Positions 1-33,217 of a DNA stretch of 33,217 nt are shown one piece after another. The stretch comes from Candidatus Aridivita willemsiae (GTDB lineage Bacteria; Actinomycetota; CADDZG01; WHSQ01): assembly GCA_013695835.1 (NCBI GenBank), contig JACCZU010000004.1, positions 1 to 33,217 of the forward strand, written 5' to 3'. How positions within the stretch are numbered: the first letter of the stretch is position 1; the number at the start of each line of letters is the position of its first letter. A model generated the notes under the pieces. That model was not told where the DNA came from. It made no database searches and was given only the letters and a program-made list of their open reading frames with translations. Position numbers and translations under genes: made by a program.

Positions 1-142
1 CCGGATCACCGGAATCGTGGATGCAACGGGTGATTGCCGCGACCCTCTGGGGTGGCACGGGCACCCGTTCGTCCGACTCACTGAAATGCCGTTAGCCGCC
101 AAGGACCTTATCTCTGGGACCAAAACGACCGATAGAACGGCC

Positions 143-559
143 ATGGGCCCAAGACGCCTTCATCGCTGCTCCGCTTTGACGACTGAGGATGGCGTCGTTC
201 TTGACTGGCTCCTCAAGCTGTTCGTGGTGGGGACCATCATCACGGTCATCCTGTTCGATGCCGCCGCCGTCGCCGTGAACTCGATCGCCTTGAGCGGAAC
301 GGCCGATGAGGCTGCCGCCCAGGTCTCTGGTGAGATCGCTCGTGGGTCCCTGATGTCGACCGACGCTCAAGCAGTTAAGGCTCTGGCCGTCGAGATCGCA
401 CGCAGCTCGGGTGCAAGGGTATCCAGGGCCAAGATCACCTTCAACGGCATCTTGCGCATCCGTCTCCGCCGGCGGGCAACTACCCTCGTGCTTGGCCGGA
501 TCGGGCCGCTCGAGCACCTGGCCGTCGCGACTGCAACCACACGCACCGGCACCACATAG
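143..559 (+). CDS. small membrane-anchored protein of unknown function
   Basis: I do not recognise this family. The frame is open from the left window edge. No start has a convincing ribosome binding site: ATG 143 gives 138 residues, TTG 176 gives a protein beginning just before the membrane segment, and ATG 17 is also possible. The product has one strong hydrophobic segment near residues 20-45, then a hydrophilic alpha/beta-looking tail of about 90 residues with many Ala, Arg and Thr and no cysteines. It resembles a single-pass anchored pilus-like or secretion-accessory protein only in outline. It lies 10 bases upstream of the kinase gene on the same strand, so the two are probably co-transcribed. 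In other actinobacteria murJ occupies the region just upstream of this sigma/anti-sigma pair; murJ itself is not in the window. Confidence 0.5.
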   Translation: MGPRRLHRCSALTTEDGVVLDWLLKLFVVGTIITVILFDAAAVAVNSIALSGTADEAAAQVSGEIARGSLMSTDAQAVKALAVEIARSSGARVSRAKITFNGILRIRLRRRATTLVLGRIGPLEHLAVATATTRTGTT

Positions 560-569
560 CATTTGCTGA

Positions 570-2123
570 ATGACCCCTGAAGCCGTCACCCTTGCCCGGC
601 GCTACACGCTTCAAGACCGGATTGCCGGGGGTGGCATGGGGGCAGTATGGCGAGCGAAGGACCTCGTCCTCGCTCGCACTGTGGCGGTCAAGATCCTCCA
701 CCGGAGCCTCTCGGACAATGAGCAATTCGTCGAGCGCTTCCGTCGCGAGGCCTTTGCTGCCGCGCGCTTGACTCATCCCAACATTGTCTCCATCTACGAC
801 ACCGGGCAGGAAGCCGCGTTCGACGACGACGTCGCCCGCCATTACATCGTCATGGAGTACTGCGGCGGGGGAACGGTGGCGACCACGCTCGAACGGGGCG
901 GCCCCCTCGAGGCGTCCGAGGCGTTTGGGATTGGATCCACGATTTGCAACGCGCTCGGCTATGCACACCGCATCGGGGTCGTGCACCGAGACATCAAGCC
1001 CGAAAACGTTCTGATCTCAGAAGATGGTGAGCTCAAGGTCGCGGATTTCGGGATCGCCAAGGCGGCCTTCGGTCTCGGTGACATCACCACCACAGGTGTG
1101 ATCCTCGGCACCGTCACGCACATCTCGCCGGAACAGGCTCAGGGCTTGGAGCCCGATGCTCGTTCGGACCTCTATGCACTCGGCGTGCTCCTCTATCAGC
1201 TGCTTGTCGGCCGCCCACCCTTCAAAGCCGAGAACGAGATCGCAACCGCCATGCAGCACGTCCGAACGAAACCTCCTCCCCTTCGCAGCTTCAAGGCGGG
1301 CATCCCCAAAGCCGCCGAAGCGGTAGTCCTAAAGGCGCTGGCCAAGGACCCAAACGAGCGCTACCAGACGGCCGAGGAGATGCGCTCCGCCCTCGCCGGC
1401 GCCACGTCGTCAGCGGCACCTCGAGCCGGCCGCCAGACCGCAGTCGTCGAAAGCCGTCATCTGGCACCCGCCACCTCGGGCCCCCCCGAAGCCACGTCGG
1501 AGGTTGACATCCGCCCTGGGGCGGACCCCCCACCCTCGACCGGCTCGCGTTCACTCATTGCCGTTGGGCTGCTGGTCTCGCTGGCCATTCTCGCCGCCGT
1601 GCTGATACCGACCCTCACAGACGATCCCTCGGGCGGCAACGACCCGGGCGGCGACGGAGGACGGGGCCGCGGGGCCGGACAAAACGGAGGGACGGCGCGC
1701 ATAGAGGTGGCCGAGGTCGCCGACTTCGACCCCCACGGCGACGTCGAGCATCCTGAGGAAACCCCTAACGTCGTCGATGAGAGCCTTGACACCGAATGGA
1801 CGACGGAAACCTACAGCTCGCCGTTGACCGCCCTGAAGCCCGGAGTCGGACTTGTCTTCGATCTCGGCGGCCCCCAGACCGTCGAGCGTGTCGAGGTGGC
1901 CAGCAGCGCGCCCGGCTACACTTTCGAGCTCAAGCAAAGCAATGTCGTTGCGAGCGACGAGACCGGTTTCGCCACCGTCGAAACGACCTCGGACGCGCCG
2001 GCAGAAACGCTCGTCAGCTTTGAGCCGGTGGAGGCAAGGTACTGGCTCCTGTGGATCACGCAACTGCCCGGTGGGACCGGGGGCAGCGCCTCGATCTCCG
2101 AAGTCGAGTTCTTTGGGACCTGA
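570..2123 (+). CDS. membrane Ser/Thr protein kinase with discoidin-like extracellular domain
   Basis: A eukaryotic-like (Hanks-type) kinase of 517 residues. The cytoplasmic kinase domain spans about residues 12-275. It has a glycine-rich loop (GGGMG, 20-24), the ATP-binding Lys41 in VAVK, the catalytic HRD motif with Asp141 and Lys143, the DFG motif at 159-161 and an SPEQ motif in the APE position, so it should be catalytically active. A Pro/Ser-rich linker leads to one transmembrane segment at about 328-348. A Gly/Asp-rich spacer follows, then a roughly 140-residue extracellular beta-rich domain resembling F5/8 type C (discoidin) modules, which often bind sugars or cell-wall ligands. The place next to the sigM-like gene matches the mycobacterial MurJ (MviN) pseudokinase region, but here the kinase is separate and intact. 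It probably senses the envelope and phosphorylates neighbours such as CwlM or the sigma system; that role is inferred. No strong Shine-Dalgarno precedes ATG 570. Confidence 0.9.
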   Translation: MTPEAVTLARRYTLQDRIAGGGMGAVWRAKDLVLARTVAVKILHRSLSDNEQFVERFRREAFAAARLTHPNIVSIYDTGQEAAFDDDVARHYIVMEYCGGGTVATTLERGGPLEASEAFGIGSTICNALGYAHRIGVVHRDIKPENVLISEDGELKVADFGIAKAAFGLGDITTTGVILGTVTHISPEQAQGLEPDARSDLYALGVLLYQLLVGRPPFKAENEIATAMQHVRTKPPPLRSFKAGIPKAAEAVVLKALAKDPNERYQTAEEMRSALAGATSSAAPRAGRQTAVVESRHLAPATSGPPEATSEVDIRPGADPPPSTGSRSLIAVGLLVSLAILAAVLIPTLTDDPSGGNDPGGDGGRGRGAGQNGGTARIEVAEVADFDPHGDVEHPEETPNVVDESLDTEWTTETYSSPLTALKPGVGLVFDLGGPQTVERVEVASSAPGYTFELKQSNVVASDETGFATVETTSDAPAETLVSFEPVEARYWLLWITQLPGGTGGSASISEVEFFGT

Positions 2124-2240
2124 GGGAACATCCCTTCCTCCTCGGGCCCTGCCTCTTCCTCCGGTGCTCCCTCGCCGGGCGGCCCCACGGACGGGGAGCT
2201 CGTTCGGAGATTTCTTGGCGGGGATGACGACGCCTTCTCC
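2124..2240 (+). other. in-frame start-less segment between kinase stop and sigma factor
   Basis: After the kinase TGA at 2121-2123 the same reading frame continues for 39 codons without a stop and without any ATG, GTG, TTG or CTG until GTG 2241. The last 16 or so codons (from about 2190) read DGELVRRFLGGDDDAF, which matches the conserved beginning of ECF sigma region 2.1. The segment is therefore probably translated. It could be reached by stop-codon readthrough of the kinase, by a rare start such as ATC 2130 or ACG 2187, or the apparent gap could reflect a sequence error. Confidence 0.6.
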
Positions 2241-2765
2241 GTGCTTGTGCGCCGCCATGAAGACCGGATCTTCGGGCTCGCCCTGAAGATGACGGGCAAT
2301 AGATCAGATGCCCTCGATGCAACCCAAGACACCTTCGTGACCGCATGTCGACGCGCCGGGTCGTGGCGCGGGGACGCCGCCTTCGGCACGTGGTTGTACA
2401 GGATCGGAGTTAACGCTTGTCACGACCTGCTCCGTAAACGCAGTGGTCGGGAGCTGCTCGAACCCGACGGAGGCACTGAGGGGGGCGACTCCTGGCTCGA
2501 GTCCCGGGGGCGGCCCGATGCGGGTCACGACGTCCAGGCATCGGTCACACTTCGCCTCGACCTCGCCCACGCGCTGAAGGACCTCCCTGAGTCCCAGAGG
2601 GAGGCGGTCGTCATGCACGATCTCGGAGGCGTGCCCTACGGGGAGATAGCAAGCCTCACGGGGGTAAGCATCGGAACGGTCAAGTCCCGCATCAGCAGGG
2701 GCCGTAGAGCTCTGGCCACCCTGTTGGAACAACCAGGCTCCCCACAGGCGTCGAAGGAGGAATGA
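2241..2765 (+). CDS. sigM: ECF-type RNA polymerase sigma factor, SigM-like
   Basis: An extracytoplasmic-function sigma-70 family protein. From GTG 2241 it has 174 residues. Region 2 covers about residues 1-65, with the DALDATQDTF core-binding helix followed by the FGTWLYRIGVNACHD promoter-melting segment. Region 4 covers about 100-155, with LPESQREAVV followed by a helix-turn-helix ending GTVKSRISRGR. The canonical start is doubtful because conserved region 2.1 sequence lies upstream in frame (see 2124-2240), and GTG 2241 has no well-spaced ribosome binding site. The stop codon overlaps the anti-sigma start in an ATGA, the usual arrangement for a sigma/anti-sigma pair. Position upstream of trxB and cwlM matches mycobacterial sigM, which I use for the symbol; orthology rests on synteny plus family similarity. 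The stop-to-GTG distance from the kinase gene is 117 bases. Confidence 0.85.
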   Translation: MLVRRHEDRIFGLALKMTGNRSDALDATQDTFVTACRRAGSWRGDAAFGTWLYRIGVNACHDLLRKRSGRELLEPDGGTEGGDSWLESRGRPDAGHDVQASVTLRLDLAHALKDLPESQREAVVMHDLGGVPYGEIASLTGVSIGTVKSRISRGRRALATLLEQPGSPQASKEE

Positions 2766-3829
2766 CCACGTCTCCCGAGCTCTCCCACGAGCGCTGTTCT
2801 GAGCTCCTTGGTTCGTATGTAGCGGGCGAGCTCACAGCGAACGCCGCCGGGGCCGTAGAGGACCACCTCGACGGCTGTGTGGCCTGCTCAGAGGAGCGGG
2901 CCGGCCTCGTCCTGCTCGTCGCCGATCGGGAAGCCGCAGGTCTTAGCTCGGCCGAGCGTCAACGCCTCCACGTCGCGCTCGATCCGGCGGCGCTCAGAGT
3001 AGATGCCGTTCGCGTCCCGGAGGAAGACGTGGCCAGGCGCCGGCGCGCCGGGGCCGAAGGGCGCCAGCGGAGCCGGCGGCAGCCGGCCACTCGGGGTGTC
3101 TGGGCCCGCGTGGCTCCTGCGCTCGGCGCCGCTGCGGTGCTCGCCCTCGTCCTTGGCGGAGGAGCGCTGCTATTCACGACCGAGGGCGGGATCGGGGGGC
3201 AGGGCGCGACGGCGGAAAGTGGGGCTGAGACGGGCGGCGGAGGGACGGTCGAGAGTCCCGATGGGACGGGCGGAGGAGGGACGGGCGGATCTGCCCCATC
3301 CGGCGGCGGGAAAGAAGCCCCCACCGACGGCGAAACGCAGGACAAAGGCTCACGGGCGGCCACGTTCGGCAGTCTGGCGGTGGGCCCGGCCCCCAGGTTT
3401 GCCGCGGCAGAGCGGTCGCTCGACGAGGGCTCCCTGGCGTCACTCGGACGCGAGCCCCCCTTCACCGCCTTCGCCCACTCATACCAGAGGCGTGCAGCCG
3501 GGAACCTGGGAGACCTTTTCCTCAAACGCCTGGCCATCGCGGCGGCCGGCAAACCGGCGGGCGGGGGCACCCCGGATTCGAGGTTCGCTCAGGTCCTGGC
3601 ATGCGGCCGCAACGCGCTGAGCCGCCGGCCAGGTGCGCTGCCTGCCTACGCGGCTTACGCGGTCTTCGACGGACGCTCCGTCCTTGTTATCGGCTTTGCC
3701 TACCCCCGGCCGGGCCACCGCCCGCTCGACCGCTTCATGGTGACGGCATGGGGTCGGAGCGGGACGCTCGGAGCTGCCCGGCAAAGCTGTCGCAGCCCGC
3801 TGGTTTCCGAGTCCGGCGCGATCCCGTGA
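2762..3829 (+). CDS. membrane-anchored zinc-type anti-sigma factor
   Basis: The partner of the upstream sigma factor, 355 residues, translationally coupled to it through an ATGA overlap. The N-terminal 50 residues form a ZAS-type anti-sigma domain with Cys12 and the His35-x3-Cys39-x2-Cys42 motif. A basic region precedes one transmembrane segment at about 118-140. The outer part has a long Gly/Thr/Ser-rich linker and then a C-terminal domain of about 130 residues containing two cysteines (in LACGRN and RQSCRS) that could form a disulfide outside the cell. The layout matches mycobacterial RsmA, the SigM antagonist, although the ectodomain is larger than I expect. Cys12 together with His35, Cys39 and Cys42 resembles the zinc and redox-switch set of RsrA. 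A thiol-sensing role is an inference, helped by the SigR-type promoter of trxB just downstream. Confidence 0.85.
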   Translation: MTTSPELSHERCSELLGSYVAGELTANAAGAVEDHLDGCVACSEERAGLVLLVADREAAGLSSAERQRLHVALDPAALRVDAVRVPEEDVARRRRAGAEGRQRSRRQPATRGVWARVAPALGAAAVLALVLGGGALLFTTEGGIGGQGATAESGAETGGGGTVESPDGTGGGGTGGSAPSGGGKEAPTDGETQDKGSRAATFGSLAVGPAPRFAAAERSLDEGSLASLGREPPFTAFAHSYQRRAAGNLGDLFLKRLAIAAAGKPAGGGTPDSRFAQVLACGRNALSRRPGALPAYAAYAVFDGRSVLVIGFAYPRPGHRPLDRFMVTAWGRSGTLGAARQSCRSPLVSESGAIP

Positions 3830-3861
3830 GGCTCCTCGGCGGGCCGCTCCGGTGACGGGCT

Positions 3862-3888
3862 GGGAATCCGGTCCCTCAAACTAGGGTT
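3862..3888 (+). promoter_or_regulatory. SigR/SigH-type promoter of trxB
   Basis: GGGAAT at 3862-3867, exactly 18 bases, then GTT at 3886-3888. This is the published Streptomyces SigR consensus (GGGAAT-N18-GTT), also close to the mycobacterial SigH one. Transcription would start around 3895-3898, giving a leaderless or nearly leaderless trxB mRNA beginning at ATG 3898. That agrees with the lack of a Shine-Dalgarno there. Confidence 0.75.
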
Positions 3889-3897
3889 CTCTTGACT

Positions 3898-4851
3898 ATG
3901 AACGAACACGACGACGACAGGCGGCGCCTCGCGGTCATCGGCTCCGGCCCCGCCGGGCTCACCGCAGCCGTCTACGCGGCCCGCGCCAGCCTCAACCCTC
4001 TGCTGATCGAAGGCATCGACGCCGGCGGGCAGCTCATGCTGACCACCGAGGTCGAAAACTACCCCGGCTTCATCGACGGCATCCTGGGACCAGAGCTCAT
4101 GGAGCGCATGCGAAAGCAGGCTGCTCGCTTCGGGACCGAGTTCATGAGCGGCAACATCACGGCGGTGGACCTGGCACGGAGGCCCTTTCCCATCACGGTT
4201 GGGGCCCGGACCATCCTCGCCGACTCAGTGATCATCTCCACCGGAGCCAAGGCTCAGATGCTCGAGGTGCCTGGCGAGCGAGAGCTCCTCGGCCACGGTG
4301 TGTCTACGTGTGCCACGTGCGACGGCTTCTTTTTCAGAGACCGCGAGATCGTGGTGGTGGGCGGCGGCGACTCGGCAATGGAAGAGGCCATCTTTCTAAC
4401 CAAGTTCGGCTCGAAGGTGACCGTGGTCCATCGCAGGGATCGCCTGAGGGCGTCCAAGATCATGCAGGAGCGAGCCTTCGCCAACCCCAAGCTCGATTTC
4501 CTCTGGAACCACAAGGTCGTCGAAGTGCTCGGCGACGGCTCCGTGTCCGGGCTCAAGCTCGAAGACACCCAGACGGGCGAGCCACGCGAGATCTCTGCTG
4601 ATGGTCTATTCGTCACCATCGGCCACTTCCCAAACACCGCCCTGTTCGAGGGTCAGCTCGAGATGATCGGCGGGTACATCGCCACCAAGCCGGGCACAAG
4701 CGAAACCTCGGTCCCTGGCGTATTCGCTGCGGGAGACGTCGTCGATTTCCGCTACCGGCAGGCAATCACAGCAGCGGGGATGGGCTGCATGGCAGCGATC
4801 GACGCCGAGCGGAGCCTCGAAGAGCACCCCGTCACCGAGACCGCCTCGTAG
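3898..4851 (+). CDS. trxB: thioredoxin reductase (NADPH)
   Basis: A flavoprotein that passes electrons from NADPH through FAD and a redox-active disulfide to thioredoxin in the cytoplasm. The 317-residue product has the N-terminal FAD-binding GSGPAG motif, a GGQL motif, the catalytic CATC pair (Cys138 and Cys141), the NADPH-binding GGGDSAMEEA segment and the C-terminal AAGDVVD FAD motif, all in the usual order for the low-molecular-weight enzyme. ATG 3898 is preferred over TTG 3892 because of the promoter just upstream. The gene follows the anti-sigma gene after 68 bases. A trxA gene usually comes next in actinobacteria; none is present here, so thioredoxin must be encoded elsewhere. The SigR-type promoter implies induction by disulfide stress. 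Confidence 0.96.
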   Translation: MNEHDDDRRRLAVIGSGPAGLTAAVYAARASLNPLLIEGIDAGGQLMLTTEVENYPGFIDGILGPELMERMRKQAARFGTEFMSGNITAVDLARRPFPITVGARTILADSVIISTGAKAQMLEVPGERELLGHGVSTCATCDGFFFRDREIVVVGGGDSAMEEAIFLTKFGSKVTVVHRRDRLRASKIMQERAFANPKLDFLWNHKVVEVLGDGSVSGLKLEDTQTGEPREISADGLFVTIGHFPNTALFEGQLEMIGGYIATKPGTSETSVPGVFAAGDVVDFRYRQAITAAGMGCMAAIDAERSLEEHPVTETAS

Positions 4852-5000
4852 CCTCGCCCGCATCCGTACTCGGAGTGCCCGCATCGAAACTGAGGCCTCG
4901 GGGTAAGCGTCTAACCTCCCAGTACTAGCCCTGCTGTCCACTAGGTGGGCGGCGCACGGAGGTCGGCCGGTCCTCTGCGGCCCCGCCGGCCACGACCCTT

Positions 5001-5006
5001 GGGAGG
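5001..5006 (+). promoter_or_regulatory. ribosome binding site that selects a CTG start for cwlM
   Basis: GGGAGG lies eight bases before CTG 5015. The frame is closed by TAA at 4904-4906, and no ATG, GTG or TTG occurs in frame before GTG 5135, which is inside the first peptidoglycan-binding domain. Confidence 0.65.
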
Positions 5007-5014
5007 CAAGACCC

Positions 5015-6061
5015 CTGCTAATCCGCAAAGGCGACCGCTCCAAAGAGACCGAAGACATCCAGGCCCGCCTGAGGGGACTTGGTAGCGACATCGACGACGA
5101 ACCAGGCTATTACGGCGACGCCACCGCCACGGCGGTGAGCGCCTTTCAGCAGGAACGCGGGATCCTCGTCGACGGCATCGTTGGGTCCCACACCTGGGGT
5201 GAGCTTGTCGAGGCGTCGCGCCGGCTCGGCGACTTCATCCTCTACCTCAAGCAGCCCCTGATGCGCGGGGACGACGTCCTCAAGCTCCAGAAGCGCCTGA
5301 ACGCCCTCGGCTTCAACGCCGGCCGCTCCGACGGAATCTTCGGGCCAGACACCGACCGTGCCGTGAGGGCCTTCCAAAAGGAATACGGAGTCGCTGAGGA
5401 CGGCATGTTCGGGTCGGCCAGCCACGCTGCATTGGTCGGGCTCCGAGTCGACCGGCCGGGGACTCCCGCGGTCCTGCGCGAGGAGCTACGCCGCTCGGAG
5501 CGGGGCGACGTCGACCTCAAGGAAGCCCTCGTCGTCCTCGATCCAGGTCATGGCGGCGGCGACCCCGGCATCTGTGGCCCGGCAGGCATTACCGAGGCCG
5601 AGCTCTGCTGGGAGCTCGCCGTTCGGGTCGCCGAGCGCCTCGCAGGCGGGGGGGCTCGGGTTCGCTTCACCCGCACGGAGGCCGAAAACCCCCTCGCCGG
5701 GGAGCGCGCCCGCCGCGCCAACCGGATCGGAGGAGACCTGTTCTTGTCGTTTCACCTCAACGCGCACGAGGAGCAGACCGCAGAAGGCGCCTCGACCTAC
5801 TATTTTCACAGCTCGTATCCGGCGGAGCGGCTCGCCGACGAGCTTCTAACCGAGCTGATCGACCTCGGCATCAACAACTGCAGGGCGCACGGGCGCTCCT
5901 ATACGGTGCTCAAGGAGACCCGCATGCCTGCCGTGCTGATCGAGCCGGCGTTCATCACGAATCCCGACGAGGCCAAGCGACTCCAGGATCCCGAGTTCAT
6001 GAAAACGCTTGCCGACGCCGTCTCCACGGGCCTCCGCCGCTACTACAGGCACCAGCCCTAA
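5015..6061 (+). CDS. cwlM: CwlM-type N-acetylmuramoyl-L-alanine amidase-fold protein
   Basis: A 348-residue protein, counted from CTG 5015, without a signal peptide or membrane segment. It has two PG_binding_1 repeats (about residues 1-65 and 78-140; both include the typical G.L..DGI(V/F)G loop) and a C-terminal Amidase_3 domain (about 170-345). The Amidase_3 zinc ligands appear intact: His179 in DPGHGG, Glu194, His247 in SFHLNA and Glu310 in LIEPAF. In mycobacteria CwlM is a cytoplasmic regulator of peptidoglycan precursor synthesis (MurA) phosphorylated by PknB, and I recall its zinc-site residues as degenerate, so this copy may keep real hydrolase activity. Choosing GTG 5135 instead would cut off half of the first repeat. 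The stop faces the parB stop across six bases, with no room for a terminator hairpin. Confidence 0.88.
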   Translation: MLIRKGDRSKETEDIQARLRGLGSDIDDEPGYYGDATATAVSAFQQERGILVDGIVGSHTWGELVEASRRLGDFILYLKQPLMRGDDVLKLQKRLNALGFNAGRSDGIFGPDTDRAVRAFQKEYGVAEDGMFGSASHAALVGLRVDRPGTPAVLREELRRSERGDVDLKEALVVLDPGHGGGDPGICGPAGITEAELCWELAVRVAERLAGGGARVRFTRTEAENPLAGERARRANRIGGDLFLSFHLNAHEEQTAEGASTYYFHSSYPAERLADELLTELIDLGINNCRAHGRSYTVLKETRMPAVLIEPAFITNPDEAKRLQDPEFMKTLADAVSTGLRRYYRHQP

Positions 6062-6067
6062 GTGCTC

Positions 6068-7051
6068 CTAGTCGAGCCGTATCACCCCGCGTGAGCCGTC
6101 TGCATCCTCACCAGCGATCGCTTGGGTAAGGCGGTCGAGCTCCTGAAGCGAAATGAAATCGACAACGATCTTGCCCTTGCGCTTGCCCATCTCCACACGG
6201 ACGCGTGTCTGTAGCCTGTGCGCAAGACGCCTCTGCGCCTCCATCACCTCGGCGGCATGGCCCCCGGTCCGCGGGGCGCCCGGCTGCTCTCCGCCCCCGC
6301 CAAGCCGGGCCCCCGGCGCGCCGGCCATCGATTGGTAACGGCGGACGAGGTCCTCGGTGTCACGCACCGAGAGCTCTTCCTGGGCTGCGCGTCTGGCCAT
6401 GCGCTCGAGAAACGGGTTTCCGTCGAGCCCAAGGAGCGCCTTGCCGTGGCCCGCGCTTAGCCGGCCACCGCTGATCAGCTCCTGAACGGGCATCGGAAGA
6501 TCGAGCAGGCGCAGCGAGTTGGTGATCGTGACTCGATTGCGCCCAATCCGGGATGCAAGCGCCTCTTGTGTGAGCCCGCCCTCGTCGATGAGCTGTCTGT
6601 AGGCGGCGGCCTCCTCGAGCGGGTTGAGGTCGGCCCTGTGGATGTTCTCAACCAGGGCCCTCTCGAGAGAGCCCCGGTCATCGGTCTCCACAACCACCAC
6701 AGGGACTTCGGACAGTCCAGCCTCACCTGCGGCCCGCAGTCTCCGCTCCCCGGCAACGAGCTCATAGCCGGCCGCGCCTGAGCCCCCGAGCGAACGGACC
6801 ACAAGAGGCTGAAGGATCCCGAGCGCCTTGATCGAGGCAGCAAGCTCGGCAAGGCCGGCGGCGTCAAAGGAACGGCGAGGTTGATTCGGATTGGCCCTGA
6901 TCTGCTCCAACCGAACGCGCAGCAACCCATCGCCGGAGCGTTCCTGCGGCGACTCGGGCAGGAGCGCGTCGAGCCCCCTGCCGAGCCCGGGCCGGCGGCG
7001 CGGTGCCGCTGCGCTGCGAAGAGAAGCATCCCGCGGCCGTGGCCCCGTCAC
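6068..7051 (-). CDS. parB: chromosome partitioning protein ParB
   Basis: A CTP-dependent DNA clamp that loads at parS and organises the origin for segregation with ParA. The 327-residue product has a basic GLGRGLDALLP N-terminus (the ParA-stimulating peptide), the ParB/Srx nuclease-like domain with the CTP-binding GERRLRA motif at about 101-107, the ENIHR motif at 135-139, a helix-turn-helix region (about 155-215) for parS binding and a C-terminal dimerisation domain. The linker before the last domain is Gly-rich. It begins at GTG 7051, overlapping the parA stop in GTGA, and is the last gene of the rpmH-to-parB operon. I did not see a canonical parS sequence anywhere in the window. Confidence 0.96.
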   Translation of the reverse strand: MTGPRPRDASLRSAAAPRRRPGLGRGLDALLPESPQERSGDGLLRVRLEQIRANPNQPRRSFDAAGLAELAASIKALGILQPLVVRSLGGSGAAGYELVAGERRLRAAGEAGLSEVPVVVVETDDRGSLERALVENIHRADLNPLEEAAAYRQLIDEGGLTQEALASRIGRNRVTITNSLRLLDLPMPVQELISGGRLSAGHGKALLGLDGNPFLERMARRAAQEELSVRDTEDLVRRYQSMAGAPGARLGGGGEQPGAPRTGGHAAEVMEAQRRLAHRLQTRVRVEMGKRKGKIVVDFISLQELDRLTQAIAGEDADGSRGVIRLD

Positions 7052-8100
7052 GTTGTGGTTCCCGTCGCCGGAGAAGCCGTCCGAGGTTGCCCGGTCATCG
7101 CCCGGTCCCGCCCGGGAGCGCTGCCTGCGTCTCGAGGCCAGGCGTCGTCGATGCCCTCGGGCTCGGGGGCAATGACTCCGTAGCCCCGGCCAGCGACCTG
7201 AGTGCCCACTGCGATGCTCGCCCTACGGTATTGCTCCCGGTCCCGTTCTTGCGCGGGCACCTCGCTCAAGCCGAAACGAGCTGCGAGCTCCGCTGCTACG
7301 GCCCGGTAAGCGACGGAGCCGCGCGCCGTCGGATCGAGGGTCACGGCCGGCTGCCCGAACGAAGGCGCCTCGGAAAGGCGCACGCTGCGCGGGACCACGG
7401 CATCGAAGACGAGGTCGCCGAAGTGCCTCCGCACCTCGTCGGCGACCTGCACCGCAAGCCGAGTCCTGCGGTCGAACATCGTCAGCACGAAGCCTGCGAC
7501 GCGGAGCGTAGGGTTCAGCGAGCGGCGCGCCCTGTCGGCATTGTCAAGCAGCCGAGCCACGGCCTCGAGCGCGTAGTACTCACACTGCACGGGGATCAGA
7601 AGGTCGGTCGCTGCCACGAGCGCGTTGATCGTGAGGAGCCCGAGCGAAGGAGGGCAGTCAACCAACACGACGTCGTAAGGCGATGCCTCCCCAAGCGCCT
7701 CCGCCAGCTTGAACTCTCGGGCGGGCGTGTCGACGAGCTCGACCTCGGCCCCAGAGAGGTCGGGCGTGGCGGGCAGGCAGTCAAGGCCGGCCGGCGTCGT
7801 CACCGCAACCTCGGCCAGGCTCGCCTCGCCGGCCAAAAGATCGTAAACGCTGCAATCGAGCGATCGGTGGTCGATGCCAAGCCCCGTCGAGGCGTTGCCC
7901 TGCGGATCCAGATCGACAACCGCCACCCGATGCCCGGCCAGGGACAACACCGTTGCGACGTTCACGCAAGTCGTCGTCTTGCCGACGCCGCCCTTCTGGT
8001 TGGCGACGCAGATCACCGGCCGGGGGCCTCCATCCGAGCTTCCGCGTAAAGGCCTTGATTCCAATACCTTCCATTTTGAGACTTCGCTACTTTCAGTCAT
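7048..8100 (-). CDS. parA: chromosome partitioning ATPase ParA (Soj)
   Basis: A deviant Walker-type ATPase that binds nucleoid DNA as an ATP dimer and moves ParB-parS complexes. With ATG 8100 the product has 350 residues. The deviant Walker A motif KGGVGKT is at 36-42, VVDLDPQGNAS (Walker A') follows, and VLVDCPPSLG is Walker B. The start overlaps the rsmG stop in ATGA; the frame is open further upstream, but that part is inside rsmG and does not resemble ParA. The C-terminus carries a low-complexity extension of about 60 residues past the usual end, part of which overlaps the parB start. About 30 residues precede the fold at the N-terminus, as is common in actinobacterial ParA. Confidence 0.96.
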   Translation of the reverse strand: MTESSEVSKWKVLESRPLRGSSDGGPRPVICVANQKGGVGKTTTCVNVATVLSLAGHRVAVVDLDPQGNASTGLGIDHRSLDCSVYDLLAGEASLAEVAVTTPAGLDCLPATPDLSGAEVELVDTPAREFKLAEALGEASPYDVVLVDCPPSLGLLTINALVAATDLLIPVQCEYYALEAVARLLDNADRARRSLNPTLRVAGFVLTMFDRRTRLAVQVADEVRRHFGDLVFDAVVPRSVRLSEAPSFGQPAVTLDPTARGSVAYRAVAAELAARFGLSEVPAQERDREQYRRASIAVGTQVAGRGYGVIAPEPEGIDDAWPRDAGSAPGRDRAMTGQPRTASPATGTTT

Positions 8101-8696
8101 GGCTTTCGAATGATAGCGATGCCGGGGGACCACCGCGTGGATCCCGGAGGAAGTGGCCCGTCCCGGCCGACGAAGATCACCCCCACCCCGCCCGGCGCCA
8201 CCAACGGAACAACGAGTGCCGCCGCGGCGGCCGGGGGCGCCAGGGCGCGCGCCGTGGCCACTGCATGCGCGCCTGCGAACCGGGGGCTTCTGGCCGCCTG
8301 CTCCGCGGTCGAACCGACGACCTCGCAATCGAGATCGAGCTCCCTCACGACCTCCTCGAGGAACCCGGCGCGCTTGCGTCGGGGCTCGAGCAGACGCCAG
8401 TGGCGCTGAGGCCCGGCGATCGCAAGAACAACTCCGGGGAGCCCGGCGCCGGAACCGACATCGATACACGGCCCCTCGGGAGCCGATTCGATGAGATTTG
8501 CGACCTTGAGGCTGTCATCAATGTGCCGCTCCTCGAAGCGGGCGAGGTCGCCCCCTGCAACAAGGTCGAGCCGCGGCGCCCACCGGCGCACCAGAGCGGC
8601 GTAGGCCTCGAGGAGCCCGTCCGGCCGGCGGCCGTCCCGTCTCGTCCCCCGGCCGACGTCGTCCGGGGAGCGAGTCGAGAACGGATCGTAAATCAT
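8097..8696 (-). CDS. rsmG: 16S rRNA (guanine527-N7)-methyltransferase RsmG
   Basis: A SAM-dependent methyltransferase that modifies G527 in the 530 loop of 16S rRNA; loss gives low-level streptomycin resistance in many bacteria. The 199-residue product has the family RH..DSL segment (ERHIDDSL), the SAM-binding motif DVGSGAGLPG and the LLEPRRKRAGFL segment. Start ATG 8696 is preceded by a run of six G five bases upstream. It lies between jag and parA in the minus-strand operon, as in most actinobacteria, and its stop overlaps the parA start. About 130 bases separate it from jag, the only real gap in this part of the operon, filled partly by a tandem repeat. Confidence 0.95.
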   Translation of the reverse strand: MIYDPFSTRSPDDVGRGTRRDGRRPDGLLEAYAALVRRWAPRLDLVAGGDLARFEERHIDDSLKVANLIESAPEGPCIDVGSGAGLPGVVLAIAGPQRHWRLLEPRRKRAGFLEEVVRELDLDCEVVGSTAEQAARSPRFAGAHAVATARALAPPAAAAALVVPLVAPGGVGVIFVGRDGPLPPGSTRWSPGIAIIRKP

Positions 8697-8765
8697 GGAA
8701 CCCCCCCTGACCTGGGCATTCGGTGGGACGCCCTCGCTCCGCGCCTCCGTTTCCCGCCTAGCCCC

Positions 8766-8839
8766 GTCGAGCCGGTCCGTCTGCCTGGTGGGACCGTCGA
8801 GCCGGTCCGTCTGCCTGGTGGGACCGTCTAGCCGGTCCC
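8766..8839. repeat. tandem 30-base repeat at the jag 3' end
   Basis: Two identical 30-base units lie head to tail at 8766-8795 and 8796-8825. A 14-base third partial copy (8826-8839) differs at least at 8829, and that copy contains the jag stop codon (CTA at 8828-8830 on this strand). Each unit contains GGTCC and GGACC inverted half-sites, so the jag-rsmG spacer transcript could fold into small hairpins. Confidence 0.9.
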
Positions 8840-9427
8840 ACGCACGATGACCTTGCGTGCTGGCTCTTCTCCTTCGCTGAAGGTGGTCACGCCTTCGATC
8901 TCCCCAACGGCATCGTGGATGATCTTTCGCTCGTATGCACTCATCGGCTCAAGCTCAATCTCGGTGCCTCTTTCCCGTGCCCGGCCGGCCATCGAGCGCG
9001 CGTACTCGGCAAGCGACTCCCTCCGGCGCGCCCTGTAGGACTCAACATCGACATTGAGCCGGACGCGCGCCCGTAAACGCCGTTGGACTGCAGTGCGTGC
9101 GAGCTCCTGCAACGCCTCGAGCGTCTGCCCACGGCGGCCGATAACAGCGCCCATTCCCTCGCCGGTCACATTGACCACAGCGGTGTCGCCGTCGACCTCG
9201 GTGGCGACGGCACAGTCGAAACCCATCGCCTTCAGAAGACCCTCGAGGAAGGTAGCGGCGGTGGCCGCCACAACATCGGCCCCCGGGGGCGCTTCCGTCT
9301 CGCTCGCCACATCCGTCTCAGCGGCACCCGCATCGGCGGCATCGGACGTGTCCTGCTCTCCGCTCGGAGTGTCGAAGACTTGCTCCGCAGCGTTGGATTG
9401 CTCTTCGAGAGGGCCCGGATCGATCAC
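8828..9427 (-). CDS. jag: RNA-binding protein Jag/KhpB (KH and R3H domains)
   Basis: An RNA-binding protein tied to YidC-dependent membrane insertion and to cell elongation in Gram-positive bacteria. Its 199 residues begin with an acidic, low-complexity N-terminus of about 50 residues. A KH domain follows, with the GRRGQT loop at about 107-112 (GxxG-type), then an R3H domain with the ERKIIH segment (R-x3-H) near 170. No Jag_N domain is visible, as is typical of actinobacterial copies. The start overlaps the yidC stop in ATGA, so the two are translationally coupled. The stop codon lies inside the third, partial copy of a tandem repeat. Confidence 0.94.
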   Translation of the reverse strand: MIDPGPLEEQSNAAEQVFDTPSGEQDTSDAADAGAAETDVASETEAPPGADVVAATAATFLEGLLKAMGFDCAVATEVDGDTAVVNVTGEGMGAVIGRRGQTLEALQELARTAVQRRLRARVRLNVDVESYRARRRESLAEYARSMAGRARERGTEIELEPMSAYERKIIHDAVGEIEGVTTFSEGEEPARKVIVRGTG

Positions 9428-10428
9428 CTGCGGCGCTTTTTCTTGCTCGCGTTCGGGGACTTCGACGACGCCGGCGTCGGTGTGCGTGCGCCCCCGTTGG
9501 AGCCCGATTGCTTGACCGGGCCCTTAGCACGCGACGGCTGAGTGGTGGGCGCTTTGGACGGCGGCTTGAGGGAGGGCTTGCCGTTGGTGGCCGCGCCGTC
9601 CGAAGGCACAACGGGGGTGCGCTGCGGCGCCGCCCTCAACATGATCCGCTGCTGGGCGATCATCCACACGTTCGTGGTGAGCCAGTACATGACGACTCCG
9701 GTGGGGAATGAGAATGAGAAGAACATCAGCATGACGGGCATGATCCGCCCAAGCATCTGGGTTTGCTGCGCCTGCGGGCCCGTCGCCGTTGAGGCCGCCA
9801 TCATTTGTCTTTGCTGGTAATAGGTGGTAGCTCCCATCAAGAGTACCAGCAGGAGATAGGGGATGGCGGAGACAAGCCCGTCCCCGCACGCCAGGGGCAC
9901 GCTCTGGCTCTCGGCGCCGCCGATGGCCGTGGACGCCGAGCAATCGAGCCGGAGGCCGGGAAGAAACCGGTTTACCGCCAACGGCGCTTCGGTCAGCCGG
10001 TTGGCGAGCGTCGAGTCCTGAATGGCTTGTACCAACCCGGTCACTTCACGGGGCACCCATTCGCCGGCTGTGGTCAGCCGGTAGCCCATGTAACCGAGCG
10101 GTGCCCTGATGACGTAGAAGAGCCCGATCAGCGCAGGGAACTGCATCAGCAGCGGCGCACATCCTCCGAACGGGTTGATCCCGTGCTCCTTGTAGAGCTT
10201 CTGCAGCTCCTCGGTAGATGCCTGGCGGTCACCCTTGTGCTTCGCCTGGATGCGCTTCACCTCGGGCTGGACCCTTTGCATCTCGCGCATCGAGCGCGTC
10301 TGTTTGATGGACAGAGGCAGCAGAAGCACTCGTACGATCAGCGTGAGCACGATGATCGCGACGCCGTAACTCGGTATCACGGCGAAGACGGCTGCGAGGG
10401 TGCCTGCGAATATTTGAAAGAAGCCCAC
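9424..10428 (-). CDS. yidC: membrane protein insertase YidC/Oxa1
   Basis: Inserts proteins into the cytoplasmic membrane, alone or with SecYEG. The 334-residue product has the Oxa1-superfamily core: a first membrane helix containing the conserved groove arginine (Arg33, in LIVRVLLLPLS), a cytoplasmic helical hairpin rich in Lys/Gln (about 42-80), the NPFGGCAPLLMQFPAL segment, and two further membrane helices ending in FPTGVVMYWLTTN. A basic, Pro/Ser/Lys-rich tail of about 70 residues ends in KKKRRR, suited to binding ribosomes. Start GTG 10428 shares one base with the yidD stop (TAGTG). There is no lipoprotein signal, unlike Firmicutes copies. Confidence 0.96.
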   Translation of the reverse strand: MGFFQIFAGTLAAVFAVIPSYGVAIIVLTLIVRVLLLPLSIKQTRSMREMQRVQPEVKRIQAKHKGDRQASTEELQKLYKEHGINPFGGCAPLLMQFPALIGLFYVIRAPLGYMGYRLTTAGEWVPREVTGLVQAIQDSTLANRLTEAPLAVNRFLPGLRLDCSASTAIGGAESQSVPLACGDGLVSAIPYLLLVLLMGATTYYQQRQMMAASTATGPQAQQTQMLGRIMPVMLMFFSFSFPTGVVMYWLTTNVWMIAQQRIMLRAAPQRTPVVPSDGAATNGKPSLKPPSKAPTTQPSRAKGPVKQSGSNGGARTPTPASSKSPNASKKKRRR

Positions 10429-10664
10429 TAGCGAACGCTCCTTGAAACGGGGACCGGGTCGTTCCCTCCAGGTGCCCAGGGATGACAGCGGCAGAGGCGT
10501 GACGCCGCCATAACCACTCCTCTCAGGGCCCCATGCCGTGCTATTGCCACCAGCGCATACTCCGAGCAGGTCGGCTCAAAGCGGCAATGGCGCACCGTTG
10601 CAGGAGAAATGTAGCGCCTGTAAAGAGACACTGCGTCCACCATAAACTGGGCAAGGAGGCTCAC
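10428..10664 (-). CDS. yidD: membrane protein insertion efficiency factor YidD
   Basis: A small (78 residues) inner-face membrane-associated protein that helps YidC-dependent insertion. It contains the family signature around CRFEPTCSEYA at about 27-37 and the CHPW motif near 60, covering the full usual length apart from a short C-terminal tail. The GTG start overlaps the rnpA stop in GTGA, and its stop overlaps the yidC start. This tight coupling supports coordinated expression. Confidence 0.94.
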   Translation of the reverse strand: MSLLAQFMVDAVSLYRRYISPATVRHCRFEPTCSEYALVAIARHGALRGVVMAASRLCRCHPWAPGGNDPVPVSRSVR

Positions 10665-11002
10665 GGCTTGTCCTCACCGACCCCTGCGGCCCTCAAGGCG
10701 CCGGTGAGCCCCTTCATGAGGTCGTCGTAGCTGCACTCTGCGGCCCGTTCGTCTGCACGCAGCACGACGTCGTAGCCCGGGCCCGGCCTGTAGTCGCCAA
10801 ACGCTGCTCGAAGACGCCGCTTGACTCGATTACGAACCACGGCGCACCGGCGCACCCTGGCTGCAACGCCAAGCCTCGTGGGGAGCCCGTCGGCGGCGCG
10901 TTTGCGCACGAAGACCGTGACTAGGTCCCCTCGAATCCTTGCCCCGGCGGCGAACACCTCGTGCACGTCACGGGTCCTCGACAGGGTCTGCGATCTCCTC
11001 AT
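10661..11002 (-). CDS. rnpA: ribonuclease P protein component
   Basis: The protein subunit of RNase P, which matures tRNA 5' ends together with the M1 RNA (not found in this window). The product has 113 residues, the normal length, with the RNR signature RNRVKRRLR at about 56-64 and the expected basic character. ATG 11002 lies 21 bases after the rpmH stop, as in nearly all bacteria. Its stop overlaps yidD. Confidence 0.95.
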   Translation of the reverse strand: MRRSQTLSRTRDVHEVFAAGARIRGDLVTVFVRKRAADGLPTRLGVAARVRRCAVVRNRVKRRLRAAFGDYRPGPGYDVVLRADERAAECSYDDLMKGLTGALRAAGVGEDKP

Positions 11003-11023
11003 GCCGGCGCCGGATCGAATGCT

Positions 11024-11158
11024 CTACGCCGACAGACGGGATCGGCCCTTGGCGCGCCTGTGCTTAAGGATCGATCTGCCGGCCCGCGTCCGCATGCGCG
11101 CTCTGAAACCGTGCTTGCGCCGGCGCCGTCGCGTGTTTGGTTGAAATGTCCGCTTCAA
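11024..11158 (-). CDS. rpmH: 50S ribosomal protein L34
   Basis: A 44-residue, very basic protein of the large ribosomal subunit. It matches L34 along its whole length: [20 protein letters not shown], then RMRTRAGR and LKHRRAKGR. The start is TTG 11158, with a GGGG run seven bases upstream; the frame is open much further upstream, but nothing there resembles L34. It is the first gene of the minus-strand operon that runs to parB and is divergent from dnaA. Confidence 0.96.
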
Positions 11159-11279
11159 GTTGTCGCCCCAAAAGTTGGCTGCTGCGTCCGACCTGTGGCC
11201 CCGCCAAGCCGGCTCCCCTTCTGTTCTGCGGTCAAGATCTCTGATCGCGAAAAGACCGGGGCCACACGACACTGATGAA

Positions 11280-11310
11280 AGTATAGGCGGCGCGCGTTTT
11301 TCCACGTCAA
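11280..11310 (-). promoter_or_regulatory. candidate promoter of the rpmH operon
   Basis: On the minus strand TTGACG (11310-11305) and TATACT (11285-11280) are separated by 19 bases. Both hexamers are close to the housekeeping consensus, though the spacer is longer than ideal. It would give a leader of about 115 bases before rpmH. A weak DnaA box (TTTTCCACG, 11298-11306) touches the -35 element. Confidence 0.55.
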
Positions 11311-11352
11311 CAGGCATCTCCCTCGGCGGATGGTCAGATGGCCGCCTCCGGC

Positions 11353-11383
11353 TTGACTTCGGTATCCGCCCGGCGCTTAGATA
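11353..11383 (+). promoter_or_regulatory. candidate promoter of dnaA
   Basis: TTGACT (11353-11358) and TTAGAT/TAGATA (11377-11383) with an 18-19 base spacer on the plus strand. It would leave a leader of about 330 bases containing all three good DnaA boxes, consistent with DnaA autoregulation. It rests on hexamers only. Confidence 0.35.
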
Positions 11384-11478
11384 TCCAACGTTGCCAGGCT
11401 CGTGAAGCCAGAGCGAGCCATGGCCCTTCTTCCCCTTGCAGCAAGCAAGAGAGCACCGTTGCCGCCTGTCCTCAGGGG

Positions 11479-11498
11479 CTGTCCACAACTGTGGATAG
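11479..11498. promoter_or_regulatory. inverted pair of DnaA boxes
   Basis: CTGTCCACA (11479-11487) and, two bases on, TGTGGATAG (11490-11498) on the opposite orientation. Each is one mismatch from the TTGTCCACA or TTATCCACA consensus. Confidence 0.75.
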
Positions 11499-11598
11499 AC
11501 CTGTTGACTGAGGGGGCGCGCCAAGGGCCGCCGTCCTCGCCACCATGGGCGAACCGGTGCCCAACGAGCATATGAACGACCACGCGCCGAGCCGAAGC

Positions 11599-11607
11599 TG
11601 TGGATAA
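11599..11607 (-). promoter_or_regulatory. perfect DnaA box
   Basis: TGTGGATAA, the exact complement of TTATCCACA, 109 bases before the dnaA start. Confidence 0.8.
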
Positions 11608-11715
11608 GGCGCCCGAGGAGAAGGAGGGGAGAGGAAGCGCCACCGAACACTTCTGGTAACTCGACTCAGGTGCGCGCACCGGAGCGCGAACAAAAATAGC
11701 AAAGCAAGGGGGAGC

Positions 11716-13176
11716 ATGAACGACACAGCAGTCACCACCCGATCCGATGCCACCGGAGAAGGCCTCTGGGAGCAGGCCTCTGCGCACCTGCGCGCGCAGC
11801 TTTCCGAGGGCACGTTCTCGGCCTGGTTCACCGGGGTAAAGGCCCTGCACCTCGACCACGACACCGTGACCCTCGCAGTACCCAACCCCTTCACTAAGCA
11901 GTGGATTGAATCCCGTTACCTCGACCTCGTGCACGACGCCTTCAGGGAGGCGGCCAATCGCAGCCTCACGGTCGCCCTCTCGGCCGACGATGGTGGCCCG
12001 GTGCCGATCGCGGTCGAGGCCGAGCCCGAGCCTCTCCCGACGCCCGCCCCTCCCCATAGTGGGCGCGACCGGACCACAGGGGTTGGGCCGGCTCAGGACG
12101 GCAGAGCTCATAGGGGGCTCGCTCCAACCGCCACCGAGCCCTCGACCAGCTTTCATCCCAAGTACGTCTTTGACTCTTTTGTAATTGGCTCGTCCAACCG
12201 CTTCGCCCACGCTGCGGCCCTTGCGGTTGCCGAGGCGCCCGCTCAGGCTTACAACCCGTTGTTCATCTACGGGGGGGCCGGCCTCGGTAAGACGCACTTG
12301 CTCCACGCCATCGGCACCTACCTCGCCCATTGTCATCCCAACCAGGTCGTTCGCTACATCTCGACCGAGCAATTCACCAACGACTTCATCGTTGCCCTGC
12401 AGCGCCGCACAATTCCCGATTTCCACCGTCGCTATCGCGCCGTCGACGTGCTCCTGATCGACGACATCCAGTTCCTCGAGAAAAAAGAGGGTACTCAGGA
12501 GGAGTTCTTTCACACCTTCAATGCCCTTCACCCCTCGAGTCAGGTCGTGATCACCTCGGACCGCCCGCCCAAGAAGATCGCAACACTCGAAGAGCGTCTG
12601 CGGACTCGCTTCGAGTGGGGCCTCATAACCGACATCCAGCCCCCCGACATCGAGACCCGGTTAGCCATACTTCAAAAGAAAGCTGAGACCGACGGTCTCC
12701 ACGTCCCCGCTGAGGTCATGTCGTTCATAGCAAGCCACATTCAGACCAACATCCGGGAGCTCGAAGGGGCCCTCATCAGGGTGGTGGCCTACGCCTCCCT
12801 GACCGGCACCGAGGTAACGCTGGAGCTTGCCCGTGACGTCCTGAAATCCCTTCTAAGCGGCACCACTGAGGCGCGCGTCACCGCCGACCTCGTCATCTCG
12901 GTCACCTCCGGCTATTTCGACGTCACCGACGAAGAGATCAGGAGCTCGAGCCGCTCCCGTCCTTTGGTCAATGCTCGTCAGACGGCCATGTATCTGTGCC
13001 GAGAGCTCACCGATCTCTCTCTCCCCAAAATCGGCGAGCGCTTTGGGGGGCGCGACCATTCCACGGTTATCCACGCCACCAACAAGATTCGGGGGTTGCT
13101 CAAGGAGCGTCAGAGCTGCTACGAGCAGGTCCAGGAGCTCACCGCCCGGATTCGTCAACAGGCCGCCCGTGGATGA
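11716..13176 (+). CDS. dnaA: chromosomal replication initiator DnaA
   Basis: An AAA+ ATPase that binds DnaA boxes and melts oriC. The 486-residue product has domain I (about 1-90, starting with [21 protein letters not shown]), a Pro/Gly-rich linker (domain II, about 95-145), and the AAA+ domain III, with Walker [10 protein letters not shown] at about 186-194 and Walker [11 protein letters not shown] near 245. The C-terminal DNA-binding domain IV holds the DnaA signature [18 protein letters not shown] 11716 follows a GGGGGAG ribosome binding site at normal spacing. Box clusters on both sides of the gene support autoregulation and an origin in the flanking intergenic regions. Confidence 0.98.
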
Positions 13177-13199
13177 GCACGCGGCACACCCGATCGGTC

Positions 13200-13208
13200 T
13201 GTGTATAA
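13200..13208 (-). promoter_or_regulatory. DnaA box
   Basis: TGTGTATAA is the complement of TTATACACA, which fits the TTATnCACA consensus exactly. It lies 24 bases after the dnaA stop. Confidence 0.7.
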
Positions 13209-13343
13209 ATGCCTCGAGTAGCCTTTCTCGCGCCTTTCCCACACAAAATGCGCCGGGTTGCCCTTCCCTTGTCACCAGGGCGGCCTGATCCTTGACCTGG
13301 TCGTTTGTCCGTATTCCCCAGGATCAACAGCCCCTAGTACGAC

Positions 13344-13371
13344 GACTACAAGATATCTATGATTCATAGTC
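13344..13371. repeat. nested palindromes in AT-rich oriC segment
   Basis: CTATGA-T-TCATAG (13357-13369) is a 6+1+6 palindrome. It lies within a wider inverted pair GACTA (13344-13348) and TAGTC (13367-13371). The flanking sequence to about 13395 is also AT-rich. Confidence 0.7.
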
Positions 13372-13495
13372 CAAACAGTTGTCTAAATCACAAGCCGTCG
13401 CCTTTTCGCCTGCCACACTCAAGCCATGTACTTGAAACCACCTGGGGCTGTGGGGCACACGAAAGCGGCGGCGATCCGGATGGGAGGTCCTCTAG

Positions 13496-14635
13496 ATGAA
13501 GTTTCGCTGTGAGCGGGACGACCTGCTCGAGGCCGTGCAGTTTGCGACGAGGGCAATCTCCAATCGGGCGACGCTGCCCGTCCTCTCCGGCCTCCGCATC
13601 GAGGCGGGAGGGAACGGCACCGTCGGGGTGGCGGCCACCGACCTCGAGCTCACGATGGAGACCGCCTTCCAGGCGGGCATCGACGAGCCCGGGAAGGTCG
13701 TAGTGCCCGGGCGGCTATTCGGCGAGATAGCCCGCAGTCTCGGTAGTGGAGGTGTGACGCTTGCGAGCGGCGACGCCGAGGTCGAGATCGAGTCTGGACG
13801 GGGGCAGTTTCGCGTCAAGGTGCTCTCGCCTGAGGACTATCCGGCGCTGCCGGTCGAGGACGATGCCGTCGCGGGCCACCGTGCGCGCGTCACCGTCGAT
13901 GGAGCAGCGCTTGCGACGGCGCTGTCGCAGGTGATTCGAAGCGCGTCCCCGGATGAGAGCAGACAGGTTCTGACGGGGGTGGTATGGGAGCTCGAGGAGT
14001 CCAGGCTCACACTTGCCGCCACGGACTCTTACAGGCTCTCGGTGGCGACCCTTGATGTCGAGGGGGAGCTTGGGGAGGGGGTCAAAGTGATCGTCCCCGC
14101 CCGTGCGCTCCAAGAGCTTGGACGCGCTTTGCAGGGCGCGCCCGGCGCAGTAAAGGTGCTTGTGCGAGAGAACCTCGTTACCTTCTTTCTATCGAACGGC
14201 GACGAGGGATCGGGCAGAGCCGAGTCCGTTATCACCTCGCGCTTTATCGAAGGGGAGTTCCCGAACTACAAGAGACTGCTGCCCGAGGGCTACCCGAATA
14301 TTTTGTCGGTCGACCGTGAGGCATTGCTCGGAGTCGTGAAGCGCGTTGGGCTGCTGGCTCAGAACAACCTGCCGGTCAAGCTCAGTCTCGGAGATGAGCT
14401 CGAGGTCTCGGCACATACGCCCGACGTGGGAGAGGGGCAGGAGACCATCGAGGCAAGCTATGAGGGCGAGCCGTTCGTGATTGCTTTCAACCCACAGTTC
14501 TTGCACGATGGAGCGTCTGCCATCCGCTCGGACCAGGTCACAATGGAGGCAGGGGACGGCCTCAAGCCTGCGATCTTCAAGGGTGACGACCCGGCCGGGT
14601 TCACCTATCTACTGATGCCCGTCCGGTTGTCCTAA
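13496..14635 (+). CDS. dnaN: DNA polymerase III beta subunit (sliding clamp)
   Basis: The ring-shaped processivity clamp of the replicative polymerase. Its 379 residues cover the three clamp domains in order; the N-terminal MKFRCERDDLLEAVQ, the LPVLSGLRIEA segment and the C-terminal YLLMPVRLS ending are all typical. ATG 13496 has a GGGAGGT ribosome binding site about seven bases upstream. An inverted repeat spans the stop codon before recF. It is first in the dnaN-recF-dciA run. Confidence 0.98.
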   Translation: MKFRCERDDLLEAVQFATRAISNRATLPVLSGLRIEAGGNGTVGVAATDLELTMETAFQAGIDEPGKVVVPGRLFGEIARSLGSGGVTLASGDAEVEIESGRGQFRVKVLSPEDYPALPVEDDAVAGHRARVTVDGAALATALSQVIRSASPDESRQVLTGVVWELEESRLTLAATDSYRLSVATLDVEGELGEGVKVIVPARALQELGRALQGAPGAVKVLVRENLVTFFLSNGDEGSGRAESVITSRFIEGEFPNYKRLLPEGYPNILSVDREALLGVVKRVGLLAQNNLPVKLSLGDELEVSAHTPDVGEGQETIEASYEGEPFVIAFNPQFLHDGASAIRSDQVTMEAGDGLKPAIFKGDDPAGFTYLLMPVRLS

Positions 14636-14643
14636 GGACGGGC
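14617..14643 (+). promoter_or_regulatory. hairpin spanning the dnaN stop codon
   Basis: GCCCGTCC (14617-14624) and GGACGGGC (14636-14643) are perfect 8-base arms around an 11-base loop holding the stop codon. No T run follows, so it is not a standard terminator. It could damp expression of recF, 14 bases downstream. Confidence 0.5.
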
Positions 14644-14657
14644 CGGGCGGAGCCGGC

Positions 14658-15821
14658 TTGCACGTAGCCCAACTGCGACTTACAGACTTTCGCAACTACG
14701 AGTCCGAGACGGCGGAGCTCTCACCTACGGTGAACCTCATCATCGGCGCCAACGCGCAGGGCAAGACGAACTTGCTCGAGGCCGTGCATTGTCTGGGGGG
14801 GCTTGGCTCGCCGCGCGCTCCGGACTCGGCGCTGGTCAGGGATGGAGCCGAGCGCGCCGTGCTTCACGGCCGGGTTGTGAGGGACGAGCGCCGGATACGC
14901 GTTGATCTCGAGCTCAGGCCCGGCCGGGGGGCGAGAGCGTTGCTGAACGGAGCGCCACTGCCGGGCACGAGGTCGCTTGGAGAGGTCGTCGTAACCGTCT
15001 TTTTTGGCCCCGACGATCTTCTCGTAGTGAAGGGCTCTCCCGAAGGCAGGAGGCGCTTCATCGACGACTTGGTGGTGAAGCTCCGCCCGGCGCGCTATGC
15101 GCTTCGAAGAGAGTGGGAGCGGGTGCTCAAGCAGAGAAACGCGCTGCTGAAGACGGCGCGGCGCGCCGAGGCGAGGGGAGTAAACGAGACCCTCGAGGTG
15201 TGGGACGACGCGTTCTGCCGCGCCGGAGCTGCGCTTACGGCTGCGCGCCTCGCTTCCCTTGCGCTGCTCGCGCCCTATGTCGCCAAACGCTACGAAGCCG
15301 TCGCCGGCGGCGGACGGCTCGAGCTCTCCTACGCCAGCGAGTGGCTAGAGCCGGCGCCGTCTGACGGCGCCTTGCAGCGCTTGGGCGCCATCGACGAGGC
15401 CTCGATTCAAGGCGTCCTCGCCAACCGGGTGAGGGAGCTGAGGGTGCGTGAGATCGAACGCGGCATGTCTCTCATCGGCCCCCAGCGAGACGACCTCGTG
15501 GTACGGCTTGCTTCGGGCGGGGGCAGCGGGCCCCTCTTGGACGCCCGGGTTTACGCATCCCAAGGTGATCAGCGGACGTCGGCGCTTGCGCTCAAGCTGG
15601 CGGAGCACGATCTCCTCACCGAGACGCTTGGCATGTCCCCCGTGCTGCTGCTCGACGACGTCTTTTCCGAGTTGGACGGAGCGCGCCGGAGGTGGCTCGC
15701 AGACACCGTGCGAGACATGGGGCAGACGGTGTTCACTTCGGCGGAGCCGGGGACGCTCGAGGGCACAGATCCGGACCGCATCATCGCGGTCAGGGCAGGA
15801 AGGCTCGAGGCTCATGGTTGA
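14658..15821 (+). CDS. recF: DNA replication and repair ATPase RecF
   Basis: An SMC-like ATPase that loads RecA at single-strand gaps together with RecO and RecR. The product has 387 residues. It begins HVAQLRLTDFRNYES, carries Walker A GANAQGKT at 30-37, the family ATP-cassette signature region around the SQGDQRTSALALKLAE segment, and Walker B VLLLDDVFSELD near 330-341. TTG 14658 is chosen because it precedes the family N-terminus directly; no ATG is available. The stop lies eight bases inside the following dciA gene. Confidence 0.97.
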   Translation: MHVAQLRLTDFRNYESETAELSPTVNLIIGANAQGKTNLLEAVHCLGGLGSPRAPDSALVRDGAERAVLHGRVVRDERRIRVDLELRPGRGARALLNGAPLPGTRSLGEVVVTVFFGPDDLLVVKGSPEGRRRFIDDLVVKLRPARYALRREWERVLKQRNALLKTARRAEARGVNETLEVWDDAFCRAGAALTAARLASLALLAPYVAKRYEAVAGGGRLELSYASEWLEPAPSDGALQRLGAIDEASIQGVLANRVRELRVREIERGMSLIGPQRDDLVVRLASGGGSGPLLDARVYASQGDQRTSALALKLAEHDLLTETLGMSPVLLLDDVFSELDGARRRWLADTVRDMGQTVFTSAEPGTLEGTDPDRIIAVRAGRLEAHG

Positions 15822-16323
15822 GTCGGGGGAGAGGAAGGGCAGCGGGGCCGGCCCGGCGCGACCACAGAGCGGGTCAGACCGAGGCGCGCCCCAGCGCGTG
15901 CGCGACCTGCTTGGTCCGGCGGCGGCTCGATTGGGAATTGGTGATCCGCTGGCCGCCGGGTTGTTGTGGAGTCGCTGGGGCCGGATAGTAGGGGTGGAGA
16001 TAGCGTCGCATGCGGAGCCAAGCTCGCTCAGGGCCGGTGTCTTGCGAGTGCGAGCCGACTCGCCGGTGTGGGCGACAGAGATCGGCTATCTCGCCGACGA
16101 GATTCGCCGCCGGGTCAACGAGGCCGTGCGAGCAGACCTCGTCCATGAGGTCAAGGTCTGGCACGGGCCGGCGCGGCCGGGCTCGCAGATTCAGACGGGG
16201 GGCCGCGCCGGCCCGTGCGACCAGTCCGTGCAGAGCGCGCCGGCCGAGCGCCCGGCGGATCCGCGAGCGGCTTACAGGCGAGCGGAAAGCGCGTGGCGCA
16301 GGCGCCTCGGGAGGGGCCGGTGA
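15814..16323 (+). CDS. DciA-like DUF721 protein
   Basis: A DUF721 family protein of 169 residues, always found between recF and gyrB in actinobacteria. DciA members are proposed loaders or operators of the replicative helicase DnaB in bacteria without DnaC. The conserved core is at about 28-115: VRDLLGPAAARLG, then LWSRWGRIVGVEIASHAEPSSLRAGVLRVRADSPVWATEI (KH-like fold). The tail is Gly/Arg/Ala-rich and probably disordered. ATG 15814 overlaps recF by eight bases, so translation is coupled. Confidence 0.88.
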   Translation: MVESGERKGSGAGPARPQSGSDRGAPQRVRDLLGPAAARLGIGDPLAAGLLWSRWGRIVGVEIASHAEPSSLRAGVLRVRADSPVWATEIGYLADEIRRRVNEAVRADLVHEVKVWHGPARPGSQIQTGGRAGPCDQSVQSAPAERPADPRAAYRRAESAWRRRLGRGR

Positions 16324-16403
16324 CGGCGACTTCGACCCGGCAGGAAGCGGCCGGCGAAGCCCGGCCAAGGGGCCGTGGCCTGGGCCGGAAGGCCCCCGGA
16401 TGG

Positions 16404-16418
16404 TATCCTTGTGACATG
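16404..16418 (+). promoter_or_regulatory. candidate leaderless promoter before gyrB
   Basis: TATCCT (16404-16409) fits the TAnnnT actinobacterial -10 motif and lies six bases before ATG 16416-16418, the spacing of leaderless transcripts. No good -35 is visible. Confidence 0.35.
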
Positions 16419-16478
16419 ACTCCAGACTCTCCGTGCCCTGAGCCGCGCGCCCTCACAAGTGGATTTCGGGAGCGCTAA
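16416..16478 (+). CDS. possible 20-residue leader peptide before gyrB
   Basis: ATG 16416 opens a frame of 20 codons (starts MTPDSPCPEPRALTS) ending at TAA 16476-16478. It overlaps the GTG 16459 start of gyrB in another frame, and its stop lies seven bases before the alternative gyrB start ATG 16486. No Shine-Dalgarno precedes it, but the -10 motif six bases upstream would make it leaderless. It may be chance; its value is as a possible coupling element for gyrB. Confidence 0.3.
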   Translation: MTPDSPCPEPRALTSGFRER

Positions 16479-18459
16479 GCAACGGATGACGCCACCACCC
16501 AGAACTCCATCAGCGGCCACCGCCGACCGCACGAACAGGACCTCCTCGAGCAACCGCGCCGGCTCCTATACCGGTCAGGACATCACCGTCCTCAAAGGGC
16601 TCGAACCGGTTCGTCAACGGCCTGGAATGTACATCGGCTCGACGGGTTCACGCGGCCTTCACCATCTCGTGTACGAGGTCGTGGACAACGCAGTCGATGA
16701 AGCCATGGCCGGTTTCTGCGACAAGATCGTGGTCGAGCTCCTCGCCGATGGTGGCTGTAGGGTCACCGACAACGGCCGCGGCATTCCCGTCGATTCGCCG
16801 CGCGGCGAACGCCGCTCGGCCGTCGAGGTGGTGCTCACAACGCTCCACGCCGGAGGGAAGTTCGGCGGCAAGGGCTACCAGGTGTCCGGCGGCCTCCACG
16901 GGGTAGGGGTTTCCGTCGTCAATGCATTATCCGAACGCCTCGCGATCGAGGTCATGCGAGAAGGCCAGAGATGGCACCAAGAATACTCACGAGGAACCCC
17001 TCAAGGGCCTCTGACCGCGGGCAAACCCGTCAAACGCACGGGCACGATGGTGTCGTTCTGGCCCGACCCTGCCGTCTTCACCGAGGAGCGCGAGTTCAAG
17101 CTCGACACCCTCGCCCAGCGGCTGCGCGAGATGGCCTTTCTCACCAGGGGACTCGAGATACGCCTCATCGACCACCGTGTCGAGCCGGCCTCAGAAGAGA
17201 CCTTTCGCTACACGGGCGGGATCGTGGACTTCGTGAAGCATCTGAACTCCAGTCGCGAAGGTGTGAACAAGCGGATCGCGTACTTCGAGGCGGCCGGAGA
17301 CCACCACGAGCTTGAGGTCGCTCTGCAGTGGACCAACGCCTACAACGAATCCGTGTTCACGTTCGCCAACAACATCAACACGCATGAGGGCGGTATGCAC
17401 GAAGAGGGGTTCCGCCGCTCGCTCACGCGCGTAATCACATCGTACGCGCGCTCCAAAGGGCTTCTCAAGGACAAAGACGAGGCCCTCATCGGCGAAGACT
17501 GCCGGGAGGGTCTCACAGCCATCATCTCGGTCAAGCTCGAGGAGCCGCAGTTCGAGGGACAGACCAAGACGAAGCTCGGCAACACCGAGATCCGCTCGTT
17601 CGTGGAGACCTCGACCAACGGGCGTTTTGGGGAGTATCTCGAGGAGCACCCGGCCGAGGCGCGCGCCATTTGCAACAAGGTCATCGGAGCCCAGAGGGCG
17701 CGCCTCGAGGCCCGCAAGGTCAGAGACCTCGTCAGACGGAAGTCGCTGCTCGAATCGAGCTCCCTTCCCGGTCGGCTCGCCGATTGCCAGACGCGCGACC
17801 CGGGGGAGGCCGAGCTCTTGATCGTCGAGGGCATCTCCGCCGGAGGCACCGCTAAGAGTGCACGCGAGCGCAGGTTCCAAGCCGTTCTCCCACTGCGAGG
17901 CAAGATCCTCAACGTGGAGAGGGCCCGCCTGGCCAAGATCCTCGAGAACAAAGAGGTCCAGGCCATCGTCATGGCCGTCGGGACTGGGATCGGCGACGAA
18001 TTCGATCTCACGAAGTGCCGCTACCACAAGATCGTTTCGATGGCCGACGCCGACGTCGACGGCTCGCACATCAAGACACTGCTGCTTACGTTCTTTTACC
18101 GCTACATGCCCGAGCTCATCGATGCGGGCTACGTGTACGTGGCTCAGCCTCCGCTTTACCGGGTCACCTACAAAGGCGACGTGCATCACTTCAAGAATGA
18201 CGCCGAACTCGATGTGTTCCGTGCCGCCAACAACGGGGCCAGGATTGAGCCGCAGCGCTTCAAGGGCCTTGGAGAGATGAACGACCAGCAGCTGTGGGAG
18301 ACGACACTTGACCCGGAGCACAGGACCTTGCTGCGCGTCACGATGGATGACGCTGCAGTCGCCGACGAGATCTTCTCGACCCTGATGGGGGAAGATGTCG
18401 AAGCGAGAAAGAGCTTCATACAGCACAACGCCAAGGACATCCGCTTCCTCGACATTTAG
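16459..18459 (+). CDS. gyrB: DNA gyrase subunit B
   Basis: The ATPase and TOPRIM subunit of gyrase, which introduces negative supercoils. Numbering here is from GTG 16459 (666 residues); ATG 16486 would remove nine residues of a disordered start. The GHKL ATPase carries the EVVDNAVDEA helix, DNGRGIPVD and GGLHGVGVSVVNALS. The TOPRIM domain has Glu457 and the DADVD motif (Asp530, Asp532, Asp534) for Mg2+. The normally near-invariant EGDSAGG motif reads EGISAGG, with Ile459 in the place of E. coli Asp426, a quinolone-resistance position; PLRGKILN follows. The gene ends seven bases before gyrA. The length is normal for the actinobacterial form without the E. coli insert. Confidence 0.97.
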   Translation: MDFGSAKQRMTPPPRTPSAATADRTNRTSSSNRAGSYTGQDITVLKGLEPVRQRPGMYIGSTGSRGLHHLVYEVVDNAVDEAMAGFCDKIVVELLADGGCRVTDNGRGIPVDSPRGERRSAVEVVLTTLHAGGKFGGKGYQVSGGLHGVGVSVVNALSERLAIEVMREGQRWHQEYSRGTPQGPLTAGKPVKRTGTMVSFWPDPAVFTEEREFKLDTLAQRLREMAFLTRGLEIRLIDHRVEPASEETFRYTGGIVDFVKHLNSSREGVNKRIAYFEAAGDHHELEVALQWTNAYNESVFTFANNINTHEGGMHEEGFRRSLTRVITSYARSKGLLKDKDEALIGEDCREGLTAIISVKLEEPQFEGQTKTKLGNTEIRSFVETSTNGRFGEYLEEHPAEARAICNKVIGAQRARLEARKVRDLVRRKSLLESSSLPGRLADCQTRDPGEAELLIVEGISAGGTAKSARERRFQAVLPLRGKILNVERARLAKILENKEVQAIVMAVGTGIGDEFDLTKCRYHKIVSMADADVDGSHIKTLLLTFFYRYMPELIDAGYVYVAQPPLYRVTYKGDVHHFKNDAELDVFRAANNGARIEPQRFKGLGEMNDQQLWETTLDPEHRTLLRVTMDDAAVADEIFSTLMGEDVEARKSFIQHNAKDIRFLDI

Positions 18460-18465
18460 GACGAC

Positions 18466-20982
18466 ATGGCAGACGACCCCACACAACCCACCTTGCCGGA
18501 AGACGGCGACGGAGCCGACGGAATAGTTGGTATCAGCCTCGAGGAAGAAGTTCAGACTTCCTTCCTCGAGTATGCGATGTCGGTCATCGTCAGCCGCGCC
18601 CTGCCGGATGTGCGCGACGGGCTCAAGCCGGTGGCGCGCCGGATTCTCTACGCCGCGTTTGTGACGAGCCTCAGGGCCGATCAGCGCAGGAAGAAATGCG
18701 CAGCGCTCGTCGGCGAGGTCATGAAGACCTACCACCCCCACGGTGACCAGGCGATTTACGATGCGCTTGCGCGCTTGGCCCAGCCGTTTACCACGCGCCA
18801 CCCGTTGATGGACGGCCAGGGCAACTTCGGCTCAGTAGACGGAGACCCCCCTGCGGCAATGCGCTACACGGAAGCGCGCCTGGCCCCCATCGCCATGGAG
18901 CTGCTACGCGACATCGGCGAGGAGACCGTCGATTTCAAAGACAACTACGACGGTGACTCTCTCGAACCGGTGGTCCTTCCTTCGCGCTTCCCCCATCTTC
19001 TCGCCAACGGTTCGATGGGCATCGCCGTCGGCATGGCAACCAACATCCCGTCCCACAACCTCGGCGAGGTCATCGACGCGGTCGTCGAGATTCTCGAGAA
19101 CCCGTCGCTGGCGGAAAACAAGGCCAAGATGCTTCAAACGGCGATGCGGCATGTCAAGGGGCCAGACTTCGCGACCGGGGGGCTCGTGCTCGGCCGGAGC
19201 GGCATCGTCGATGCTTACACGACCGGACGCGGCTCAATAAAGATGCGCGCGGTTGCCGAGGTCGAGGAAGGGCCACGGGGAGCGCCGCGCATAGTGGTAA
19301 GAGAGCTCCCCTATCAGGTCAACAAGGCGCGCCTCGGCGTCAAGATAGCGGAGCTGGTCAACGCCAGGGAACGGGGTTTCGAGGGCATCGCCGACATACG
19401 TGATGAGTCTTCCCGCGAAGGGATGAGGCTCATCATCGAGCTCAAGCGAACGGCCGTGCCACAGGTCGTGCTCAACTCCCTCTACAAGCGCACGCAACTT
19501 CAAGAGAACTTCAATGTCAACCTGCTCGCGCTCGTTGACGACGTGCCACGCACGCTGAATCTGGCCGAGCTGATCGAGGCCTATATCAGCCACCAGGTCG
19601 ATGTCGTCATCCGCCGAACCCGCTACCGGCTTCGCAGAGCCGAAGAGCGCCTCCATATCGTCGAGGGCCTCATTATCGCCCTTGACAATATCGACGCCAT
19701 CGTTGCGCTCATCCGTGCTGCGGCCGATGTTAGCGAGGCGCGCGTCGCCCTCATCGAGCGGTTCGGGTTGTCGGAGATCCAGGCCCAGCACATACTGGAC
19801 ATGCCTCTGAGGCGCCTCACTGCCCTCGAGCAGGGGAAGGTGCGCGAGGAAGCGGATGAGCTGCGCCGCACAATCGCCGAGCTGCAGTCGATCCTCCAGG
19901 ACCCGGCGCGGGTACGTGCGATCATCGCCGAGGAGCTCAGGGAGATCAAGGCGAAGTTCGCCGACGAGCGCCGTACGCGACTCGTGCCGGACGAGGGCGA
20001 GTTCGACATCGAAGACCTCATCGCCGATGAGGATCTCGTGATCTCTACTTCGCGTGACGGCTACGTGAAGAGCGTCGCCCTCGATACCTACAGGCGGCAG
20101 GGACGCGGGGGCCGCGGCGTGCGTTCGACCGGGCTCAAAGAGGGCGACCTCGTCGAGCATCTCGTGACGACCACCGCCCACGCCTACGTCCTGTTGTTCT
20201 CCAACAGCGGCCGTGTCTATCGCCTCAAGGCTCATGAGATTCCCAAGCGCGACCGGACGGCGCGCGGAACGGCCGTCGTCAATGTCGTTGCCATGCGCCC
20301 CGACGACCGCGTTGCGGCGGTTATCGACACGCGCGATTACGAGACCAACCGCTACCTCCTCATGGCGACCAAACGGGGCATAGTGAAAAAGACCCTGTTC
20401 CGCGAATATGACTCGTCGCGCAGTGAAGGCATCATCGCACTCAACCTCAGGCAGGGCGATGAAGTTGTGCGCGTTCACCCGACCTCCGGCAGCGGCGATG
20501 TTCTTCTGGTCACTAGGAAGGGCAAGGCCATGCGCTTCCCGCTGACAAGCGTGCGGTCTATGGGCAGAACTGCTACCGGGGTCATCGGTATCCGCCTCGA
20601 CGACGACGACGAAGTCGTATCCTGCAACGTCGTCGGCGATGAGGGGGAGTTGCTCATCGTTACCGAGAACGGGTACGGGAAACGGGTAAAGCTCGGCCAG
20701 TTCCCCCGAAAGGGGCGCGGCGGCAAGGGTGTTATTGCCATCAAAACGACGCGGGCGCGCGGCGAGGTTGTGGGGGCCATTCAGGTTGGGGCAGACGACG
20801 AAGTCTTTGTCGTTTCAAGCGACGGCGTTGCCATCCGGATGGCGGCAGGGACGATCTCCCGCCAGGGACGCCCGGCCACCGGGGTGCGCGTCATGAACCT
20901 CGCCCAGGGGACCAAGGTCTCTGCGCTTGCCCCTGTGGTTGGTGAAAAGGAAACCGAGGAGCAAGGCAAGCTCTCCACATAG
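18466..20982 (+). CDS. gyrA: DNA gyrase subunit A
   Basis: The DNA-cleaving and wrapping subunit, 838 residues. The winged-helix domain holds the catalytic Tyr134 in AAMRYTEARLA. The quinolone-resistance region reads HPHGDQAIYDALAR, so Gln95 stands at E. coli Ser83 and Asp99 at E. coli Asp87. The tower and coiled-coil region (about 330-500) precedes a beta-pinwheel C-terminal domain. That domain has a GyrA-box-like motif QGRGGRG at 545-551, which marks gyrase rather than topoisomerase IV, and repeated blade motifs such as GRTATGV and GRGGKGV. The tail is acidic. It follows gyrB after six bases and is followed by a hairpin with a T run. Confidence 0.97.
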   Translation: MADDPTQPTLPEDGDGADGIVGISLEEEVQTSFLEYAMSVIVSRALPDVRDGLKPVARRILYAAFVTSLRADQRRKKCAALVGEVMKTYHPHGDQAIYDALARLAQPFTTRHPLMDGQGNFGSVDGDPPAAMRYTEARLAPIAMELLRDIGEETVDFKDNYDGDSLEPVVLPSRFPHLLANGSMGIAVGMATNIPSHNLGEVIDAVVEILENPSLAENKAKMLQTAMRHVKGPDFATGGLVLGRSGIVDAYTTGRGSIKMRAVAEVEEGPRGAPRIVVRELPYQVNKARLGVKIAELVNARERGFEGIADIRDESSREGMRLIIELKRTAVPQVVLNSLYKRTQLQENFNVNLLALVDDVPRTLNLAELIEAYISHQVDVVIRRTRYRLRRAEERLHIVEGLIIALDNIDAIVALIRAAADVSEARVALIERFGLSEIQAQHILDMPLRRLTALEQGKVREEADELRRTIAELQSILQDPARVRAIIAEELREIKAKFADERRTRLVPDEGEFDIEDLIADEDLVISTSRDGYVKSVALDTYRRQGRGGRGVRSTGLKEGDLVEHLVTTTAHAYVLLFSNSGRVYRLKAHEIPKRDRTARGTAVVNVVAMRPDDRVAAVIDTRDYETNRYLLMATKRGIVKKTLFREYDSSRSEGIIALNLRQGDEVVRVHPTSGSGDVLLVTRKGKAMRFPLTSVRSMGRTATGVIGIRLDDDDEVVSCNVVGDEGELLIVTENGYGKRVKLGQFPRKGRGGKGVIAIKTTRARGEVVGAIQVGADDEVFVVSSDGVAIRMAAGTISRQGRPATGVRVMNLAQGTKVSALAPVVGEKETEEQGKLST

Positions 20983-21017
20983 GGCCCTTGAGAACCATTC
21001 CTCAGGCGACGAAGTCG

Positions 21018-21045
21018 AGGAGGTAGCTGCAATGACCTCCTTTTT
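21018..21045 (+). terminator. hairpin with T run after gyrA
   Basis: AGGAGGT (21018-21024) and ACCTCCT (21035-21041) form a 7-base stem with a 10-base loop, followed by TTTT. It looks like a modest intrinsic terminator for gyrBA. The same left arm is also a perfect Shine-Dalgarno for the short ORF at 21032. Confidence 0.6.
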
Positions 21046-21076
21046 CGCGCATACTGGCGGCTGGGGAGAGTCGTAA
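21032..21076 (+). CDS. possible 14-residue small protein or leader peptide
   Basis: ATG 21032 follows AGGAGGT by seven bases, the best Shine-Dalgarno in the window. The frame encodes MTSFFAHTGGWGES and ends at TAA 21074-21076. Codons 2-4 form the right arm of the hairpin whose left arm is the Shine-Dalgarno, so translation would be shut when the stem forms. It precedes the DUF3566 gene by 17 bases. It could be a leader peptide or a chance match within a terminator. Confidence 0.35.
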   Translation: MTSFFAHTGGWGES

Positions 21077-21093
21077 TCGTCAGGGGAGACCGA

Positions 21094-21768
21094 TTGACTT
21101 CAAATGAGGGACGGCGGCAGGCCGGCTCATACCAAAGGCGTCGAGCCACGAACGGGGACGAGAGCCGAGCGGCCGATCCGGCCCCGGTCGCCTCGCAGAC
21201 TGCACGCGGGGCCGGGTCGGTGAGCCCGCAGCCTGCAGGCGAGGATGGCCCGCCCGCCGCTCAGACTCGGCCCCTTGTCGCGCCGGCCCAGGGGGCCTAC
21301 GACGGCGGAGAGCGTACCAGCGTCATCCCACGTCAAACGCCCGCCGTGCCATCAGGCCCTCCCCGGCGCTCCGTCGACAATGAGCGTGGTCAAGGGGCCA
21401 AGAGGCCGGCGCTCCGGCGAGTCAAAAGGACGCTTGCGCGCCTCGACCTGCTCAGCGTCCTCAAGCTCTCACTCCTCTTCTACGCTGTGGCATTCCTGTT
21501 GTGGCTCGGCTTCGTTGCAATCGTCTACCGAGTCCTCGAGTCTCTGGGTTTGTTCGCAACCATCGAGGAGTTCGTCGGTCACCCGGGGGTTGGTAACACT
21601 CCGTTCGACATCACCCTGGGTAACGTCGAGCGATGGGCAGCGCTGGTGGGAGCGGCATTCGCGGTGCTCGGTTCTCTTGCAAATGTTGGCGTCGCCATCC
21701 TCTACAACATCTTCTCTGCGCTCTTCGGCGGCCTTGAGATGACGTTCATAGAAAGAGCGGATAGATAA
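21094..21768 (+). CDS. DUF3566 transmembrane protein
   Basis: The membrane protein that commonly follows gyrA in actinobacteria; its function is unknown to me. The product has 224 residues. The first 115 or so are disordered, rich in Pro, Gly, Ala and Arg. The DUF3566 core follows: a KRTLARLDLLSVLKLSLLFY segment leading into a first membrane helix at about 125-150, a loop with a short amphipathic part, and a second membrane helix at about 185-212 (AALVGAAFAVLGSLANVGVAI). The TTG 21094 start has GGGGAG five bases upstream. The downstream tRNA-Ile/tRNA-Ala pair often seen in relatives is not present. Confidence 0.85.
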   Translation: MTSNEGRRQAGSYQRRRATNGDESRAADPAPVASQTARGAGSVSPQPAGEDGPPAAQTRPLVAPAQGAYDGGERTSVIPRQTPAVPSGPPRRSVDNERGQGAKRPALRRVKRTLARLDLLSVLKLSLLFYAVAFLLWLGFVAIVYRVLESLGLFATIEEFVGHPGVGNTPFDITLGNVERWAALVGAAFAVLGSLANVGVAILYNIFSALFGGLEMTFIERADR

Positions 21769-21812
21769 TCGCTTAGCAGAACAAGAGGGGGCAGTTCGGT
21801 GGGACCGCCGAG

Positions 21813-22172
21813 CTAACCGTTGTTTTCCTCGTCGAACACGAACACCCTTACCGCGTAACCGGTTCGAGGGTCGACCTGTGCCATGTATGCGTTAGGGCGC
21901 AGGCCCACGATGGTTTCGACCTCATCAACGAAGTCGTCCGCCGTTGCTATGTGCACCGCCTCGTGGTGGGCGACGACCGGCGCGACCAGGTTGCGGTCGG
22001 TAAGGGTCCTATCGGCGGCGGTCAGGCTATCGACCGAGAGCACGGTGATCACGTGGGGGGCGCTGTCCGATACCGAGACCCTGACGAGGCTTGGACCGCG
22101 CCCGTAGAAGTCGCGCTCGAGTTTCATGATCACCTCTTGGAGCTGCGCGCGCTGGTCGCGGCTTAGTTCCAT
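21813..22172 (-). CDS. DUF2294 (YbcI-like) protein
   Basis: A 119-residue soluble protein matching the DUF2294 family: a LERDFYGRGP segment near residues 17-26, a V.V....VI.VL...LT..DRTL core, and a C-terminal stretch with NAYMAQVDPRTGYAVRVFVFDE. No catalytic motif is known to me. ATG 22172 is preferred because TACTAT lies nine bases upstream with TTTGGA a further 16 bases back, giving a near-leaderless transcript; GTG 22229 would add 19 residues that do not look conserved. It stands alone and converges with the DUF3566 gene. Confidence 0.75.
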   Translation of the reverse strand: MELSRDQRAQLQEVIMKLERDFYGRGPSLVRVSVSDSAPHVITVLSVDSLTAADRTLTDRNLVAPVVAHHEAVHIATADDFVDEVETIVGLRPNAYMAQVDPRTGYAVRVFVFDEENNG

Positions 22173-22181
22173 AATCGGGCT

Positions 22182-22209
22182 ATAGTAGCTATCTCTTAGC
22201 AGTTCCAAA
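22182..22209 (-). promoter_or_regulatory. candidate promoter of the DUF2294 gene
   Basis: On the minus strand TTTGGA (22209-22204) and TACTAT (22187-22182) with a 16-base spacer, placed so that transcription would start within a few bases of ATG 22172. Confidence 0.4.
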
Positions 22210-22416
22210 CCGGGCTCAGCCCCTTCCACCCGACGTGGCGGTGGGGGTGGCGGGACCGGTCAGACGAGGATCGCCGGTGGCCATCTGTGCGTTGTTGGCG
22301 CATGGAGGGGTGGCGGGGATCAAAGGCCAAGGAGGTCGCGTCTGGCTCGGGGCAGCATCGCTCCCCGGCGGTCATGTGGGATCTCCTAGATTGAAAGTGC
22401 AGGAGGTCGTCTCCAC

Positions 22417-23025
22417 ATGAGACCCTTGTCGGCATCGCCCATCCTTGCTTCGGCCGGGATGAGTCCCCGGCGCTTGTTCCCAGCAGGGGCAAGCGATTTC
22501 CCCGAGGACCGGTCGCTGTCCCTCGGCCGGCTCACCACCCTCGCCCAGTCGGTCGCCGGCGCGCCACATCTGTGGCGCCCGCTCGTCCGCCATGCGCCGC
22601 TCGAGAGGTGGTATTGCCGCCTCTACAGGGGCACGCACTACGAGGTCTGGTTGCTCGGCTGGGAGGTCGAGCAGGATACCGATATCCACGATCACGGTGG
22701 ATCCTCCGGAGCCTTCTGCGTGGCAGAGGGAACGCTCGCCGAGTACCACACCGACGAGCTCCGGTCCGGTGCGCTGACGAGGACCGAGCACGAGGCGGGC
22801 TCAACCAGGGCATTCGACGGCGCGTGTGTGCACAATCTGCGCAACGAGGGTCCCGGCATAGCCTCGAGCCTCCACGCCTACTCACCGCCGCTTACCACCA
22901 TGAATTACTACACTGGGGGGCGCAGTGGCGTGCTCGAACGGGTTCGGACCTTGCAAGTCGACGGGCCGGAGCCCGGGCGCACCGAACTCCACCCCGAACC
23001 GCACACCTTGGGAAACGTCGGTTGA
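22417..23025 (+). CDS. cysteine dioxygenase
   Basis: A non-haem iron cupin enzyme that oxidises L-cysteine with O2 to cysteine sulfinate in the cytoplasm. In the 202-residue product the iron ligands are His91 and His93 (DIHDHGG) and His139 (CVHN). The Ser151-His153-Tyr155 triad (SSLHAYSPP) matches the catalytic Ser-His-Tyr of mammalian cysteine dioxygenase. Gly98 stands where the mammalian enzyme has the Cys of the Cys-Tyr crosslink, as is usual in bacteria. ATG 22417 has a consensus AGGAGGT nine bases upstream. The first 30 residues look unordered. It is coupled to a rhodanese gene, suggesting a small cysteine/sulfur-handling operon. Confidence 0.92.
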   Translation: MRPLSASPILASAGMSPRRLFPAGASDFPEDRSLSLGRLTTLAQSVAGAPHLWRPLVRHAPLERWYCRLYRGTHYEVWLLGWEVEQDTDIHDHGGSSGAFCVAEGTLAEYHTDELRSGALTRTEHEAGSTRAFDGACVHNLRNEGPGIASSLHAYSPPLTTMNYYTGGRSGVLERVRTLQVDGPEPGRTELHPEPHTLGNVG

Positions 23026-23423
23026 GCTCGGTACGCGCGCCGAAGTCGATCGCCGACGTGCTGGCCGAGGCGCGCTCCAAGATCCGCCGCCTGCCGCCGC
23101 TGGAGGCGCAGCGAGCGGTCACAGGGGGAGCCCTCCTCGTTGACATTCGTCCCGCCGGGCAGCGACGCAGGGAGGAGGGTATCCCGGGCGCGCTGATCAT
23201 CGAGCGAAACCTTCTTGAATGGCGCCTCGACCCGTCGAGCGACACCGTCATTCCCGAGGTCAAGGGTCACGAGCAGCAGATCATCATTTTCTGCTCCGAG
23301 GGATACACCTCGAGCCTCGCGGCAGCCGCCCTCAAGGAGCTCGGCTTCGAGTCGGCTGCCGATCTCGAGGGCGGGTTCCTCGCCTGGAAGTCGGCCGGGC
23401 TTCCCACCACCACAGGCGCTTAG
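23022..23423 (+). CDS. rhodanese-like sulfurtransferase
   Basis: A single-domain rhodanese of 133 residues from TTG 23022, which overlaps the cysteine dioxygenase stop in TTGA. It has the ALLVDIRP segment near 37-44, the IPGALIIERN segment near 54-63, and the active-site loop CSEGYTS starting with Cys91, which would carry the persulfide. The LEGGFLAWKSAGLP ending is characteristic. The loop allows sulfur transfer, but the natural donor and acceptor cannot be read from the sequence. Coupling to cysteine dioxygenase suggests handling of sulfur released in cysteine breakdown. It converges with the next gene over 22 bases. Confidence 0.9.
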   Translation: MSSVRAPKSIADVLAEARSKIRRLPPLEAQRAVTGGALLVDIRPAGQRRREEGIPGALIIERNLLEWRLDPSSDTVIPEVKGHEQQIIIFCSEGYTSSLAAAALKELGFESAADLEGGFLAWKSAGLPTTTGA

Positions 23424-23445
23424 GAGTAACGGGCCCGGCCGGCGC

Positions 23446-24447
23446 TCAGCGGTAGCGCAACATCGTCCCTGCTCCGGCGGCCTCTGCCCTCCGGACGATC
23501 ATGTGGGCGACGGCCACGTCGGTCGTTCCGAGGCCCCGGTGCCAGAACAGCGTTCTTTCCTCCGGGCTGGCCCGGCCGGGGAGCCGTCCCACGACGATGT
23601 CACCGAGCTCGGCATGGAGGGTGTCTTCGGTCAGGAGCCCCTCATCGACGTGACGTCGCAGAGAGCCGAACTGCCCGGCTCTCGCCTGCCCCCAGTCGTC
23701 GACCACGATCTTGTCCATCACGGCAGTCAAGGAAAGCTCGACCGCGCTTACGGTCCCGTAGGGGACGACGAAGGTTCCCGGTGTCACCCACGCGGTGCGC
23801 AGCAGCACCTCAGGCGCCGTGAGCCGTGACGCTTCCACCATGATGTCTGCGCCTGCGAGGGCCTCCTCGGAGGTTGCGACGGCCCTGACCGTCTTACCCA
23901 GGTCCTTAGTGAGGCGCCCGGCAAAGGCCTCGCGCGACTCGGCGCGCCGGCTTGTCACTCGCACCTCATCGAAATCGTAGATGTCGTTGAGCATCGCCAC
24001 GTTCCACCACGCTGTGCCGCGCGCTCCGATATGGCCGAGCACCCTCGAGTCGGTGCGGGCGAGATGGCGCGCGCCCAGAGCCGTCAACGCCCCCGTTCGC
24101 GCATCTGTGATCATCGAGGCGTCGACGATCGCGGTGGGCGCGCCGGTCGTAGGGTCGTAGAGGGTGACGAGCGCAAGCTCGCTCGGCAGCCCCACCTTGT
24201 AGTTGTCTACGAAGTCGCCGACAACCTTTATGCCGCTTACGTTGTGTGGCCCTAGGTGGGCACGCAGGATGTTGAAGTGACCGGCACCGTCGTTTGCCGG
24301 GACGAGGTGGGTGCGCGGCTCCAAGACGACGTCCCCGTTGCCCTGAGCGCGCACGGCGGACTCAACCGCCGCAAAGATCTCTGCTCTCGAGATGCCGAGC
24401 AGTTCGATGTCGGGGCCAGAAACGAAACGCAGCCACAGCTCCTTCAT
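23446..24447 (-). CDS. ornithine cyclodeaminase/mu-crystallin family protein
   Basis: An NAD(P)-dependent enzyme of the ornithine cyclodeaminase family, 333 residues from ATG 24447 (GTG 24477 would add 10 residues; neither has a clear ribosome binding site). The N-terminal part carries EPRTHL and GIKVVGDFVDN substrate-domain segments. A Rossmann part follows, in which the usual GxGxxG reads GHIGARGTA, and EGLLTEDTLHAELGDIVVG is typical of the family near the C-terminus. Family members include ornithine cyclodeaminase, alanine dehydrogenase, ketimine reductases and EutC of ectoine use, so the substrate is open. It is the last gene downstream of an OpuC-type transporter operon, from which a strong hairpin separates it. 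Confidence 0.85.
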   Translation of the reverse strand: MKELWLRFVSGPDIELLGISRAEIFAAVESAVRAQGNGDVVLEPRTHLVPANDGAGHFNILRAHLGPHNVSGIKVVGDFVDNYKVGLPSELALVTLYDPTTGAPTAIVDASMITDARTGALTALGARHLARTDSRVLGHIGARGTAWWNVAMLNDIYDFDEVRVTSRRAESREAFAGRLTKDLGKTVRAVATSEEALAGADIMVEASRLTAPEVLLRTAWVTPGTFVVPYGTVSAVELSLTAVMDKIVVDDWGQARAGQFGSLRRHVDEGLLTEDTLHAELGDIVVGRLPGRASPEERTLFWHRGLGTTDVAVAHMIVRRAEAAGAGTMLRYR

Positions 24448-24506
24448 GGGGGCAGGCGCCCGCCCCGGCGGGACCACAAGACAAGGACGGGCTCCGTGCG
24501 CGAGGT

Positions 24507-24533
24507 GGGGCCGGGGGTGGATCCCCCGGCCCC
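24507..24533 (-). terminator. strong GC hairpin between transporter operon and the ornithine cyclodeaminase-like gene
   Basis: Perfect 11-base arms GGGGCCGGGGG (24507-24517) and CCCCCGGCCCC (24523-24533) with a 5-base loop. No T run follows on the minus strand, so it is either a T-less terminator or a stabilising 3' structure for the binding-protein mRNA, letting some readthrough reach the last gene. Confidence 0.6.
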
Positions 24534-24564
24534 AGTCATCGCAGTCTCCGATTCCCTCGCTGCC

Positions 24565-25506
24565 TCAGTTTCCGAGGAGGCCCTCGTCTTCGAGGAACTG
24601 GGTGGCGACATCGACGGGGTCTTCCTTGTCCACGTCGACAAGGGCGTTGAGCTTGGTCAGTGCTTCGGTGGTGAGCTTGGCGGATAAGTCGTCGAGCGCC
24701 TTTTCGATCTCGGGTGTCGACGCGTCTGCGCGTATCACCGGGATGATGTTTTCGGCGGGGATGAGCGGCTTGTCTTCTTCGAGAAAGACCCAGCCCTTGT
24801 CGCCGATGATGCCCTGGGTCGTGAACGCGCGCCCGACGTCGATGGCACCGCTCTCAAGCGCTTCGATCGTGAGGGGGCCGCCGGCGTCGAGCGACTTGAA
24901 CTCGGCGAACTCGATCCCGTAGACGTCCTTGAGCCCGGGGAGCCCGACGTTGCGGGTCTTTTCCTCCGGGGGGCCTCCCGCGATGAGCTCGTCGGCCACG
25001 GGGGCCAGGTCCGAGACCGTCTCGAGGTTGTACTGCTCGGCGGTTTCCGGCGTTACCACAAGCCCGTCCTGGTCCTGGGCCGGAGCGGGCTCGAGTACCT
25101 GTATGTCGGGCTCGAGCTCGTCGCTGAGGGTCTGGACAAGCTCCTCAGTCGAGGTCGTCGTCACCTCGTCCTCGGTGACGAAGGCTGTGAGCGCCCCCGT
25201 GTACTCGGGAACCAGATCGATCTCGCCCTGCTCGACCGCAGGGAAGATGATCTCCCTTGAAGCGCCAGGCTGGCGCGTCTCAACTTCTACGCCGATGTCC
25301 TCGAGGATCGCCGAGTACATCTCGGCGAGAATGATGTTCTCAGTGAAGTTCACCGACCCGACCGTGACCGGGCCCCCGCCGCCTTCGTCGCTCGAGCCAC
25401 CGCCTGTGTCGAGGGTTCCGTCCTCGGCGGCGCATCCGGCGCTTAACAGCGCCAAGGCGGCGAACGCCGCCACCACCCGTCGCGTTCTGATGCTGCTCAT
25501 GGACAT
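24565..25506 (-). CDS. glycine betaine/choline-type ABC transporter substrate-binding lipoprotein
   Basis: An OpuAC-fold binding protein of 313 residues that should catch the solute outside the cell and deliver it to the two permeases. A lipoprotein signal peptide ends in LSAG-Cys25, followed by a Gly/Ser/Asp linker. The mature domain starts TVGSVNFTENIILAEMY and continues with EQGEIDLVPEYTGAL, both typical of the OpuC/ProX group (osmoprotectants or choline). ATG 25506 has a GGGAAGGGAG ribosome binding site at good spacing. The adjacent hut genes raise the possibility of histidine as substrate, as for Sinorhizobium HutXWV. It follows the second permease after 41 bases. Confidence 0.9.
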   Translation of the reverse strand: MSMSSIRTRRVVAAFAALALLSAGCAAEDGTLDTGGGSSDEGGGGPVTVGSVNFTENIILAEMYSAILEDIGVEVETRQPGASREIIFPAVEQGEIDLVPEYTGALTAFVTEDEVTTTSTEELVQTLSDELEPDIQVLEPAPAQDQDGLVVTPETAEQYNLETVSDLAPVADELIAGGPPEEKTRNVGLPGLKDVYGIEFAEFKSLDAGGPLTIEALESGAIDVGRAFTTQGIIGDKGWVFLEEDKPLIPAENIIPVIRADASTPEIEKALDDLSAKLTTEALTKLNALVDVDKEDPVDVATQFLEDEGLLGN

Positions 25507-25547
25507 GTGTTCTCCCTTCCCACGAGCCGGCCCCTGTGGCTGGCTAC

Positions 25548-26258
25548 TTATGCAGTAGTAGAGCCTAGCTTGGCTCTGATAGTTGCGGTCCGCTTGCGCG
25601 GGGTGACGCCCTCGGACACGAGCGCGTTCTGCAGCGCCCCGAAGGCGACCTCAACGGCAAGCGAAAGCACCGCCACGAGAACCGCCCCACCGGTCATCTG
25701 GGCAAGGTCGAATGTGGCGAGCCCGTCGATCAAGAACCGCCCGAGGCCCCCAAAGCCGATGTAGGCGGCGAGCGTGGCAGTCGCCACGACCTGAACCGCC
25801 GAGGTCCTTATGCCCGCCATGATCAGCGGCATGGCGACCGGGATCTCGACATCTTTGAGCACTTGAAACCCAGTCAGCCCCATCCCCTCGGCGGACTCGC
25901 GCACCCCTCGGTCCACCGATCGGATACCGACGTAGGTGTTTGTAACGATGGGAGGGATTGCGAGCGCAACAAGCGCTGCGTAAACCGGTAACAGGTTCAG
26001 ACCGGCGGCGATATAGACGAGGATGATGATGCCGAGTGAAGGAATCGCGCGGCCCGTGTTGGTCAGGTTGATCGCAAGGAGGCCGCCCCTCCCGGTGTGG
26101 CCGAGCACCAAGGCTAGAGGCAGCGCAATCAATGCGCCGATAAAGGTCGCGATCAGTGAGTACTGAATGTGCTCCCACAGGCGGGCCGGGATGCCCTCCG
26201 TCCCGCTCCAGTTGATCGGATCGGAAAACCACTCGAAGAGATCGGCGAGAAACTCCAT
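25548..26258 (-). CDS. ABC transporter permease, OpuC type (second)
   Basis: A BPD_transp_1 membrane protein of 236 residues with about six membrane segments. The EAA loop EGMGLTGFQVLKDVEIPVAMPLIMAGIR lies near residues 125-152 and contacts the ATPase. It is longer than its partner permease at both ends. ATG 26258 lies three bases after the stop of the upstream permease (TAG CCC ATG). It should form a heterodimer with it in the membrane. The C-terminal tail is basic. Confidence 0.92.
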   Translation of the reverse strand: MEFLADLFEWFSDPINWSGTEGIPARLWEHIQYSLIATFIGALIALPLALVLGHTGRGGLLAINLTNTGRAIPSLGIIILVYIAAGLNLLPVYAALVALAIPPIVTNTYVGIRSVDRGVRESAEGMGLTGFQVLKDVEIPVAMPLIMAGIRTSAVQVVATATLAAYIGFGGLGRFLIDGLATFDLAQMTGGAVLVAVLSLAVEVAFGALQNALVSEGVTPRKRTATIRAKLGSTTA

Positions 26259-26261
26259 GGG

Positions 26262-26897
26262 CTACCTTCTCGTCCTTGCCCATGGGGTGAGCACTCTCTG
26301 AACCCCAACGAGAGAGAGATCGGCCGCAACCGCGAGGGCAACGGAAAGGACTATGCCCACGATGATCGGGGTGGCGAAGTCCCGCCTGAAGCCGTCGATG
26401 AAGAAGGCCCCGAGCCCGCCGAAGGTGATGAGCGCGGTGATGGTGACCAACCCGATGGTGGTGACCGCCGCGATGCGAAGGCCGGCGATGACCACGGGCA
26501 GGGCGATCGGGAGCTCGACCTTCATGAGCAGGGCGAGAGGCCTGTAGCCCATTGCCTCTGCGGCTTCTTTTACGTCGTCTGGGACGCCGCGCAGTCCCTC
26601 GACGGTGTTTCGCACCAGGACGAGCAGAGTGTAGATCGTGAGCCCCAGGATGCAGGTCGTCTCGGACAACCCCGTGAACGGCAAGAGAAGCAGAAACAAC
26701 GCAATGGAGGGGATGGTGAACAACACGCCGGTTATCCCGAGAATGGGCTGATAGAGGCGAGGATAACGAGCCGCTACAAGGGCCAGAGGAAAGGCAATGA
26801 TGAACCCGAAGAACAGCGCAGAAACCGTGAAGGTGATGTGCTGAAGGAGCAGATGCTGGATATCGTCGAGATGGCTGCCTACCCACGCCCAGTCCAT
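26262..26897 (-). CDS. ABC transporter permease, OpuC type (first)
   Basis: A BPD_transp_1 permease of 211 residues with the family start WVGSHLDDIQHLLLQHI and several membrane helices. The EAA loop EAAEAMGYRPLALLMKVELPIALPVVIAGL is near 108-139. The C-terminal end reads VGVQRVLTPWAR. The ATG shares its A with the TGA of the upstream ATPase gene (TGATG), so translation is coupled. Two different permease genes with one ATPase and one lipoprotein is the OpuC (OpuCABCD) layout rather than the ProU layout with a single permease. Confidence 0.92.
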   Translation of the reverse strand: MDWAWVGSHLDDIQHLLLQHITFTVSALFFGFIIAFPLALVAARYPRLYQPILGITGVLFTIPSIALFLLLLPFTGLSETTCILGLTIYTLLVLVRNTVEGLRGVPDDVKEAAEAMGYRPLALLMKVELPIALPVVIAGLRIAAVTTIGLVTITALITFGGLGAFFIDGFRRDFATPIIVGIVLSVALAVAADLSLVGVQRVLTPWARTRR

Positions 26898-28048
26898 CAG
26901 ACTCTCTCCGCCTCCTCGTTGACCTCGGCGCCGGTCATCGTGCCGGGCCCGGGATCACTGTCCTGAAGCTCGCGCGCGAGGAGCTCTTGGGTGAGAAGAC
27001 CTTCGTAAGCGCTGTCGTCACCGATGCGCGCAGCAACGCCGGTGAGCGACGTCACCATCGCGTTGAGAGCCGCCCTCAGCGAGTCCTCTTTGTAGATCTC
27101 CGCGCTAAAAGGCTTCGCTTCGATGTCGCCGACGCGGCCACTACCGTCGATGTCGGCGACATGGGCCCATCCGAGAAGCTTGCGATCCTTAACGATTACC
27201 ACCCAGTCGGAGCCGTTGTCGCGGGCAACCGCGCGCGCACGCGCCCCATCGTCGTCGGGCCCGACGACGGGGCCTTCGACGGCAGACACTTTTGACACCG
27301 GGATCAAAGCCAGTCGCTTGAGGCCGCGCTCGGCCCCGAGAAAGCTTGCGACGAAGTCGGTGGCGGGGTGAGCGAGGATTTCTTCGGGCGATGCGTACTG
27401 CTGGAGATGTCCCCCCTCCGACATTATGGCTATGCGATCGCCCATCTTGATGGCCTCGTCGATGTCGTGTGTGACGAACACGATTGTTTTTTTGACATCG
27501 CGTTGAAGGCGCAGGAACTCGTCTTGCAAGCGCGACCTCACGATCGGGTCGACTGCTCCGAAGGGCTCGTCCATGAGCATTATCGGAGGGTCAACCGCCA
27601 GGGCGCGTGCAACGCCGACGCGCTGTTGCTGGCCGCCGGAGAGCTGATGCGGATAACGGTCGCGCACCTCGTCGGGGAGCCCGACGACCTCGATGAGCTC
27701 GTCGACCCTTTCGTTGGTGCGTTTCTTGTCCCAGTCGATGAGCTGAGGGACGGTCGCGATGTTCTCTGCGATCGTGCGATGGGGGAACAATCCGATCTGC
27801 TGGATGACATAGCCAATGCGCCGCCTCAGCTCGGGCGGATCGATCTTCATCGCGTCCTGTCCGTCGACCGTGATGGTGCCGTCGGTGGGCTCGATCATGC
27901 GGTTGACCATCCGCAGAGTCGTGGTCTTCCCGCAACCCGAGGGCCCGACGAAGACGGCGACCTCACCCTCAGGCACCTCCAGGCTTAGGTCATCAACGGC
28001 CGTTGTGCCGTCGGGGAAGCGCTTGCTAACGCTTTCAAAAGTGATCAC
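26897..28048 (-). CDS. ABC transporter ATP-binding protein, OpuCA type with C-terminal CBS region
   Basis: The ATPase of the quaternary-amine/osmoprotectant-type importer, 383 residues. Walker A GPSGCGKT is at 35-42, a Q-loop sits in [11 protein letters not shown], the signature motif LSGGQQQR is near 138-145 and Walker [12 protein letters not shown] follows, with an H-loop in FVTHD. The C-terminal 130 residues look like degenerate CBS domains, which in OpuA respond to ionic strength. The acidic end extends past the usual length. The start is GTG 28048. It is the first gene of the five-gene minus-strand operon and divergent from the M20 hydrolase gene. Confidence 0.93.
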
Positions 28049-28107
28049 AGGAGTCCCACCCAGGGGTCTGGCGCGATCACGCCCCGTGGCCGCGCAGTAA
28101 GCGTCGA

Positions 28108-28113
28108 ACTATA
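28108..28113 (-). promoter_or_regulatory. candidate -10 element for the transporter operon
   Basis: On the minus strand TATAGT lies in the 113-base divergent spacer between the ATPase gene and the M20 gene (28049-28161). The -35 region is poor, so this is a weak call. Confidence 0.25.
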
Positions 28114-28161
28114 CATTTGTCCCAGCCAAGTCACTCTATTCGAGGAAAGGGCCTAGGCGGC

Positions 28162-29394
28162 ATGGAGGGACGCTCCGATCTCGCCCAACGCTTCCACCAG
28201 AGTTTCGCCGAGATTGCCGCCATCGGCAGGGCCGCGGCCGGCGGCTACAAGAGGTGGGCATGGACCCCCGAGGACCGGGCCGCGCGGGCCTGGTTCGAGC
28301 ACAGGGCCGCAGCCGCAGGGCTCGACGTCGAGGTCGACCGCAACGGCAACCAGTGGGCGTGGTGGGGCGCACCGGGCACGGGGGCCGTGGCGACCGGAAG
28401 CCATCTCGACACGGTCGCCTCAGGCGGCGCTTTCGACGGCGCGCTCGGCATCGTCTCGAGCCTTGTTGCGGTCGAGGAGCTGCGGCTGCGCGGCCTCGAG
28501 CTCAAGCGACCCGTAGCGGTTGTTAACTTCTGGGAGGAAGAGGGTGCCCGCTTCGGGATCCCGACCGCCGGCAGCGGCCTCATGACCGGCCACGTTGACC
28601 CGGTGACGGCGCGTGGGCGGCGCGCTCATGATGGAGCGGCCCTCGGCGACGAGCTCGAGGCCTTCGGTATCGACCCCTCGGGCCTGGGGGCCGATCCCGA
28701 GCGGACCTCGGGCATCTCTTGTTACGTCGAGCTGCACGTCGAGCAGGGGCGCAATCTCGTGCACGAGCAAGCCGCGCTCGGCGTTGGTACCGGTGTGTGG
28801 GGTCATGGACGCTGGAGGCTCGATCTCCACGGCGAGGCGAACCACGCAGGGACGACGCGCATGGGCGACCGCAGGGACCCGATGGCGGTTCTTGCCGCAG
28901 CGATCGTGGCGGCGCGCCGGGAGGCCATCGCCGCCGGCGCCGTGGCGACCATCGGGCGCGTCGAGGTCGAGCCCAACGTCGCCAATGCGATCCCCGACCT
29001 AGTCACCGTCTGGCTCGACGCCAGAGCTGAGGAGGACGCGCGCGTCGACGATGTGGTGGAGAGATGGTGGACAGCAGTGCAGTCGGAGGCAGCGGCTAAT
29101 GGGGTTGAAGCGAAGCTCTCCGAGCAGTCACGCAGCGCACCGGTGGCCTTCGATGCCGGGCTGCGCACGACGATCCAAGGCGTGCTCGAGGCGAGGGGCG
29201 GGCGCGCCGTTCCGCTCCCAAGCCCTGCCGGACACGATGCCGCCGAAATGTCGGCGGTTTGCCCGGCTGCAATGCTGTTTGTTCGCAACCCCACCGGGGT
29301 GAGCCACAACCCCGCCGAGCACGCCGAGACTCAGGACTGCGTTACCGGCGTCGAGGCGCTTGCCGCTGTGCTCGAGGAGCTTGCGTGCCGCTGA
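28162..29394 (+). CDS. M20 amidohydrolase of the allantoate/N-carbamoyl family, linked to histidine degradation
   Basis: A dinuclear metal hydrolase of 410 residues. Metal ligands are visible in GSHLDT (His81, Asp83 region), Asp92 in AFDGA, the NFWEEEGARFG segment (Glu125-127), HVEQG and the C-terminal SHNPAEH. The dimerisation part includes GEANHAGTTRMGDRRD. Annotation transfer would say allantoate amidohydrolase or N-carbamoyl-amino-acid hydrolase. Its place next to hutF and hutI, which I recall also from Streptomyces, suggests it may remove formate from N-formylglutamate, the step of HutG, which is absent here. ATG 28162 is preferred over TTG 28117 because similarity starts near it. The stop lies 10 bases inside hutF. 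Confidence 0.85.
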   Translation: MEGRSDLAQRFHQSFAEIAAIGRAAAGGYKRWAWTPEDRAARAWFEHRAAAAGLDVEVDRNGNQWAWWGAPGTGAVATGSHLDTVASGGAFDGALGIVSSLVAVEELRLRGLELKRPVAVVNFWEEEGARFGIPTAGSGLMTGHVDPVTARGRRAHDGAALGDELEAFGIDPSGLGADPERTSGISCYVELHVEQGRNLVHEQAALGVGTGVWGHGRWRLDLHGEANHAGTTRMGDRRDPMAVLAAAIVAARREAIAAGAVATIGRVEVEPNVANAIPDLVTVWLDARAEEDARVDDVVERWWTAVQSEAAANGVEAKLSEQSRSAPVAFDAGLRTTIQGVLEARGGRAVPLPSPAGHDAAEMSAVCPAAMLFVRNPTGVSHNPAEHAETQDCVTGVEALAAVLEELACR

Positions 29395-30797
29395 AGCGGT
29401 TCTTCGCCGAGCTCGCCTGGGCCGGGCGCGCCGAGGTCGACACCAAGGCGGCGCTGCGCGCGGCGGGGGATGTGATAACCGGGGCGCAGATAGCGCGCGA
29501 CGTCATGATCGAAGTCGACGACGGCCGCATCACCAAAGTGACCCCCGGCGAGGTTCAAGACGCTGAGTCGGTGCGTCTCACGGGGCTCACCATCCCCGGG
29601 CTTGCCAACGCACATTCCCACGCATTTCAGCGCGCGCTGCGAGGGCGCACGCACCAGGGTGCCGGCGATTTCTGGACCTGGCGGGAGGCAATGTACGAAA
29701 CAGCCTCGGCCCTCGACCCGGATCGCTACTACGCGCTCGCGCGCGCCACTTATGCGGAGATGGCCCTGGCCGGAATCACCGCCGTCGGGGAGTTCCACTA
29801 CCTCCATCACGGCCCCGGCGGCCGCGCCTACGGCGACCCCAACGAGATGGGCAGGGCGTTGATCGCCGCGGCCCGGGACGCTGGGATACGCATCACGCTG
29901 CTCGATTGCTGCTATCTGCGCGGCGGCTTCGACCGGCCGCTCGACGGCGTCCAGGTACGGTTCGGCGACGGTGACGCCGAGCGGTGGGCAGAGCGCATGG
30001 AGGACCTCCTCGGCTCTCAGTCGGACACCGTTCTGGTGGCGGCCGCGATCCACAGCGTGCGTGCTGTGGATCCGAAGGCGATGGCAACGGTGGCGCGCTT
30101 CGCCTCGGAACACGAGATGCCGCTTCACGTACATGTGTCGGAGCAGCGGAGCGAAAATGCAGAGTGCCTCGAGGCCACCGGGCACACGCCGGCGGGGCAG
30201 CTCGCCCGCACCGGGGTGCTCGGGCCTTCGACGACCGCGGTTCACGCCACTCACCTGGATGAGGCCGACGTCGTGTCTCTCGGCCGCAGCGGGGCTCACG
30301 TGTGCATGTGCCCCACAACCGAGCGGGATCTTGCGGATGGGGTGGGCCCGGCGCGCGCCCTCGCACGCGCGGGAAGCCCCCTCTGCCTCGGAACCGACAG
30401 CCACGCATCGATCGATCTGTTCGAGGAGGCGCGCGCCGTCGAGCTCGACGAACGCCTCATCACCGAGCGCCGCGGTCATCACAGGGCCCCCGATCTCCTT
30501 CACGCTGCGACTGCGGCCGGCATGCAGTCGCTCGGCTGGAACGGCGGTGTGCTCGAGCCCGGCGCACCCGCCGATTTCGTGACGCTCGATCTTGCCTCTG
30601 TGAGGCTGGCCGGCGTCGAGCCCTCTTCAGTGCTCGAGCATCTCGTCTTTGCCGCCTCGGCAGCCGACGTCGTCGGAGTGATCGTCGGCGGCGAGCAGGT
30701 GGTCGCCGCCCGGCGCCACACCAAAGTGCCCGACGTGGCGCGGTCGTTGTCGCAGGCCATCAAGGCGGTCGTCGAGCCTGCCGCTGTGGCGCCGTGA
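29385..30797 (+). CDS. hutF: formimidoylglutamate deiminase
   Basis: An amidohydrolase-superfamily enzyme converting N-formimidoyl-L-glutamate to N-formyl-L-glutamate plus ammonia in the five-step histidine degradation route. The 470-residue product begins at GTG 29385, with GAGGAG about seven bases upstream. The metal site is seen in NAHSHAFQRALRG (His77, His79), a HVHVSEQ segment, HATHLDEAD and GTDSHASIDLFEEAR. The very conserved FQRALRG and EFHYLHHGPGG segments point to HutF rather than guanine deaminase. It overlaps the M20 gene by 10 bases and the hutI start in GTGA. Confidence 0.93.
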   Translation: MPLKRFFAELAWAGRAEVDTKAALRAAGDVITGAQIARDVMIEVDDGRITKVTPGEVQDAESVRLTGLTIPGLANAHSHAFQRALRGRTHQGAGDFWTWREAMYETASALDPDRYYALARATYAEMALAGITAVGEFHYLHHGPGGRAYGDPNEMGRALIAAARDAGIRITLLDCCYLRGGFDRPLDGVQVRFGDGDAERWAERMEDLLGSQSDTVLVAAAIHSVRAVDPKAMATVARFASEHEMPLHVHVSEQRSENAECLEATGHTPAGQLARTGVLGPSTTAVHATHLDEADVVSLGRSGAHVCMCPTTERDLADGVGPARALARAGSPLCLGTDSHASIDLFEEARAVELDERLITERRGHHRAPDLLHAATAAGMQSLGWNGGVLEPGAPADFVTLDLASVRLAGVEPSSVLEHLVFAASAADVVGVIVGGEQVVAARRHTKVPDVARSLSQAIKAVVEPAAVAP

Positions 30798-32026
30798 AGC
30801 TCCTGACCAACATCGGCCGCCTCTACACCGGGACCGGGAGCGGCGAGGACGGGGTGCTGACCGGTGCCGCGCTTGCCGTGGACGACGGCCGCATCGTCTG
30901 GGTGGGAGACGACGCCGCTGGGCCACCGCGCGCCGTGTCCGAGCGGGTCACAGCGATCGACGACTGCGGCGGGGGGCTCGTCACACCCGGCCTTATAGAC
31001 GCCCATTGTCATCCCGTCTACGCCGGTGAGCGCATGGCCGAGATTGCGAGGCGGACCGCGGGAGCGTCCTACGGGGACATCGCCGCCATGGGGGGCGGGA
31101 TCGGCGCCACCGTCGCTGCGACGCGCGCCACGGGGGCCGAGGAGCTCCGCCTCGGCCTCGAGAGCCGCCTGCGCGCCTGGCTCGCAGGCGGAGCCACAAC
31201 CGTTGAGGCCAAGACCGGCTATCACCTCGAGCGAAACGGCGAGCTCGCCGCGGTTGCCCTTCTCCACCGTGCTGGGCGCGACCCGATGCTCCCGCGCCTA
31301 GAGACGACTTTTCTCGCTGCCCACGCCCTGCCCCCTGAGATGCGGGGGAGCCCCGACGACTACATCGCCGAGGCGTCGTCGTGGAGCGCCGCTGCGGCGG
31401 AGGCGGGAGCTCGCTTCTGCGATGTCTTCTGCGACGAGGGCTACTTCTCGGTCGAGCAGTCGCACCGGGTCCTCGCCGCCGGCGCAGTGGCCGGGCTCAG
31501 GGCCCGGGTCCACGCCGACGAGCTCGCCCATTCCGGCGGCTCGCTGCTGGCCGCCGAGCTCGGGGCGGCGTCCGCCGATCACCTGTTGTGGGCCGACGAG
31601 GCCGACGCGCAGGCCCTGGCAACCGCCGGTGTTGTGGCGACGCTGTCGCCGGGCACGGCGCTTTCGATCGGCCGGCTTCCGCCGGCGCGCGTGCTGCTCG
31701 ACGCCGGTGTGACCCTGGCTCTTGGCACGGACCACAACCCCGGCACCTGCGGCATGACGAGCATGAGCATGGTCGTTGCCCTCGCCGTTGCGGCGTTCGG
31801 GCTCTCGGTCGACGAGGCGCTCGCCGCTGCGACAGCGGGCGGTGCCCGCTCCCTGTGCGTGCCGGACAGGGGGGCGGTGGCGGTTGGCAAGACCGCCGAC
31901 CTCGTGCGCTGGGACGCCGAGCACGAGGGCACCTTCGCATGGTCCTACGGCCTCACCCCGCTGCGGGTCTACAGGGGCGGCGAGGACGTGACTCCGCTCG
32001 CCGCCCAGCCCGCGGTCACCGAGTAG
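30794..32026 (+). CDS. hutI: imidazolonepropionase
   Basis: Hydrolyses 4-imidazolone-5-propionate to N-formimidoylglutamate, the step just before HutF. With GTG 30794 (overlapping the hutF stop in GTGA) it has 410 residues. It shows the metal-binding DAHCHPVYAGER (His71, His73), the VEAKTGYHL segment, TTFLAAHALPPE, HADELAHSGG and the LGTDHNPGTC segment with the metal-binding Asp. An open frame extends upstream but belongs to hutF. hutH and hutU are not in the window, so the upper pathway must be encoded elsewhere. It converges on and overlaps the DUF1684 gene by 11 bases. Confidence 0.95.
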   Translation: MKLLTNIGRLYTGTGSGEDGVLTGAALAVDDGRIVWVGDDAAGPPRAVSERVTAIDDCGGGLVTPGLIDAHCHPVYAGERMAEIARRTAGASYGDIAAMGGGIGATVAATRATGAEELRLGLESRLRAWLAGGATTVEAKTGYHLERNGELAAVALLHRAGRDPMLPRLETTFLAAHALPPEMRGSPDDYIAEASSWSAAAAEAGARFCDVFCDEGYFSVEQSHRVLAAGAVAGLRARVHADELAHSGGSLLAAELGAASADHLLWADEADAQALATAGVVATLSPGTALSIGRLPPARVLLDAGVTLALGTDHNPGTCGMTSMSMVVALAVAAFGLSVDEALAAATAGGARSLCVPDRGAVAVGKTADLVRWDAEHEGTFAWSYGLTPLRVYRGGEDVTPLAAQPAVTE

Positions 32027-32690
32027 CCGCGTCTATGTCCGTCTGCTCCGCAGGAGCGCCCGAGGTCTTTGCCGGGTCCTTCTCGCCCGCTTCGATCGCA
32101 ACCGCGAGGCGATTCGGCGGGGGGGCAAGAGGGCAGACCCATTTGGGGTCGTAGGCGCACGACGGGTTGTAGGCGAAGTTGAAGTCGAGCACGAGCTTGT
32201 CATCCACCGTGCCGAGATCCGCTCCCTTGACGGTGTCGAGCAGGTAGCGCCCGGCACCGTAGGTCTGGTGCCCGCTTGTGAGGTCCCGAAAGGGAACGAA
32301 CAACCCTCCCCCATAGCCGTCTAGCCAGTAGAGCTCGAGGGCCAGTTCCGTTCCTTCGAGCTCGAAGCCGGCGGTCGCCCACCGGGTGAAGCCGAACGAG
32401 GAGCCACCACTTGTGGCGATGTCGTAGTGCGCGGCCTCAGCCTCCACGACGGTGGCGGCCACCCGAGCGTCCGGCCGGTAGGGGAAGTAATCAATTCCCT
32501 CGAATGCGGCTCTGCCCTCCGTGGTGAGGGGCGACTGTGGGTGCGCGGCAAAGAGATCGTCTCGCCCATCCCTCCACGCCGCCCACCCGGCCTCGGGCTC
32601 GGGGGCCGCCCGCACCTCGTCGTAGAGGGAGAAGACGCGCCGCCTCCAGTCAACGAGGTGCAGGAACTGGTCGCGAGAAGAGGCGGTCAC
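32016..32690 (-). CDS. DUF1684 family protein
   Basis: A 224-residue soluble protein matching DUF1684: the early LVDWRRRVFSLYDEVR segment, a WRDGRDDLFAAHPQSPL segment near 40-56, a YWLDGYGGGLFVPFRDLTSG core and the signature DFNFAYNPSCAY with WVCPLAPPPNRL. Its function is unknown to me; the conserved Cys, Trp and Asn residues suggest a binding pocket. The start is GTG 32690, overlapping the stop of a broken PIN gene (GTGA). The stop overlaps the end of hutI on the other strand. No signal peptide is visible. Confidence 0.85.
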   Translation of the reverse strand: MTASSRDQFLHLVDWRRRVFSLYDEVRAAPEPEAGWAAWRDGRDDLFAAHPQSPLTTEGRAAFEGIDYFPYRPDARVAATVVEAEAAHYDIATSGGSSFGFTRWATAGFELEGTELALELYWLDGYGGGLFVPFRDLTSGHQTYGAGRYLLDTVKGADLGTVDDKLVLDFNFAYNPSCAYDPKWVCPLAPPPNRLAVAIEAGEKDPAKTSGAPAEQTDIDAATR

Positions 32691-32810
32691 CTGGGTGGAT
32701 CCTCGCGAAGCCAGTTCTCGATTTCCAGTCCCGGCACGCGCGCGAAGTGGCGAACGTCACCGGTGACCAAAATCAGATCGCGCGCGATCACGATCGATGC
32801 CGATCGGCGC
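32687..32810 (-). pseudogene. remnant of a VapC-type PIN-domain gene (C-terminal part)
   Basis: Between the PIN gene and the DUF1684 gene the minus strand encodes about 40 residues in one frame, ending DLILVTGDVRHF, then ARVPGLEIENW and a TGA at 32689-32687. The VTxDVRxF and VPGLxxENW segments are typical of the last part of VapC toxins. No start codon or N-terminal PIN half is present, and the junction upstream looks shortened by a few residues. I read it as a decayed toxin gene; the antitoxin is not visible. Confidence 0.7.
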
Positions 32811-33217
32811 TCAAGAGATCTCGGAGTCGCTGGGAATCCTTACGAAGCGCTGACGCCCTCGGACCCGGTAGACGTCGAAATCGGAATCGAGCGTAAAGAT
32901 TCGCTTGAGCCTCAGGTGCTCGGCTACCGCGACGAGGGTCGCGTCGGCAAGACTCATCGGGGTGTCCGAATACTTCTCCATCAGAGAGCGAGACCGGTCT
33001 ACCGAGTCCGGGGCAAGCTCGACGATTTCAATGTCGCCCCTCGTTAGGAGAGCCCACAGGGCGCGCTGAGCTCTCCAGCCACCCGCATCACCCAGCAGGT
33101 ACATCGCTTCGGTGAATACGGGCCAAGTGATGAGCATGGGACCGGAGAGATTCCCGAGTGCCCCGCGGCAGAGATCGTGATCTGGTTCACCGGCATCGAT
33201 CAGGGCAACGAGCGGGC
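32811..33217 (-). CDS. PIN-domain protein (VapC-like), 5' end outside the window
   Basis: A PIN-family nuclease-like protein truncated by the window edge; at least 134 residues are visible. In frame upstream of ATG 33137 the sequence reads PLVALIDAGEPDHDLC, the usual beginning of a PIN domain, so the real start lies beyond 33217. Then come TWPVFTEAMYLL with the conserved acidic Glu, SLADATLVAVAE with the conserved Asp, and RIFTLDSDFDVYR with the last acidic residues. All parts of a metal-binding active site after the first strand are therefore intact. VapC toxins cleave tRNA or rRNA and are held by an antitoxin, which would be further out. The stop is followed directly by a second, broken PIN fragment. 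Confidence 0.82.
   Translation of the reverse strand, partial: PLVALIDAGEPDHDLCRGALGNLSGPMLITWPVFTEAMYLLGDAGGWRAQRALWALLTRGDIEIVELAPDSVDRSRSLMEKYSDTPMSLADATLVAVAEHLRLKRIFTLDSDFDVYRVRGRQRFVRIPSDSEIS

Follow-up and report, generated by a model that had tools for sequence, protein, structure and literature searches.

AUC is a very weak start codon and is discriminated against by IF3. In Mycobacterium tuberculosis, the order of genes at the sigM locus is mviN(murJ)-sigM-rsmA-trxB-cwlM. The kinase-like domain there belongs to MviN and is inactive (PMC12599244, PMC6180346). Starts other than NTG are already known from infC and sigR: in Streptomyces, infC has an ATC start, and sigR, which encodes an ECF sigma factor, has a GTC start that leads to repression by IF3 and to an excess of the anti-sigma factor in the SigR/RsrA pair (PMC5472188). 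Termination-reinitiation with a Shine-Dalgarno (SD) sequence inside the upstream gene is also an established arrangement (PMC6728339), and the neighbourhood of kinase and ECF sigma genes has been described for ECF43, EcfP/PknT and EcfK/PknS (PMC8999054).

Here we analysed a stretch of 33,217 nucleotides (the window) from the uncultured actinobacterium Candidatus Aridivita willemsiae, the one member of its genus in the comparison, with a draft assembly of 302 contigs. The stretch carries a Ser/Thr kinase gene followed by genes for a stress-response sigma factor of the ECF type and its anti-sigma factor (Table 1). The catalytic motifs HRDIKPEN and DFG of the kinase are both intact, and its C-terminal domain weakly resembles the F5/8 type C domain (Pfam F5_F8_type_C, 1.2e-4, below the model's own cut-off). 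As an ECF protein the sigma factor is complete, and Pfam finds both region 2 and region 4 in it. Its best NCBIfam model was that of SigM (NF007225), and because it scored 164 bits against a cut-off of 190 although it was the best of all models, we call the protein SigM-like. Downstream of the anti-sigma gene lie trxB and a peptidoglycan amidase gene; further on, reading of the open reading frame list without family models gave parB/parA, rsmG, jag, yidC, rnpA, dnaA, dnaN, recF, gyrB and gyrA. Relatives have murJ and a DUF6049 gene ahead of the kinase; murJ is visible in relatives only, because the contig of the window begins too close to the kinase. The SigM-type order murJ - sigma - anti-sigma - trxB - amidase is matched with this one gene taken from relatives, and the locus resembles the SigM locus that Actinomycetota have near the origin.

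Table 1. Features of the kinase-sigma-anti-sigma region of the window.
Feature	Position	Strand	Basis or remark
Ser/Thr kinase gene	570..2123	+	stop TGA 2121-2123; Pfam Pkinase 2.1e-46
Kinase Glu-Val codons	2100..2105	+	GAAGTC in the window; GAGGT(N) is the sigma SD in 13 relatives
TTG where relatives start sigma	2113..2115	+	frame other than that of sigma here; without SD (-2.5 kcal/mol)
GAGG, candidate SD overlapping the kinase stop	2122..2125	+	sequence; -6.1 kcal/mol for a start at 2130
ATC, most likely near-cognate sigma start	2130..2132	+	inferred; infC of the lineage uses ATC/ATA
Ser/Gly/Pro linker, low complexity	2133..2186	+	missing in relatives
SigM-like ECF sigma gene, conserved part (regions 2 and 4)	2187..2765	+	stop 2763-2765; Pfam Sigma70_r2, r4_2
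zf-HC2 anti-sigma gene	2762..3829	+	ATG overlaps the sigma stop (ATGA)

Several further observations concern the neighbouring genes. The contig opens within a frame (2-559) that lies ahead of the kinase, on the side where murJ is expected; its protein has one likely membrane helix and gave no Pfam or NCBIfam match. In the amidase, the conserved N-terminus extends beyond the first usual start, GTG 5135, on the upstream side. Its translation likely starts at CTG 5015, which follows GGGAGG (5001-5017; -10.2 kcal/mol); in three relatives an ATG or GTG stands two codons before that position, where the window has AAG. In relatives, trxB and the amidase are also separated by a further gene (L067:11670-12254, with an M23 peptidase match, and L069:12770-13372, a frame only), for which the corresponding gap of the window (4852-5000) has no room. 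An apparent sigma-anti-sigma fusion in L015 came from a string of N in the assembled sequence.

Beyond the kinase stop, from 2124 onwards, the kinase frame meets no further stop until the sigma TGA at 2763-2765. The first-pass annotation had reported that this frame lacks any usual start, and our reading agreed: the 39 codons at 2124-2240 contain no ATG, GTG, TTG or CTG, and the first usual in-frame start, GTG 2241, is already within the conserved region of the sigma factor. The conserved sigma sequence described at the end of this stretch was likewise recovered, since TDGELVRRFLGGDDDAFS (2187-2240) is conserved across 15 family members, with 5-10 of its 18 residues identical and with differences distributed over the three codon positions as 105/91/169. 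Judged from sequence conservation, 2187-2240 is translated in the sigma frame, so that the true start has to lie before GTG 2241. The linker behaves differently: 2124-2186 aligned with no relative, and neither codon statistics nor GC3 of the linker singled out the sigma frame. Coding constraint, which had been proposed for the start-less stretch as a whole, is therefore demonstrated for the last 18 codons only. When the 117 bases were shuffled, 56% of the shuffles were free of stops and 3.3% lacked both stops and starts; the open run is unremarkable and the additional lack of starts mildly remarkable. Furthermore, among the 14 sigma-70-type genes above cut-off in the genome, the SigM-like one alone has no ATG, GTG or TTG upstream of its conserved region.

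The kinase-sigma junction is present in all 15 other family genomes examined. In 13 of them the sigma gene overlaps the kinase's final codons in a different frame, its TTG or GTG start lying 5-8 nt ahead of the kinase stop. All 13 have a GAGG as SD where the kinase encodes Glu-Val, with pairing energies between -6.6 and -10.2 kcal/mol; its distance to the kinase stop is 21 nt in 12 relatives and 18 nt in L008. The Glu codon is GAA and GAGG is absent in the window and in both sister-genus genomes (-2.5/-1.5 kcal/mol); in both genera the sigma gene is in the frame of the kinase and its start, a candidate one in the window, lies past the kinase TGA. The sister genus has a GTG start 12 nt after this stop, with SD energies of -4.1 and -6.6 kcal/mol. 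TTG 2113 is probably unused, because it is out of the sigma frame and has no SD. The family illustrates how a start site can depend on the lineage when an SD inside the upstream gene hinges on one synonymous base (GAG or GAA). The split between window plus sister genus and the remaining family received 100% ultrafast bootstrap support in an unrooted tree, so either arrangement, overlap start or start after the stop, may be the older. No family member has ATG as its inferred sigma start, and the anti-sigma gene mostly has ATG in an ATGA overlap. A scan of genome contigs for closer relatives gave a best match of 45% identity, and a pattern scan of viral contigs gave no further copy of the junction. 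In several GC-rich loci, long sigma frames extending upstream were shadow frames; the kinase there is read in a different one.

The window reads TGAGGGAACATC after the kinase stop, with GAGG overlapping the stop and ATC 4 nt further. This ATC at 2130 is the only ATN or NTG codon in the sigma frame between the kinase stop and the conserved region, and it is a near-cognate codon with an SD at usable spacing, although about 17% of positions picked at random in the window also reach an SD energy of -6 kcal/mol or better. A start there would give the N-terminus (M)PSSSGPASSSGAPSPGGPTDGELVR. We consider it an even call that the sigma factor is a separate protein starting at AUC 2130 by means of the GAGG that overlaps the kinase TGA, probably through termination-reinitiation. 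A rare start codon had been one of the options raised by the first-pass annotation, and this option is credible because infC starts with ATC or ATA in the family: of 13 genomes with a readable start, ten have ATC (L081-L089, L092), and ATA is found in the window genome (L093, G000:C251) and the sister genus (L090, L091), each behind a strong SD. The choice of ATC 2130 itself stands at evens; its counterpart in the sister genus is the GTG after the stop and not an AUH codon, and because one genome of the source genus entered the comparison, the AUC start is a position that we infer.

The annotation had headed its entry with possible readthrough of the kinase TGA, which would give a kinase-sigma protein of about 730 residues, and in support of this the two genes share a frame here with no intervening stop. 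The comparison of the junction frame in relatives, proposed at the same time as a check, shows the in-frame arrangement in the sister genus only; in the 13 of 15 family members that start sigma at TTG or GTG in another frame, readthrough could not join kinase and sigma. Within the sister genus, an ordinary GTG follows the stop, and the four codons between stop and GTG (RDRT versus REPS) differ at three of four positions while both flanks are conserved, so this comparison gives no sign of protein-level constraint between the kinase stop and the sigma start. Moreover, the fused frame was found in 0 of 30 junction loci, the genome has no SelB above cut-off, and RNA folding at the junction is ordinary (z -0.32). 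A kinase-sigma readthrough product is thus highly improbable, and selenocysteine at the kinase TGA was rejected with it.

Initiation at GTG 2241 with loss of the first helix of region 2 is very unlikely too: it is the first usual in-frame start and the Pfam region 2 match begins only at frame residue 41 (about 2244), but the sequence at 2187-2240 is conserved as protein and included in all relatives, and the SD of this GTG is poor (-3.6 kcal/mol). Another near-cognate codon, or a gene that has lost its start and is decaying, is unlikely. ACG 2187 lies exactly at the beginning of the conserved part and has a pairing energy of -5.8 kcal/mol, but ACG initiates poorly and the GGGCGG upstream of it departs from a standard SD; start loss is a common first step of decay, yet the remaining sigma gene has neither stop nor frameshift, and its domains and the anti-sigma gene are intact. 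A base error, strain mixture or recent variant carries somewhat more weight while still being rather unlikely, either with a real ATG at 2130 or with a 1-nt indel in the linker that masks TTG 2113 or GTG 2164. The draft state of the assembly, the single substitution that separates ATC from ATG behind GAGG, and the TTG at the relatives' start site all speak for it; against it, the rest of the operon is without breaks, near-cognate starts are normal for infC of the family, and the in-frame arrangement and the missing old SD are common to the sister genus. Since the sister genus shares both, no indel is needed, and an indel restoring TTG 2113 was not our first choice.

If the sigma factor does start at AUC 2130, its translation would begin just after the kinase stop, with the GAGG serving as SD and with ribosomes that finish the kinase probably aiding initiation. 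Discrimination by IF3 against AUC would then cause the sigma factor to be made sparingly relative to the ATG-started anti-sigma factor. Both the limitation by IF3 and the resulting scarcity of sigma are, like the codon, suggested by analogy and sequence context, and a weak start may be what keeps sigma below anti-sigma. It is possible, though we hold this only tentatively, that an AUC-started SigM-like sigma gene behind a cell-wall kinase gene, with IF3 setting the sigma:anti-sigma ratio, represents a second start-codon-controlled sigma factor outside the SigR group, in a lineage without the SD in the kinase Glu-Val codons. If confirmed, it would be a second sigma factor with a rare start, differing from sigR in both ECF lineage and codon, which suggests that rare start codons could be a recurring means of holding sigma below anti-sigma. 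Gene finders generally take ATG, GTG and TTG only, so such genes are truncated or missed.

Compared with the known systems, the relatives of the window share with M. tuberculosis the order of genes near the origin. In contrast to MviN, the kinase of the window (570-2123) keeps its catalytic motifs, and murJ and the kinase are separate genes in relatives (L067, L068, L069); a split of the mycobacterial fusion and a never-fused ancestor of it are both conceivable. As in the kinase-activated ECFs (ECF43, EcfP/PknT, EcfK/PknS), a Ser/Thr kinase gene adjoins an ECF sigma gene. However, those groups are usually without a paired anti-sigma gene (PMC8999054), whereas the window has a zf-HC2 anti-sigma gene at 2762, which makes the usual anti-sigma control more likely. 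With infC genes, which start at AUU or AUC, the candidate shares an AUH start behind an SD, and the lineage's own infC uses ATC/ATA; the SD of infC is stronger and its start is conserved family-wide, whereas the sigma ATC is known from one genome. Streptomyces sigR-rsrA serves as the functional precedent. The window differs from it in the SigM-like ECF lineage, the ATC codon, the position behind a kinase gene, a modest SD as opposed to AGGAGGTG of sigR, and an IF3 effect proposed by analogy; both are actinobacterial ECF sigma genes without an NTG or ATG start that overlap, through ATGA, the gene of a zinc-finger anti-sigma factor.
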